64,000 nucleotides of DNA, from assembly GCA_021821195.1 (NCBI GenBank), contig JAKACT010000001.1:186001-250000 (forward strand), in the 5' to 3' direction. Under the pieces are notes generated by a model. The model searched no databases. It saw only the letters and a list, made by a program, of their open reading frames with translations, and was not told the origin of the DNA. Each line of letters starts with the position of its first letter. The first letter of the stretch is position 1. Of this stretch, positions 1-64,000 are shown in pieces. The stretch is from Pseudomonadota bacterium (GTDB lineage Bacteria; Pseudomonadota; Gammaproteobacteria; Xanthomonadales; Xanthomonadaceae). The position numbers and the translations under genes were made by a program.

Positions 1-865
1 TGACGTCCGGCAAGATCACCAGGAACTCCTCGCCACCCCAGCGCGCGATGCATTCGCTCGGCCTCAGCAGGCGCGCGCAGCTCGCGGCCACGGCCCGCAG
101 CACACCGTCGCCGGCGGGGTGGCCGTGGGTGTCGTTGATGGCCTTGAAGCGATCCAGGTCGAGCATGACCAGCCCGGCGCTGCCGCCCCGGGCCAGCACA
201 TCGCGAAGCACGCGCTCGCCGAACAAGCGGCTGTGCACCCCGGTAAGCGGGTCGCGATGCAACTGCACCTCGATGCCGTCGCGCTCGGAGGCCAGCCGCC
301 GGATCTTCCCCGTGAGGCCGCGCTGCACGGGCAGCAGCACCACCAGCATGAGGCTGGCCGGCCCGAACGCCATGACCAGGTCCACCCCGCGCGGCGTCCC
401 CAGTTCCCCGGGGTGGGCCAGCAGGTAGACCAGCACCGGCGACGCCACCAGCAGCCAGCCGAACGCGGCGGCGACGTACGCGCGCCGCCCCGGCACGAAG
501 AGCATGAGCATCGCCATGAAGACGGCGAACAGCGACGATATCGGCGGCAGCGTGTCGATCAGCCGCAGGCCCGGCGACAGGCTTGCCTGCACCGTGTAGA
601 ACCACGCGGGCGCCATCAGCGCGAGGGCCGACAGGCACAGGGCGATGCGCGTGATGACACCCACCCATGCGGGCCGCAGCCACAGCGCGCAGAGGAGACC
701 GGCAAACAGCGCGCTGCCCACGGGCGGAATCACCCGATCCATCGGGCGATGGACCGGGCCGAGCCAGTGCATCGCCGTCGCGCAAACGCCCGCCAGCAAG
801 GCCAGCGAGAGCATCACCATCATGGCGACGCGGAGGTACTGGTCGTCTCGATCCTGCACGGGCAT
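1..865 (-). CDS. Membrane diguanylate cyclase, 3' end missing
   Basis: Predicted to make the second messenger c-di-GMP from two GTP at the inner membrane. I translated it from the reverse strand. The start ATG (863-865) is the first after an in-frame TAG, and the frame is open to the window edge, so the C-terminus is cut off. About five or six hydrophobic helices fill residues 12-185, followed by a GGDEF domain with the entry motif RDPLTGVHSR, the DLDRFKAINDTHGH substrate loop and GGEEF. The residues five places before GGEEF are RPSE, so the usual RxxD product-inhibition site is altered. The sensor region matches no family I recognise. It stands alone upstream of the RAYT. Catalytic activity is likely but the input signal is unknown. 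Confidence 0.9.
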   Translation of the reverse strand, partial: MPVQDRDDQYLRVAMMVMLSLALLAGVCATAMHWLGPVHRPMDRVIPPVGSALFAGLLCALWLRPAWVGVITRIALCLSALALMAPAWFYTVQASLSPGLRLIDTLPPISSLFAVFMAMLMLFVPGRRAYVAAAFGWLLVASPVLVYLLAHPGELGTPRGVDLVMAFGPASLMLVVLLPVQRGLTGKIRRLASERDGIEVQLHRDPLTGVHSRLFGERVLRDVLARGGSAGLVMLDLDRFKAINDTHGHPAGDGVLRAVAASCARLLRPSECIARWGGEEFLVILPDV

Positions 866-908
866 TCGGGGCTATATGGGAGTGGGCAGTATAGGGAACG
901 GGGCAATA

Positions 909-926
909 GGGACGGAGGGAATTAAG
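909..926. repeat. Half REP element upstream of the RAYT
   Basis: The 18-base string gggacggagggaattaag here is repeated exactly at 1729-1746, downstream of the transposase, where it forms one arm of a perfect palindrome. The RAYT gene is therefore bracketed by copies of its probable substrate repeat. Only one arm is present at this site. Confidence 0.7.
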
Positions 927-1014
927 CGATCCCCTACCCGCCAACCAGCATCCCGCCGATGTCGGCCGATGTTGCAGCAGCGAAGACTGCAAGCGTCCCG
1001 CCAAGGCCAGCGCG

Positions 1015-1755
1015 ATGCCCCGCCAAGCCAGAATCGAAGTGCCCGGTATTCCCATGCATGTCACCCAGCGAGGGGTGAACCGATGCGCGATCTTCCTCGA
1101 TGATGAGGATCGTCACCATTATCGACGCCTCTTGCGCGAGGCCTGCACGAACCACGACGTCCTCATCCATGCCTACGTGCTGATGGACAACCACGTGCAT
1201 CTGCTGGTGCATGCCGGGCAGACGGGCGCCGTGTCCCGTGCCATGCGCGCCGTCGGCCAGGCCTATGTGCAGGCGTTCAACCAACGCCACGGACGCATCG
1301 GCACGCTCTGGCAAGGACGCTTCAAATCCAGCCTGGTCGATTCCGATGCCTACGCCCTTCGCGTGATCCGCTACATCGAACTCAACCCGGTGCGTGCGGC
1401 GATGGTCGACACGCCCGAGGCGCATCGCTGGTCAAGCGTGCACATGCACCTTGGCCTCAGGCCAGACACCCTGATGACCCCGCATCCGCTTTACCTCTCC
1501 CTTGGCGACACGCCCACCGCACGCGCCAACGCCTATCGCACCTGGCTCATGTCCGGGTCGGACGACGAAGAACTCGCCCGAATCCGTACGCACATGGCGC
1601 AGGAGAAGGCGCTAGGCAATCCTCGCTTCCAGGCCATGCTGGCCAAGACATTGAATCGTCCCGTCGACCTCAAACCCCGCGGCCGCCCAACTCTTTCAAA
1701 AGGAGCTCAAAAGGGGACAGCTCAAAAGGGGACGGAGGGAATTAAGTGCGCTTAA
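1015..1755 (+). CDS. REP-associated tyrosine transposase (RAYT, IS200-like Y1 family)
   Basis: Single-strand DNA transposase of the Y1/HUH superfamily. RAYTs are linked with mobilisation of short palindromic repeats and do not carry IS ends. The HUH motif is H60-V61-H62 in LMDNHVHLLV. Candidate catalytic tyrosines lie in GQAYVQAFNQ (Y84) and VIRYIELNPVRA (Y120), both diagnostic for the family. The start fits the conserved MPRQARIEVPG N-terminus. The C-terminus is odd: the last 15 or so residues (KGAQKGTAQKGTEG) are translated from the flanking repeats and the stop codon sits inside the palindrome, so the original end has probably been overwritten. It lies between a diguanylate cyclase and a second RAYT remnant. 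Activity is uncertain because of the altered tail. Confidence 0.9.
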   Translation: MPRQARIEVPGIPMHVTQRGVNRCAIFLDDEDRHHYRRLLREACTNHDVLIHAYVLMDNHVHLLVHAGQTGAVSRAMRAVGQAYVQAFNQRHGRIGTLWQGRFKSSLVDSDAYALRVIRYIELNPVRAAMVDTPEAHRWSSVHMHLGLRPDTLMTPHPLYLSLGDTPTARANAYRTWLMSGSDDEELARIRTHMAQEKALGNPRFQAMLAKTLNRPVDLKPRGRPTLSKGAQKGTAQKGTEGIKCA

Positions 1756-1819
1756 TTCCCTCCGTCCCCTTTTGCTCGCAGAGGGAATTAAGTGCGCTTA
1801 ATTCCCTCCGTCCCCTTTT
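1724..1819. repeat. Tandem REP palindromes next to the RAYT
   Basis: A perfect inverted repeat has 23-base arms at 1724-1746 and 1751-1773 with a tgcg loop. A second copy follows with a shortened left arm (1781-1792), the same tgcg loop and a full right arm (1797-1819). The two share a 46-base tandem unit (1735-1780 and 1781-1826). Partial units (ctcaaaagggga) precede them inside the 3' end of the RAYT frame. These are typical RAYT-associated REP elements. As RNA they would also form very stable hairpins after the RAYT stop. Confidence 0.85.
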
Positions 1820-1820
1820 G

Positions 1821-1950
1821 CTCGGCCTCTACCTGCAACAACAACGCGCCTACGGCCGCGACAACTTCCGCGCGATGGTCCAAGCCAAAACCCAACGGCT
1901 TGCCGGCGTGAGGCCCGCGCACCGACGGGCCAAGGCAAAATCAATCACTG
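1821..1950 (+). pseudogene. C-terminal remnant of a second RAYT
   Basis: This stretch encodes YLQQQRAYGRDNFRAMV followed by KTQRLAGVRPAHRR. That matches the usual C-terminal end of RAYT proteins, and it lines up with MAQEKALGNPRFQAML near the end of the intact neighbour. No N-terminal part or start codon is present. The fragment is joined directly to the REP palindromes on its left. It is probably what remains of a second copy, or the displaced original C-terminus of the neighbouring gene after repeat insertion. Confidence 0.6.
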
Positions 1951-1955
1951 AAGGG

Positions 1956-1979
1956 ATAAGTGAACCTGACCCCGTTTTT
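1956..1979. repeat. Short dispersed-repeat-like element
   Basis: The string aagtgaacctgaccccgttt, ending in a T run, resembles a second class of short repeat that I associate with RAYT-rich genomes. Only one copy is visible in this window, so repeat status rests on memory of the motif and not on the sequence here. Confidence 0.35.
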
Positions 1980-2000
1980 GGCGCGGCTTTTTGAAGGGTT

Positions 2001-2651
2001 TCAAAATAGATACGCCTCGCGCGTATAGATTGGATCCGTGAACTCCGCCCCTAATTCCCGCAAGCCATTCCGAACCCTGGCTGTAAGTCCCGTACCGGTT
2101 GGCGAATCGACCAATCGACGCCAGTTATCCGGATAGTTCTGACGAAGCACGAACAAGCCGAATGCAGTGGCATTCCACGCACGACGACAGCCAACCCTAA
2201 TCTGTGAATCATGTCCGAAGTGCACGTGTGCCAAAGGATGCGCACGATGGTCAAATCCGTTTGGATCGTAGTCGTAACGAATTGGGACGACGTGTTCTCG
2301 TCTTTCTGCGGTTAGAAGATGCAATTCGTATCGCTCACTAAAATCAGACGAATATGCATCAGATCCAGAAATCCCTTGCTCAGCCGCGAACACGTGGCGC
2401 GGCTTAACGTCAAGCGGGCACGGGACATACGAATATGACGGCCGTTCGCCTTCTACGAAGACCAGAAGCGAATGGTCTTCGAGCCGGTAGGAGTACCAAC
2501 CCTTCTCGTTCAGCTTTCGCCACTGCTCGAGGTAGGACAGGGGCCGGACCTCGACGGGTTCTGGCGGATCGTTCGGCCCAACTTCGGCGCGCAAACCGCT
2601 TTCCCGAAAATAGCCGGACAGGCGTGCTGCTTGTGGCGAAAGCGCGACCAC
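2001..2651 (-). CDS. DUF2290-like protein paired with a helicase
   Basis: A 216-residue soluble protein without signal peptide or membrane segments. The stretch HPLAHVHFGHDSQIRVGCRR with the following FVLRQNYPDNW (about residues 137-176) resembles the conserved core of DUF2290 proteins, whose function is unknown to me. The GTG start shares its G with the TAG stop of the upstream helicase gene (one-base overlap), so the two are almost certainly co-transcribed and translationally coupled. Base composition is clearly lower in GC than the flanking genes and codon use is less biased, which points to acquisition by transfer. No nuclease motif is obvious to me. The family call is tentative; the pairing with the helicase is firm. 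Confidence 0.6.
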   Translation of the reverse strand: MVALSPQAARLSGYFRESGLRAEVGPNDPPEPVEVRPLSYLEQWRKLNEKGWYSYRLEDHSLLVFVEGERPSYSYVPCPLDVKPRHVFAAEQGISGSDAYSSDFSERYELHLLTAERREHVVPIRYDYDPNGFDHRAHPLAHVHFGHDSQIRVGCRRAWNATAFGLFVLRQNYPDNWRRLVDSPTGTGLTARVRNGLRELGAEFTDPIYTREAYLF

Positions 2652-4774
2652 TATTTTCTCTTGGCACCGGTCCGTTTAGCGCGACGTTTTTTTACTTGAG
2701 CGATTTCTTCCAAGCGTTTCCTGAGGAAGCTCTCGTACTCTTCAGCGCTAAGTGCATCTTCGAGTTCGTCAAGTGACCTTTCAACATCAGCGACTCGATC
2801 GTCACGCAAGTCGCGACGCATCACGCTTAACTCATCCGGCCCCGGGTAGGTGAAGCGCAACTTCGGCGAATTTGCCAGTGCGTTCTCGATTTCGCTGGCG
2901 AATGAGGCCGCTGGCGCGCCCATCCCACTCACGCGCAGCCATCCTTTCGCCCTCGTCATTGCCGTAAAAGCGATGTTGCGATTTCGAATAGCTTTTCGCG
3001 CAAATACAGCATCGATGCCAACAATAAAGACGACGAAACCTTCGTTCCCCTTCGCCTTATAAACGGTAGAGAAGGTGACCTTCCCAGCTTCACTAAAGTC
3101 GCGAACTCCGTAAGAATCGGACTGCAGATCATTAACCTCGATTCCCGCTTTTCTCAGGCTTGAGCTAATCGCAGAGAAGTAGACCTTCGAATTGAGATCG
3201 TCCGCAGATATAACCAAGATATCCTCAGGTAGCAGCCCTTCCTTCTGGACATCATTGATGATCTGCGTCGATATCCAATCGACCTCTGAGGGCAGATCCT
3301 CGAAGCTCTTTGCTACAACAATTTCTCGCCGGTCGACGTTTGTTGAAATCGAGCTAGGTGAGTTCTCCGCGGGTCGCCGAATCACTACCGCTTCACCTTG
3401 CTGTAGAGGACCTCGCTCCACCACGTAACCCAAGTCTTCCCAGTGGTCTTCGTCCTCTGGGAGCTGGACGATCTTCGGGCCGTAGAGCCCAAGGCCGATC
3501 GCGTGCGCACACACCAGGACTTCGAGAGGATTTCGATAGCACTTATGAAGTACTACATCTTCCTCAAACTGTGCTAATGGCTCGCCGTATTCATCCACGC
3601 CGAAGATTGTCGCGACACTTGGCGTCTCTACTTGAAATATTGTTTGCAGCTCGTCATAAGCGAGCACGATTCGCCCATTCTTGGCGAGCTTTAGCGCCAA
3701 CTGCATAAAACTAGGGGCAAAATCCTGCCCCTCATCTACAAAAATGTAGTCGTAGGTGGGTTTGATTTCTTGGCGTCCGAGCAAGTCCTTACAGGCGAAA
3801 TCAAAGGCGGCCTTCGACGAACTTGAGGCCTCACCGTAAGTCATTGGTCTAACGCCAAGAGTTCGACAAGCGTTGTAGTAGAGTCCGGGTGTCGTTTGGC
3901 CGCCCCAGGCATGCAGGACCTGCAGCTTTTCCCAATCCGGGTCACTCTCATCAAACTGCCGATAGAACCTTGTAATTAAGCGCTTTACATGCTGATAAAG
4001 GCTTTTTGTGTAAAACGTGTACGCAATACGAGCCTCGGGATCACGCAGATGCGTTAGCGCCGCCTTCATCGCGAGCACGACTGTCTTGCCGGAGCCAGCA
4101 AGACCACGAATGCGCTGCGGGCCATTTAGCGGCGCTAAATATCCAAGCTTTTGGTCTTTGTCGAAGCGCCTTATTTCCGCTTCGAGCGCCGAAACAAGTG
4201 CAGCCTTAGAGTTAGAAGCGCGCCCTTTCAGATTTCGATCGCGCGGCTTCAGAAGGCCTTTGGCACCTTCTACGACCGAGGCAATCTCGCGGACCAGCTC
4301 GTCTGCCAATCCGACTGCCCGCTTCTCGCCAAAGAAATCGATTAGCGCGTCGGCACCCTGCAGTATTTCGATGTCTTCAAGTTCAACCTTCTCCGTCAAT
4401 TCGTCGCTCGTAAATACAGCAACAGAAACTGGAAAGCGAAGATTGCCGAGACCTTTGACGAGAGCCTTCGACTTAACAAGCCGGGAGAATATCAGCGAAA
4501 AAGCGCGCTGAGCGGAAATCCCTGCCTCAGCGACGTCGTCTAATTCCGAAATAGATGTTGTGTTGAAGGGAGTTAGCAATACAACGCCATGATTGGCGGA
4601 AATAACTAACGCGCCAGCAACGACGACCTCTTCATCTTCGCGGTAGAGAGGAAAACCTGCATAGACGATGGCCGCCTGCAACCCGAGTTCGTCTGCGTGA
4701 ACCTCGAGAGTATTTAGCAGAGCCAGCGTTGCTGGATCGGAGCGAAATAGCTGCTTCCGGTAGTTGCATTCCAT
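2651..4774 (-). CDS. Superfamily I DNA/RNA helicase (UvrD/Rep-like)
   Basis: ATP-dependent helicase or translocase of 707 residues. Motif I is GLAGSGKT (224-231), motif II is DEGQD (347-351), motif III is LAYDELQTIF (371-380), motif IV is KCYRNP (411-416), and a motif VI-like NRNIAFTAMTRAKG lies near residue 620. About 200 residues precede the ATPase core and match nothing I know. The C-terminus is charged and lysine-rich (QVKKRRAKR). It resembles the stand-alone SF1 helicases of COG3972 more than UvrD itself, which is longer and differently organised. It is AT-richer than its surroundings and forms a two-gene unit with the DUF2290-like gene. A role in phage or plasmid defence is inference from composition and context only. 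Confidence 0.85.
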   Translation of the reverse strand: MECNYRKQLFRSDPATLALLNTLEVHADELGLQAAIVYAGFPLYREDEEVVVAGALVISANHGVVLLTPFNTTSISELDDVAEAGISAQRAFSLIFSRLVKSKALVKGLGNLRFPVSVAVFTSDELTEKVELEDIEILQGADALIDFFGEKRAVGLADELVREIASVVEGAKGLLKPRDRNLKGRASNSKAALVSALEAEIRRFDKDQKLGYLAPLNGPQRIRGLAGSGKTVVLAMKAALTHLRDPEARIAYTFYTKSLYQHVKRLITRFYRQFDESDPDWEKLQVLHAWGGQTTPGLYYNACRTLGVRPMTYGEASSSSKAAFDFACKDLLGRQEIKPTYDYIFVDEGQDFAPSFMQLALKLAKNGRIVLAYDELQTIFQVETPSVATIFGVDEYGEPLAQFEEDVVLHKCYRNPLEVLVCAHAIGLGLYGPKIVQLPEDEDHWEDLGYVVERGPLQQGEAVVIRRPAENSPSSISTNVDRREIVVAKSFEDLPSEVDWISTQIINDVQKEGLLPEDILVISADDLNSKVYFSAISSSLRKAGIEVNDLQSDSYGVRDFSEAGKVTFSTVYKAKGNEGFVVFIVGIDAVFARKAIRNRNIAFTAMTRAKGWLRVSGMGAPAASFASEIENALANSPKLRFTYPGPDELSVMRRDLRDDRVADVERSLDELEDALSAEEYESFLRKRLEEIAQVKKRRAKRTGAKRK

Positions 4775-4815
4775 CAGTCAGAATTCCATTTATTGTCGAT
4801 TCGTAGCGCGCTTAG

Positions 4816-7800
4816 TCACATATTCCGCCTGTACTCCCCACCCACATCGTACAACGCATGCGAGATCTGCCCGAGGCTGTGAGTTTTTACCGCCTCCATG
4901 AGGGAAGCGAACACATTCCGCCGCTCCCGCGCCGCCGCCTGTAGCGGCTTCAACCCCTCGCCCGCAAACCCGTTGCGGTTGCCCTGGTACCCCGCCACGT
5001 TCGCAATCTGCTGCCCCTTCTCCTCTTCCGTGGATCGGATCAGCTCGATCTCGGTGACGATATCGCCGCCGTGTTCCTTGGGCAGGAAAGTGTTGACACC
5101 CACCAGCGGCAGGCTGCCGTCGTGCTTCTTGTGCTCGTAGTACAGGCTTTCTTCCTGGATCTTGCCGCGCTGGTACATGGTGTCCATGGCGCCGAGCACG
5201 CCGCCGCGCTCGCTGATGGCCTCGAACTCCTTGTAGACCGCCTCTTCCACGATGTCGGTCAGCTTGTCGACGATGAAGCTGCCCTGCCACGGGTTCTCGC
5301 AGAAGTTCAGCCCCAGCTCCTTGTTGATGATCATCTGGATGGCCACGGCGCGGCGCACGCTTTCTTCGGTGGGCGTGGTGATGGCTTCGTCGTAGGCGTT
5401 GGTGTGCAGGCTGTTGCAGTTGTCGAACAGCGCGTACAGGGCCTGCAGCGTGGTGCGGATGTCGTTGAACTGGATCTCCTGCGCGTGCAGGGAGCGGCCG
5501 CTGGTCTGGATGTGGTACTTCATCATCTGGCTGCGCGCGGACGCGCCGTAGCGCTCGCGCATGGCGCGGGCCCAGATGCGGCGGGCCACGCGGCCGATGA
5601 CGGTGTACTCCGGGTCCATGCCGTTGCTGAAGAAGAAGCTCAGGTTGGGCGCGAAGTCGTCGATCTTCATCCCGCGCGCCAGGTAGTACTCCACGATGGT
5701 GAAGCCGTTGGACAGGGTGAAGGCCAGCTGGCTGATCGGGTTCGCCCCGGCTTCGGCGATGTGGTAGCCGGAGATGGACACCGAGTAGAAGTTGCGGACG
5801 GCGTGGTCCACGAAGTACTGCTGGATGTCGCCCATCATGCGCAGGGCGAACTCGGTGCTGAAGATGCAGGTGTTCTGCGCCTGGTCCTCCTTCAGGATGT
5901 CGGCCTGCACGGTGCCGCGCACGGTCTTCAGCGTCTGCGCCTTGATGCGGGCGTAGGTCTCGGCGTCCACCAGCTGGTCGCCGGACACGCCCAGCAGGCC
6001 CAGGCCCAGCCCGTTGTTGCCCTGCGGCAGCTCGCCTTCGTAGCGCGGGCGTCGTCTTTTACCAGACGCGTCGCCTTCGAACAGGGCGTCGATCTTCTGT
6101 TGCGCCTCTGCCCAGCGCGCCGGGTCGGCCTTCAGGTATTGCTCCACCTGCTGGTCGATGGCGGTGTTCATGAACATCGCCAGGATGATCGGCGCCGGGC
6201 CGTTGATGGTCATCGACACGCTGGTGGTGGGCGCGCACAGGTCGAAGCCGGAGTACAGCTTCTTCATGTCGTCCAGCGTGGGCACGTTGACGCCGGAGTT
6301 GCCGATCTTGCCGTAGATGTCCGGGCGCGGCGCCGGGTCTTCGCCGTACAGGGTCACGCTGTCGAAGGCGGTGGACAGGCGCGCGGCCGGCTGGCCCAGG
6401 CTGAGGTAGTGGAAGCGGCGGTTGGTGCGCTCCGGCGTGCCCTCGCCCGCGAACATGCGGATGGGGTCCTCGCCGGTACGGCGGTACGGGTACACGCCGC
6501 CGGTGTAGGGGTAGTAGCCCGGCAGGTTCTCCTTCTGCAGGAACACCAGCAGCTCGCCCCAGGCCTTGTAGGTGGGCGCGGCGATCTTGGGGATCTGCTG
6601 GTGGCTGAGCGACTCGCGGTAGTTCTCCACCCGGATGGTCTTGTCGCGCACCTGGTATTCGTTCACCGGATCAACGATCGACTTCAGGCGCGCCGGCCAG
6701 TCGCGCAGCAGGCGCAGGGCGTCGGAATCCAGCGACTGGATGGCGTCGTTGTAGCGCTGACGCAGGGTCTTCAGGCTGCGGTCGTCGCCCTCGGTGAGGA
6801 CTTCGGCCGGGTACAGGTCCAGCGCCTTGGGCAGCGCGGCATCGCCCAGCTCCTTCAGCGCGTCCCACAGGGACTGCGCGCGGTCGGCGATCTCCGCCTG
6901 CGATTCGATGCGGGCGTTGATGCTGCGGCCCTGCTCGGCGATCTCGGCCAGGTAACGCACGCGGTTCCCGGGGATGAGGACGGTGGCGCGGGGTTCGCGC
7001 AGCGAAATGGTGTCAGGGACAACTTTCGCGAAGAGGGTGCTGCCGGTGCGATCGGTGCCGGGAAATTGTCCCTGACACCATTTCGCGTCGAGCAGGCGGC
7101 ACAGGTTGGCGAACATCCAGTTCAGGCCGGGGTCGTTGAACTGGCTCGCAATCGTCGGATAGACCGGCACGTCCTCATCCCTGGTCTGGAACGCCACGCG
7201 GTTGCGCTTCCATTGCTTGCGCACGTCGCGCAGGGCGTCTTCGGCGCCGCGCTTGTCGAACTTGTTGAGGACGACGAGTTCGGCGTAGTCCAGCATGTCG
7301 ATCTTTTCCAGCTGGCTGGGCGCGCCGAAGTCGCTGGTCATCACGTACATGGGGAAATCGACCAGGTCGACGATCTCCGAATCGCTCTGGCCGATGCCGG
7401 CGGTTTCGACGATGACCAGGTCATAGCCCAGCGACTTCAGGAAGGCGATGCAGTCCTGCAGCACCACGTTGGTGGCCATGTGCTGGCGGCGGGTGGCCAT
7501 GGAACGCATGAACACGCGCGGGCTGCGCAGCGTGTTCATGCGGATGCGGTCGCCCAGCAGCGCGCCGCCGGTGCGGCGGCGGGTGGGGTCCACGCTGACC
7601 ACGGCGATGTGCATGTCGGGAAAGTTGGCCAGGAAGCGGTTCAGCAGCTCGTCGGTGACCGACGACTTGCCGGCGCCGCCGGTGCCGGTGATGCCCACCA
7701 CGGGGGTCTTGCCGCCGGCCAGCTGCCATTCCTTGCGCAGGTGGGCCAGCGTGCCTTCGTCCAGCGCCTGCTCCTCGATGGCGGAGAGCATGCGGCCGAT

Positions 7801-8322
7801 CTCGATCTCGTTGTCGAACGCGACCTTGTGCGGCGTCTCCACCGGCAGGCGGCCGGCTTCGGCGCGCTTGACCACGTCCTCGATCATCGCCACCAGCCCC
7901 ATGTGCATGCCGTCGTTGGGGTGGTAGATGCGCTCGACGCCGTAGGCCTCCAGCTCGCGGATTTCCTCCGGGGTGATGGTGCCGCCGCCACCGGCGAACA
8001 CGCGGATGTGCGCGGCGTCGCGCTGCTTCAGCATGTCCACCATGTACTTCAGGTATTCCACGTGGCCGCCCTGGTAGGACGACAGCGCGATGGCGTCGGC
8101 GTCTTCCTGCAGCGCCGCGCGCACCACGTCCTCGACGCTGCGGTTGTGGCCCAAGTGGATCACTTCCGCGCCCTGCGACTGGATCAGCCGGCGCATGATG
8201 TTGATGGCGGCGTCGTGGCCGTCGAACAGGCTGGCGGCGGTGACGAAGCGCAGCGGCGTGCGGTTTTCGTCAAGCGCGGTGGGCTGCTGCTGTTCGGGAA
8301 GGTTGGCGGCGGGGGTGCTCAT
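4816..8322 (-). CDS. icmF: Fused isobutyryl-CoA mutase with G-protein chaperone
   Basis: Adenosylcobalamin-dependent acyl-CoA mutase that interconverts isobutyryl-CoA and n-butyryl-CoA and carries its own MeaB-type GTPase repair chaperone. Domains in order: B12-binding (residues 24-150, DGHDAA at 34-39, [15 protein letters not shown]); MeaI GTPase (P-loop GTGGAGKS at 213-220, [26 protein letters not shown] at 353-356); then linker and the mutase barrel ([14 protein letters not shown] to the C-terminus). I chose the ATG at 8320-8322 because the longer frame adds 38 low-complexity residues. At 1168 residues it is somewhat longer than the roughly 1,090 expected. Part of the excess is residues 413-441, which are encoded by a REP-type palindrome. 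It is divergent from ldh, fitting branched-chain acyl-CoA metabolism. Confidence 0.92.
7002..7086. repeat. REP-type inverted pair inside the icmF coding sequence
   Basis: Perfect 21-base inverted arms (7002-7022 and 7066-7086, core ggtgtcagggac) flank a 43-base centre. Each arm also begins and ends with gcgaaa/tttcgc-like ends, so this looks like two head-to-head REP units. It encodes residues 413-441 of IcmF, in the linker between the GTPase and the mutase barrel, without breaking the frame. Confidence 0.75.
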
Positions 8323-8585
8323 CGCTCGAATCCACGGGTGTTCGGGTAATCGGCGATTGTAACGCGGGGTCCCACCTCGCCCCGGCCCGCCCTGTGCGTG
8401 GCTGCGCGGCGCCTGCAGGCGCTGCCAATCCGCCATACCTGCCCGTATGCCGGCCCCGTTCCAGAGAATGGCCTAAAATATCCGGCTGTGACGGGGGGTT
8501 CACCCGGCCACGGTCAACATATCCGCTTCCATCCCCATAGCCACCGGTTCCGTTGTTCGCGGCGGATCCGGCCGGAGTTATTGCA
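8323..8585. other. Divergent spacer between icmF and ldh
   Basis: This 263-base region must hold both divergent promoters. On the + strand a TAAAAT near 8473 could be a -10 for ldh, about 110 bases from its start, but no convincing -35 is visible. The RBS of ldh is ggag at 8574-8577. No coding sequence or strong hairpin is seen. Confidence 0.4.
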
Positions 8586-9686
8586 ATGATCTTCGAAACG
8601 CTCGACATCTACGGCCACGAGCAGGTCGTGTTCTGCCACAACAAGGACGCTGGCCTGAAGGCGATCATCGCCATCCACAACACCGTGCTGGGCCCCGCGC
8701 TGGGCGGCACCCGCATGTGGCCGTACAAGAGCGAGGCCGAGGCGCTGAACGACGTGCTGCGCCTGTCGCGCGGCATGACCTACAAGAACGCCGTGGCCGG
8801 CCTGAACATCGGCGGTGGCAAGGCGGTGATCATCGGCAACCCGGCCACCGACAAGTCCGAGGCGCTGTTCCGCGCGTTCGGCCAGTTCGTGGAATCGCTG
8901 GGCGGCCGCTACATCACCGCCGAGGACGTCGGCATCGACGTCAACGACATGGAATATGTGTACCGCGAGACCGAGTACGTGACCGGCGTGCACCAGGTCC
9001 ACGGCGGCTCGGGCGACCCCTCGCCGTTCACCGCCTACGGTTCGCTGCAGGGCCTGATGGCCACCCTGAACCGCAAGTTCGGCGACGAGGACGTGGGCAA
9101 GTATTCCTACGCCGTGCAGGGCCTGGGCCATGTCGGCATGGAATACGTGAAGCTGCTGAAGGAACGCGGCGCCAAGATCTTCGTCACCGACATCAACCAG
9201 GCGCTGGTGGACAGGGCGGTGACCGAGTACGGCGCCGAGGCCGTGGGCCTGGACGAGATCTACGACGTGCCGGCCGACGTGTATTCGCCGTGCGCGCTGG
9301 GCGGCACCGTCAACGAGCAGACCCTGCCGCGCTTCAAGTTCAAGGTCATCTGCGGCTCGGCCAACAACCAGCTGGCCAACAACGAGATCGGCGACGAGGT
9401 GGTCAAGCGCGGCATCCTGTACGCGCCGGACTACGCGGTGAACGCGGGCGGCGTGATGAACGTGGCGCTGGAGCTCGACGGCTACAACCGCGAGCGCGCC
9501 ATGCGCATGATGCGCACGATCTATCACAACCTCTCGCGCATCTACGAAATCTCCGACCGCGACGGCATCCCGACCTACCGCGCCGCCGACCGCCTGGCCG
9601 AAGAGCGCATCGAGAAGATCGGCAAGCTGAAGCTGCCGCTGGGCCGCGGCCGCACCCGCTTTCAGGGCCGCATCCGCGGGAATTGA
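8586..9686 (+). CDS. ldh: Leucine/branched-chain amino acid dehydrogenase
   Basis: NAD-dependent oxidative deamination of leucine, valine or isoleucine to the 2-oxo acids (Glu/Leu/Phe/Val dehydrogenase superfamily). The 366-residue protein has the N-terminal substrate domain with GMTYKNAVAGLNIGGGKAVI, including the catalytic lysine of GGGK. A Rossmann domain follows with the QGLGHVGMEYVKLL nucleotide loop, and a C-terminal NAGGVMNV segment. I chose the ATG at 8586: ggag lies 8 bases upstream and the extra 11 residues of the longer frame do not look protein-like. Length and motifs fit leucine dehydrogenase; valine dehydrogenase is the alternative. With ivd downstream it would start leucine breakdown, or supply branched starters for iso-fatty acids when reversed. 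Confidence 0.9.
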   Translation: MIFETLDIYGHEQVVFCHNKDAGLKAIIAIHNTVLGPALGGTRMWPYKSEAEALNDVLRLSRGMTYKNAVAGLNIGGGKAVIIGNPATDKSEALFRAFGQFVESLGGRYITAEDVGIDVNDMEYVYRETEYVTGVHQVHGGSGDPSPFTAYGSLQGLMATLNRKFGDEDVGKYSYAVQGLGHVGMEYVKLLKERGAKIFVTDINQALVDRAVTEYGAEAVGLDEIYDVPADVYSPCALGGTVNEQTLPRFKFKVICGSANNQLANNEIGDEVVKRGILYAPDYAVNAGGVMNVALELDGYNRERAMRMMRTIYHNLSRIYEISDRDGIPTYRAADRLAEERIEKIGKLKLPLGRGRTRFQGRIRGN

Positions 9687-9788
9687 TCGGGCGGTGCCCG
9701 ATCAATTCTTGATGGGCTTCCACAACCCCGCCGCTGTCGCGGCGCCCCCTTGACTCAAGGGGGCTTGGCAAGTGGAGCTGCCTCGCTG

Positions 9789-9815
9789 AAACGCCCGGCT
9801 TGCCGGGCGTTTTTG
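9789..9815 (+). terminator. Rho-independent terminator after ldh
   Basis: A 9-bp stem (9791-9799 with 9802-9810) and a two-base loop are followed by a T run. A separate perfect 12-bp hairpin (9681-9692 with 9696-9707) overlaps the ldh stop codon and has no T run. Confidence 0.85.
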
Positions 9816-9836
9816 TACGGCGAGGGCCCTGTTGCC

Positions 9837-9854
9837 GGTCAATTACAATTGACC
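9837..9854. promoter_or_regulatory. Palindromic operator candidate upstream of ivd
   Basis: GGTCAATTACAATTGACC is a perfect 8+2+8 inverted repeat. It overlaps a TACAAT that could serve as the -10 of the ivd promoter, placing it where a repressor would act. It ends 47 bases before the ivd start. No regulator gene lies beside it, so the binding protein is unknown. Confidence 0.45.
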
Positions 9855-9901
9855 TATCCGGCCCGCAGCCAGCGGGCCTTCCGACACCTTCGAGGAATCC
9901 C

Positions 9902-11059
9902 ATGCGTCCCTTCCCCCTTGGCGAAGACATCGATGCCCTGCGCGAGGCGGTCCGCCGCTTTGCCGAAACCGAGATCGCGCCGCGCGCGGCCAAGGCGGAC
10001 GAGGACAACTGGTTCCCGCAGGAGCTGTGGCCGATGCTGGGCGAGATGGGCCTGCTGGGCATGACCATCCCGGGCGAATACGGCGGCAGCGGCCTGGGCT
10101 ACCTGGCCCACCTGGTGGCGATGGAAGAGATCAGCCGCGCCTCGGGCGCGATCGGCCTGTCCTACGGCGCGCATTCCAACCTCTGCGTCAACAACCTGTA
10201 CGCGAACGGCAACGAAGCGCAGCGGGCGAAGTATTTGCCCAAGCTGTGCAGCGGCGAGTTCAAGGGCGCGCTGGCGATGAGCGAACCCGGCGCCGGTTCC
10301 GACGTGGTGGGCTCGATGAGCTGCCGCGCAGAGCTCAAGGGCGATGTATGGATCGCCAACGGCAACAAGATGTGGATCACCAACGGCCCCGAGGCCGATG
10401 TGCTGATCGTCTACATGCGCACCGCCAGCCGCGAGCTGGGCAGCAAATGCATGACCGCCTTCATCGTCGAGAAGGGCATGAAGGGTTTCTCCACCGCGCA
10501 GAAGCTGGACAAGCTGGGCATGCGCGGCAGCAACACCTGCGAGCTGGTGTTCGAGAACTGCGAGATCCCGCAGGAAAACGTGCTGGGCGAGGTCAACAAC
10601 GGCGTCAAGGTGCTGATGAGCGGCCTGAACACCGAGCGCCTGGTGCTGTCCGGCGGTCCCATCGGGCTGATGCAGGCGGCGCTGGACATCGCCCTGCCCT
10701 ACGTGCGCGAGCGTCGCCAGTTCGGCCAGGCCATCGGCACCTTCGAACTGATGCAGGCCAAGATCGCCGACATGTACACCGCGCTGCAGTCCAGCCGCGC
10801 CTTCGCCTACCAGGTGGCGCGCGACTACGACGCCGGTCACAAGAGCCGCATCGACGCCGCGTCGTGCCTGCTGCACTCCAGCGAGGCGGCGGTGCAGGTG
10901 GCGCTGGAAGGCATCCAGACGCTGGGCGGCAACGGCTACATCAACGAATTCGCCACCGGCCGCATCCTGCGTGATGCCAAGCTGTACGCGATCGGCGCCG
11001 GCACCAATGAAATCCGCCGCATGCTGATCGGCCGCGAGCTGTTCGCCGGCAACCACTGA
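9902..11059 (+). CDS. ivd: Isovaleryl-CoA dehydrogenase
   Basis: FAD enzyme that oxidises isovaleryl-CoA to 3-methylcrotonyl-CoA in leucine catabolism, passing electrons to ETF. The 385-residue acyl-CoA dehydrogenase has the FAD/substrate signatures [13 protein letters not shown] and [11 protein letters not shown], and a C-terminal [12 protein letters not shown]. The catalytic base position matches isovaleryl-CoA dehydrogenases: the glutamate in [11 protein letters not shown], not the C-terminal position used by short- and medium-chain enzymes. I chose the ATG at 9902 with gagg upstream; the longer frame reads back through the terminator. It is monocistronic here: the rest of the liu pathway is not in the window. 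Confidence 0.93.
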
Positions 11060-11075
11060 GGCACGCGCGACGCAA

Positions 11076-11098
11076 CCGACGCCGGCAAGCGGCGTCGG
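11076..11098. terminator. Shared hairpin between convergent genes
   Basis: An 8-bp stem (11076-11083 with 11091-11098) sits between the convergent ivd and diguanylate cyclase genes. It lacks a T run on either strand, so it is at best a weak bidirectional terminator. Confidence 0.4.
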
Positions 11099-11104
11099 CA
11101 CTTG

Positions 11105-12553
11105 TCAGCCCTGGCTGGCCGCGCGGCATCCGGGCGGCGGCTGGTCCCATTCGCGCGCGCGCAGCGCCGGCGGCGCGTCGCGACTGGCGATGCATTCGGC
11201 GCAACCCATCGCCTCGAAGCGGTCACGGCCATTGCGCTTGGCGCTGTACAGCGAGGCGTCGGCGCGCTGCAGCAGGGTCGCCGTGGAGTCGGCGCCGCAG
11301 ACTTCGGCACCGCCGATGCTGGCGGTGATCGGCAGCAGCGGCCACTGGTTGTCGCGGATGGCCTGCAGGATGCGCTCGGCGATCACCGGCAGCTGCGGCA
11401 TGCGGACGCCGTGGACGAGCAGGACGAATTCCTCGCCGCCATAACGCACGGCGATGTCACGGGGGCGCAGTGCGACGCGCAGCAACCGGCCGATCTCGCG
11501 CAGGGCGTCGTCGCCGGCCTGGTGGCCGAAGTCGTCGTTGTAGGCCTTGAAGTAGTCCAGGTCGAGCATCAGCAGCGAGAACGGCAGCCGCTGGCGGCGG
11601 TCCGCATGCAGCAGCCGCTGCAGCACGTCGTCCAGCTTGCGCCGGTTGCCCAGCCCGGTCAGCGCATCGGTGTCGGCGGCATCGCGAAGCCGCAGGGTGG
11701 CTTCGCGCAGGCGCTCGCTGCGATCCAGCAGCGCCGCCACCAGCCAGATCATCCACGCCAGCGAGCCGCCGGTGAACACCGCGCCGAGGGTGGAGGCGAC
11801 GATCTGCGACACGCCCAGCCGGGTCTCCAGCAGCTTGAACACGAAGGTATAGGCCAGCGGCAGCAGCAGCGCCGGCAGCAACAGGCTGCGCGCGAACACG
11901 CCGCCCAGCGTCGCCGCGGTGCTGATGCGGGTCAGGCCGGTGGTCGGCACCGACGACATCCACCCCAGCGTGCCGAACAGCAGCAACACGCCGGTGAGGA
12001 TCGGCAGGCGATCCAGCAGGCTTTCTCCGCGTTGCGCCAGCACGAAGGCGAACGAGGCCAGGCTGGCCATCGCGATCGCCAGCACGCCCAGGCCCAGCGT
12101 CTCGCGCAACACCAGCGCGCGGGCATTGAGGATCAGCAGGCCCTGCCCGCCCAGCAGCAGGAAGCCGATCGCTGCCAGCTCCGACATCCGCGCCGGCGCC
12201 CGCAGGCCCGCGCCAGGCGCGGCGTCCAGCCAGACAGCGATGCCGCGATAGCCGCCGAGCTGATACGCCAGCAACGAGTCCGCGGCCAGGGCCACCACCA
12301 TCGCGCACAGCAAGCTTGCCAACCTGCGCTGCCAGCGGTGCTCGCTGCCCACCGCCGTCAGCGCCAGTCCCGACAGCAGGATGCAGATCGCGGCAGTCAG
12401 GCTCATGTGGCGTCCACCCAGATCCGGTACGAGGTCGATGCGGGCAACCCACTCCAGAACGCTGCCCAGCCCCACCAGCACCATCAGCAGGCTGGCCGCC
12501 TGCGAATACAGCTGGTATCCGCGCAGCGCCCAGCGGCTCTGAATGAAGGTCAT
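11105..12553 (-). CDS. Membrane diguanylate cyclase (GGDEF)
   Basis: Makes c-di-GMP. The 482-residue protein starts with about eight hydrophobic helices (residues 12-285), which form an uncharacterised integral-membrane sensor. A GGDEF domain follows: DADTDALTGLGNRRKL, the substrate loop DLDYFKAYNDDFGHQ and the GGEEF signature. RPRD stands five residues ahead of GGEEF, so the product-inhibition I-site is intact, unlike the cyclase at the start of the window. I chose the ATG at 12553 because the upstream 89 residues are not protein-like. Divergent from cheW, it may couple c-di-GMP to motility, which is inference from position. Confidence 0.9.
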   Translation of the reverse strand: MTFIQSRWALRGYQLYSQAASLLMVLVGLGSVLEWVARIDLVPDLGGRHMSLTAAICILLSGLALTAVGSEHRWQRRLASLLCAMVVALAADSLLAYQLGGYRGIAVWLDAAPGAGLRAPARMSELAAIGFLLLGGQGLLILNARALVLRETLGLGVLAIAMASLASFAFVLAQRGESLLDRLPILTGVLLLFGTLGWMSSVPTTGLTRISTAATLGGVFARSLLLPALLLPLAYTFVFKLLETRLGVSQIVASTLGAVFTGGSLAWMIWLVAALLDRSERLREATLRLRDAADTDALTGLGNRRKLDDVLQRLLHADRRQRLPFSLLMLDLDYFKAYNDDFGHQAGDDALREIGRLLRVALRPRDIAVRYGGEEFVLLVHGVRMPQLPVIAERILQAIRDNQWPLLPITASIGGAEVCGADSTATLLQRADASLYSAKRNGRDRFEAMGCAECIASRDAPPALRAREWDQPPPGCRAASQG

Positions 12554-12780
12554 GTTCACCCCGTCCGACCGCGCCGATGAAACACCGCGCTCTGCGGTCA
12601 CGGCCTGATCAGCGCCGGATGGCGCATGCCGGTGCTGCCGGTGAATGCCCGATTGCTGGCCATGTGCCTCCCCCGCAGACACCGCGCAGGCGTGCAACCT
12701 GCCGGATGACCCGAGCGTACGCACGGATCTCGCACCGGTTTTTTGATCGGAATCAAAATTTCCTCGACCGGCGGCAAGAC

Positions 12781-12807
12781 TCAAGAATCCCTCGGATCGG
12801 CCGATGA
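12781..12807 (+). promoter_or_regulatory. Sigma-28 (FliA) promoter for cheW
   Basis: TCAA, 15 bases, then GCCGATGA. This matches the flagellar consensus TAAA-N15-GCCGATAA at 10 of 12 positions with exact spacing. The -10 ends 33 bases before the cheW start. It would place cheW, and probably the receptor after it, in the late flagellar regulon. Confidence 0.7.
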
Positions 12808-12840
12808 CATGACTGCCCAAACCCTGAACCCGGATATTCC

Positions 12841-13356
12841 ATGAATAGCCCCGCAGCGCCGCATTCCGCCACCAGCGCCTCCGCCAAGGCCGCTACCGCC
12901 GGCGAATTCCTCACCTTCACCCTCGGGCAGGAGGAATACGGGGTCGACATCCTGAAGGTGCAGGAGATCCGCGGCTACGACGCGGTGACCCGCCTGCCGG
13001 ACGCGCCGGAGTACATCAAGGGCGTCATCAACCTGCGCGGCACCATCGTGCCGGTGATCGACATGCGGGTGAAGTTCCGCCTGGAAGCCAAGGTCGACGC
13101 GTTGACCGTGATGATCGTCCTCAACGTGGCCGACCGCGTGGTGGGGATGGTGGTGGACAGCGTCTCCGACGTGGTGCAGCTGACCGCCGAGCAGATCCGC
13201 GCGATGCCCGAGGTGGGCACCGGCATCGACCGCCGCTTCCTGACCGGGATCGGCGCGCTGGACGAACGCATGCTGATCCTGCTCGACATCGAGGGCCTGA
13301 TGACCAGCACCGAAATGGGCCTGGTGGTCGACAACGCCGCCGCCCAGGCGGCCTGA
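12841..13356 (+). CDS. cheW: Chemotaxis adaptor CheW
   Basis: Couples chemoreceptors to the kinase CheA in the polar array. The 171-residue single CheW domain begins after a 20-residue alanine/serine-rich lead. [23 protein letters not shown] and the [15 protein letters not shown] strand are diagnostic, and the expected receptor/CheA contact loops are present. It is preceded by a sigma-28 promoter and followed by a GC hairpin with a short T run (13378-13405) before the first receptor. cheA is not in the window, so this may be one of several cheW copies. Confidence 0.95.
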
Positions 13357-13377
13357 CCCCATCCGGCAGACCCCACC

Positions 13378-13405
13378 GCCCCGGCTGCACTGCCGGGGCG
13401 CTTTT
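13378..13405 (+). terminator. Terminator-like hairpin after cheW
   Basis: An 8-bp GC stem (13378-13385 with 13392-13399) is followed by gctttt. The T run is short, so some read-through into the receptor gene is likely. Confidence 0.6.
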
Positions 13406-13444
13406 CCGCACCGCCTACCGCCCCCTTCCCCGTTTTCGGCCCGC

Positions 13445-15610
13445 ATGAACCTCTTCCAGTCGCTGTCGAACAAGCTCGCCAACCTGTCGGTCCAGCGCAA
13501 GCTGATCCTGCTGACCCTGATCGCCGCGGTCGGAATCATCACCGTGGCCGTCGTCGCGGCGCGCTTCCAGTACCTGGACGTCTACAAGACCCGCAAGGTG
13601 GCGCTGGACCTCCGCGTGCAGCTGGCCAACAGCGTGATCGACCATTACCGCGCACTGGAACAGAGTGGCCAGCTTCCGCGGGCGCAGGCGCAGCAACAGG
13701 CGCTTGCCGCGCTGAGCACCATGCATACGGACGACAACGACAACTATTTCTACGTCCTCGACACCGGCAACCGGATGCTGATGCATCCGCTGCGCAAGGA
13801 CCTGATCGGGCAGGACCTGAAGGACTACCGCACCGACCACGGCGACCGCCTGTTCCATGACCAGCTGGAGTCCGTGCGCAAGGGCGACGGGTTCACCACC
13901 TACCACTGGGCCAAGCCCGGCCACGGTGACGAGCCGGTCCCGAAGATGGCGTACGCGCGGCTGTACAAGCCCTGGAGCTGGGTGGTGGCCACCGGCGTCT
14001 ACATGGATGACGTGCAGGCCCAGGCCTGGCGCTTCACCGGGATCATGACTCTGGCCGGCGGCCTCCTGGTGATCGTGCTGTTCAGTCTCGGGTGGATGAT
14101 CGGCGACCGCATCGTCGGCCCGCTGCGCAAGGCCACGGCGGTGGCGAACGCGATTGCCCACGGCAAGCTGGACAACGTGGTCGCGCAGACCTCGCGCGAC
14201 GAATGCGGCCAGCTGCTGGGCAGCATGCGCGGCATGCAGGACCGCATCCAGGCGGTGCTGGCAGCGCAGCGCGAGATGGGGCGCCAGCACGAAAGCGGCG
14301 TCATCAGCTACCGGATGGACGAGAACGCCTTCCCGGGCGAATACGGCGCGATGGTGGCGGGCACCAACCAGCTGGTCGCCAGCCACATCGGCGTGAAGAT
14401 GCAGGTCATCGCGTTGGCCCAGCGCTACGCCATCGGCGACTTCAGCCAGGACATGCCGGTGCTGCCAGGCGAGAAGGCCGAGATCACCGAGACGATGGCG
14501 ACCATCAAGCGCAACCTCGGCGCGATCAGCCAGAGCATCCGGCAGCTGGGCGACGCGGCCGCCAAGGGTGATTTCAGCCTGCGCGGCGACGCCTCTGCCT
14601 ACCAGTACGAATTCCGCGAGATCCTGCTCAGCCTGAACCGCCTGATGCAGACCACCGACCAGAACCTCGGCCAGATCTCCGGCCTGCTCCAGGCCATCGC
14701 CCGCGGCGACCTGACCGCGCGCATGGATGGGGATTTCCACGGCGTGTTCGCCCGCATGCGCGACGACGCCAATGCCACCGTCGCCCAGCTCACCGGGATC
14801 GTCTCCGGCATCCAGCAGGCCGCAGGCAACATCAATGCCGCCGCCAGCGAGATCGCCGCCGGCAATGACAACCTGTCTAGCCGCACCGAACAGCAGGCTG
14901 CCTCGCTGGAAGAAACCGCTGCCTCGATGGAGGAGCTCACTTCCACCGTGAAGCAGAACGCCGACAATGCCCGCCAAGCCAACCAGCTGGCACAGGGTGC
15001 GGCGCAGGTGGCGGCGCAGGGTGGCCAGGTGGTGGATCAGGTCGTGGCCACCATGGGCGCGATCGAAACCTCGTCGAAGAAGATCGCCGACATCATCAGC
15101 GTGATCGACGGCATCGCCTTCCAGACCAATATCCTTGCGCTGAACGCGGCGGTGGAAGCCGCGCGTGCGGGCGAACAGGGCCGCGGTTTCGCGGTGGTGG
15201 CGGGCGAAGTGCGCGCGCTGGCGCAGCGCAGCGCCGGCGCGGCCAAGGAGATCAAGCAGCTGATCGAGGAGTCGGTAGGCAAGGTCACCGACGGCTCGGC
15301 CTTGGTGCGCGAGGCGGGCAGCACCATGCACGAGATCGTGACCTCGGTGCAGCGGGTCACCGACATCATGGCGGACATCTCCGCGGCCTCGCAGGAGCAA
15401 AGCTCCGGTATCGAGCAGGTCAACCGCACGGTGACCCAGATGGACGAGACCACCCAGCAGAACGCGGCGCTGGTGGAAGAGGCAACCGCGGCGGCCCGCT
15501 CGATGGAAGACGAAGCGCGCCAGCTCAGCGCGGCGGTGGCGGTGTTCCGGCTGGAGGGGGAATCCCGCCGGGCCGCCACCTCGTTCGACGCGATGATCGA
15601 CGATATCTGA
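13445..15610 (+). CDS. Methyl-accepting chemotaxis protein with single Cache domain
   Basis: Transmembrane chemoreceptor of 721 residues. TM1 is at about 19-40. The periplasmic region (about 41-195) contains [17 protein letters not shown] and [20 protein letters not shown], typical of sCache_2 domains that sense small organic acids. TM2 is at about 203-222, then a HAMP domain and a long double-HAMP-like linker. The cytoplasmic signalling hairpin has the conserved tip [20 protein letters not shown]. The C-terminus (DAMIDDI) carries no xWxxF tether. It follows cheW. Part of its signalling domain is almost identical at DNA level to the third receptor (15140-15294 versus 21872-22026). Confidence 0.93.
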
Positions 15611-15868
15611 CACGGCGGCTCCAACCGCTGCGGCTGGCCATGCCCCCGACCGGTCGGCGACCTCCCCGTGCTTCGTTGGCATGGGGAGGCCGGAAGTCGC
15701 CGGCAGTTCCCTCGATGGCTGCGGCCGCGCTAGGCAACGCGATGCCGGCAGGGCTTGTATTCAAGAATCGTCCGCGGCTGCCGTAGCCCTACAAGAGCCT
15801 CGACGCCGACCTGTTGCCACCGGGCCGGGTGGCTGATCGTCACCCTGCCCTCGCCCTGGAGTCCACGC
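15611..15868. other. Spacer before the porin pseudogene
   Basis: No coding sequence is seen. TCAA-N15-GCCGTAGC at 15761-15787 has sigma-28 spacing but matches only about 7 of 12 consensus bases, so it is at best a weak candidate. It shares tcaagaatc with the cheW promoter. Confidence 0.3.
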
Positions 15869-16957
15869 ATGCGCCGCTCGCTGCCGCATTTCACCCTTCC
15901 CCTGCTGGCCGCCTGCGCCGCACCAGCCGCCGCTTCCGAGCTGCCGTTCGACATCGCGCCCATCGCCAACGTGCAGTACGAGTGGGCGCGGGTGGATTCG
16001 GATCTTGGCCCGCTGCAGACGGAAGACGGTTTCCGCCGCGCGCGACTGGGCTTCCGGCTCAAGGGCGACAACAAGCGCTGGCAGCTGGTGGTGGATCACG
16101 ATTTCGCCGACAGGACGCCGCCGGATGCCTACCTCGAGCTGACCCCGGGCGAAGGCCACTCCTTCCGCCTCGGCCAGTTCAAGCAGCCGTTCGCGCTGGA
16201 AGATGCGATTGCCGACAAACAGACCGCCTTCCTCGAAGCCTCTCCGGTCGGCGCCTTCGTGATCAGCCGCCGGATCGGCGCGGAATACGCGCGCTGGGGC
16301 AAGCGCGGCACGTTCAACGCCGCCCTGTTCGGCCATCGCCTCGACGGCACCAGCGATTCTCCGGGTGCCAGCATGCGCGGCACCTAGCTGCTGCGCTCGG
16401 GCAAGGAAGAAAACGCCCACGTCGGCCTGAGCCTGGCCAGCGAATCGCCGCGCAGCCACAGCGCCAGCTACAGCCTCAACGCCGGCAGCGTGCTCAGCGA
16501 CCTGCGGGTGGCGTCCACCGGCAGCATCACCGGCGTGGACCGGATCGACCGCGCCGCGATCGAGGGCCTGTGGGTGCGTGGGGCCTGGTCGCTGCAGGTC
16601 GAGTCGGCGAAGGTGTTCCTACGCCGCGATGCCGGCGACGTCAGCGGCGATGCCGCCAGCATGCAGCTGACCTGGTCGCCCACCGGCGATGGCCGCAGCT
16701 ACAAGCGCGGCGTGGCCACCGCGCCCTCGCCCAAGGGCCACATCGGCTGGGAACTGGCGCTGCGCTACAGCGTGATGGACCTCAACGACGGCCCGGCCAT
16801 GCGCGGCGGCCGCGCCGACAGCTGGGGCCTGGCCGCCACCTGCTACCCGCACCCGAACATGCGGGTGATCGCCAACCTCCTGCAATACGACAGCAGCCGC
16901 CGCGGCATCGCCAACGATCCGCTCACCGTTGGCCTGCGCGTGCAGTTCACCTACTGA
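15869..16957 (+). pseudogene. OprO/OprP-type porin interrupted by an amber codon
   Basis: Outer-membrane beta-barrel porin of the phosphate-selective OprO/P family, 362 sense codons. It has a Sec signal peptide (cleavage near AAASELPF), barrel strands such as RARLGFRLKGDNKRW, the family motif LGQFKQPFALED, and a C-terminal aromatic VQFTY typical of outer-membrane proteins. One in-frame TAG at 16385-16387 splits it, and the same frame continues as LLRSGKEENAHVGLS without any indel. A single G-to-A change from a tryptophan codon would explain it. The remainder is free of other lesions, so the change is recent, a sequencing error, or suppressed. RBS ctggag precedes the ATG. It sits between receptor genes, 13 bases before the next one. 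Confidence 0.75.
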
Positions 16958-16970
16958 CCGGGGATCCGCC

Positions 16971-19046
16971 ATGCTCCAGAACCTCACCATCGGCAAGCGC
17001 CTGGCGATCGGATTTTCCGCGCTGGCGGTCCTGATCCTCATCACCGGCGCGTTTTCCGCCCTGCGCATGGGCAACACCCAGCGCATGGTGCAGAAGGTCA
17101 CCGACGAGTCGGTGCCGGCGATCCGCGACCTCGGCCGGCTGGCGACGATGCTGGCCGAATACCGGGTCAGCGAACGCGGCCTGGTGGCCAGCGCCGACGA
17201 CCCGGCCAAGCGCGAGGAATACGCCGGCGAACTGGCGGAAGGCAGCAAGGCGTTCTTCGCCCTCGCCAAGACGTACGAATCGAAGATCAGCGACGCCCGC
17301 GATCGCGCGCTGTACAAGGAGACCATGGCGCGGGCCAACCGCTACTTCGACAACAGCCGCAAGCTGGTCGCGGCGCTGGCGGTGGGCGACATGACCCCGG
17401 CCAAGGGCGCCGCCGACCTGCGCCAGGCTACCGCCGACCAGCTGGGCAGCCTGCTGGACTACAACATGCAGCGCCTCGACCAGGCGGTGGATGCACAGCA
17501 GCGCAGCTACCGGCTCAGCCTGCTGGCCATCGCGGTGCTGCTGGTGGTGGCGCTGGTGCTGGCCACGATCGGCGCCATCGGCATCAGCCGTTCCATCGTG
17601 CGCCCGCTGCGCGAGGTGGTCGGGGTGGCCAACGCCGTTTCCCAAGGCAACCTCGACGGCCGCATCGCCTGCAACGACGGCAGCGAGATCGGCGACCTGG
17701 CCCGCGCCATGCGCGGCATGGTGACCACGCTGGGCCACTTCGCCACCGCCCAGTCGCAGCTCGAGCAGCAGCACGAAGCCGGCAACATCGACTTCCAGAT
17801 GGACGCCGCGCGTTTCCCCGGCGCATACGGGCGCATGGCAGAAGGCATCAATTCGGTGGTGGCCGCGCACGTCCAGGTCAAGATGAACGCGATCCGGATC
17901 GTGGCGCAGTACGCGCGCGGCGACCTGGCCGAGGACATCGAGCGCTATCCCGGCCAGAAGGCCCGGGTGACCGAGGCCGTGGACGCGGTGAAGGCCGGCA
18001 TGCTGGCGATCAATGCCGAGATCAAGTCGCTGGTGGACGCCGCGGTGGCCGGCGATTTCGGCAGGCGCGGCAACGCCCGCCGCTTCGAGTTCGTCTATGC
18101 GGAACTGGTCGAGGCCCTGAACAACCTGATGGCCACCGCCGACCACGGCCTGTCAGAAGTGGGCGAAGTGCTGTCCGCGGTCGCCGATGGCGACCTGACC
18201 CGGCGCATCGACACCCGCCTGCCCGGCCGCTTCGGCGAGCTGGCCAACGACACCAACCGGACCGTCGAGCACCTCACCGGCATCGTCGGCCAGATCCGCA
18301 CCGGCAGCGAATCGATCAACGCCTCGGCATCCGAGATCGCCCGCGGCAACGAGGACCTGTCGCGCCGGACCGAGCAGCAGGCGGCGGCGCTGGAAGAAAC
18401 CGCCTCGTCGATGGAGGAACTGACTTCCACCGTCAAGCAAAATGCCGACAACGCCCGCCAAGCCAGCCAACTGGCCCACGGCGCCGCCGGGGTCGCGGTG
18501 CGCGGCGGCGAGGTGGTCGACCAAGTGGTCGCAACCATGAGCGGCATCACCGCCTCCTCGCACCGGATCGCCGACATCATCGGCGTGATCGACGGCATCG
18601 CCTTCCAGACCAACATCCTGGCCCTGAACGCGGCGGTGGAAGCGGCCCGCGCCGGCGAACAGGGCCGCGGCTTCGCAGTGGTGGCCGCCGAAGTGCGCAC
18701 GCTGGCCCAGCGCAGTGCCGGCGCCGCCAAGGAAATCAAGCAGCTGATCACCGACTCGGTGCTGCAGGTGGAGGAAGGCAGCGCGCTGGTCGACCAGGCC
18801 GGCCGCACCATGGGCGAGATCGTCGACAGCGTGAAGCGCGTCACCGACATCATGGCCGACATCTCCGCGGCCTCGCAGGAGCAGAGCGCCGGCATCGAGC
18901 AGGTCAACCAGGCCATCACCCAGATGGACGAAGGCACCCAGCAGAACGCCGCGCTGGTCGAGGAGGCGTTCGCCGCGGCGCAGAGCATGGAACACCAGGC
19001 CAACGAGCTGGTCAGCCTGGTGGCCGCGTTCAACACCCGGCACTGA
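16971..19046 (+). CDS. Methyl-accepting chemotaxis protein with four-helix-bundle sensor
   Basis: A 691-residue chemoreceptor. TM1 is at about 11-32. The periplasmic part (about 33-185) is helical and matches the 4HB_MCP type of ligand domain ([20 protein letters not shown]). TM2 is at about 187-208, then HAMP, an extended HAMP-like repeat region, and the signalling hairpin with [21 protein letters not shown] chose the ATG at 16971; the longer frame begins inside the porin. Only 13 bases separate it from the porin stop, so the two were likely co-transcribed. The C-terminus (AAFNTRH) lacks a CheR tether. The ligand is unknown. Confidence 0.92.
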
Positions 19047-19175
19047 GCGCGCCGGCCTTGGCCGTCGCCGGATGGCCGCCCTGCAACTACCCAGACGCAG
19101 GCGGCTGGCGCCAGGGCCGTGCCGGGGCATCCAAGTTGCCCGACACGGCCTGCACGCCACTGCGACCAGGCACGA

Positions 19176-19203
19176 AAAAGAACGCGCCGGCAGCCGGCGC
19201 GTT
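19176..19203 (-). terminator. Terminator of the small tonB-like gene
   Basis: Inverted arms 19181-19190 and 19194-19203 are followed on the minus strand by ctttttcg. Position and polarity fit the end of the 19249-19563 gene. Confidence 0.75.
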
Positions 19204-19248
19204 CCCGTGTTTCCTAGTGCCCGCCGGCCCAGCCGGCGGCGCGGTGGA

Positions 19249-19563
19249 TCAGAGCTTGAACTCGAGCTTGACCTTGCCGCGGCTCTCGCCGGGGGCGAAC
19301 TCCCACTGCTTGACCGCCTTCACCGCGGCAGCCACGAACACGCGGCCCGGCTTGGCATCGACCACCGACACCTCGGTGACCTTGCCGTCGGCGCCGATGC
19401 TGTATTCCAGCTCGACGTAGCCGGTGGTTCCCGAACGGGCCGCCTCGGCGGGATACACGGGGTCGACTCGCTTGATCGGGCTGCCCGCCAGCACCGGCAG
19501 GGACAGAGCCATCGCGCCGGCGAACATCGCCGCATTCAGGATCCGATGGAAGGGTCGGGACAT
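19249..19563 (-). CDS. Small exported TonB C-terminal-domain protein
   Basis: A 104-residue protein with an N-terminal signal sequence (MAMSLP-type hydrophobic core, cleavage near LAGSPIK). A single TonB C-terminal domain follows: VDPVYPAEAARSGTTGYVELEYS, ADGKVTEVSVVDA, AVKAVKQWEFAP. It lacks the membrane anchor and proline-rich periplasm-spanning arm of a working TonB, so it probably does not energise transport alone. It may be a soluble periplasmic partner. I chose the ATG at 19563; the longer frame adds 17 residues before the signal sequence. It lies on the opposite strand between two chemoreceptor genes, with its own terminator. Confidence 0.8.
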   Translation of the reverse strand: MSRPFHRILNAAMFAGAMALSLPVLAGSPIKRVDPVYPAEAARSGTTGYVELEYSIGADGKVTEVSVVDAKPGRVFVAAAVKAVKQWEFAPGESRGKVKLEFKL

Positions 19564-19719
19564 AGCAGGAACTCCGTAGTGATGTGCAGGCGCGCATGCG
19601 CTCGGCTTCCTCATCGGCGGCGGCCGGCCAGACTTGAGCGCAGCGGCGGGCAGGATTCACAGGATCGTGATGCCGGTCACGATTACGGGTCATCGGCGCC
19701 ACCATGGGTTGGCCTCCGT

Positions 19720-19746
19720 TAAAGATTCCAAGCTCCGGGCCGATGC
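19720..19746 (+). promoter_or_regulatory. Sigma-28 (FliA) promoter for the third receptor
   Basis: TAAA (19720-19723), exactly 15 bases, then GCCGATGC (19739-19746). This matches the flagellar consensus at 10 of 12 positions and ends 43 bases upstream of the receptor start. Confidence 0.8.
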
Positions 19747-19789
19747 CGGGTTTGACCAAACCTTCGATTGCGTTCACAGGGGCCCCACA

Positions 19790-22507
19790 ATGCCGCAAAG
19801 CCTTTCTCTTGCAGATCGCCTGCTCGCTCCCGCCACCAACCTGATGGGGCGTTTGCGCTTCAACCAAAAGGCGATGCTGATCGGCGCGGCGTTCACCTTG
19901 ACCTGCGGCGTGCTGGCAGGACTGGTGATCACCCGTTCACTGGGCGAAATCTCCAACGCCCGCAACGCTCGCGCGGCCACCGTGGGCTTGGACGCCCTCC
20001 ACGACGCCCAGCTGGCCATGCAGGACCACCGCCAACTGCGCGCCCGCAAGCTAGCCAACGACGCCACCGCCACCGACCAAGGCATCGCCGATGCCGCGGC
20101 GCGCGCGGACAAGGCCCTGGCCAGCTTCGATACGTGGCACGCCGATGCCGGTTTCGACGACCGCGACTTGGTCGAGTCGATGAAGGCCACCCGTGGCGCG
20201 TGGAAAAAAGCGCTTGCGACCGAGGGCGAGGCTGGCCCGGAGGCGGATTCCGCCGCGCTGGATGCGCTGCGCGCGGAAATCGGCAAGATCGCCTTCACCG
20301 CGATCACCGCGGTCGCCAGCGACACCGCCATGCTGCGCGGTGGCGAGATCGGCGGCATCCTGCTGCCCGAACTGTCGGCGGCCAGCGCCAAGCAGGCCAA
20401 CGTCGGCATCCGCGTGCTGGGCGAAGGCGCGATCTGGGTGACCGACCGCACCGAATTGGCGGTGCGCAAGAACATGCAGGGCTACCTGTCCGCCCAGATC
20501 GGCGACGGCCGCAAGTACATTGAAAAGGAGTTGCCGGAAGGCGCCGTGCTGTTCGGCAAGCCGATGGCCGCGGCGCTGCAGGCGATGGAAGCGCAGAACA
20601 AGATGATCCAGGCGCAGATCCTGGACGCCGAGACGCCGGAATCGCCGGTGGCCGTGCTGGCCAAGCAGGACCAGGCTACCCGTGTCGCCATGAACAAGGC
20701 GATGAAGGCGGCGAACGCCGCGATCAACGCCGCCGGCGACCGCGCCATCGCCAGCCTGCAGATGAAGGCTTTCGCCACCCTCGGTTTCGTGGCGCTGGCG
20801 CTGCTGGCCGCCGCCTACCTATTCATGGGCTTCACCCGCGGCACCCGCAAGGCGCTGCAGACCATCGAAGGCGGCGCCCGCGCGCTGGCCGCCGGCCAGT
20901 TCTCCGATCGCATCCACGTCGACACCCGCGATGAGCTGAACGATATCGGCCGCGGGATGGAAAACGCCGCCGCCGCGCTGCGCAAGTTCGCGCAGGCCCA
21001 GCAGACCCTGTTCGAGGAACAGCAGGCCGGCGATCTGGACAGCCGGATCGACGCCGAGAACTTCCCCGGCGCCTTCGGCGTGATCGCCGAGCAAGTCAAC
21101 ACGCTAGTGGCCTCGTTCATCAATGAAACCCACCACATCGTCGACGTGATCGGCGACTACGGCCGCGGCGACCTGTCCCGCGACGTCGACCGCCTGCCTG
21201 GCAAGAAGGCCCAGTCGACCAGCGCGGTGGACGCGGTCAAGGCCAGCCTGCTGGCGGTCAACGGCGAGATCAAGACGCTGGTGGACGCGGCGGTGGCCGG
21301 CGATTTCAGCAAGCGTGGCGATGCCAGCCGCTTCGAGTTCGTCTACCGCGAACTGGTCGAGCGCCTGGACCAGCTGATGGCGACCTCGCAGAACGGCCTG
21401 ACCGAAGTGGGCAACCTGCTGGCGGCGGTGGCCGATGGCGACCTCAGCCGCCGCATCGAGGTGAGCCTGCCCGGCCAGTTCGGCCAGCTGGCCGCCGACG
21501 CCAACCGCACAGTGGATGGCCTGGCCCAGATCGTCGGCAACATCCGCCAGACCTCGGACAGCATCAGTGCCGCTTCCAGCGAAATCGCCGCCGGCAACAG
21601 CGACCTGTCGATGCGCACCGAGCAGCAGGCGGCTTCGCTGGAGGAAACCGCCTCGTCGATGGAAGAGCTCACCTCCACGGTGAAGCAGAACGCCGACAAC
21701 GCCCGCCAGGCCAACCAACTGGCCCAAGGCGCGGCCGGCGTGGCTGCGCAGGGCGGCGAAGTGGTCCAGCAGGTGGTCGCCACGATGACCGCGATCGAAG
21801 CCTCGTCGAAGAAGATCGCCGACATCATCACCGTGATCGACGGCATCGCCTTCCAGACCAACATCCTGGCCCTGAACGCGGCGGTGGAAGCCGCGCGTGC
21901 GGGCGAACAGGGCCGCGGCTTCGCGGTGGTGGCGGGCGAAGTGCGCGCACTGGCGCAGCGCAGCGCCGGCGCGGCCAAGGAGATCAAGCAGCTGATCGAG
22001 GAGTCGGTGGGCAAGGTCACCGACGGTTCGGCGCTGGTGCGCCAGGCCGGCAACACGATGGGCGAAATCGTCTCGTCGGTGCAGCGCGTGACCGACATCA
22101 TCGCCGACATCTCCGCCGCCTCGCAGGAGCAGAGTTCGGGCATCGAGCAGGTCAACCAGGCCATCACCCAGATGGACGAGGGCACCCAGCAGAACGCCGC
22201 GCTGGTCGAGCAGGCCTCCGCCTCCGCGGAAAGCATGCGCCAGCAGGCCGCCCAGCTGGTCGAAGCAGTGTCGGCGTTCCGCACTGCCGCCGCTGCGGCA
22301 CCTGCCCGCGCCACCGCCGGGCATGCTGCGCCGCGCGCCCCGGCGGCACCGCCGGCCCCGGCCCCCGTCCGCCGCCAGTCCACTGCCACACGCAGGGCCA
22401 GCGGCGATGCCGCGCCAGCTGCCGCGGCGCACGCCCCCACGCCACTGCGCTCGCGCACGCCGGCAACCGCTGGCAGTGGCGGTGACCAGCACTGGCAGGA
22501 GTTCTGA
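19790..22507 (+). CDS. Methyl-accepting chemotaxis protein with CheR-tethering tail
   Basis: A 905-residue chemoreceptor with its own sigma-28 promoter. TM1 is at about 27-49. The long helical periplasmic domain (about 50-330) may be a helical-bimodular or extended four-helix sensor. TM2 is at about 327-345, then HAMP and the signalling hairpin [20 protein letters not shown]. After the hairpin comes a flexible alanine/proline-rich linker of roughly 75 residues ending in GDQHWQEF. The terminal HWQEF fits the xWxxF pentapeptide that recruits CheR (and CheB) in E. coli Tsr/Tar, absent from the two other receptors here. I chose the ATG at 19790. It is followed by the c-di-GMP/cheRDB genes. Confidence 0.93.
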
Positions 22508-22580
22508 TGCCATCCGCGGGCGGGACACTCCCCCGCCCGGCTCCCGCTGCCCCCTCCCTCCCCGGTGCCGCCTCGCGCAA

Positions 22581-24710
22581 ATGACATTCGAGCTCCAGCC
22601 CGCCCGCGACCTGCACGACGCCGCCTCCACCGCCCCAACCCAGCCGGCCAGCGAGGCAGGCGCGCGCCTGGCCGACCTTGCCACGCTAGCCGCGGCGACG
22701 TTGCAGGCACCGGTGGCGGTGATCGCCACCTGCGCGGACGAACGCGTCCTGATGCTGGCGAGCCACGGCGCCGACCACGGCCACGGCCAGCTTTCGCGCG
22801 ACCACCTGATCGTGCGCACCTGGGAGCAACACACGCCGCTGCTGGTGCTGCCGGACATGCCGGCGGACCTGCGTAGTGGCGCGCGCTTCTACGCCGGCGT
22901 CGCCCTGCATGGGCGCGCCGGCCAGCGCCTGGGCACGCTGGCGGTGCTCGACCACGAGCCGCGTAGCGCCCCCACGCAAACGCAGCTGGATGCGCTGGCG
23001 CGACTGGCGCGGATCGCCGCCACCTTGCTGGAACAACAGCACTTGGAGCGCCGCGCGCTGATCGTTTCCCAGGCTGGCGAGCAGGCGCGCGAAGCCGTGC
23101 TGGTGGGCGACCGCCACGGCCGGGTGCGCTGGCAGAACCGCGCCGCCGAACAGCTGTTCGGCACCCAGCTGGCCGGCCAGCCGGTGTTTTCGCTATTCCC
23201 GCTGCGCCTGCAGTCCGACCAGGACATCGCGCAGGCATGGCTAGCCGGCCGCATCGAGGGTAGCCAGCTGCTGCGGATGGTCGCGCCGGACGGCAGCCTG
23301 CGCCTGCTCGATGCCACCCGCTCCACCTGGCGCTACGGTTCGGACCGCGGCGTCACCTTGATCCTGCACGACGTCACCGAGGCCGCCCATCAGCGCGCCC
23401 AGCTCGACCGGCTGGCGCACTTCGACCCGCTCACCGGGCTACCCAACCGCAACGCCCTGCTGGACGCGCTAGATGCAAACCCGGATTGGGGGGTGGCGCT
23501 GGTCGCCATCGACCGCTTCAAGTGGATCAACGACGGGCTTGGCCACGTGGTCGGCGACCGGGTGCTGCAGGCAGTGGCCGACCGCCTGCAGGCGAAGGCC
23601 GATGCGCAGGCCTGCCTGGCCCGGGTCGGCGGCGACGTGTTCGCGGTCGCCTGCAACGATGCCCGCCTGGCCGCCGATGCCGATCAGGATGGCGACGACG
23701 ACGACGACGGCGATGGCGCGATGGTACCGGCGCTGGTCCGGCACCTGGAGCAGACCCTGCGCGTGCGCGGGCACGAGATCAACATCGACGTCAGCGTCGG
23801 CATCGCCCTGCGCAGCGACGTGCGCGGACAGGGCGACCTGCTGGCCAGCGCCGACCTGGCATTGAACCGCGCCAAGTCCGCGGGCGGACGGCAGGTGTGC
23901 CGCTACCAGGCCGCCATGCGTACCGACGCGCTGGCGCGCCGCGACCTCGATCGCGACCTGCGGCGCGCGTTCGCCCATGGCGAGTTCGAACTCCACTACC
24001 AGCCGCAGGTCGAGCTGGGCACCGGCCGCATCTGCGGTGCCGAGGCGCTGCTGCGCTGGCGGCACCCGCAGCGCGGCATGGTGCCGGCGGGCGAGTTCAT
24101 CGACCTGCTGGCACGCAGCCCGCTGGGCGCGGAAGTCGGCGCGTGGGTGCTGCGGCGCGCCTGCTTGGACGCCGCGCAATGGGCCGACCCGGGCACCTCC
24201 GTGAGCATCAACTTGTTCCCCGCGCAGTTGGTCGAATCGCTGGTGGCAGAAGTGCAGCTGGCGCTGGCCGCAGCCGGGCTGCCGGCCGAGCGGCTGGAGC
24301 TGGAAATCACCGAAACCATCGCCCTGACGCAAGACAGCGCCGGCGCCGAGGCACTGGCGGTATTGCGCTCGCGCGGGGTGAACCTGGCCTTCGACGACTT
24401 CGGCACCGGCTACGCCTCGCTGTCGATGCTGCGCCGCTTCCGCATCGACCGGGTCAAGATCGACCGCAGCTTCGTCAGCGGGGTGCTGGACAACGGCGAG
24501 GACGCCGCGATCGTGCGCTGGATCCTGATGCTGGCGCGGGCGCTGGGACTGCGGGTGGTGGCGGAAGGCGTGGAAGACATGCCGCAAGCGAACTGGCTGC
24601 ATGACCACGGCTGCGAAGAGGCGCAGGGTTACCTGTATGCCCCGGCGCTGGACGCCGGCGCGCTGCAAGGGCGGCTGCAGGCGCAGCTGGCGGAGATGGC
24701 GCATGGCTGA
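22581..24710 (+). CDS. GAF-PAS-GGDEF-EAL protein, probable c-di-GMP phosphodiesterase
   Basis: A 709-residue cytoplasmic protein. GAF-like region about 30-155, PAS-like about 160-270, GGDEF about 275-445, EAL about 455-705. The cyclase signature is GGDVF (350-354), lacking the catalytic glutamate position, so synthesis is probably lost and the domain may only bind GTP. The EAL domain looks active: EALLRW (488-493), EITET, DDFGTGYASLSML, KIDRSF and VVAEGVED. An unusual acidic run (DADQDGDDDDDGDGAM, 366-381) is inserted after GGDVF. Its stop overlaps the cheR start by 8 bases, tying c-di-GMP breakdown to the adaptation enzymes. I chose the ATG at 22581. Confidence 0.9.
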   Translation: MTFELQPARDLHDAASTAPTQPASEAGARLADLATLAAATLQAPVAVIATCADERVLMLASHGADHGHGQLSRDHLIVRTWEQHTPLLVLPDMPADLRSGARFYAGVALHGRAGQRLGTLAVLDHEPRSAPTQTQLDALARLARIAATLLEQQHLERRALIVSQAGEQAREAVLVGDRHGRVRWQNRAAEQLFGTQLAGQPVFSLFPLRLQSDQDIAQAWLAGRIEGSQLLRMVAPDGSLRLLDATRSTWRYGSDRGVTLILHDVTEAAHQRAQLDRLAHFDPLTGLPNRNALLDALDANPDWGVALVAIDRFKWINDGLGHVVGDRVLQAVADRLQAKADAQACLARVGGDVFAVACNDARLAADADQDGDDDDDGDGAMVPALVRHLEQTLRVRGHEINIDVSVGIALRSDVRGQGDLLASADLALNRAKSAGGRQVCRYQAAMRTDALARRDLDRDLRRAFAHGEFELHYQPQVELGTGRICGAEALLRWRHPQRGMVPAGEFIDLLARSPLGAEVGAWVLRRACLDAAQWADPGTSVSINLFPAQLVESLVAEVQLALAAAGLPAERLELEITETIALTQDSAGAEALAVLRSRGVNLAFDDFGTGYASLSMLRRFRIDRVKIDRSFVSGVLDNGEDAAIVRWILMLARALGLRVVAEGVEDMPQANWLHDHGCEEAQGYLYAPALDAGALQGRLQAQLAEMAHG

Positions 24711-25557
24711 GGTTCCTGCTGACCGCGACAACACCGGCGCCGGCTTCGAGTTCAACGACCGCGACTTCCGCCGCGCCTGCCGGATGATCTACACCCGCGC
24801 CGGCATCCACCTTGCCGAGCACAAGCGCGACATGGTCTACAGCCGGCTGTCGCGGCGCATCCGCGCGCGCGGGCTGTCCAGCTGCGCCGACTACCTCGAC
24901 TTGGTGGAAACCGATCCTGGCAGCGAGGAACAGGCGTTCATCAACGCACTGACCACCAACCTGACCTCGTTCTTCCGCGAAGCCCACCATTTCGACGCCC
25001 TGCGCGACCAACTGCGCGCCTTGCCCCGTGGCGAGCCGGCGGATATCTGGTGCTGCGCCGCCTCCACCGGCGAAGAACCGTGGTCGCTGGCGATCACCGC
25101 CTGCGAGGCGTTCGGCTCGGACACCCCGCCGGTGCGCATCCTCGCCACCGACATCGACACCAACGCGCTGGCCAACGCCGCCGCCGGCAGCTACGGGGTC
25201 GAGCGCATCGCCGACCTCTCGCCCGAGCGCAAGCGCCGCTTCTTCCTGCGCGGCACCGGCCCGAACGAAGGCATGGTGCGGGTCAAGCCGCACCTGCGGC
25301 AGCTGGTCGAATTCCGCCAGCTCAACCTGCTCGCCCCTGACTACGGGCTGCGCCAGCGCTTCCTTGCGGTGTTCTGCCGCAACGTGATGATCTACTTCGA
25401 CAAGCCCACCCAGTACGAGGTGCTGCGCAAGATCACGCCGCTGCTGGCGCCGGGCGGCCGCTTCTATGCCGGGCACTCGGAGAGCTTCGCCCACGCGCTG
25501 GACGTGGTGCAGCCCTGCGGCAGGACCATCTACCGCGCCGCCCAGGACGGCCGATGA
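24703..25557 (+). CDS. cheR: Chemoreceptor glutamate methyltransferase CheR
   Basis: Transfers methyl groups from S-adenosylmethionine to glutamates on receptors (adaptation). The 284-residue protein has the N-terminal helical CheR_N domain (FRRACRMIYTRAGIHLAEHK, LTTNLTSFFREAHHFD) and the SAM-binding motif CCAASTGEEPWSLAI. ILATDIDTNAL and FCRNVMIYFDKP also match the family. I chose the ATG at 24703, preceded by ggag inside the upstream gene. It overlaps the GGDEF-EAL stop by 8 bases, and its own stop overlaps cheD by 4 bases (ATGA). Confidence 0.96.
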   Translation: MAEVPADRDNTGAGFEFNDRDFRRACRMIYTRAGIHLAEHKRDMVYSRLSRRIRARGLSSCADYLDLVETDPGSEEQAFINALTTNLTSFFREAHHFDALRDQLRALPRGEPADIWCCAASTGEEPWSLAITACEAFGSDTPPVRILATDIDTNALANAAAGSYGVERIADLSPERKRRFFLRGTGPNEGMVRVKPHLRQLVEFRQLNLLAPDYGLRQRFLAVFCRNVMIYFDKPTQYEVLRKITPLLAPGGRFYAGHSESFAHALDVVQPCGRTIYRAAQDGR

Positions 25558-26156
25558 GCGTCCTGCCGGCCAGCGTCGCCACGGCCCGGACGCCGCCGCC
25601 GGGCACCTACTACGACCCTGCGCTGGACGCCGACGTGATCAAGCTGCTGCCGGCGGAGTGGCGGGTCTCGTCCGATCCCATCGCGCTAGCCACCGTGCTG
25701 GGCTCGTGCGTCGCGGCATGCATCTACGACCCCAGCGCCAACGTCGGCGGGATGAACCACTTCATGCTGCCGGACGCCGCGCCTGGCGACGGCAGCGCGC
25801 GCTACGGCGCCCATGCGATGGAACTGCTCATCAACGGGCTGCTCAAGCATGGCGCCATGCGTTCGCGCCTGCAGGCGAAGGTGTTCGGCGGCGGCAACGT
25901 GCTGCCGGGCATGACGCTGGATCCGATCGGCACCCGCAACGGTAATTTCGTGCTCAACTACCTCGGCGCGGAACGCATCCCGATCATTGCCCAGGACCTG
26001 TTCGGGGTGCAGCCGCGCAAGGTCTGTTTCTTCGTACGCACCGGCCGCACGCTGGTCAAGCGCCTGCCGGCGGCGGGCGAGATCGCGCGGGTCGAGCGCG
26101 CCTATCGCAGCCAGCTGGCGCAGAAGCCGGTGGCCGGTTCCGTGGAGCTGTTCTGA
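25554..26156 (+). CDS. cheD: Chemoreceptor glutamine deamidase CheD
   Basis: Deamidates specific receptor glutamines to glutamates. The 200-residue protein has the catalytic cysteine in [12 protein letters not shown] (C52), histidine in GMNHFMLP (H69), and the conserved [11 protein letters not shown] block. Start and stop both overlap neighbours (ATGA with cheR, TGATG with cheB). The C-terminal end reads AGSVELF, and the last six residues GSVELF are identical to the end of the receptor-like protein two genes downstream. No cheC is present in the window. Confidence 0.95.
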
Positions 26157-27226
26157 TGGCCATGCACACACCCCTGCGCCCCGGCAAGGTGCGCGTACTG
26201 ATCGTCGACGACTCGGCGCTGGTGCGCCAGGTGCTCAGCGAAATCCTGTCGCAGGACCCCGGCATCGAGGTCGTCGGCACCGCCTCCGATCCGCTGATCG
26301 CGCGCGACAAGATCAAGCAGCTCGAACCCGACGTGCTCACCCTCGACGTCGAGATGCCGCGCATGGACGGGCTGACCTTCCTGCAGAACCTGATGCGGCT
26401 GCGGCCGATGCCGGTGGTGATGGTGTCCTCGCTCACCGAGGCTGGCGCGCAGGTCACGCTCGATGCGCTGGCGCTGGGCGCGGTGGATTTCGTCACCAAG
26501 CCCAAGCTCGACGTCGAGCGCGGCCTGAACAACTACGCCAGCGAGCTGTGCGAGCGCGTGCGCAGCGCCGCGCGCGCGCGGGTGGCGCGGCTGCAGCCGA
26601 CCACCGCCGCGGCGGCCTCGCCGGCCACGCCGATCAAGTACCGCACCACCGACCGCCTGATCGCCATCGGCGCCTCCACCGGCGGCACCGAAGCGATCCG
26701 CGTGATCCTCGAACAGATGCCGGCGGACGCGCCGGCCACCGTCATCACCCAGCACATCCCGGCGGCGTTCAGCAAACCCTTCGCCGAGCGGCTGGACCGC
26801 CACAGCAAGATGACCGTGGTGCAGGCCGAGGACGACATGCCGCTGCTGGCCGGCCACGCCTACGTAGCACCGGGCGGGCTGCACCTGCGCGTGCAGCGCA
26901 GCGGCGCACGCTGGCGCTGCCGGCTGGGCGAGGATGATCCGATCCGCCGCCACCGCCCCAGCGTCGATGCGCTGTTCGAGTCGGTGGCGCAGGCCGCTGG
27001 CGCCAACGCCAGCGCCGTCCTGCTCACCGGGATGGGCGACGACGGCGCGCGCGGCCTGCTGGCGCTGCGCAAGGCCGGCGCCGCCACCATGGTCCAGGAC
27101 GAGGCCAGCAGCGTGGTCTGGGGCATGCCCGGCGCCGCCTACACGCTCGGCGCGGCGCAGCAGGTGCTGCCGCTGGCGGAGATCGCCAGCGCGCTGCTGG
27201 CCAGCACCAATTCCGGCGGCAGCTGA
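26156..27226 (+). CDS. cheB: Chemotaxis response regulator methylesterase CheB
   Basis: Removes receptor methyl groups when phosphorylated by CheA. The receiver domain spans residues 10-130 with phospho-acceptor D64 ([12 protein letters not shown]). A linker rich in alanine follows, then the methylesterase domain (about 165-350) with catalytic S174 (IGASTGG), H200 ([16 protein letters not shown]) and D296 ([10 protein letters not shown]). The start codon shares its A with the cheD stop. It is the fourth overlapping gene of the unit 22581-27226. Confidence 0.96.
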
Positions 27227-27301
27227 CCGCCGCCACCGGCCGTGCTAAAGCTGGCGGCCCCCTCGGCCGTTATCTCCAGCGAGTCCCCGACGAGATCGAC
27301 G

Positions 27302-28474
27302 ATGGAACCCCGCGCCCTGCTCCGCATCGCCGCACCGATGGTGCTGATGCTGCTGTTGTTCATTGCCGAGGCCCTGTCCTGGCCGATGGCCGTCCGCATG
27401 GCCCTGGTGGTCACCGCCGCCGCGGCCTGGTGCGTGGTGGCCTGGCGTTCCCTGCCCAACAAGGCCGAAGCGCAAGTCCTGCGCGACCACGCCAAGCTGT
27501 TGGGCGAGCTGCGCGGCTTCGTCGGCAACGAGATCAGCGGTTCGCACGCGGAGATCGAGCGCACCCGCACCCTGATCCGCGAGTCGGTGGCCAAGCTCGG
27601 GGGCAGCTTCGACGCAGTCAACCGCAAGTCGCGCGAACAGAGCACGGTGGTGGCGCGGCTGGTCGAGCGCACCGGCGACGACAGCGGTTCCATCGACATC
27701 TCCCGCTTCGCCCAGCAGGCCACCCAGCAGATGGAGCAGCTGGTGGAAGCGCTGGAAGCGGCCAGCGGCCAGAGCGGCGTCACCGTCAGCCACATCGACG
27801 CGATGGCCGGCCACCTCGACGGCATCTTCGCCCTGCTGGAAGACGTCAAGTCGATCGCCGACCAGACCAACCTGCTGGCGCTGAACGCCGCCATCGAAGC
27901 CGCCCGCGCCGGCGAGGCCGGCCGCGGCTTCGCGGTGGTGGCCGACGAGGTGCGCAACCTGTCGGAGCGCAGCACCGCGTTCAACGAACAGATCCGCAAG
28001 CTGGCCCACAACGCCAAGGAATCCATCGCCAAGGTCCGCGAAACGGTGTCGCAGACGGCCTCGCGCGACCTCGACCGCGCCCGCGTTGCGCGCAACGAAT
28101 CGGCCTCGATGATGGAACGCGTCGAAGGCATCCACCGCAGCCTGGGCAACGGCATGCGCGACATCGCCGACTGCGGCCGCGCAATCGACGCCTCGGTGGC
28201 GGAAGCGGTGCGTTCGCTGCAGTTCGAGGACATCGCCACCCAGGCCCTCGGCGCCGCCGCCGTGCACCTGCAGCGGCTGGAACAGATCAACAACGAAGCC
28301 ACCACCCTGCATGACCTGCTGCGCGGCAGCCACGGCTTCCAGGACCCGGAAATGCGCAAGGCGCTGGCCAATATCGGCAACCGCATCGCGCAGATGCGCG
28401 GCGAGTGGGAACGCCCGCCGCACAAGGCCGTCCTGCAGCAGACGATGGACGCCGGCAGCGTCGAGCTGTTCTGA
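27302..28474 (+). CDS. Short receptor-like protein with CheZ-like C-terminal motif
   Basis: A 390-residue protein with two closely spaced TM helices (about 11-27 and 31-48) and almost no periplasmic part. A methyl-accepting-type coiled coil follows with the tip [20 protein letters not shown]. After the hairpin comes a helix reading [12 protein letters not shown], whose D310-x3-Q314 spacing and flanks resemble the CheZ phosphatase motif FQDLTGQ. The C-terminal GSVELF is shared with CheD. A plausible role is localising signal output or dephosphorylating CheY; the CheZ comparison is inference from a short motif. I chose the ATG at 27302 because the longer frame starts with an extra, non-conserved 20 residues. 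It lies 75 bases after cheB, followed by a strong terminator. Confidence 0.8.
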
Positions 28475-28501
28475 CCCCCCGCTGCCCGCAGGCAGCCCTG
28501 G

Positions 28502-28529
28502 AATCCCGGCCCCTGGCCGGGATTTTTTT
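28502..28529 (+). terminator. Rho-independent terminator of the chemotaxis unit
   Basis: A 10-bp stem (aatcccggcc with ggccgggatt) is followed by a run of T. It ends the 22581-28474 gene series. Confidence 0.9.
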
Positions 28530-28571
28530 GTCCGCGCCTATCGGCAGCAGGGAAACCGGCCGACGCGCATG

Positions 28572-28661
28572 AAAAACCCGGTCTCGCGGGCATTGCGCCT
28601 GGAGGGGACCGGGTCGGGCCGGAGCGATTCTCCGTGGCGCCTTGCGCGCCGTGGAGTTTTT
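28572..28661. other. Structured spacer with terminator hairpins on both strands
   Basis: Arms 28576-28583 and 28607-28614 give a minus-strand hairpin followed by five T, suited to ending the phaEC operon. An 11-bp stem with two GU pairs (28630-28640 with 28646-28656) is followed on the + strand by five T. The spacer could simply isolate convergent operons, or it could encode a small RNA on either strand; I recognise no family. Confidence 0.4.
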
Positions 28662-28748
28662 CTCCGGTCCGCAGAGACTACCCCCGGCATGGTTAGGAAA
28701 AGGCTAAGGACCGCCCATTCAGCGCAGCCGCCGGTCGGCCAACCGCAT

Positions 28749-29204
28749 TCAGGGGCGAGACCAGGGCCACCACCCGCGGCCGGTGCGCGCGTAGCGGTCC
28801 GCCGCGCGCTCGAACGGATTGCGCGCCGCCACCCCACCGTGCAGCAGGTACAGCGGCAGGAACAGAACGCCCAGCGCCATGTACTGCAGGACATGCGCAC
28901 GCTCGTGGTCGCACAGCCGGATGCGCGGCTCGTGGCCATGGCCGGCATCGTGCGCATAGGTATTGCACGTGCGCCCCAGGTCGTCGCCGGTGTCCAGGAT
29001 CACGTTGCCCAACGTCAGCGCGCCGCCCGGCCCCCACGGCACGCGGTGGAAGATGCAGGCCAGGTCGCGCCGACTCAGCTGCATGCGCGCCCCGCCCGCC
29101 AGCGCGGCGAGGCCCGCCACCAGTCCAATCGCACTGGCCGGCGACGCCCACAGGATGCCCAGGCACTGCACCGCGTGCAGCAGCCAGCGCGGCGGCGCAC
29201 GCAT
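28749..29204 (-). CDS. Small membrane protein with HExxH motif in the pha operon
   Basis: I do not recognise a named family. The 151-residue protein has hydrophobic segments at about 8-35 and 107-124. H100-E101-R102-A103-H104 forms an HExxH zinc-binding motif directly before the second helix, and a glutamate in NPFERAADRYA (E132) could be a third ligand, as in small metallopeptidases. The ATG at 29204 lies two bases after the phaC stop, so it belongs to the operon. It may process or anchor a granule or membrane component, but nothing in the sequence names a substrate. Confidence 0.7.
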   Translation of the reverse strand: MRAPPRWLLHAVQCLGILWASPASAIGLVAGLAALAGGARMQLSRRDLACIFHRVPWGPGGALTLGNVILDTGDDLGRTCNTYAHDAGHGHEPRIRLCDHERAHVLQYMALGVLFLPLYLLHGGVAARNPFERAADRYARTGRGWWPWSRP

Positions 29205-29206
29205 CT

Positions 29207-30277
29207 TCAGCGCGACCGCTTCGCCAGCCAGTCGTGGATGGTCTGCGGCACTTCCTTCTGCGCCCGGCCGGACACGTAGATGCCGATGTGGCCGCCCTTG
29301 AACGACAGCTCGGTGTAGTCCTCGCTGCCGCACAGCCCGCGCAGCGCGCGCGAGGCATCCGGCGGCACCAGGTGGTCCTGCTCGGCGTAGATGTTGAGAA
29401 TCGGCATTTCCAGCAGCCCGAGGTGCACCTCGCGCCCACCCACCTTCGCGCCGCCGGTGACGAAGCGGTTCTCCTGGAAGAACTGCTTGCTGAACTCGCG
29501 GAACGCCTCGCCGGCCTGGTCGGGTGAATCGAAGATCCACTTTTCCATGCGCAGGAAGTCTTCCATCGCCTGCCTGTCGTCGAGGATGTCGACCATGCCC
29601 ACGTATTTCTGCGCGAACAGCCGCCAGGGCTTCAGCATCAGGTAGGTGAAGTTCATCATGTCGGCCGGCACGTTGCCGAGCGTGTCGACCAGCAGGTCCA
29701 CGTCGATCTCGCGGTTCCAGTTCGACAGCATGTTGTCGCTGGTGTGGAAGTCCACCGGCGTCACCATGGTGATCAGGTTCTTGACTTTCTCCGGATGCAG
29801 CGAGGCGTAGCACAGCGAGAACGCACCGCCTTGGCAGATGCCCAGCAGGTTGATCGACGGCAGGCCATGGGTGTCGCGCAGGTAGTCCACGGCGCCGCCG
29901 ATGAAACGCTCGATGTAATCCTCCAGGGTGAGGAAGCGGTCGGAGCGGTCCGGGTAGCCCCAGTCGAGGATGTAGACGTCCTCGCCACGCGCCAGCAGGC
30001 CCTTGACCAGCGAGCGGTCGGCCTGCAGGTCGACCATGTACGGACGATTGACCAGCGCATAGGCGATCAGGATCGGCACCCGCGCGGTGGGCGCATGCTC
30101 GCCCTTGAAGCGGTACAGCACCACCTTGCCGTCGCGCCAGACCTCCTCGCGCGGGGTGACCCCGAAATCCACGTCGCCCATTTCGCGCAGCGTTTCCACG
30201 CTGGCGGAAAGCTTGCGCTGAAACCGGCCGGTTTCCTCGGCCAGCGACTCCAGAGTGATGTTCAGCGGCCCGATCAT
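29207..30277 (-). CDS. phaC: Class III polyhydroxyalkanoate synthase, catalytic subunit
   Basis: Polymerises (R)-3-hydroxyacyl-CoA, normally 3-hydroxybutyryl-CoA, into PHA on the granule surface. The 356-residue length and pairing with phaE identify class III. The lipase-like box GICQGG holds the catalytic C148; D301 (EQDHLVPP) and H330 (KGGHIGIYVS) complete the triad at the expected positions. The upstream phaE stop is one base before its start. A small HExxH gene follows in the same operon. The terminator is on the far side of that gene. Confidence 0.96.
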   Translation of the reverse strand: MIGPLNITLESLAEETGRFQRKLSASVETLREMGDVDFGVTPREEVWRDGKVVLYRFKGEHAPTARVPILIAYALVNRPYMVDLQADRSLVKGLLARGEDVYILDWGYPDRSDRFLTLEDYIERFIGGAVDYLRDTHGLPSINLLGICQGGAFSLCYASLHPEKVKNLITMVTPVDFHTSDNMLSNWNREIDVDLLVDTLGNVPADMMNFTYLMLKPWRLFAQKYVGMVDILDDRQAMEDFLRMEKWIFDSPDQAGEAFREFSKQFFQENRFVTGGAKVGGREVHLGLLEMPILNIYAEQDHLVPPDASRALRGLCGSEDYTELSFKGGHIGIYVSGRAQKEVPQTIHDWLAKRSR

Positions 30278-30278
30278 C

Positions 30279-31382
30279 TCAACGCCTCCTGGCGGCGGGC
30301 TTGCCCGCGCGCGCGTTCACCCCGGCCGCACTGTCCTTCGCGGCCGGCTTCACGACCTTCCTTGCAATTTCCTTCGCAACTTTCCTAGCCGGACCCGCTG
30401 CCGGCGCTTTCTTCGCCGGCGCCTTGGCCGATGCAGCCTTGGCTGCGGGCGGCTTCTTGGCCGCGGGCGTCCGCTTCGGCGGCGCCTTGCGCGGTTCAAC
30501 CTCGGCGGCAGCCGCCGGCACGGGCGCGCGTTGCATGCGCCGCAGCTGGCGCTCCAGTTCGGCGATCTTGCGGTGGGCGCTGTCCAACTCGCCGCGCTCC
30601 GGCCAGCCGTAGGTGCTGGCCACCTGCTCGCCAATGGCCTGCCCGGCGGCGCGTTGGCGCATCTGCGCGTTCACCAGCGCACCGAACGCGTGGCTGTATT
30701 CCTGCGACAGCGCCAACTCCGCCCAGGCCTCCTCCGCGGCCTCCACCCACAGGTCGAACAGCGCGCGCACGCTGGAAATCTGCTGGCCGGGCTCCTCGTG
30801 GCTGGCCAGCTTGGACTCGAAGCGCGAAAACGCATCGCGCGACGCCTTCGCCATCAGCCTGCCGTAATCCTGCTGCGCCTCCTGCCAGCGCAACTGCGCC
30901 AGCGCCAGCGCCTGCAACCGCTCCTGGTGCTCGCGGGTGAAGCCGAACGCCGGCATCCGCATCGCCGCCGCGGTTTCCGCGCGCAGGCCATGCAGCGACG
31001 GCATCCCCGCCTCGCCCCACTGCGCGATGGTCTCCAGCCCCGGCCCACGCATGCTTTCCATCAGCCCTGCGAACGGATGGCTGCCGGCAAACGCATCGCG
31101 CCAGGCCGCGGCAACGTCGCCGGCGCTGTGGTCGCGGCCGCTAAAGCGCGCCGCCACCTGCTGCATCTGCGCGTACCAGTCGCTGCTCTGCCGGTTGAAA
31201 TGCTCCAGCGCGGCGCCAAAGCCAGCCTGCCCACCGGCCTGGCGCGCCCACGCCTCCAGCATGTCGTTCAGCCCCGGCACGCCCACGGCGGCGGGCTGTG
31301 GCGCGCCCCCGCGCAGCGCCTGCCCCCACAAGTCCAGGTATTGGCGCGTCAGCGCCGCGAAATCATTGGTTGCGTCCGCCAT
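30279..31382 (-). CDS. phaE: PHA synthase subunit PhaE with basic histone-like tail
   Basis: Non-catalytic subunit that activates PhaC in class III synthases. The 367-residue protein is largely helical (DFAALTRQYLDLWGQAL, LFDLWVEAAEEAWAELA), with a coiled-coil-like stretch near RKIAELERQLRRMQ. The last 80 residues are an alanine/lysine/proline-rich repeat (KAPAKKAPAAGPARK, EIARKVVKPAAK) like the histone-H1-type tails of PhaF and AlgP. Such a tail could bind DNA and help partition granules. I chose the ATG at 31382 because ggagggg lies just upstream; a second ATG at 31397 is possible. Confidence 0.9.
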   Translation of the reverse strand: MADATNDFAALTRQYLDLWGQALRGGAPQPAAVGVPGLNDMLEAWARQAGGQAGFGAALEHFNRQSSDWYAQMQQVAARFSGRDHSAGDVAAAWRDAFAGSHPFAGLMESMRGPGLETIAQWGEAGMPSLHGLRAETAAAMRMPAFGFTREHQERLQALALAQLRWQEAQQDYGRLMAKASRDAFSRFESKLASHEEPGQQISSVRALFDLWVEAAEEAWAELALSQEYSHAFGALVNAQMRQRAAGQAIGEQVASTYGWPERGELDSAHRKIAELERQLRRMQRAPVPAAAAEVEPRKAPPKRTPAAKKPPAAKAASAKAPAKKAPAAGPARKVAKEIARKVVKPAAKDSAAGVNARAGKPAARRR

Positions 31383-31443
31383 GTCCCCTCCGTCCATGCA
31401 GCGATGCTAGCAACGCCGCGGTGACACCGCCATTGCAGGAATT

Positions 31444-32061
31444 TCAGGGTTTGGGGATGCGCAGCGTCTTGCTGATCATCAGCGCGCCGGACAGCGCGAA
31501 CACCAGCGCCAGCGGATGCAGCTGCCAGGGGCCCAGCCGGACCACGCCCAGCCACAGGTCGGCACCGATGTCGCCGCGCCAGGCCGCCCACGCCAGCATG
31601 CCGACGATGACCACGCTGGTCGGGATCGGCGTGCCTTCGAAGTACTTCACCTTGTCGCCGCCGTCCGCCAGGGTCTCCGCGGTGACGTTGTAGCGCGCCA
31701 GCCGGCTCACCCCGCAGCCCACGAAGCCGCTCAGGATCAGCCAGTCCCAGCCGCCCTGCAGGCCGCAGGCATAGCCCAGCGCCGCCGGCGCGACGCCGAA
31801 GCTGATCACGTCGGCCAGCGAATCCAGCTCGCGCCCCAACGTGGAAGACACCTTGCGCCAGCGGGCGATGCGCCCGTCCAGCGCGTCGAACACGAACGCC
31901 GCCGGGATCAGTGCCATGCCGATCAGCAGATCGCGGACCACGCCGTCCTGCAGGAAGCGCATCGCCGCGAAGATCGCACCGGTGCCGCAGAAGGCATTGG
32001 CCAGGGTGAACCAGTCGGCGAGGTGGAACTCCCGCAACATCGAGAAATGGCGCTGCTTCAT
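31444..32061 (-). CDS. pssA: CDP-diacylglycerol-serine O-phosphatidyltransferase
   Basis: Makes phosphatidylserine, the precursor of phosphatidylethanolamine, at the inner membrane. The 205-residue protein has about six membrane helices and the CDP-alcohol phosphotransferase signature DGRIAR-x8-GRELDSLAD (metal and CDP binding). Length and the FDALDGR context fit the bacterial type II PssA; phosphatidylglycerophosphate synthase is unlikely given the overall pattern. It lies 61 bases upstream of phaE on the same strand, so shared transcription is possible although the function is unrelated. Confidence 0.9.
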   Translation of the reverse strand: MKQRHFSMLREFHLADWFTLANAFCGTGAIFAAMRFLQDGVVRDLLIGMALIPAAFVFDALDGRIARWRKVSSTLGRELDSLADVISFGVAPAALGYACGLQGGWDWLILSGFVGCGVSRLARYNVTAETLADGGDKVKYFEGTPIPTSVVIVGMLAWAAWRGDIGADLWLGVVRLGPWQLHPLALVFALSGALMISKTLRIPKP

Positions 32062-32134
32062 CCGCTGCTCCGCTGTACCCGGAAGCGAAGCCTAACCCAC
32101 CGCGCGCGTGGCCTGCGTGGAGTCGGCCGCGCGG

Positions 32135-33922
32135 TCAGCGCGGCATCGCCAGGTGTCCAGGCGCCAACGGCTTGCCCATCCGCGGCACGGTGGCCACCAC
32201 CGCATCGGCCGGCAGCGCGGCCTTGCCGTCCAGGTACGCATCAACGCGGTCCAGTGCCTCGTACACATACGGCAGCAGCGGCAGGTAGGCCGCCGCCATG
32301 TGCGGCAGCACCAGGAAACCGTCGAAGTGCTGGGCGTTGCGCACCTGCCAGTAACGCACGTCGCGGCCGGCCGCCCTGGCCATCGCCACGTACGGCGCGC
32401 TGGAAAAGGCCTGTGGCACCAGCCCGTCGTCGGTGCCATGGATGACAACCACCGGCAGGCCGGCACGGGGTGCGCTGGCGCGGGTCCGGGCGATGCCGTC
32501 GCGCACGCGCCGGGCATCCGCGCCGTCGTCCGTCCACAGCGCGCGCAGGCACTGCAGGCCGGTCAGGCCCAGGTCCGGGAGTGGCTGCGGATCGACGATG
32601 CCCACGCCGGCGCCCGGCGGAATGCCGCTGCCGTCGGCCCACCACGCGGCGCGCTCGGCATCAGTTCCCGCGCGCGGCTGCATGTCCGCACCCAGCACCG
32701 CATAGCGATACCCGCAGGGATGGGCGTCATGCGCGTAGCGGCCATAGGCGGAGGCATAGCCCACTGCCACCGCACGCCACAGGTCGAAGCCCACGCTGAT
32801 CGCCCCGGCGCGCAGTGCCGCATCGGTCCAGCCGGCGGCACGCAGTTTCGCCAGCGCGTCCTTCTGCAACGCGTCCGCGGTCGCGCCGGACAGCACACCG
32901 CGCGTCGCCAGCGCCGCGCACTTCGCCTCCAGTCCCGGCATCGCCGGAATACCCAGCTGCGGCAGCGCACAGGGCATCAGCAACGCGGCTTCGGTGGTGT
33001 AGTCGTACAGGCTGCGCGCACCCGCGCCTTCGGCCAGCACGTTGGGCTCGCCGGCCACCACCGCGTCCAGCCACGGCTCGCCGTCTTCCGCCGCGCGCAG
33101 CACCGCGCCGCCGCCGTTGGAGATGCCCACCGCGATGACGCGGGTGTTTTCAAAGGTGAAGGGCGCCTGCTGCGGCAGCTGCGCATCCAGCGTGGCCAGC
33201 GCGAACTGCGCGGCCTGCTTGACGTGGCGGCCCCAGTCGGCCTCCGGGTTGTCCTGCGAATGCGCGTGCTTGAACGCCACGCCGCTGCCACTGGCCGGCT
33301 GCGGAACAAATGCCAACGCCGCATCCGCAGATGCCAGCGTACCGTCGGCACCGACGCCCTGCCCCGCATCGAGATCGAAATAGTCGGTGCCCGCGCCCTT
33401 GTCGGTATAGGCCACCGCGCAGCCGCGCGGCAGCCCCCACGCGCCGGCAACCGCAATCGCGCCGTAGATGCCGCGCGACCCCGAGGACGCGGCCACCACC
33501 ACGCAGCGCTTGCCGGCATCGAAGGCGTCCGGCAGCTGCACCAGCACGCGATGCGGCTGGGTCGCCTCGGCGAGTTTGGCGAACGCACTGAACTCGCGGC
33601 CCGGCACGGCGGCGAGGCTGCCGTAGACGCTGCCATAGCCGCCGCCCGGCGAAAGATCCGCGATCCCGCGCCAGTTGCTCCACAGCGCGCGTTTGCGCAG
33701 CTCGCCCGGGGCCGGATGCGCGGCGTCGGCGAAGCCCGGCGGCAGCATCGACTGCAGGCCGGCAAGCCCCAGCCCGCCGGTAAGCAAGTCGTCCTGCCCG
33801 CGATGGTCGGTGGCACGCGGCTGGCTGAACATGGCGGCGGTTTCCTTCGCGGCGGGCAGGCTGGCGCAGCCGGCCATCAGGGCGACGGTCGCGGCGAGGG
33901 CGCAATGGCGGAGTGTGTTCAT
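32135..33922 (-). CDS. Lipoprotein D-3-hydroxybutyrate oligomer hydrolase
   Basis: Splits 3-hydroxybutyrate oligomers from PHB breakdown into monomers. The 595-residue alpha/beta-hydrolase-like protein has a lipoprotein signal with lipobox LMAGC near residue 18, so it is membrane-anchored and outside the cytoplasm. The probable nucleophile is the serine of VGISNGGGAVL, with HGTDDGLVP and AQHFDGF as candidate acid and histidine segments. The overall architecture matches the 3HB-oligomer hydrolase family (PF10605 as I recall it). I chose the ATG at 33922, the only start that gives a signal sequence. It is divergent from bdhA across 109 bases, a natural pairing because the monomer product is the substrate of BdhA. 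Confidence 0.88.
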   Translation of the reverse strand: MNTLRHCALAATVALMAGCASLPAAKETAAMFSQPRATDHRGQDDLLTGGLGLAGLQSMLPPGFADAAHPAPGELRKRALWSNWRGIADLSPGGGYGSVYGSLAAVPGREFSAFAKLAEATQPHRVLVQLPDAFDAGKRCVVVAASSGSRGIYGAIAVAGAWGLPRGCAVAYTDKGAGTDYFDLDAGQGVGADGTLASADAALAFVPQPASGSGVAFKHAHSQDNPEADWGRHVKQAAQFALATLDAQLPQQAPFTFENTRVIAVGISNGGGAVLRAAEDGEPWLDAVVAGEPNVLAEGAGARSLYDYTTEAALLMPCALPQLGIPAMPGLEAKCAALATRGVLSGATADALQKDALAKLRAAGWTDAALRAGAISVGFDLWRAVAVGYASAYGRYAHDAHPCGYRYAVLGADMQPRAGTDAERAAWWADGSGIPPGAGVGIVDPQPLPDLGLTGLQCLRALWTDDGADARRVRDGIARTRASAPRAGLPVVVIHGTDDGLVPQAFSSAPYVAMARAAGRDVRYWQVRNAQHFDGFLVLPHMAAAYLPLLPYVYEALDRVDAYLDGKAALPADAVVATVPRMGKPLAPGHLAMPR

Positions 33923-34031
33923 GCCGCGACCATAGCTGCTGCCGCGGCGCGTCGCATCGTACTTTCGTACCAGCAGGCGGCGGCGCGTTCCTGCTAGCGT
34001 ATGCGCCTCCCCATCGTCGTAGAGCCGCACC

Positions 34032-34841
34032 ATGAGCGACACTTTCCTGCATGGCCGCACCGCGCTGGTGACCGGCAGCACCTCCGGCATTGGCCTTGCC
34101 ATCGCCAAGGGGCTTGCAGCCGCCGGCGCGAAGGTGGCGATCAATGGCCTGGGCTCGCCCGAGCAGATCGCTTCCGCGATCGCCGAGGTGGATGCCGCGG
34201 GCAGCGGCGGCACGGTGCACTTCGGCGCCGACCTGCGCGACCCCGCCGCGATCGAGGCGATGATGACCGAGCTTGCCGGCTGGTCGAACGGCGGCATCGA
34301 CATCCTCGTCAACAACGCCGGCATCCAGCACGCGGTGCCCCTGCACGAGATGCCGGTGGCGAAATGGAACGACATCATCGCCATCAACCTGTCCTCGGCC
34401 TTCCACACCATGCGTCTGGCGATGCCGGCGATGGCCGGCCGCGGCTACGGCCGGGTGGTGAACATTGCCTCGGTGCACGGGCTGGTGGCCTCGAAGGACA
34501 AGGCCCCGTACGTGGCCAGCAAGTTCGGCATCGTCGGCCTGAGCAAGGTCGCGGCGCTGGAACATGCCGCGCAGGGCAACCGTGACTCCGGCGGCGTCAC
34601 CGTCAACTGCATCTGCCCGGGCTGGGTGGAAACCCCGCTGATCGAGCCGCAGATCGAGGCGCGCATGCAGGGCGGCAGCCGCAACGACGGCGTGCGCGCG
34701 CTGCTGGCGGAAAAGCAGCCGAGCCTGCGCATGACCCTGCCCGCCGAGATCGCCGCGCTGGCGGTGTTCCTGTGCCGGCGCGAGGCCCACAACATCACCG
34801 GCACGGCGATGCCGGTGGACGGGGGCTGGACGGCGCAATGA
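34032..34841 (+). CDS. bdhA: 3-hydroxybutyrate dehydrogenase (SDR)
   Basis: Oxidises (R)-3-hydroxybutyrate to acetoacetate with NAD. The 269-residue short-chain dehydrogenase has the cofactor loop VTGSTSGIGLAIAKG, NNAGIQHAVPLHE (the IQH triplet is typical of 3HB dehydrogenases), and catalytic serine in NIASVHG. The YVASKFG motif carries the Tyr and Lys, and a CPGWVETPL loop follows. It is divergent from the oligomer hydrolase, and the two form the PHB recovery branch. A REP-like palindrome and a response regulator follow. Confidence 0.93.
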   Translation: MSDTFLHGRTALVTGSTSGIGLAIAKGLAAAGAKVAINGLGSPEQIASAIAEVDAAGSGGTVHFGADLRDPAAIEAMMTELAGWSNGGIDILVNNAGIQHAVPLHEMPVAKWNDIIAINLSSAFHTMRLAMPAMAGRGYGRVVNIASVHGLVASKDKAPYVASKFGIVGLSKVAALEHAAQGNRDSGGVTVNCICPGWVETPLIEPQIEARMQGGSRNDGVRALLAEKQPSLRMTLPAEIAALAVFLCRREAHNITGTAMPVDGGWTAQ

Positions 34842-34850
34842 TCCTTCCAA

Positions 34851-34878
34851 CGTCATTCCCGCGAAAGCGGCAATGACG
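34851..34878. repeat. Single REP-like palindrome
   Basis: Arms cgtcattcccgc and gcggcaatgacg (one mismatch) flank a gaaa loop. It resembles a widespread intergenic repeat of GC-rich proteobacteria. It contains the ATG at 34873, which argues against using that codon as the start of the next gene. Confidence 0.6.
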
Positions 34879-34890
34879 AGTAAAGCACCC

Positions 34891-35556
34891 ATGCCTTCCC
34901 TGCTGATCGCCGACGACCACCCGCTGTTCCGCGCCGCGCTGCGGCAGGCCGCGCGCGACGCGCTGGGCGACGTGCACCTGTTCGAAGCCGGCGCGCTGGA
35001 CCAGGTGCTGGCGCTTCTGGACGCACAGCCGCAGGTCGACCTGGTGCTGCTGGACCTGCACATGCCGGGCAACCACGGGCTGGCCGGGCTGGCGGCGATC
35101 CGCGCGCAGTTCCCGGGCGTGGCGGTGATCGTGGTCTCGGCGAACGACGACCCGCGGGTGGTGCGCCGCGCGCTGGACCACGGTGCCGCCGGCTACCTGC
35201 CCAAGAGCGCCGGCCTCGACGAACTGCGCGACGCCATCCGCAGCGTACTGGCCTGCGAGACCTGGTTGCCGCCGGCGCTGCGCGCGAGCGTGGCGCGGGC
35301 ACAGAGCGCGCCGCAGGACGCGGATCTTGCCGCGCGCCTGGCCAGCCTGTCGCCGCAGCAGTTCCGGGTGCTGGCGCTGGTCGCCGAGGGCCTGCTCAAC
35401 AAGCAGATCGCCGACCGCCTGGACGTGCAGGAGCGGACGGTGAAGGCGCACCTGACCGCCATCTTCGAGCGCCTAGGCGTGCGCAACCGGACCCAGGCCA
35501 GCGTGGTGCTGCGAGAGCTGGAGCTATCGGATCCCGCGCGGCAGATCGAGACCTGA
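34891..35556 (+). CDS. LuxR/NarL-family response regulator
   Basis: Two-component DNA-binding regulator of 221 residues. The receiver domain (1-120) has the acidic pair in ADDH and the phospho-acceptor aspartate in VLLDLHMPG. The C-terminal LuxR helix-turn-helix includes LSPQQFRVLALVAEG and QIADRLDVQERTVKAHLTAIF. I chose the ATG at 34891 because the upstream ATG at 34873 falls in a palindromic repeat. No histidine kinase is adjacent. Its position after bdhA hints at carbon-storage control, but the target is unknown. Confidence 0.88.
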   Translation: MPSLLIADDHPLFRAALRQAARDALGDVHLFEAGALDQVLALLDAQPQVDLVLLDLHMPGNHGLAGLAAIRAQFPGVAVIVVSANDDPRVVRRALDHGAAGYLPKSAGLDELRDAIRSVLACETWLPPALRASVARAQSAPQDADLAARLASLSPQQFRVLALVAEGLLNKQIADRLDVQERTVKAHLTAIFERLGVRNRTQASVVLRELELSDPARQIET

Positions 35557-35603
35557 CCCGCACCACGGGCGGCAACCGCATGGCTATTTTTTAGCCAGCA
35601 TCA

Positions 35604-35960
35604 TTGACAGCCGCACTCCGCCTCGCGCTCGGACGGTTATCCACACCGTTATACGATTTCCATCCACAGCGGCTGTGGACAACGCGCTTGCCGGAACGCG
35701 CCGGCCGCCGAAAAATATCTGGCGATTTTTTCACCACGCCTGTTGACAGCCGCGCCACGCCTGTTGCGCAGGTGGTTATCCACACTCTTATACGAGTTCC
35801 ATCCACAAGCGCTGTGGACAACCGCCACCGCGCCGGCCCCCGCAACGGCAACGGGGTGGCGAAATATTCGCCACCCCGTTGAAAGCATTGCCACGGCTTG
35901 CGATCAGCCGCTTATCCACATCGTTATGCGACCACCGATCCACAGCGATTGTGGACAACC
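35604..35960. repeat. Three tandem repeats of about 137 bp carrying DnaA boxes
   Basis: Each unit has TTATCCACA (35637-35645, 35776-35784, 35912-35920), then TTATACGA or TTATGCGA, then a TCCACA half-site, then inverted TTGTCCACA (35674-35682, 35813-35821, 35950-35958 on the minus strand). The first box matches the DnaA consensus exactly; the inverted one has one mismatch. Spacing between units is 139 and 136 bases, and box-to-inverted-box spacing is 37, 37 and 38. Units 1 and 2 also share ttgacagccgc and an AT-rich tract. There is no coding evidence. Candidates are a DnaA titration or reactivation locus, or an origin-like element. Confidence 0.85.
35849..35881. repeat. Perfect 15-bp hairpin within the DnaA-box region
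   Basis: Arms 35849-35863 and 35867-35881 pair perfectly around ata. There is no T run, so a terminator is unlikely. It occupies the AT-rich junction between the second and third repeat units. Confidence 0.7.
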
Positions 35961-35968
35961 GCTGCGAC

Positions 35969-37015
35969 TCACATCGTCGCAGCGTCGATCACGAAGCGGT
36001 ACTTGACGTCGCTCCTGAGCATCCGCTCGTAGGCCGCGTCGATGTCCTGCGCACGCACCATCTCGATGTCGGCGACGATGCCGTGCTCGGCGCAGAAGTC
36101 CAGCATCTCCTGGGTCTCGGCAATGCCGCCGATCAGCGAGCCGGCGATCGCCCGACGCTTGAAGATCAGGTTGCCGATGTTCGGCGAGGGGTGCGCATGC
36201 TCCGGCACCCCCACCAGGCACAGGGTGCCGTCACGCTTGAGCAGAGAGGAGAACGCGTCGAGATCGTGGCTGGCCGCCACGGTATCCAGGATGAAATCGA
36301 AGCTGTTGCGCTGCGCCTTCATCTGCGCGGCATCGCGCGAGATCACCACCTCGTCGGCACCCAGTCCGTGTGCTTCGGCGCGCTTGGATTCGCTGGTGGT
36401 GAACGCCACCACGCGCGCGCCCATCGCGTGCGCGATCTTGATGCCCATGTGGCCCAGCCCGCCGATGCCGACGATGCCGACCTTCTTGCCAGGCCCGACG
36501 TTCCAGTGCCGCAGCGGGGAATAGGTGGTGATGCCGGCGCACAGCAGCGGCGCCACTGCCGCCAACTGTTCCTTCGGGTGGTGCACCCGCAGCACGAAGT
36601 CCTGGTCGACCACGATGCGCTGCGAATAACCGCCCAGCGTATGGCCCGGCGCGTCCGCGGTGGGGCCGTTGTAGGTGCCGACCATGCCCTGCTCGCAGTA
36701 CTGCTCCAGCCCCTCGCCGCAGGCGGCGCAATGCCGGCAGCTGCCCACCATGCAGCCCACGCCGACGGTATCGCCCACCTTGAAGCCGGAGACTTCGGCG
36801 CCAACCGCGCTGACATGGCCGACGATCTCGTGCCCCGGCACGCAGGGATACAGCGTGCCCGCCCACTCCGCACGCACCGTATGCAGGTCGGAATGGCAGA
36901 TGCCGCAGTAGGCGATTTCGATCTGCACGTCGCGCGGCCCCGGCGCGCGACGCTCGATGTCCATGGCGACGATGGGTTTGTCGGCGGCGTGGGCGCCCCA
37001 GGCTTTGATGGTCAT
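35969..37015 (-). CDS. Zinc-dependent NAD(P) alcohol/aldehyde dehydrogenase
   Basis: Medium-chain dehydrogenase of the cinnamyl-alcohol/YahK type that reduces aldehydes or oxidises primary alcohols. The 348-residue protein has catalytic zinc ligands in CGICHSD and PGHEIVG, and a structural zinc site in GSCRHCAACGEGLEQYC. The cofactor loop is GIGGLGHMGIKIAH, and the serine-rich TTSESKRAEA after it suggests NADPH preference. Its stop lies 9 bases from the DnaA-box repeats. It may share a transcript with the Nudix gene 73 bases upstream. The physiological substrate is unknown. Confidence 0.9.
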   Translation of the reverse strand: MTIKAWGAHAADKPIVAMDIERRAPGPRDVQIEIAYCGICHSDLHTVRAEWAGTLYPCVPGHEIVGHVSAVGAEVSGFKVGDTVGVGCMVGSCRHCAACGEGLEQYCEQGMVGTYNGPTADAPGHTLGGYSQRIVVDQDFVLRVHHPKEQLAAVAPLLCAGITTYSPLRHWNVGPGKKVGIVGIGGLGHMGIKIAHAMGARVVAFTTSESKRAEAHGLGADEVVISRDAAQMKAQRNSFDFILDTVAASHDLDAFSSLLKRDGTLCLVGVPEHAHPSPNIGNLIFKRRAIAGSLIGGIAETQEMLDFCAEHGIVADIEMVRAQDIDAAYERMLRSDVKYRFVIDAATM

Positions 37016-37088
37016 GGCGGTGTCCTTGGCGGGAAGCGCCGATTCTGCGCCAGCGCGCCGGCCCGTGCGAGCCCTGCCGGGCGCAAGG

Positions 37089-37577
37089 TCAAACGCGTGA
37101 ATAGGCCCAGGAGAGCATGTGCCCGTCGCGGTACGGCATCACCCCGTGGAAAGCGCGCGGATCGTCGTCGAACACCAGCGGCAGGAAGTGGCGATCGCCC
37201 TCCCACAGCGGCAGTCCGAGGATGCGCTCGCGCGCCACCCACTCCAGCGCACCTTCCGGGTTGCGCTCCAACGGCGTGCCTTCGAACGCATCCACCACGA
37301 ACACGAAACCCAGCCAGTCCTCGCCATGCTTGCCGAAGCCCGGCCAACTGATCGTGCCGCGCAGGCGCAGCGACGTGCACTCGATCCCGGCCTCCTCGCG
37401 GATCTCGCGGCGCATGCCGGCCAGCACGTCCTCGTCCGGCTCGAGTTTCCCGCCCAGGCCGTTGTATTTGCCGAGGTGATGATCGCCGGGCCGTGCGTTG
37501 CGATGGATCATCAGCACGCTGCCGCCGTCGGGCGACAGCACGTAGCCGAGGGTGGCGACGATGGGGGTGTAGGGCAT
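37089..37577 (-). CDS. Nudix hydrolase (MutT/MTH1-like)
   Basis: Hydrolyses nucleoside diphosphate derivatives, possibly oxidised nucleotides. The 162-residue protein has a complete Nudix box, GGKLEPDEDVLAGMRREIRE followed by EAGI, with the catalytic REIREE core. The GKYNGLGGKLEP lead-in and the FVVDAFEGTPLER region resemble MTH1-type 8-oxo-dGTP diphosphatases. It is on the same strand as dmeF and the alcohol dehydrogenase, with 48- and 73-base gaps. Substrate assignment is tentative. Confidence 0.88.
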   Translation of the reverse strand: MPYTPIVATLGYVLSPDGGSVLMIHRNARPGDHHLGKYNGLGGKLEPDEDVLAGMRREIREEAGIECTSLRLRGTISWPGFGKHGEDWLGFVFVVDAFEGTPLERNPEGALEWVARERILGLPLWEGDRHFLPLVFDDDPRAFHGVMPYRDGHMLSWAYSRV

Positions 37578-37625
37578 GGAAGGTTGGCGCCGCGGGGGAT
37601 GCCGGATTCTAGCGGCCGTGACGGG

Positions 37626-38600
37626 TCACGCCGCGACCGGCACCATCTCGACGGTGACATGGACCAGCTCGTCGTGCACCGACAGCTCGCGGCGAACGTC
37701 CTCGGCCTCCACGCCCGCAGTGGCCACCACCTCCACCACGCAGGCGAACTTGCCGCGTGCCACCTGCCAAACATGCAAGTCACTGATCCTTGCGGACAAT
37801 GGGCCAGCCTCGATGGCTTCCCTCACCTCCTCCACCACCGGCAGGTCCATCTGCGCGTCCAGGAGGATGCGCCCGCTGGAACGGACGAGGCCCCAGGCCC
37901 AGGCCGACACCAGCGCCGCGCCCACCAGCCCCATCACCGGGTCCAGCCAGGCCGCGCCGAAATACATGCCGCCCAGCAGCGCGATGATGGCGAGCACCGA
38001 AGTCACTGCATCGGCCATCACGTGCAGGTAGGCCGAGCGCAGGTTCAGGTCGTGTGCGTGGTCGTGGGCCGGATCCTCCGCGTGGTCATGGTCATGGTCA
38101 TGGTCGTGATCGTGATCGTGGTGGTCGTGACCGTGGTGTTCATGATGGTCACGCAGCCACCACGCGCAGATCAGATTTACCAGCAATCCCACCACCGCGA
38201 TCACGATCGCCTGCCGGTACTGGATCGTGCCCGGATTCAACAGTCGCTCCAGCGACTGCACCACCATCAGCACGGCGACACCCAGCAGCAGGATGGCGCT
38301 GGTATAGCCGCCGAGGATTTCGATCTTCCACGTACCGAACGCGAACCGCCGGTCCCGTGCGTAGCGGCGCGCGCAGGCGTATGCAAACGCCGACAGCCCC
38401 AGCGCGATCGCATGCGAGCTCATGTGCCAGCCGTCGGCCAGCACTGCCATCGAGTTGAACCACCAGCCGCCGGTGATTTCCACCACCATCATCACCAAGG
38501 TCAGCCACATCGCCCGGCGGGTATTGCGTTCGGCCAGCGGGTTGCCCTGGTCGAAGGCATGGCTGTGGCGACGGGCGGCGGCAAGGGCATCGAGATTCAT
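37626..38600 (-). CDS. dmeF: CDF-family Co(II)/Ni(II) efflux transporter
   Basis: Proton-driven export of divalent metal. The 324-residue protein has six TM helices with the transport-site residues in LADGWHMSSHA and VMADAVTS. A very histidine/aspartate-rich cytoplasmic loop separates TM4 and TM5 (HHEHHGHDHHD, then six or so HD repeats), and a C-terminal cytoplasmic domain binds metal. The loop and the TM1-TM3 sequence match DmeF better than CzcD. The HD run is encoded by imperfect hexanucleotide repeats near 38083-38145. It is divergent from an RcnR-type repressor across 51 bases that contain a palindromic operator. Confidence 0.88.
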   Translation of the reverse strand: MNLDALAAARRHSHAFDQGNPLAERNTRRAMWLTLVMMVVEITGGWWFNSMAVLADGWHMSSHAIALGLSAFAYACARRYARDRRFAFGTWKIEILGGYTSAILLLGVAVLMVVQSLERLLNPGTIQYRQAIVIAVVGLLVNLICAWWLRDHHEHHGHDHHDHDHDHDHDHDHAEDPAHDHAHDLNLRSAYLHVMADAVTSVLAIIALLGGMYFGAAWLDPVMGLVGAALVSAWAWGLVRSSGRILLDAQMDLPVVEEVREAIEAGPLSARISDLHVWQVARGKFACVVEVVATAGVEAEDVRRELSVHDELVHVTVEMVPVAA

Positions 38601-38621
38601 GCTGGGTCACAGGCTGGAAAA

Positions 38622-38638
38622 ATACCCCCACAGGGTAT
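38622..38638. promoter_or_regulatory. Operator for the CsoR/RcnR-family repressor
   Basis: ATACCCCCACAGGGTAT is an inverted repeat (ATACCC/GGGTAT) between dmeF and its regulator. A/T flanks around a G/C tract are the known binding pattern of this repressor family. It is placed so that one bound protein could silence both genes. Confidence 0.7.
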
Positions 38639-38651
38639 ATGATCAACCGCC

Positions 38652-38924
38652 ATGGCGCACGTCCTCCGCGAACGAAAAAAACTGCTGGCCCGCGTGCGCC
38701 GCATCGCCGGTCAGGTCGCTGCGTTGGAGAAGGCACTGGAGGCGGACGCAGGATGCACCGAGGTGCTGGTGCAGGCGGCCGCGGCCAAGGGCGCGATGCA
38801 CGCCCTGATGATGGAGATCCTGTCCGGCCACCTGGCCGAACACGTGGCCGCCGAACCCGACGAAGCCCGGCGCACGGAGCAGGCGCGCGTACTGCTGGAC
38901 CTGCTGCGCCATTACGCGCGCTGA
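38652..38924 (+). CDS. dmeR: RcnR/DmeR-type nickel/cobalt-sensing repressor
   Basis: Small helical repressor of the CsoR/RcnR/FrmR family that releases DNA on binding metal. The 90-residue protein has the metal ligands expected for RcnR: H3 (MAHVLRE), the cysteine in AGCTEVL near residue 35, and histidines in SGHLAEHV (about 60 and 64). Formaldehyde-sensing FrmR lacks the second histidine pattern, so a cobalt or nickel sensor is favoured. It is divergent from dmeF with a shared operator. tRNA-Ser follows 85 bases downstream. Confidence 0.88.
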   Translation: MAHVLRERKKLLARVRRIAGQVAALEKALEADAGCTEVLVQAAAAKGAMHALMMEILSGHLAEHVAAEPDEARRTEQARVLLDLLRHYAR

Positions 38925-39009
38925 GCGCTTCCGACGAACACCATCCCGCGTGTCTAACGACATCCGCACCAATTCCAGCGCGCTGGAGGCCGTGCGACAA
39001 TCGCCGGAC

Positions 39010-39099
39010 GGAAGCGTGGCCGAGTGGCTTAAGGCAGCGGTCTTGAAAACCGCCGATGGGTCAAACCATCCGTGAGTTCGAATCTCACCGCTTCCGCCA
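39010..39099 (+). tRNA. tRNA-Ser (anticodon TGA)
   Basis: The acceptor stem GGAAGCG pairs with CGCTTCC and the CCA is encoded (39097-39099). The anticodon loop CTTGAAA gives TGA (reads UCA codons), and the long variable arm expected of serine tRNAs (about CCGATGGGTCAAACCATCCG) is present. The T arm is GTGAGTTCGAATCTCAC. Confidence 0.97.
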
Positions 39100-39102
39100 C
39101 CC

Positions 39103-40086
39103 CTACGCCGCTTTTGCCTTACCACCGGCCTTGGCCTTGGCCTTTGCCTTCAGGCATTCCGGGTCGCTGCATTCCAGCCGCGCCTCTTCCAGCATCTTCG
39201 GCAGCTTCTGGGCGAGGAAATCGATGAACACCCGCACCGCCGGCAGCATGCCGCGGCGCGAGGCGAACACGGCATGCGCGATGCCCTGCGGCAGCCGCCA
39301 GTCCGGCAGCACCACTTCCAGCGCGCCGCTGCGCACTGCATCGGCGCAGATGGTTTCCGGCAGCAACGTGATGCCCACGCCGCCTTCCGCCATCGCCTGC
39401 ATCATCGGGAAATCGAAGCCGGTGACCCGCGGCTGCAGCTCGATGCGGCGCACCTCGCCGTTGGGGCCGTGCAGCTCCCAGCGCTGGCGGGCCTCGTCCT
39501 CGCTCACGCTAAGGGTGACGTGGTCGGCCAGTTCCTCCGGCACGCGCGGGCGGCCGGCGCGGTCCAGGTAGGTGGGGCTGGCCACCAGCAGTTCCTGGAT
39601 CTGGCCGAAGCTGCGCATCACCAGGCTGCCGTCCTCGTCCAGCTTGCTGCGCACGCGGATGGCGACGTCCACGCCCTCGTTGATGACATCGACGCGCCGG
39701 TTGCTGACGGTCAGCTGCACCCGCACCTTCGGATACAGCGCCATGAACTCGGGCAGCAACTTGGGCATCTGCTGCTGCGCCATCGACACCGGCACGCTGA
39801 CCCGCACGCTGCCGCGGGGCTCGGCGCTGAGCCGATCCACCGCCTCGCGCGCGGCCTGCGCCTCGGCCAGCATCGACTGCGCGTGGCGGTGCACGCTGGT
39901 GCCGACGTCGGTGACCGCGAAGCGGCGCGTGGAACGCTGCAGCAGGCGCACGCCCAGCTCCGCCTCCAGCGCGCTGATGCGCCGGCTCAGGCGCGACTTG
40001 GGAATGCCCAGGGCGCGTTCGGCAGCGGCGAATCCACCGTGGTCGACCACCGCGGCGAAGTAGTAGAGATCGTTGAGATCCTGCAT
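39103..40086 (-). CDS. LysR-type transcriptional regulator
   Basis: A 327-residue regulator. The N-terminal winged helix-turn-helix includes FAAAERALGIPKSRLSRRISALE, and an effector-binding domain with two Rossmann-like lobes follows (DVAIRVRSKLDEDGSL, GVGITLLPE). The C-terminal end is an unusual basic tail (CLKAKAKAKAGGKAKAA) coded by short gccttggcctt-type repeats, abutting the tRNA. It is divergent from azoR, with TTCCAAATATGGAA in the shared promoter, which is the usual arrangement of a regulator with its target. It resembles the AaeR/DsdC-like subgroup that often controls quinone or azo reductases. The effector is unknown. Confidence 0.9.
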   Translation of the reverse strand: MQDLNDLYYFAAVVDHGGFAAAERALGIPKSRLSRRISALEAELGVRLLQRSTRRFAVTDVGTSVHRHAQSMLAEAQAAREAVDRLSAEPRGSVRVSVPVSMAQQQMPKLLPEFMALYPKVRVQLTVSNRRVDVINEGVDVAIRVRSKLDEDGSLVMRSFGQIQELLVASPTYLDRAGRPRVPEELADHVTLSVSEDEARQRWELHGPNGEVRRIELQPRVTGFDFPMMQAMAEGGVGITLLPETICADAVRSGALEVVLPDWRLPQGIAHAVFASRRGMLPAVRVFIDFLAQKLPKMLEEARLECSDPECLKAKAKAKAGGKAKAA

Positions 40087-40094
40087 CGGGGTAA

Positions 40095-40108
40095 TTCCAA
40101 ATATGGAA
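40095..40108. promoter_or_regulatory. LysR-type operator candidate
   Basis: TTCCAAATATGGAA is a near-perfect palindrome located 8 bases from the start of the LysR gene and 94 from azoR. It fits the T-N11-A pattern of LysR regulators. Confidence 0.6.
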
Positions 40109-40201
40109 CGTAAAGTAGTATTTGACTCACTTTATCCCAAAAAAGCAACAATCTACATTGATCCCATCGCGGCCACGCCGCACCCATCGGGATCGCACAA
40201 C

Positions 40202-40786
40202 ATGAAACTGCTGCATCTGGACTCCAGCATCCTCGCCGAAAACTCCGCCAGCCGCGAACTGTCCGCCGCCATCGTGGCGCGCTGGCAGCGCGACGTGGCC
40301 GGCATCGAAGTGATCCACCGCGACCTGGCCGGCGCCCACACCCTGCCCCATCTCGACGGCGCCGGCCTGGCCAAGGCGGATGCCGTGCAAGCCGCCCGTG
40401 CGCAGCGCGCGCTGGACGAGTTCCTGGCCGCCGACGTGGTGGTCATCGGCGTGCCGATGTACAACTTCGGCATCCCCAGCCAGCTCAAGGCCTGGATCGA
40501 CCGGGTGGCGGTGGCCGGGCAGACCTTCCGCTACACCGAAGCCGGCCCGGTGGGGCTGGCCGGCGGCAAGAAGGTGATCGTGGCCGGCACCTACGGCGGG
40601 CTGTACCCGCTGGAGGAAGGGCGCAATTTCATCGAGCCCTACCTGCGCCAGGTGTTCGGCTTCTTCGGCATCGAAGACGTCAGCGTCATCACTGCCGAAG
40701 GCCTGGCCATCTCGCCCGAAATGCGCGGCACGGCGATGGCCGCCGCCCATGCGCGGATCGGCAAGGCGCTGCCGCTGGCGGCTTGA
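40202..40786 (+). CDS. azoR: FMN-dependent NADH azoreductase/quinone reductase
   Basis: Flavodoxin-fold enzyme that reduces quinones and azo compounds with NADH. The 194-residue protein begins with the FMN phosphate loop LDSSILAENSASRELS. The flavin-contact loop VPMYNFGIPSQLKAWID and AGTYGGLYP follow, typical of AzoR. I chose the ATG at 40202; the longer frame runs back through the operator. It is controlled, probably, by the divergent LysR gene. A terminator hairpin follows at 40809-40832. Confidence 0.92.
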   Translation: MKLLHLDSSILAENSASRELSAAIVARWQRDVAGIEVIHRDLAGAHTLPHLDGAGLAKADAVQAARAQRALDEFLAADVVVIGVPMYNFGIPSQLKAWIDRVAVAGQTFRYTEAGPVGLAGGKKVIVAGTYGGLYPLEEGRNFIEPYLRQVFGFFGIEDVSVITAEGLAISPEMRGTAMAAAHARIGKALPLAA

Positions 40787-40808
40787 ACACGCCGTGCGAG
40801 GAAAACGC

Positions 40809-40832
40809 GAACGGGCCCTTGCGGGCCCGTTC
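40809..40832. terminator. Hairpin between azoR and serS
   Basis: A 10-bp stem gaacgggccc/gggcccgttc with a ttgc loop lies between convergent genes. The downstream T content is modest on the + strand (gtctt). Confidence 0.65.
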
Positions 40833-40850
40833 GTCTTGCCTCAACGACGA

Positions 40851-42875
<2,025 letters not shown>

Positions 42876-42918
42876 CGGCCGCTTCGATTCCGCGTTCCCG
42901 TGCGCCAGTGGTGCGTGC

Positions 42919-45800
<2,882 letters not shown>

Positions 45801-45801
45801 G

Positions 45802-47019
45802 GTGGCCCAGCCCGCGGCGGCGCCCATCGAGATCGACGCCGCCCGCGGCCCGTCTCCGCTGGGCATGGCGCCCGCAGACTTCCTGCGCGACTACTGGCAG
45901 AAGCGCCCGCTACTGGTCCGCAACGCCTTCCCCGGCTATGCGTCCCCGATCGAACCCGAAGACCTCGCTGGCCTTGCCTGCGAGGACGGCGTGCTGGCGC
46001 GGCTGATCGAGCACGACAAGGCCAGCGATGGCTGGAAGGTGCGCCACGGGCCGTTCGCCGAGGACGATTTCCCCGGCCTGCCCGACCATGACTGGACCCT
46101 GCTGGTGCAGGACGTGGACAAGTGGGACGCCGACATCCGCGCCCTGCTCTCCCACTTCGGCTTCCTGCCGCGCTGGCGGATCGACGACGTGATGGTCAGC
46201 TTCGCCGCCACCGGCGGCTCGGTGGGCGCGCACGTGGACCAATACGACGTGTTCCTGCTGCAGGCGCATGGCCAGCGCCGCTGGCAGATCGACGCCAGCG
46301 CCAACCCGCCGCTGGATTTCCGCAACGACGTGGACATCAAGCTGCTGCGCGAATTCCACCCGACCCACGACTGGGTGCTGCAACCCGGCGACATGCTCTA
46401 CCTGCCGCCGGGCGTGCCGCACCACGGGGTGGCGGAAAGCCCCTGCCTGACCTTCTCCGTGGGCATGCGCGCGCCCGCCGCGGCCGAACTGCTGGGCGAC
46501 TACGCCGACACGCTGGCCGCCGACGCGCCGGACGAGCTGCGCTACGCCGATCCGGACCTGGCCCTGCCGGGCGACGCCGGCGAGATCGACGATGCGGCCA
46601 TGCAGCGGGTGGAGGCCGCCCTGCACCAGCTGCGGATGGACGATCCCGACCGCTTCGGCGACTGGTTCGGCAGCTTCATCACCACCTACCGCAGCGCGGT
46701 GCTGCCGGTCGCAGACGAACATCCGCCGTCGCGCGCCGCGATGGAACAGGCGCTGGCCGGTGGCGCGCAGCTGTGGCGGCACCCATGGTCGCGCATGGCC
46801 TGGCGCCGCGCCCACCAAGCGGGCGACGCGGACCCGGGCCGGCTGTATGCAGGCGGCACTGCCTATCCGCTTGGCGTGGACGACGCCCGCCGGCTGGCCG
46901 CCGCGGACAGCGTCGACCACACGCTGTACGCTGGGCTGGGCGAGTCGGGACGGGCGGCGGTGGCCGCCCTGCTGGCCGCCGGCCACTACCGGCTGGAACA
47001 GGAGGAGGACGAAGCATGA
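45802..47019 (+). CDS. roxA: JmjC-type ribosomal oxygenase (uL16 arginine hydroxylase)
   Basis: Fe(II)/2-oxoglutarate dioxygenase of the YcfD/RoxA family that hydroxylates an arginine of ribosomal protein L16. The 405-residue cupin has the metal ligands H and D in GAHVDQYDVFLLQ and the distal histidine in PPGVPHHGVAE. The start WQKRPLLVRNAFP matches the family, and the C-terminal helical and winged-helix parts are present. The start is GTG at 45802, one base after the purB stop; the first ATG would remove 21 residues. It is translationally coupled to the next gene (ATGA overlap). Confidence 0.9.
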   Translation: MAQPAAAPIEIDAARGPSPLGMAPADFLRDYWQKRPLLVRNAFPGYASPIEPEDLAGLACEDGVLARLIEHDKASDGWKVRHGPFAEDDFPGLPDHDWTLLVQDVDKWDADIRALLSHFGFLPRWRIDDVMVSFAATGGSVGAHVDQYDVFLLQAHGQRRWQIDASANPPLDFRNDVDIKLLREFHPTHDWVLQPGDMLYLPPGVPHHGVAESPCLTFSVGMRAPAAAELLGDYADTLAADAPDELRYADPDLALPGDAGEIDDAAMQRVEAALHQLRMDDPDRFGDWFGSFITTYRSAVLPVADEHPPSRAAMEQALAGGAQLWRHPWSRMAWRRAHQAGDADPGRLYAGGTAYPLGVDDARRLAAADSVDHTLYAGLGESGRAAVAALLAAGHYRLEQEEDEA

Positions 47020-47513
47020 ACGGCGACCCCAGCAGCGAACCGGTCCGCATCACCGACCATCCGGCAGCCATCGAGGCCGCCACCCGCATCGCCGCGGATG
47101 CGCGCCGCAGCCTGTGGATCCGCAGCCTCGACCTTGAAGGCTGGCTGTTCGACCACCCCGACTTCCTGGCCGCCCTGCGCGGCTTCGCCACCTCCGGCCG
47201 CGACGTGCAGGTGCTGGTGCTGCTGCACGATGCCGCCGCACCGCAGGCCGCCCACGCCAAGCTGCTGGCGCTGGCCCAGCGCCTGCCCAGCGTGTTCCAG
47301 TTCCGCGAGGTGGACGATCCCGTCTACCGCGAGGAGCGGGTGGCGCTGGTTGCCAACGACGCCGGCGGCTACTACGTCCGCACCCAGGGCGACCGCGTGG
47401 AAGGCATCGCCGCGTTTGATTCGCGCGCGCGGGTGCGCCAGCTGCAGCAGCGCTTCGAGGAAATCTGGGAGCGTTCCCGTCCGGTAACTGAATATCGCGC
47501 CCTCGGGATATGA
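47016..47513 (+). CDS. Small conserved protein downstream of roxA (DUF7931-like)
   Basis: A 165-residue soluble protein of unknown function. The pattern ARRSLWIRSLDLEGWLFDHP, then GRDVQVLVLLHD, and later FQFREVDDPVYREERVAL with FEEIWERS resembles half of a phospholipase-D-like fold without the HKD catalytic motif. Homologues are sometimes labelled acyltransferase or HPA2 without support in the sequence. The ATG at 47016 overlaps the roxA stop by 4 bases, so the two are one transcript. I do not assign a function. Confidence 0.65.
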   Translation: MNGDPSSEPVRITDHPAAIEAATRIAADARRSLWIRSLDLEGWLFDHPDFLAALRGFATSGRDVQVLVLLHDAAAPQAAHAKLLALAQRLPSVFQFREVDDPVYREERVALVANDAGGYYVRTQGDRVEGIAAFDSRARVRQLQQRFEEIWERSRPVTEYRALGI

Positions 47514-47674
47514 AATCGCTGCGTTCTTGACTTTGGTCGCATGCGCCCGCGACACCCCAGCGGCTATAATTCCGACTCTTTGCTTGCGCGCATTCAGAAT
47601 TTGTCCCGCCCGGTCTGGCGCCAGTACCGGCGCGGGCGCACCCCCCACCCCACCGATAGGTTGCTAGCCACGCC
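47514..47674 (+). promoter_or_regulatory. Promoter region of the suc operon
   Basis: A perfect TATAAT at 47565-47570 lies 105 bases upstream of sucA. A TTGACT at 47527 is 32 bases away, too far to be its -35. The 5' leader of about 100 bases between this -10 and the start holds no ORF. Confidence 0.5.
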
Positions 47675-50509
47675 GTGGACAGTCTCCTCAAGCAGTTCGC
47701 CCAAACCTCCCAGCTCGGCGCCAATGGCGCGTTCATCGAAGACCTCTACGAGCAGTACCTGGTCGCGCCCGACAGCGTCGACCCCAAATGGAAGCAGTAT
47801 TTCGATGGCCTGAAGGGCCGCGAGGCCGGCGATATCCCGCACTCCGCGGTGATCGACCAAATCGCCGAGGCCGGCCGGCAGGCCGCGCGCGGCGTGGTTT
47901 CCGCCAGCAGCGGTAGCGGCGACGAACGCGAACGCCACGTCGGCCGCCTGATCACCGCCTACCGTTCGCGCGGCCACCTCGGTGCGCACACCGACCCGCT
48001 GGGGCTGACCCCGCCGGTCAACCCGCCGGACCTGGACCTCGCCTTCCACAAGCTGTCCGGCAGCGACCTCGACACCGAATTCAGCACCGGCGGCGTCGGC
48101 GGCCAGCCGCGGATGAAGCTGCGCGACCTGTATGCACGCCTGCGCGCGACCTACGCCGGCAGCATCGGCGCCGAGTTCATGCACATCACCGACGCCGACC
48201 AGCGCCGTTGGATCTACGAGCGCCTGGAGGCGGCGGCCGGCAACTACGGCCGCAGCAAGGAAGACAAGCAGCGCATCCTCGAGCGGTTGACCGCTGCGGA
48301 AGGCCTGGAGCGCTACCTGCACACCAAGTACGTCGGCCAGAAGCGCTTCTCGCTGGAAGGCGGCGACTCGCTGATCCCGCTGCTGGACGTGGCGATCCGT
48401 CGCGCCGGCCAGGCCGGGGTCAAGGACGTGGTGCTGGGCATGGCCCACCGCGGCCGCCTCAACGTGCTGGTCAACACCCTCGGCAAGCCGCCGCGGAAGC
48501 TGTTCGACGAGTTCGAGGGCAAGTTCGAGAAGACCCGCCAGGGCGACCACGCCCATACCGGCGACGTGAAGTACCACATGGGCTACAGCGCCGACGTCGC
48601 CACCCCCGGCGGCCCGGTCCATCTGGCGCTGGCGTTCAATCCCTCGCACCTGGAGATCGTCGACCCGGTGGTTGCCGGCAGCGTGCGTTCGCGCCAGCAC
48701 CGCCGCGGCGATGCCGAGCGCAAGCAGGTCATGCCGGTGTTGATCCACGGCGACGCCGCGTTCGCCGGCCAGGGCGTGGTGATGGAACTGCTGCAGATGT
48801 CGCAGGCCCGCGGCTTCCGCGTTGGCGGCACCCTGCACGTGGTGGTCAACAACCAGGTCGGCTTCACCACCAGCGCCGCCGAAGACGCGCGTTCCACCCT
48901 GTACTGCACCGACGTGGCCAAGATGGTCGGCGCGCCGGTGCTGCACGTGAACGGCGACGACCCGGAAGCGGTGGCGTTCGTGGCCGAGATGGCGTTCGAT
49001 TTCCGCCAGGCCTTCGGCAAGGACGTGGTCATCGACGTGGTCTGCTACCGCCGCCACGGCCACAACGAGGCCGACGAGCCGGCGGCGACCCAGCCGGTGA
49101 TGTACAAGAAGATCCGCGCGATGAAGACCACGCGCGAGCTGTACGCGGAGAAGCTGGTGGCGGAAGGCACGCTGTCCGCGGCCGACGCGCAGGCGCTGGT
49201 CGATGCCTGCCGCGACCGCCTTGATGCCGGCGAGGTCACCACCGACGTGGTGCAAGCCGAGGCCAACGCACTGACCGTGGACTGGTCGCCGTACCTGGCC
49301 GGCAAGCTGTCCGACCCGGTGGACACCAAGGTGCCGCGCAAGGCGTTGGACAAGCTGGCCGCGCAGATCAACACCATCCCGGAGACGGTCAAGCTGCATC
49401 CGCGCGTGGCCAAGATCTACGACGATCGCCGCAAGATGGTGGCCGGCGAGCTGCCGGGCGACTGGGGCTTCGCCGAGAACCTGGCCTACGCCACCCTGCT
49501 GGCCGATGGCTACCGCCTGCGCCTGGTCGGCCAGGACTGCGGCCGCGGCACCTTCTTCCATCGCCACGCGATCCTGCACGACCAGAACACCGACGCCTAC
49601 CACCTGCCGCTGCGCGAGCTGGTGCAGAACCCGGAAGACGTCACCATCATCGACTCGCTGCTCAGCGAGGAAGCGGTGATGGCGTTCGAATACGGCTACG
49701 CCACGGCCGATCCGATGACCCTGGACATCTGGGAAGCGCAGTTCGGCGACTTCGCCAACGGCGCACAGGTCGTGATCGACCAGTTCCTAGCCGCCGGCGA
49801 AGCCAAGTGGGACCGCCTGTGCGGCCTCGCCCTGTACCTGCCGCACGGTTATGAAGGCCAGGGCCCCGAGCACAGCTCGGCGCGCCTGGAGCGCTTCCTG
49901 CAGCTGTGCGCGCTGGACAACATGGTGGTCTGCACGCCCACCACCCCGGCGCAGGATTTCCACATGATCCGCCGGCAGATGCGCCAGAGCACCCGCAAGC
50001 CGCTGGTGGTGATGACGCCGAAGTCGCTGCTGCGCCACAAGCTGGCGGTGTCGAGCCTGGACGAGCTGGCCAACGGCGAGTTCCAGCGCCTGATCCCTGA
50101 CACCACCGCCACCGCGAAGAAGGTCAAGCGGGTGGTGGTGTGCGCCGGCAAGGTCTACTACGACCTGCTGGAAGAAGCGCACAAGAAGGAAATCAAGGAC
50201 GTGGCGCTGGTCCGCGTGGAACAGCTGTACCCGTTCCCGCGCCCGGAGCTCGTCGCCGAACTGAAGCGCTTCGGCTCCGCCACCGACGTGGTCTGGTGCC
50301 AGGAAGAGCCGCAGAATCAGGGTGCGTGGTACCAGATCCAGCACCACCTGCGCGCCTGCCTGCAGCCCAAGCAGGTGCTGGGCTACGCCGGCCGCCTGCG
50401 CTCGCCCTCGCCCGCCGCCGGCCACATGGCCGAGCACGTGGCCGAACTCAACAAGCTGCTTGCCGACGCACTGGTGAACCCGGTGGGCGGCGACAGCGAC
50501 GCCGACTAA
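47675..50509 (+). CDS. sucA: 2-oxoglutarate dehydrogenase E1 component
   Basis: Thiamine-diphosphate enzyme that decarboxylates 2-oxoglutarate in the TCA cycle. The 944-residue protein has the N-terminal helix that binds E2 (SYLEDLYEQYL-type start), the conserved VLGMAHRGRLNVLVN and FNPSHLEIVDPVV. YRRHGHNEADEPAATQPVMY carries the cofactor contacts, and the C-terminal half includes DYGYATADP-like ALIW segments (FEYGYATADPMTL, LPHGYEGQGPEHSSAR). The start is GTG at 47675, which gives the expected MDSLLKQF. It is the first gene of sucA-sucB-lpdA. Confidence 0.97.
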   Translation: MDSLLKQFAQTSQLGANGAFIEDLYEQYLVAPDSVDPKWKQYFDGLKGREAGDIPHSAVIDQIAEAGRQAARGVVSASSGSGDERERHVGRLITAYRSRGHLGAHTDPLGLTPPVNPPDLDLAFHKLSGSDLDTEFSTGGVGGQPRMKLRDLYARLRATYAGSIGAEFMHITDADQRRWIYERLEAAAGNYGRSKEDKQRILERLTAAEGLERYLHTKYVGQKRFSLEGGDSLIPLLDVAIRRAGQAGVKDVVLGMAHRGRLNVLVNTLGKPPRKLFDEFEGKFEKTRQGDHAHTGDVKYHMGYSADVATPGGPVHLALAFNPSHLEIVDPVVAGSVRSRQHRRGDAERKQVMPVLIHGDAAFAGQGVVMELLQMSQARGFRVGGTLHVVVNNQVGFTTSAAEDARSTLYCTDVAKMVGAPVLHVNGDDPEAVAFVAEMAFDFRQAFGKDVVIDVVCYRRHGHNEADEPAATQPVMYKKIRAMKTTRELYAEKLVAEGTLSAADAQALVDACRDRLDAGEVTTDVVQAEANALTVDWSPYLAGKLSDPVDTKVPRKALDKLAAQINTIPETVKLHPRVAKIYDDRRKMVAGELPGDWGFAENLAYATLLADGYRLRLVGQDCGRGTFFHRHAILHDQNTDAYHLPLRELVQNPEDVTIIDSLLSEEAVMAFEYGYATADPMTLDIWEAQFGDFANGAQVVIDQFLAAGEAKWDRLCGLALYLPHGYEGQGPEHSSARLERFLQLCALDNMVVCTPTTPAQDFHMIRRQMRQSTRKPLVVMTPKSLLRHKLAVSSLDELANGEFQRLIPDTTATAKKVKRVVVCAGKVYYDLLEEAHKKEIKDVALVRVEQLYPFPRPELVAELKRFGSATDVVWCQEEPQNQGAWYQIQHHLRACLQPKQVLGYAGRLRSPSPAAGHMAEHVAELNKLLADALVNPVGGDSDAD

Positions 50510-50539
50510 CCCCCTACCGAATTCCGACAGGACGCCCTC

Positions 50540-51730
50540 ATGGCCATTGAAGTCAAAGTCCCGGTTCTCCCCGAATCCGTTTCCGATGCCACCATCGCCA
50601 GCTGGCACAAGAAGGCCGGCGATGCGGTCAAGCGCGACGAAAACCTGCTCGACCTCGAAACCGACAAGGTGGTGCTGGAAGTGCCCTCCCCGGTCGACGG
50701 CGTGCTGAAGGAGATCAAGTTCGACGCCGGCGCCACCGTGACCAGCCAGCAGGTGATCGCGGTGATCGAGGAAGGCGCCATCGCCGCAGCCGCGCCGGCC
50801 GCGCCTGCCGCGGAAGCACCGAAGGCCGCCGCGCCCGCCGCTGCCGCCCCGGCCAAGGCCGCTGCCCCGGCCGCCGCCTCCGCCGACGTGCCGCCGGGCG
50901 CCCGCTTTGCCGCCGCCACCAGCGGCGTCAACCCGAGTGATGTGGCCGGCACCGGCCGCCGCGGCATGGTCACCAAGGAAGACATCGTCAACTACGCCAG
51001 CGGCAAGACCGCCGGCGTGGCCGGCGGCGCGCGCCCGGAAGAGCGCGTGCCGATGACCCGCATGCGCGCCCGCATCGCCGAGCGCCTGATGCAGTCCAAG
51101 AACTCCATCGCCATGCTGACCTCGTTCAACGAGGTCAACCTGTCCAAGGTGATGGAGATGCGCAAGGAGCTGCAGGACGACTTCGTCAAGGCGCACGGCA
51201 TCAAGCTCGGCTTCATGAGCTTCTTCGCCAAGGCCGCCGCGAACGCGCTACAGAAGTACCCGGTCATCAACGCCTCGGTCGACGGCAACGACGTCATCTA
51301 CCACGGCTACGCCGACATCAGCATCGCCGTGTCCACCGACAAGGGCCTGGTCACGCCGGTGCTGCGCAACGTCGAGCGGATGGGCTTCGCCGAGATCGAA
51401 CAGGGCATCGCCGACTACGCCAAGAAGGCGCGCGACGGCAAGCTGGGCTTGGACGACCTGCAGGGCGGCACCTTCACCATCACCAACGGCGGCACCTTCG
51501 GCTCGCTGATGTCCACCCCGATCGTGAACCCGCCGCAGAGCGCCATCCTCGGCATGCACGCGATCAAGGAGCGCGCCATCGTCGAGAACGGCCAGGTGAT
51601 CGCCGCGCCGATGATGTACATCGCGCTGAGCTACGACCACCGCATCATCGACGGCAAGGACGCGGTGCTGTTCCTGGTCGACATCAAGAACCAGCTCGAG
51701 AACCCGCACCGCATGCTGCTGGGCATGTAA
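50540..51730 (+). CDS. sucB: 2-oxoglutarate dehydrogenase E2, dihydrolipoyl succinyltransferase
   Basis: Core acyltransferase of the complex. The 396-residue protein has one lipoyl domain (1-80) with the lipoylated lysine in ETDKVVLEV, and an alanine/proline-rich swinging linker (about 85-115). The E3-binding domain ([21 protein letters not shown]) and the catalytic domain, with [17 protein letters not shown] and the His/Asp of [13 protein letters not shown], follow. It lies 30 bases after sucA. Confidence 0.97.
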
Positions 51731-51737
51731 TTCCGGC

Positions 51738-51768
51738 GACGGGAACCGGCAACGGTTCCCGTCCTGTT
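51738..51768 (+). terminator. Hairpin after sucB
   Basis: Arms gacgggaacc (51738-51747) and ggttcccgtc (51754-51763) are followed by ctgttt. It is likely an attenuator or partial terminator that lowers lpdA relative to sucAB, or a 3'-end stabiliser. Confidence 0.6.
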
Positions 51769-51777
51769 TCGGGGCAC

Positions 51778-51806
51778 CGCAGGTTCGGATCCTGCCCCCG
51801 CTACCA
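51778..51806 (+). other. Orphan tRNA 3'-half
   Basis: A 5-bp T stem with a 7-base TTCGGAT loop (51779-51795) is followed by CCCCGCT, discriminator A, and CCA. This is exactly tRNA geometry for the T arm, acceptor strand and 3' end. It closely resembles the end of initiator tRNA-Met. No matching 5' half (AGCGGGG) is present in the 93-base spacer, so it is a fragment. Confidence 0.65.
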
Positions 51807-51823
51807 AGTTCAGGAATGAAGCA

Positions 51824-53254
51824 ATGAGCGAACAACAGCAATTCGACGTCGTCGTCATCGGTGCCGGCCCCGCCGGCTACCACGCCGCCATCCGCGCCGC
51901 GCAGCTGGGCCTGAAGACCGCCTGCATCGACGCCGCGCTGGGCAAGGACGGCAAGCCGGCGCTGGGCGGCACCTGCCTGCGCGTGGGCTGCATCCCGTCC
52001 AAGGCGCTGCTGGATTCCAGCCGCCAGTTCTGGAACATGGGCCACCTGTTCGACCAGCACGGCATCAGCTTCGACAAGCCGGCGATCGACGTGAAGAAGA
52101 TGGTCGCCCGCAAGGACGGCATCGTGAAGCAGTTCACCGGCGGCATCGCGGCACTGTTCAAGGCGAACAAGATCACCGCGTTCCATGGCTACGGCCAGCT
52201 GCAGCCGGGCAACGTGGTCAGCGTGAAGCAGCATGACGGCAGCACCGTCGAGCTGAAGGGCACCAACGTCATCCTCGCCGCTGGTTCCGATTCCATCGAG
52301 CTGCCGTTCGCCAAGTTCGGCGAGCACATCATCGACAACGTCGGCGCACTGGATCTGGAAACCGTGCCGAAGCGCCTCGGCGTGATCGGCGCCGGCGTGA
52401 TCGGCCTGGAACTGGGCAGCGTGTGGAAGCGCCTGGGCGCCGAGGTCACCATCCTGGAAGGCCTGCCGAACTTCCTCGCCGCCGCCGATGCGGAAGTGAG
52501 CAAGGTCGCCGCGCGCGAGTTCAAGAAGCAGGGCCTGGACATCAAGCTGGGCTGCAAGTGCACCGCCACCGAGGTCAAGAAGGACGGCGTGCACATCAGC
52601 TACACCGACGACAAGGGCGCGGCCCAGGAACTGGTGGTCGACAAGCTGCTGGTGGCCGTGGGCCGCCGTGCCGCCACCAAGGGCCTGCTGGCCGAGGGCA
52701 CCGGCGTGCAGCTCAACGAGCGCGGCCAGGTCGTGGTCGACGAGCATTGCCACACCGGCGTCGACGGCGTGTGGGCGGTCGGCGACTGCGTGCGCGGCCC
52801 GATGCTGGCGCACAAGGGCTTCGAGGAAGGCATCGCGGTGGCCGAGCTCATCGCCGGCCTGCCGGGCCACGTCAACTTCGACACCATCCCGTGGGTGATC
52901 TACACCGAGCCGGAAATCGCCTGGGTCGGCAAGACCGAGGAGCAGCTGAAGGCCGAAGGCGTCCCGTACAAGGCCGGCAGCTTCCCGTTCGCGGCGGTCG
53001 GCCGCGCGGTGGCGATGGCCGAGCCGGCGGGCTTCGTGAAGGTGCTGGCGCATGCCGAGACCGACACCATCCTGGGCATGCACCTGGTCGGCGCCAACGT
53101 GTCGGAACTGGTGCACGAGGGCGTGCTGGCGATGGAGTTCAAGGGCAGTGCCGACGACCTGGCGCGCATTTGCCATGCCCACCCGTCGCTGTCCGAAGCC
53201 GTGCACGACGCCGCGATGGCGGTGCACAAGCGGGCGATCCACAAGGCCAATTGA
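51824..53254 (+). CDS. lpdA: Dihydrolipoyl dehydrogenase (E3)
   Basis: Reoxidises dihydrolipoamide with FAD and NAD for the 2-oxoglutarate complex. The 476-residue protein has the FAD loop VVIGAGPAGYHAAIRAAQLG and the redox disulfide GGTCLRVGCIPSK. The NAD loop is GVIGAGVIGLELGSVWKRLG, the second FAD contact is VWAVGDCVRGPMLAHK, and the catalytic His-Glu pair is HAHPSLSEA. It lies 93 bases after sucB, separated by a hairpin and the tRNA-like fragment. Confidence 0.97.
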   Translation: MSEQQQFDVVVIGAGPAGYHAAIRAAQLGLKTACIDAALGKDGKPALGGTCLRVGCIPSKALLDSSRQFWNMGHLFDQHGISFDKPAIDVKKMVARKDGIVKQFTGGIAALFKANKITAFHGYGQLQPGNVVSVKQHDGSTVELKGTNVILAAGSDSIELPFAKFGEHIIDNVGALDLETVPKRLGVIGAGVIGLELGSVWKRLGAEVTILEGLPNFLAAADAEVSKVAAREFKKQGLDIKLGCKCTATEVKKDGVHISYTDDKGAAQELVVDKLLVAVGRRAATKGLLAEGTGVQLNERGQVVVDEHCHTGVDGVWAVGDCVRGPMLAHKGFEEGIAVAELIAGLPGHVNFDTIPWVIYTEPEIAWVGKTEEQLKAEGVPYKAGSFPFAAVGRAVAMAEPAGFVKVLAHAETDTILGMHLVGANVSELVHEGVLAMEFKGSADDLARICHAHPSLSEAVHDAAMAVHKRAIHKAN

Positions 53255-53534
53255 GCCGGCTTTGTCGCCCCACCCGTGCCATGCCGCCGCCAGTGGCAGC
53301 GTGGTGCGAGGCTGATGGCGACAATCAGCGGCATGGGTTCGGCGCATTGCGCCGAACGGGCAGGCCAGGGATGGTCTGCCCAGGCCCTGCCGCATGCGCA
53401 GGAGAGCGCATGCGAGCAGGCCGCCGATTAGCCTACATGGACGTACTTGCGGCGTGTCGCCATCAGCCTTGCGCCGCGCTGGCACATCCGCATACCAGCG
53501 AACGCCCGTGCTGATGCTGCATGAGGCCGGGCAG
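53255..53534 (+). ncRNA. Highly structured spacer, candidate non-coding RNA
   Basis: A perfect 14-bp long-range pairing joins 53310-53323 with 53455-53468. It encloses hairpins gttcggcgcattgcgccgaac (53338-53358), a gggcag/ctgccc stem near 53359-53382, and gcatgcgc-aggaga-gcgcatgc. A 9-bp stem (53279-53287 with 53328-53336) and a 6-bp stem (53265-53270 with 53317-53322) overlap the long-range arm, so alternative folds exist. A strong terminator follows at 53535. There is no protein-like frame. It could be a small RNA, a leader of the LOG gene or 3' UTR; I recognise no family. Confidence 0.45.
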
Positions 53535-53563
53535 AAACGGCGCACCTTGGTGCGCCGTTTTCG
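53535..53563 (+). terminator. Rho-independent terminator
   Basis: A 12-bp stem aaacggcgcacc/ggtgcgccgttt with a two-base loop is followed by ttcgtt. It ends either lpdA or the structured spacer RNA, 25 bases before the LOG-family gene. Confidence 0.8.
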
Positions 53564-53587
53564 TTGGCGGCGGGCGATAATCGACGC

Positions 53588-54195
<608 letters not shown>

Positions 54196-54199
<4 letters not shown>

Positions 54200-55200
54200 C
54201 CATCCCGGCGACGTTCCGCGCCTTCCGCATCCACAGCGACCCCGCCGGCTACCGCAGCGGCATCGAGACGGTGTCGCTGGACGACCTCCACCCCGGCGAG
54301 GTGGTGGTCAGGGCCGCGTACTCCTCGGTCAACTACAAGGACGCGCTGGCCGGCACCGGCAAGGGCAAGATCCTGCGCAGCTTCCCGCTGGTCGGGGGAA
54401 TCGACGTGTCCGGCCACGTGGTGGCGTCCACCGACCCCGCGTTCCGCGAGGGCGACGCCGTGCTGGTCACCGGCAGCGGGCTGTCGGAAACCCGCGACGG
54501 CGGCTATTCGGAATATGTGCGGCTGGACGCGCGCTGGGTCATCCCGCTGCCTGCGGGGCTGGGCCTGCGCGAAGCGATGATCCTCGGCACCGCCGGTTTC
54601 ACCGCGGCGCTGGGCCTGCTGCGGATGACCGAGAATCGGCAGACGCCCGCGCTTGGCCCGCTGGCCGTGACCGGCGCCACCGGCGGCGTGGGCTCGCTGG
54701 CGGTCGCCATCTACAGCAAGGCCGGGTACCAAGTCCATGCGATCAGCGGCAAGCCGGAACACGCGGCCTATCTGAAGTCGCTCGGCGCCGCCGAGGTACT
54801 GGGCCGCGATGCGCTGTCAACCACCAAGCCGATGGACAGCGCCCGCTTCGGTGGCGGCCTGGACAACGTCGGCGGGCCAATGCTTGCGGCGCTGCTGGCG
54901 CAGACCGCCCCCTACGGCAACGTCGCCAGCTGCGGGCTGGCCGCCTCGCCCGAACTGCACGCCACCGTGATGCCCTTCATCATCCGCGGCGTCTCGCTGC
55001 TGGGCGTGGCCTCGGCTGGCACCGCCCGCGACATCCGCGACGAGGTCTGGCGCCGCCTGGCCGGCGACTGGAAGCCGGACAATCTCGACGCAATCTGCAC
55101 CCGCGAAGCCACGCTGGACGAGCTGCCGCAAGTGTTCGACGGCATGCTGGCCGGCGGTGCGCTGGGGCGTACCGTGGTGCGCATCCAGCCTGCCGGCTGA
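54196..55200 (+). CDS. acuI: NADPH-dependent acrylyl-CoA reductase (YhdH/AcuI type)
   Basis: Medium-chain quinone-oxidoreductase-family enzyme; YhdH/AcuI proteins reduce toxic acryloyl-CoA to propionyl-CoA. The 334-residue protein has no zinc ligands. VNYKDALAGTGKGKI near the start and the cofactor loop VTGATGGVGSLAVAIYSKAG, with FGGGLDNVGG and VASCGLA, match the family. The start at 54196 overlaps the LOG-family stop, so the pair is one operon. The call is firm at family level; the exact substrate here is inferred. Confidence 0.88.
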
Positions 55201-55206
55201 CCACGC

Positions 55207-55234
55207 TTGCAGGCCGCGGGCCTGCGGCTACAAT
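55207..55234 (+). promoter_or_regulatory. Sigma-70 promoter of pilH
   Basis: TTGCAG (55207-55212), a 16-base spacer, then TACAAT (55229-55234). The -10 ends 24 bases before the pilH start codon. Confidence 0.65.
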
Positions 55235-55258
55235 CGACCCGCATACCCGGGGATTCAC

Positions 55259-55639
55259 ATGGCACGCATCCTGATCGTCGACGATTCGCCCTCCCAGCTG
55301 ATGAGCATCCGACGCATCGTCGAGAAACTCGGCCACGATGCGCTCACCGCCGAGGACGGCGCGGCCGGCGTGGAGGCGGCCAAGCGCGAACTGCCGGACC
55401 TGATCCTGATGGACGTTGTGATGCCGAACCTCAATGGCTTCCAAGCCACCCGTTCGATCACCCGCGAACCCACCACCAAGCACATCCCGGTCATCCTGGT
55501 CACCACCAAGGACCAGGACACCGACCGCGTCTGGGGCATGCGCCAGGGTGCCAAGGCCTACATCACCAAGCCGTTCAGCGAATCCGAACTGGCCGATGTG
55601 ATCAACCAGTACCTGGTCACCGGCCCCAGCGCCGCTTGA
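55259..55639 (+). CDS. pilH: Stand-alone response regulator PilH
   Basis: Single receiver-domain protein (126 residues) of the type IV pilus Chp chemosensory pathway, related to CheY. It has the acidic pair in LIVDDSPSQ, phospho-acceptor D52 (LILMDVVMPNLNGF), the threonine in LVTTKDQDTD and the lysine in YITKPFSESEL. The sequence around MSIRRIVEKLGHDALTAEDG is typical of PilH rather than PilG or CheY. No pilG/pilI/pilJ are next to it, so it has its own promoter. PilH is thought to control retraction or act as a phosphate sink. Confidence 0.88.
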   Translation: MARILIVDDSPSQLMSIRRIVEKLGHDALTAEDGAAGVEAAKRELPDLILMDVVMPNLNGFQATRSITREPTTKHIPVILVTTKDQDTDRVWGMRQGAKAYITKPFSESELADVINQYLVTGPSAA

Positions 55640-55745
55640 CGTGCAGGCGCGGCGCCAGCCGCGCTCCAAGGCCCACGGTTAGCCTGGACATCCCCTGCCT
55701 GCCGTATGCAGGAGCGGGGCTGCGGCTGCCACCCTTGGAATCCGG

Positions 55746-56651
55746 CTAGCCCCGCCGCCAGTCGTCGCCAAAGGCATCGCGCATCTTGGCGTAGGCCTTG
55801 CGCTGGGCGTCGTTGTGCGCCTTCGGGGCGAGGATTTCCAACTCCACGATCTGGTCGCCGTCCGCCGCACCGCCGCTACCCGGCAGGCCGCGCCCGCGCA
55901 GCCGCAGCTTGCGCCCGGATTCGGAATCGGCGGGGATCTTCAGCTCCACCGGCCCGCCCAGGGTGGGCACGCTGAGGGTGGCGCCCAGCGCCGCTTCCCA
56001 TGGCGCCACCGGCAGCACGTGGATCACGTTGCGGCCATCCACCTCGAACTGCGGATCGGCGGCATATTCCACTTCCAGCAGCAGGTCGCGGCCACCGTTG
56101 CCCTGCCGGGCCAGCCGGATCACCTGGCCGGGGCGCACGCCCTTGGGCACGCGCACGTCCAGGGTCTTGCCGGCCACGCCGATGCGCACGCTGCTGCCGT
56201 TGTAGACCGCGTTCAGCGGCACCGCCAGCTTGGCGCGAGTATCGCCGGCCGGCTGCCCGCCGCGGGCACCACCGGGGCCGCGCCCGCGCTGGCCGAACAG
56301 GTTCTCGAAGAAATCGGAGAAGCCACCGCCCGCGCCGCCACCGGCGAAGATCTCGTCGAAGTCGAAGTCCGGCTGGCCACCCTGCCCACGCCCGAAGCCC
56401 CCGGGCGGCGGGCGGATCTCGTCGCCCGGGCGGTAACCACCGGCGCGCAACTGGTCGTAGGCCGCGCGCTTCTGCGGGTCGCGCAGCGCCTCGTAGGCCT
56501 CGTTGACCGCCTTGAACTTGTCCTCGGCGCCCTTTTCCTTGCTGACGTCGGGATGGTACTTGCGCGCCAGCCGGCGATAGGCGGTCTTGATCTCGGCCTC
56601 GCCCGCGCTGGGCTCGACCCCGAGGATCCCGTAGTAGTCCTTGAATTCCAT
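55746..56651 (-). CDS. cbpA: DnaJ-family co-chaperone/curved DNA-binding protein
   Basis: A 301-residue type II Hsp40. The J domain (1-70) has the HPD motif in YHPDVSKEKG that activates DnaK. A glycine/phenylalanine-rich region follows (about 75-130, GGFGRGQGGQPDFDFDEIF), then the two-part C-terminal substrate domain (KTLDVRVPKGVRPGQVIRL, GDQIVELEIL). There is no zinc-finger region, so it is CbpA-like and not DnaJ. I chose the ATG at 56651, which starts the canonical MEFKDYYGILGV. It is convergent with pilH and divergent from the peroxiredoxin gene. Confidence 0.93.
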   Translation of the reverse strand: MEFKDYYGILGVEPSAGEAEIKTAYRRLARKYHPDVSKEKGAEDKFKAVNEAYEALRDPQKRAAYDQLRAGGYRPGDEIRPPPGGFGRGQGGQPDFDFDEIFAGGGAGGGFSDFFENLFGQRGRGPGGARGGQPAGDTRAKLAVPLNAVYNGSSVRIGVAGKTLDVRVPKGVRPGQVIRLARQGNGGRDLLLEVEYAADPQFEVDGRNVIHVLPVAPWEAALGATLSVPTLGGPVELKIPADSESGRKLRLRGRGLPGSGGAADGDQIVELEILAPKAHNDAQRKAYAKMRDAFGDDWRRG

Positions 56652-56753
56652 CGATGCTCCCTGCCGCGGCCTGCGTGCGGTGATTATCCCACCGCACGGT
56701 GCATCCGCAGCCCCAGGCCTTAGACTGTATTCCCGTCGAAGTGAGGTCCGGTC

Positions 56754-57236
56754 ATGTCGATTCAAGTCGGCCAGCACGTTCCCGCGGCGATCCTGCAGTA
56801 CATAGACAACGGTGTGCACCGGATCGATACCCACAGCTTGTTCGGCGGCCGCAAGCTGGTGCTGTTCTCGGTGCCGGGGGCGTTCACGCCCACCTGCTCA
56901 GAACGCCACCTGCCCGGCTTCATCCAGCATTTCGATGCGTTCCGCGCCAAGGGGATCGAGGTCGCCTGCATGGCGGTGAACGATGCGTTCGTGATGCAGG
57001 CCTGGGGCAATAGCCAGGGCGTGCCGCAGGGCATGAAGATGCTCGCCGACGGCAACGCCGACTTCACCCGCGCGCTGGGACTGGAGCTGGATGCCAGCGG
57101 CTATGGCATGGGCGTGCGCAGCAAGCGCTTCGCGCTGTATGCCGAAAACGAGATCGTGCGCGGCCTGTGGGTGGAAGCGCCGGGTGAATTCCGGGTGTCG
57201 TCGGCGGAAAACGTGCTGGCGAACCTGCCCGGCTGA
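56754..57236 (+). CDS. Peroxiredoxin (Prx5 type)
   Basis: Thiol peroxidase that removes hydrogen peroxide and organic peroxides. The 160-residue protein has the peroxidatic cysteine in PGAFTPTCSERHLPGF. FRAKGIEVACMAVNDAFVM and SKRFALYAENEIVRGLWVE also match the family. There is no fused glutaredoxin, so it relies on a separate reductant (glutathione/glutaredoxin or thioredoxin). It is divergent from cbpA, and a common stress response is plausible. Confidence 0.93.
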   Translation: MSIQVGQHVPAAILQYIDNGVHRIDTHSLFGGRKLVLFSVPGAFTPTCSERHLPGFIQHFDAFRAKGIEVACMAVNDAFVMQAWGNSQGVPQGMKMLADGNADFTRALGLELDASGYGMGVRSKRFALYAENEIVRGLWVEAPGEFRVSSAENVLANLPG

Positions 57237-57263
57237 TTGCAGCGCCCGCCCGGGCGCCACGCC

Positions 57264-59669
57264 TCAACGGGGCGGCAGGATCGCAAAGCGCAGGCTGTCC
57301 CAGGCACCGCTGTCGGCCAGCGCGGTGAGTTCGTGCCGGCCCGGCTCCGCGAACTCCCGCAGCAGCGGGCGCGCACCTTCGGTTTCGCCGATCCAGCGCC
57401 CATCCAGCAACCACTGCACCCGGGTGCTGGTGCCCAGCGCCCGCAGCGAGAGCCGCACCCCGCGCGCACTGCCCGGCGCCGCGGCGAGCGCCGCGCCATC
57501 GTTCAATCCTTCGATGCGCAGTGTTTCCAGCGCACCGCGACCATCGTCGGCGCAGTCCGCGGCCAGCGCCGGCAGGCTGGCCTGCGCGCGCCACGCGGCC
57601 GGCAGCCACGGCATCGCCAGCGCCGGCCAGCGTGCAATCTGCTTCTCCTGCGCGGCATGCGGCAAGCGGCAGTCGGCCGACAACCGCCGTCCGCTGCCGG
57701 CGTCCACTTCGAAGCGTTCGATGCCGGCGCTCCACAACCGCGCCTGGCGCTCCGGCAGGGTCGGCGGCACCATCCCGTCCAGCGTCCAGGCCTCGCGCCG
57801 GCGCTGGCACAGCGCTTCCGCCTGCGCGGCGGCGGCGATGCCCAACGGCCAGCAGATCCCGGTTTCCGCCACGCTGGCCGGCATCGGCACGCGCCGTGCG
57901 TCGCCGGGCGCGCGCGGCAGGCTGTCGATCACCTCGAACAGCAGCGGCAGCGCGGTGACCGCGCCGAACTGGCCGGGCAGCGGCGTGCCGTCCGGCCGCC
58001 CCACCCACACGCCCACGCTGTAGCGCGGGGTGGCGCCGATGGCCCAGGCGTCGCGAAAGCCGTAGCTGGTGCCGGTCTTCCACGCCACCTGTGGCCGCCG
58101 GCCCGTGTCGAACATGCCTTCCGCCTCGCCGGGACGCGGATTGGCGGCGAGGATCTCGCGCACGATCCAGGCCGCGCCGGGCGACAGCAGGCGGCGCTCG
58201 AGCTTCGGCGCATCGCCGATGTAGCGCACCCGCCCGGCGATGCCCCCGCGCTGCAGGGCGGCAAAGGCGCCGACCAGGTCTTCCAGCCGCGCGCCGGTGC
58301 CGCCCAGGATCATCGATAGGTTCGGCGCCGCCCCGCGCGGGAAGCGCAGCGCGATGCCCGCATGCTCCAACCGCGCGGCGAAGCGCGCCGGGCCCACCCG
58401 GTCCAGCAGGTCCACCGCCGGCACGTTGAGCGACAGCCGCAGCGCCTCGGCCACGCTGACCGGGCCGTTGAAGGCGGCATCGAAATTGGACGGCCGGTAG
58501 CCGTCGAACGCCTGCGGTGCATCGACCAGCAGGCTTTCCGAATGCACCAGCCCGTCGTCCAGCGCCATCCCGTACAGGAACGGTTTGAGCGTCGAACCGG
58601 GCGAGCGCCACGCCTGCACCATGTCGACATGGCCCAGCCGCGCCTTGTCGGCGAAGGCCACCGAACCGACGTAGGCGCGCGCCTCCAGACTGGCGTTGTC
58701 GACCACCAGCAGCGCCGCCGAGGTGCGCGGCGGCAGGCCGGAGAAATACGCGGCGAGCCGTTCCTCCAGCGCACGCTGCAGGGCCGGCTCCAGGGTGGAC
58801 ACGATGCGACGGGCATCCGGCTGCGCGGCGTGCAGGCGCTGCGCCAGCAGTGCGGCATCCATCGGCGCGCGCAGGCGCCGCGACACCACGTTCTCGATGC
58901 GCGCATCGTCCACCTGCGCGCGCGTCCACACGCCGCGCGCGGCCATCCGCGCCAGCAGCTTGTCGCGTGCCGCCTGCGCGGCATCCGGGTAACGGTCCGG
59001 GCGCAGACGGCTGGGTGCCTGCGGCAGCACCGCCAGCAGCGCGGCCTCGGCATGCGAGAGCTTTGATGCCGGCTTGCCCAGGTAGGCCCAGCTGGCGGCT
59101 TCCACGCCCTCGATGGTGCCGCCGAACGGCGCGCGCTCCAGGTACAGGGTGAGGATTTCGCGCTTGGACAGGTGCGCCTCCAGCTGCAGCGCGCGCAGCA
59201 GCTGGCGCAGCTTGCCGCCAACGCTGCGGGTGCGCGCGCCGTGCAGGCCCGGATCGATGATCCGCGCCACCTGCATGGTCAGGGTGGAGCCGCCGGAGAC
59301 GATACGGCGGTTGCCCAGCACCTGCGCGCCGGCACGCAGCATCGCCACCGGGTTGATGCCGGGATGGCGCCAGAACCAGCGGTCCTCGTAGCCCAGCAAC
59401 GCCTGCACGTACAGCGGCGACACCTGCTCCGGCGTGGCCGGATAGCGCCAGACGCCGCCGGCATCGGCAAAGGCCCGCAGCGGGCTGCCGTCGCGGGCGG
59501 TCACCACCGTCGCGGCGTCTCGGCCCCTGGGCAGCGGCAGCGGGAAGGCGATGTCGAGCAACAGCAAGCCGACCAGCAGCGCGGCCGTGCCCCAGCGCAG
59601 CCACGGCAGCAGCACGCGCAGGGCAGCGCGAAGCCGGCGAATCCGCTGGCCGGGAAGTGCGTGCGTCAC
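57264..59669 (-). CDS. pbpC: Penicillin-binding protein 1C
   Basis: Bifunctional peptidoglycan glycosyltransferase and transpeptidase family. The 801-residue protein has an N-terminal TM helix (about 27-47) and the GT51 glycosyltransferase domain with catalytic Glu in YEDRWFWRHPGINP, GGSTLTMQVAR and ERAPFGGTIEGVEAA. The transpeptidase domain has SPGSTLKPF, SLN and KTGTS. A C-terminal BiPBP_C-type beta domain ends in AILPPR. It lies 29 bases after the alpha-2-macroglobulin gene; the two are a conserved pair, the latter thought to trap attacking proteases while PBP1C repairs the wall. Confidence 0.95.
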   Translation of the reverse strand: MTHALPGQRIRRLRAALRVLLPWLRWGTAALLVGLLLLDIAFPLPLPRGRDAATVVTARDGSPLRAFADAGGVWRYPATPEQVSPLYVQALLGYEDRWFWRHPGINPVAMLRAGAQVLGNRRIVSGGSTLTMQVARIIDPGLHGARTRSVGGKLRQLLRALQLEAHLSKREILTLYLERAPFGGTIEGVEAASWAYLGKPASKLSHAEAALLAVLPQAPSRLRPDRYPDAAQAARDKLLARMAARGVWTRAQVDDARIENVVSRRLRAPMDAALLAQRLHAAQPDARRIVSTLEPALQRALEERLAAYFSGLPPRTSAALLVVDNASLEARAYVGSVAFADKARLGHVDMVQAWRSPGSTLKPFLYGMALDDGLVHSESLLVDAPQAFDGYRPSNFDAAFNGPVSVAEALRLSLNVPAVDLLDRVGPARFAARLEHAGIALRFPRGAAPNLSMILGGTGARLEDLVGAFAALQRGGIAGRVRYIGDAPKLERRLLSPGAAWIVREILAANPRPGEAEGMFDTGRRPQVAWKTGTSYGFRDAWAIGATPRYSVGVWVGRPDGTPLPGQFGAVTALPLLFEVIDSLPRAPGDARRVPMPASVAETGICWPLGIAAAAQAEALCQRRREAWTLDGMVPPTLPERQARLWSAGIERFEVDAGSGRRLSADCRLPHAAQEKQIARWPALAMPWLPAAWRAQASLPALAADCADDGRGALETLRIEGLNDGAALAAAPGSARGVRLSLRALGTSTRVQWLLDGRWIGETEGARPLLREFAEPGRHELTALADSGAWDSLRFAILPPR

Positions 59670-59698
59670 GCCTTACGCCCCGCCGCGCGCGCCCCGCC

Positions 59699-62600
59699 TC
59701 ACGGCTGCACCACCGTGATCCGCTCCGGCACCGCCCTGCCCACGCCGCGCAGCGCCGGCCGGTACATGTCCTCCACCAGCGGCGGCGGCACGGTGTAGTT
59801 GCCGGGGGTGACCGCGCGCACGAGATAGAACACCTTGGCGGTGCTGCCCGCGTCCAGCTTGAGCGCAGCCACGTAACGGTCGTCGCGAAACTCTTCGTGG
59901 CGCAAGTTGGCGCTGTCACCACGCTCGCCGATGCCGATGCCGTCCACCACCACCTCGGCCCATTGCTTGGCATCACCGAGGTTGAAGTTCTCGATCTCCA
60001 GCCCCGCCGGCAGCAGGTCGGTCAACAGCGCGTCGGGCATGTCCCGGTCGGCGGTGATGGCAACCCGCACGATCAGCGCCTCGCCTTCCTTCAGCGCTCG
60101 CGGCGCCCACGGCTTGCCGTCGGTGCCGAACAGCGCCCGCTCGACCTTGATCACGCTGGCATCCGGCGCAGGCACGGCGCGCGGCACGCCGGCCACGTCG
60201 AGGCTGGCGTAGAACGGCGGCTCGCCGGCCGGCAGGAAACGCAGGCCCTTGGCCAGGGTGGCGTAATCGACGTCGCGGGCAAAGCTGCGCGCCTTGGCGA
60301 TGGCTTCCTCGGTGCCGCCGCTGGCCAGCTTGCCGGCCACCTCCTTCTTCACGTCCATCAGCAGCGCCTTGCCCAGCCGCGCCAGCGCGATCTGTTCCTG
60401 CGTGCTCAGCCAGAACCACGACGACGCGCGACGACGCGCATCCAGCTCGCGGCTGACCTCGATCACCTTGGCGTCAAAGGCCGGGGTGGCGTAGCCGCGC
60501 TCGTGGGTCATCGCGATCATCAGCGCCATATCGCGCAACGGCGTGCCGTAATCGCCCAGCCAGTCGTGGCGGTCGCCCTCGAAGGCGAAGCCGGCGGCGA
60601 TCGCCTTGCCGCCGCGCACCTTGTCGCCCTGCATCGACAGCGCCAGCCCGAGGTGCACCAGCGGCAGCCCCTTCAGCGCCTGCTTGCGGTCGTTGTCGTA
60701 CAGCGCCCGCAGCGTCCCCAGCGGCGCGCGGTTGACCCGCGCCAGCACGTAGCCGGCATGCGCCTGGTAGGCGAACTTGAGGTACTGGCGGTGGCTGCGG
60801 CCGTAGAACTCGTTGCCGCCGGACAGCAGATCCTCGCTGAGCCGCTGCAGCGCCTTCTGCAGCACCGCCTCGGGCACCACGAAGCCGGCCTGGCGCGCGT
60901 CCAGCAGGAACTCGGCGATGTACGGGGTCAGCAGCGGATCGACGTTGTCATCGTCACCCCACATCGAGAAATGGCCGTTGCCCGCCTGCATCGACGCCAG
61001 CCGGCCGAACGCGCCCTCCATCCGCGCGCGCCGCTTGCCGGCGTCCAGCCCGGCCACGCCGAAGCGCCGGGCGGTTTCCGCATCCAGCGCCAGCGCCGCG
61101 TAACCCTTGCTGGTGGTCTGCTCGGCGCAGCCATAGGGATAGTCCAGCGCGCCCTTCAGCGCGGCGCCGAACGGGATCGCCGGCAGTGCGCTGACCAGCA
61201 TGCGCGCACGCACCGAACCCGGCAGCAGCCCTTCGGCAAGCCCGGCATCCATCGATACCGCCTCGCCCGCGCCCAGCACCTGCGTGCGCGAGCGCAGCAC
61301 CTGCGGCCACGCCGCACGCACCGGCAGGTCGTACTTGCGGTCCACCTTGAAGCCGTTGCCGTCCACCCGCACCCGCACCTGCGCCACGCCGTAGCCTTCC
61401 TGCGCGGTGAGCGGGAAGCCCAGCGTGGACTTGGCCTCGCTGCCCAGCGTCAGCGTGCGGCTGGCCTCGCCGATCGCGGCAGGCCCGATCGCGTCCAGCT
61501 TCACCTTGAACGCGCCGGCCTTGCCGGTGAAGTTGGTGATGTCCAGGCTGACCATGCCGCGATCACCCGGCGCCATCGCCCGCGGCATGCTGGCCTCGGC
61601 CACGATCGGCGCGCGCACCACCACTTCGGCATCACGATTGCCGTACTGCGCATCGGCATAGACCAGCGCCGACACCCGCAGGGTGCCGTTGAAATCCGGC
61701 ACCGGCAGCGACACGCGCGCGGTGCCCCTGGCGTCCAGCTTCACCGGCCCGGAGAACAGGTCCACCGTCTGCACCCGCGCGGTCGGCCGCCGCGCCTGCG
61801 GCAGCGCGGCCAGCGCCATGTCGCCACCGAAGCGCAGCTTGGCGATACCACCGTCGAAACTCTCGATGACCCGGCCATAGATGTCGTACGCGTCCACGCC
61901 CAGGCGGCGCTGGGCGAAGAAGTGCGCGCCGGCATCCGGCACCGGGAAGCGGGTGATGTTGAGGATGCCGACATCCACTGCCGACACCGTGGCATAGGCC
62001 GTCTTGCCGGCCAGCTGCGGCGCGCTCAGCGTGACCTGCAGCGACTGCTGCGGGCGCACCTGTTTCTTCACCGCCAGGCCCACGGCGACGCGGCGGTCAC
62101 GCCGATCCATCGGCACGAACGCCTCGCCCACCGCCCGCGCGGGGGTGATCTTGCTGGCCGCGCTGCCGCCACGGAACACCAGCGCGGTCACGTACACGTC
62201 GTGGCGCTCCCAGTCCTGCGTCACCGGGATTTCCACCACGGTGCCCGGCTTCACGTCCACCGACTGCACGAACAGCATGCGGTCGCTTTCCACCATCACC
62301 AAGCCCTTGCCGGCATGCGGCGGCGTCAGGGTGACCTTCAGCTTGTCGCCGGCGCGATAGGCGGTCTTGTCCAGCGCCAGCTTGACCTTGTCTGGGCGCG
62401 CGTCCAGTCCGCGGTTCTCGTCGCCCCAGCCCCAGCCGGCGCGGAACGGATAGCGCATGGTCAGCCTGGTCGCCGGATCGAACACCTCCAGCCGGTAGTC
62501 GCCCCACTCCACCGGGAAGTCGATGCGCGCCGCGGTGGTGCCGGCGTCGATGCTGCGCGTTTCCACGGTCTGGAAGCGACGGGTGAAATCGTGGCGCCAG

Positions 62601-64000
62601 CCGCTGTCCTCGTCGTGGCTCCAGTGGTAGTCGCGGAGTTCGCGCACCAGCGACACCTTCAGCCCCGCAGCCGGCCGCGGGCGGCCGTCGCTGCCGTAGC
62701 GCATCAGCTCGAACCCGGCGCTCGCATTGGCATTGGCGCCGTCCTCGTCGTCGAACAGCGGGCGCACGCCGACCAGCGCACCGGCCGGCCACAGCGTACG
62801 AACGAGGCTGCGGTTGACGCTGCGGCCGCCGGACTCGAACAGGCTGCCCGCCACGATGGCCTGCACCGGCGTGGTGCCCTTCACTTCCTCGGGCAGCGGA
62901 ATGTCCTTGCGCAGCTCGCCTTTCGCATCCAGCTCGGCATCGATGGCGTCCACGGCGTCCTTCGGCAGCGCCACGGTGGGATCGCCGAAGAACCAGCCCT
63001 TCAGATTCTCCAGCGGGTGCTGGTCCACCCGCACCGCCAGCTTGGCGGTGAAGCGGTTGCCGGCGGCCGGCGCGCCGTACAGGTAGGCGCCCTTGGCATG
63101 CAGCGCCAGCGGCTGGCCGGGGCGCAGGATCGGCGCCGCGCTGCCGAGGTCCAGCTTCATCCGCTCCGGCAGGAATTCCTCGATGCGCAGGCTCATGCCC
63201 TGCACCGCCTCCTTGCTGGCCGGATCCGTGCGGAACTCCACCTGCCAGCGGCCGGTGGGCGCTTCTGCAGGAATGGCTTTCTCGAAGCGGAAATAGCCCT
63301 GCGCACCGGGCTCGATCTTCGATTCGACGAAGGTCCTGCCATCCGGCTGCTTCAGGCGGACGAACAGGGATTGCGACTTGCCGCCCTTTGCCTGCACCGG
63401 CCGGCCGTCGAAGTCACGCAGCAGCGCGGAGACGCGCACGGTTTCACCCGGGCGGTAGAGGTCGCGGCCCGACCAGGCGAACACGTCGAACCAGGCCTGC
63501 TCGCGGCCGGCCACCGCGAACTCGGACAGGTCGAGCGCCGGCTGGTTGAACGGCAGCATCGACATGTCCTTGCCGCGCAACGCGGTGAGCACGTGGCCCG
63601 CGTCCAGCCGGTAGTCGAGCAGCGCGTTGCCGTTGCCGTCGGTGCTGCCCTTGAACACCGGCTGGCCGCGCGCATCCAGCACCCGCAGCTCGACGTTGGC
63701 CAAGCCGGCGCCACTGGCCAGCGAGGCTGTGTGCACGAACAGCTTGTCCTTGTAGGCACGCGCGTGCAGGCCGATGTCGCTGACGCTGAAGAAGGCAACC
63801 TCGAACTCGCCCCGGAAGCTGCCCGTCTTCTTCATCACCGCGAAGTACAGGCCGGGCTTCTGCAGTTCGGCGATGTCCTGCAGCGGCAGGTAGGTCAGCA
63901 CGCGCTCGTTGCGTTCGCCGCCCAGCACGAAGCGGTTGACGTACACCGGCTCGGCCAGCTTGCCGATCGGCGCGCGGCTGTCCGCGTCGTCCGGGTCGTA
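59699..64000 (-). CDS. Bacterial alpha-2-macroglobulin (YfhM-type), 5' end missing
   Basis: Large periplasmic protease trap. The window contains the last 1,433 residues and the frame is open to the right edge, so start and lipoprotein signal lie outside. Visible parts are several MG (fibronectin-like) domains (GRDLYRPGETVRVSALLRDF, LALDKTAYRAGDKLKVTL), an A2M domain (GDMALAALPQARRPTARVQT), and the thioester motif CAEQ in YPYGCAEQTTSKGY with its helical thioester domain. A C-terminal receptor-like beta domain follows. Thioester presence and pairing with pbpC identify the YfhM type, not the thioester-free YfaS type. Confidence 0.93.
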   Translation of the reverse strand, partial: YDPDDADSRAPIGKLAEPVYVNRFVLGGERNERVLTYLPLQDIAELQKPGLYFAVMKKTGSFRGEFEVAFFSVSDIGLHARAYKDKLFVHTASLASGAGLANVELRVLDARGQPVFKGSTDGNGNALLDYRLDAGHVLTALRGKDMSMLPFNQPALDLSEFAVAGREQAWFDVFAWSGRDLYRPGETVRVSALLRDFDGRPVQAKGGKSQSLFVRLKQPDGRTFVESKIEPGAQGYFRFEKAIPAEAPTGRWQVEFRTDPASKEAVQGMSLRIEEFLPERMKLDLGSAAPILRPGQPLALHAKGAYLYGAPAAGNRFTAKLAVRVDQHPLENLKGWFFGDPTVALPKDAVDAIDAELDAKGELRKDIPLPEEVKGTTPVQAIVAGSLFESGGRSVNRSLVRTLWPAGALVGVRPLFDDEDGANANASAGFELMRYGSDGRPRPAAGLKVSLVRELRDYHWSHDEDSGWRHDFTRRFQTVETRSIDAGTTAARIDFPVEWGDYRLEVFDPATRLTMRYPFRAGWGWGDENRGLDARPDKVKLALDKTAYRAGDKLKVTLTPPHAGKGLVMVESDRMLFVQSVDVKPGTVVEIPVTQDWERHDVYVTALVFRGGSAASKITPARAVGEAFVPMDRRDRRVAVGLAVKKQVRPQQSLQVTLSAPQLAGKTAYATVSAVDVGILNITRFPVPDAGAHFFAQRRLGVDAYDIYGRVIESFDGGIAKLRFGGDMALAALPQARRPTARVQTVDLFSGPVKLDARGTARVSLPVPDFNGTLRVSALVYADAQYGNRDAEVVVRAPIVAEASMPRAMAPGDRGMVSLDITNFTGKAGAFKVKLDAIGPAAIGEASRTLTLGSEAKSTLGFPLTAQEGYGVAQVRVRVDGNGFKVDRKYDLPVRAAWPQVLRSRTQVLGAGEAVSMDAGLAEGLLPGSVRARMLVSALPAIPFGAALKGALDYPYGCAEQTTSKGYAALALDAETARRFGVAGLDAGKRRARMEGAFGRLASMQAGNGHFSMWGDDDNVDPLLTPYIAEFLLDARQAGFVVPEAVLQKALQRLSEDLLSGGNEFYGRSHRQYLKFAYQAHAGYVLARVNRAPLGTLRALYDNDRKQALKGLPLVHLGLALSMQGDKVRGGKAIAAGFAFEGDRHDWLGDYGTPLRDMALMIAMTHERGYATPAFDAKVIEVSRELDARRRASSWFWLSTQEQIALARLGKALLMDVKKEVAGKLASGGTEEAIAKARSFARDVDYATLAKGLRFLPAGEPPFYASLDVAGVPRAVPAPDASVIKVERALFGTDGKPWAPRALKEGEALIVRVAITADRDMPDALLTDLLPAGLEIENFNLGDAKQWAEVVVDGIGIGERGDSANLRHEEFRDDRYVAALKLDAGSTAKVFYLVRAVTPGNYTVPPPLVEDMYRPALRGVGRAVPERITVVQP

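Follow-up and report, generated by a model that had tools for sequence, protein, structure and literature searches.

The E. coli DnaA-reactivating sequences (DARS), DARS1 upstream of uvrB and DARS2 upstream of mutH, have three core DnaA boxes with identical spacing, box I being oriented opposite to boxes II and III, and a head-to-head AAA+ contact is described as stimulating ADP release (PMC5742627, PMC8682772). DARS1 is active in vitro without additional factors (PMC5742627), and DARS2 is an intergenic element with accessory nucleoid-protein sites at set distances. According to one study, conservation of the DARS2 core is specific to gammaproteobacteria related to E. coli (PMC4245941); a review widens this range to E. 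coli-proximal beta- or gammaproteobacteria (PMC5742627). By title or abstract, no report on elements of the kind described here was found for Xanthomonadaceae, Pseudomonas, Caulobacter, Vibrio, Legionella or betaproteobacteria in the literature searched (mostly open-access; only the top results of longer lists). Several DnaA boxes are also clustered at datA of E. coli, away from oriC itself and in its neighbourhood, which requires IHF, and at ori-proximal loci of B. subtilis, which serve in titration only (PMC5010248).

For reference, the loci DARS1, DARS2, datA and oriC were taken from E. coli MG1655. DARS1 consists of TTATCCACT, 5 bp, inverted TTATCCACA, 3 bp and inverted TAATACACA, and DARS2 of TTATTCACC, 5 bp, inverted CTATCCACA, 3 bp and inverted TTCTTCACA. 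When these four stretches were scanned, DARS1 and DARS2 alone had head-to-head pairs with a 5-bp gap (N5) in which both boxes matched at least 8 of 9 positions. Elsewhere in the E. coli stretches the N5 pairs were weaker (6-9 of 9); one of them, at datA (7/9 and 8/9), overlaps a stronger head-to-head pair whose gap is 3. No head-to-head N5 pair was present at oriC itself in the stretch scanned.

The locus described here lies in a stretch of 64,000 nucleotides from a member of the Xanthomonadaceae (the window). It is interpreted as three DARS-type modules in tandem, situated on the terminus side of the chromosome, a reading that we favour by a modest margin and for which there are no binding or nucleotide-exchange data.

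Layout of the array

The intergenic region 35557-35968 separates two convergent genes, one for a LuxR-type response regulator (34873-35556, + strand) and one for a zinc-dependent alcohol dehydrogenase (35969-37015, - strand), both with their 3' ends toward the array. It contains three DnaA-box units of ~137 bp, spaced by 139 and 136 bp. The order of elements in a unit is a palindrome (TGGYSA-W5-TSRCCA), ~40 bp, box A, 3 bp, site X, 2, 2 or 3 bp (units 1, 2 and 3), box B, 5 bp and the inverted box C. Each unit contains four DnaA sites in fixed register, X being the weak one. The consensus of A is TTATCCACA, a perfect DnaA box, that of X is TTATRCGAN, that of B NNATCCACA and that of C inverted TTGTCCACA.

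In unit 1 the accessory palindrome (TGGCTATTTTTTAGCCA, without assigned strand, Fis-like and fitting GNNYANNNNNTRNNC) is located at 35581-35597. It is followed by box A at 35637-35645 (+, TTATCCACA), the weak DnaA-like site X at 35649-35657 (+, TTATACGAT; 3 bp after A and 2 bp before B), box B at 35660-35668 (+, CCATCCACA), which resembles DARS box II, and box C at 35674-35682 (-, TTGTCCACA), which resembles DARS box I and stands head-to-head with B across the 5-bp gap. The corresponding elements of unit 2 are the palindrome at 35720-35736 (TGGCGATTTTTTCACCA, no strand), box A at 35776-35784 (+, TTATCCACA), site X at 35788-35796 (+, TTATACGAG), box B at 35799-35807 (+, CCATCCACA) and box C at 35813-35821 (-, TTGTCCACA). 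Those of unit 3 are the palindrome at 35857-35873 (TGGCGAAATATTCGCCA, no strand), which forms the centre of a 15-bp inverted repeat (35849-35881), box A at 35912-35920 (+, TTATCCACA), site X at 35924-35932 (+, TTATGCGAC; here 3 bp before B), box B at 35936-35944 (+, CGATCCACA) and box C at 35950-35958 (-, TTGTCCACA). The palindrome is exactly 79 bp upstream of box B in every window unit; that of unit 1 departs from the consensus at the S positions.

The head-to-head pair with a 5-bp gap, which is the box I/II geometry of DARS1 and DARS2, is present in 3/3 window units. The A-X and X-B gaps, of 2 or 3 bp, are those at which E. coli DnaA favours tandem boxes in vivo (PMC11317965). Site X, in tandem with B at 2, 2 and 3 bp, matches TTWTNCACA at only ~6.2 of 9 positions on average (21 units of the genus). 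Without the leading TT in box B, and with X degenerate, the units have at best a weak equivalent of box III, which counts against DARS. With DARS1 they share the I-N5-II-N3-III type of core to the extent that the weak site X can stand for box III; DARS1 is not repeated and has three boxes only. In common with DARS2 they have the 5-bp head-to-head pair, a site in tandem with box B (the weak X), a putative accessory site at a set distance and an intergenic location. They differ from DARS2 in having a fourth box (A), in their weaker third site at a gap of 2-3 bp, in the Fis-like site at -79, in the lack of a recurrent IHF match, in being repeated three times in tandem and, in relatives, in their terminus-side location. 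No full palindrome was present at the -79 position of DARS1 or DARS2; within 300 bp upstream of box II, DARS2 had one match to the Fis criterion used here, at -137 (the published Fis sites were not mapped).

A preliminary description, made from the sequence alone, had reported six near-consensus boxes in 322 bp, a constant spacing of 37, 37 and 38, and an arrangement very unlikely to occur by chance. The six boxes were confirmed (A starts at 35637, 35776 and 35912, +; C starts at 35674, 35813 and 35950, -), and so was the spacing, which applies to box starts with a TCCACA half-site in between. The statement on chance held for clustering and geometry, not for the total number of boxes. With at most one mismatch, 7 DnaA boxes were found in the 64-kb window, six in the array and one other; shuffled windows had a mean of 2.4, and 2 of 100 shuffles reached 7, so it is clustering and geometry that carry weight. 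First-order Markov simulation of the window (60 runs) never gave more than 2 boxes per 322 bp, nor did it produce the unit pattern. The perfect 15-bp hairpin described between units (35849-35881) held in part: it corresponds to the unit 3 palindrome with its arms extended, and there are three AT-centred palindromes, one per unit. The limits given for the locus, 35604-35960, miss the first palindrome, which starts at 35581, and the weak fourth site X had been overlooked in every unit.

The three window units look like duplicates of each other and are hence not mutually independent. Conservation across genomes is the stronger argument.

A TTGACAGCC-like conserved motif follows the palindrome, ~57 to 30 bp before box B (e.g. 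35604-35614), in many units of the genus and of genus g11. An RNA element was also considered for the array and rejected; the Rfam search of the window yielded nothing besides a tRNA.

Conservation and a related module upstream of priA

The pattern TCCACA-N0-14-TGTGGA was found at 68 places in 25 genomes of the genus, 50 of them with N5 (hand tally); the other gaps were N6 (6), N14 (3), N2, N3 and N9 (2 each) and N1, N7 and N12 (1 each). The 50 N5 places comprised 25 at locus 1, that is the window array as placed after the orthologous regulator gene, 24 of the priA type described below and 1 elsewhere. Locus 1, with 1 to 3 units, followed the regulator orthologue in 11 genomes. In 12 genomes of the genus no array was found after this gene, one of them (G010) having a single near-box; G003 and G015 were left out of the scoring. 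The absence is also given as 12 of 21 genomes scored, a set that includes the genome of the window. Conservation among 26 units of the genus extended to the palindrome and box A, to the last seven bases of B and to the greater part of X and C; the gap bases varied. Elsewhere in the genus, two DARS-like units with variant boxes lie 136 bp apart in L299 (G005:C13:31795-31947), on a contig other than that of the regulator gene, and the regulator orthologue of G009 (L061 6461-7125) aligns in three pieces, perhaps owing to a frameshift or a sequencing error.

The longer pattern TTATCCACA-N10-24-TCCACA-N5-TGTGGA was present in 106 of 296 genomes of the family, representing 16 of 54 genera; a reversed control pattern gave 0. 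Although 10 to 24 bases were allowed, the gap between A and TCCACA was 17 in 44 of 45 units (30 family loci) and 18 in the remaining one. Eleven of the 30 loci (ten in genus g11, one in g39) have flanking ORFs in common with the window, with the regulator orthologue in 8 and the window's NUDIX gene in 10; they represent the chromosomal place of the window array in other genera. At other loci the neighbours were unrelated (ten proteins, six stretches: prephenate dehydrogenase/ABC exporter, DnaJ/SDR, DnaJ/peptidase M3 and others). By a crude gene caller the element was between convergent genes in 10 of 13 stretches, one of the ten being a doubtful call; two stretches (one locus of genus g49) were not of this kind and one was undecided. 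Many family genomes had more than one unit, and several had units at more than one locus. Genus g49 has a second terminus-side element, which in L270 (G311:C1:3093333) adjoins a CDP-alcohol phosphatidyltransferase gene; its 43 bases, gap bases included, are identical in eight genomes of that genus.

The position of the palindrome was conserved as well. The distance from its start to box B was 79 or 80 bp in 26/26 locus-1 units of the genus and 77-80 bp in 43/45 family units; that from its start to box II was 78 or 79 bp in 24/24 priA-type units. In 95 of 132 sites the arms were not fully RNA-pairable, and we therefore read the palindrome as a site for a protein, not as a hairpin. Its G, C, A, T and AT-centre positions agree with the Fis consensus GNNYANNNNNTRNNC (PMC4585315, PMC8682772). 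These positions were part of the criteria by which sites were picked; the Y and R positions are independent. The latter fitted in 29/39 and 33/39 of the units from other bacteria and were mostly unmet in the genus (7/26 and 4/26). The window palindromes fit the Fis consensus at 6/6 (unit 1) and 4/6 (units 2 and 3) positions. A fis gene scored above the NCBIfam cut-off in 10/10 genomes searched, including that of the window (C6:587307-587552). Fis is the best candidate for the binding protein; its binding is inferred and not proven. For IHF, no recurrent site of at least 8/9 was found between -138 and -26 in the 26 locus-1 units, and in these and the 45 family units there was at most 1 match at any offset.

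The palindrome was also considered as a unique marker of the units and rejected: its pattern occurred at 37 places in the 25 genomes (hand tally), 24 at known units, 4 with a head-to-head pair at 78-80 bp and 9 without. The nine palindromes lacking a DnaA pair at the expected distance are in G003 (C5, C8, C15, C20), G021 (C1, C2, C6), G010 (C1) and G017 (C1) (L289-L292, L294-L298).

The second locus is upstream of priA. A priA match was found beside the pair in 20 of 22 loci of this type (20 genomes of the genus, the window's own included); of the two exceptions, L221 is a different place in G008, and L048 has the same core without a priA match within 3 kb. The L221 pair (position 2645; G008:C4:55144) is a 5-bp head-to-head DnaA pair that is not at the regulator, and no priA match was detected in 5 kb around it. 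In the genome of the window the priA locus (C6:415129-415510, about 7020-7515 of L055) has two tandem units of ~360 bp with perfect head-to-head DnaA pairs, a third box and a Fis-like palindrome; an IHF-like site is present in most units of this type in the genus. Judged by its layout, this element is likely to be of the DARS2 type. The priA locus has a III-N3-II-N5-I core, the palindrome shared with locus 1 and the IHF match. The tandem 9-mer at exactly 3 bp agrees with the box consensus at 6-8 of 9 positions in 24/24 units (at least 7 in 18), and a match to the IHF consensus (8/9) is located 110-111 bp before box II in 20/24. The design is that of the window unit without box A.

Named genomes were searched with the perfect pair TTATCCACA-N5-TGTGGATAA, which yielded at least 119 stretches. 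By title, most were from Gamma- and Betaproteobacteria; Actinobacteria, Firmicutes, other groups and Xanthomonadales contributed some. A tandem third box (at least 7/9) at exactly 3 bp was present in 89 of 236 flanks of 118 pairs, while no other gap from 0 to 45 had more than 12. Of 87 units with a third box, 45 had the palindrome at -79 and 11 had it at -78; the highest count for any other offset was 13, at -20, which overlaps the third box. An IHF match at -109 to -111 was present in 39. Seventeen of the 119 stretches have the pair upstream of priA, at a distance of up to ~450 bp; in L105 it was at the 3' end of priA, and in L089 its relation to priA remained undecided. The priA-type element thus looks like an ancient DARS2-like module, with the reservation that about a third of the third-box units had no palindrome by the score used.

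Chromosomal position

The genome of the window consists of 13 contigs, and the terminus-side placement rests on relatives only. Of the 18 genomes in which dnaA was looked up, 14 with dnaA and the elements on one large contig were used; G281, G254, G259 and G198 were left out, dnaA and the elements not being on one closed contig. Since a dif-like pattern was found in only 12 of 25 genomes of the genus, positions are given as fractions of the half-chromosome from dnaA, the antipode standing in for the terminus.

In these 14 genomes the 35 units were placed at 71.1-93.7% of the distance between dnaA and the antipode, far from dnaA in 14/14. In genus g49 (four genomes) there was one locus on each arm. 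Twenty-nine of the 35 units (18 of 24 loci, which are not independent) faced against the replication fork, and 6 units (6 of 24 loci) with it. Of the two units of G009, an assembly in two contigs, only one was entered; the listed completeness of G324 is 57%, and loci within one genus are not independent. The priA locus was 9.8-13.0% from dnaA in 7/7 genomes of the genus measured. The array meets the DARS trait of an intergenic location between oriC and terminus that is kept in relatives (14/14 genomes). It does not meet the datA traits (IHF site among the DnaA boxes, ori-proximal position) or the linkage to dnaA at the ori pole that marks oriC.

A proposed DARS-type array and its rivals

The preliminary description had left three possibilities: a DARS- or datA-like locus, an alternative origin, or control of neighbouring genes by DnaA. 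The DARS-like option is well supported by the 5-bp head-to-head pair, by a geometry fixed in 16/54 genera and by the accessory site at constant distance; the other two are disfavoured, as discussed below. Its statement that no dnaA is nearby was correct, dnaA being on contig C6 and the window on C4. Its own refuting observation, the same repeat at many unrelated intergenic sites, was looked for and not met. The genome of the window has 5 exact TCCACA-N5-TGTGGA pairs, 3 in the array and 2 upstream of priA. A mobile or REP-type repeat was rejected on the same count, the pairs being at two places only.

The proposed mechanism starts from what is shown, namely the sites, their spacings and conservation, the position in relatives and the fis gene. 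ADP-DnaA would bind A, X and B in tandem, and C head-to-head with B across the 5-bp gap. The head-to-head AAA+ contact would expel ADP, and apo-DnaA would leave and reload with the more abundant ATP; DnaA binding and nucleotide exchange are both inferred. A nucleoid protein, most likely Fis, would assist complex formation from the palindrome 79 bp away, again by inference. The array would be copied late in the replication round, so that its dose would double shortly before the next initiation and ATP-DnaA would rise. A role of the array as a timing element for chromosome replication is on balance the better-supported view, the timing effect itself being inferred. The genome of the window also has a second, weak Bac_DnaA match, which is probably hda.

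Further points against the DARS reading are the lack of a recurrent IHF match, the poor fit of the Fis Y/R positions in the genus, the lack of a -79 palindrome at E. coli DARS1/2 and the patchy presence at the regulator in the genus. In E. coli, DARS2 works less well when moved near terC, and transcription through DARS is harmful (PMC5010248); the window array, by comparison, is placed between convergent genes. The array is laid out like DARS, but membership rests on an activity for which there are no data, and the DARS2-type IHF feature is lacking. The data point to a DARS core accompanied by Fis-like and IHF-like sites in bacteria clearly beyond the relatives of E. coli, plus a new terminus-side version, activity being inferred in both cases.

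The main rival, which remains possible, is a DnaA titration or inactivation array, similar to datA or to the B. subtilis clusters, whose twelve sites hold DnaA or promote ATP hydrolysis without nucleotide exchange. In its favour, many tandem DnaA sites at 2-3-bp gaps are well suited to co-operative binding, and datA too has a tandem 3-bp pair and the weaker head-to-head N5 pair. However, the constant feature of the units is a strong 5-bp head-to-head pair, whereas datA combines a weak N5 pair with a strong head-to-head pair whose gap is 3. Moreover, datA needs an IHF site, for which units of the array type have no recurrent match, and datA and the B. subtilis clusters are near oriC and lose their function at terC (PMC5010248), whereas the array is terminus-side in relatives.

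It is less likely that the array has a role in the terminus region unrelated to the DnaA nucleotide, marking or organising the terminus domain or fork convergence through DnaA and a nucleoid protein. The location at 71-94% of the arm in 14/14 genomes, with one locus per arm in four genomes of one genus, and the orientation of 29/35 units against the fork speak for this. Against it are the module of the same design without box A at 10-13% from dnaA, upstream of priA, and the 6/24 loci that face with the fork.

Control of the neighbouring genes by DnaA is very unlikely: DnaA is a known transcription regulator (PMC11317965), but the array is past the 3' ends of both neighbours, no promoter-like match was found in 35400-36100, and the neighbours were unrelated at the six other loci typed. 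Equally improbable is that the hairpins are transcription terminators between convergent genes and the DnaA boxes incidental. The unit 3 palindrome does fold strongly (-31.7 kcal/mol) and there is one terminator-like match on the - strand, but the arms are mostly not fully pairable in RNA, as noted above, and the fixed distance to the DnaA boxes, at priA too, would be left unexplained. An alternative or relict replication origin, suggested by DnaA boxes with AT-rich tracts, is all but excluded by the location far from dnaA in relatives, by the DnaA boxes that flank dnaA on C6 and by the many genomes with more than one unit, several at more than one locus.

Should the DARS reading hold, the regeneration of ATP-DnaA through DNA elements would be ancient, and a link between the end of one replication round and the next initiation would become testable on a 400-bp array that can be removed or moved. 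The defined unit pattern makes such elements annotatable in many genomes. A bolder version, which we consider rather less probable than its converse, is that Xanthomonadaceae combine an ancient DARS2-like element at priA, near oriC, with a second class of DnaA-recharging elements composed of four DnaA sites and a palindrome, in terminus-side arrays of 1-3 units (on both arms in one genus). Doubling of the array would then tie the near-completion of a round to the licensing of the next, and DARS-type control would be general in Gamma- and Betaproteobacteria.

Two other features of the window were recorded. A gene for 3-hydroxybutyrate-oligomer hydrolase is located near the array, at 32135-33988. 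Positions 1-6000 have a GC content of 0.56-0.59 (4-kb frames), compared with roughly 0.67-0.72 across most of the window, and are possibly acquired DNA.
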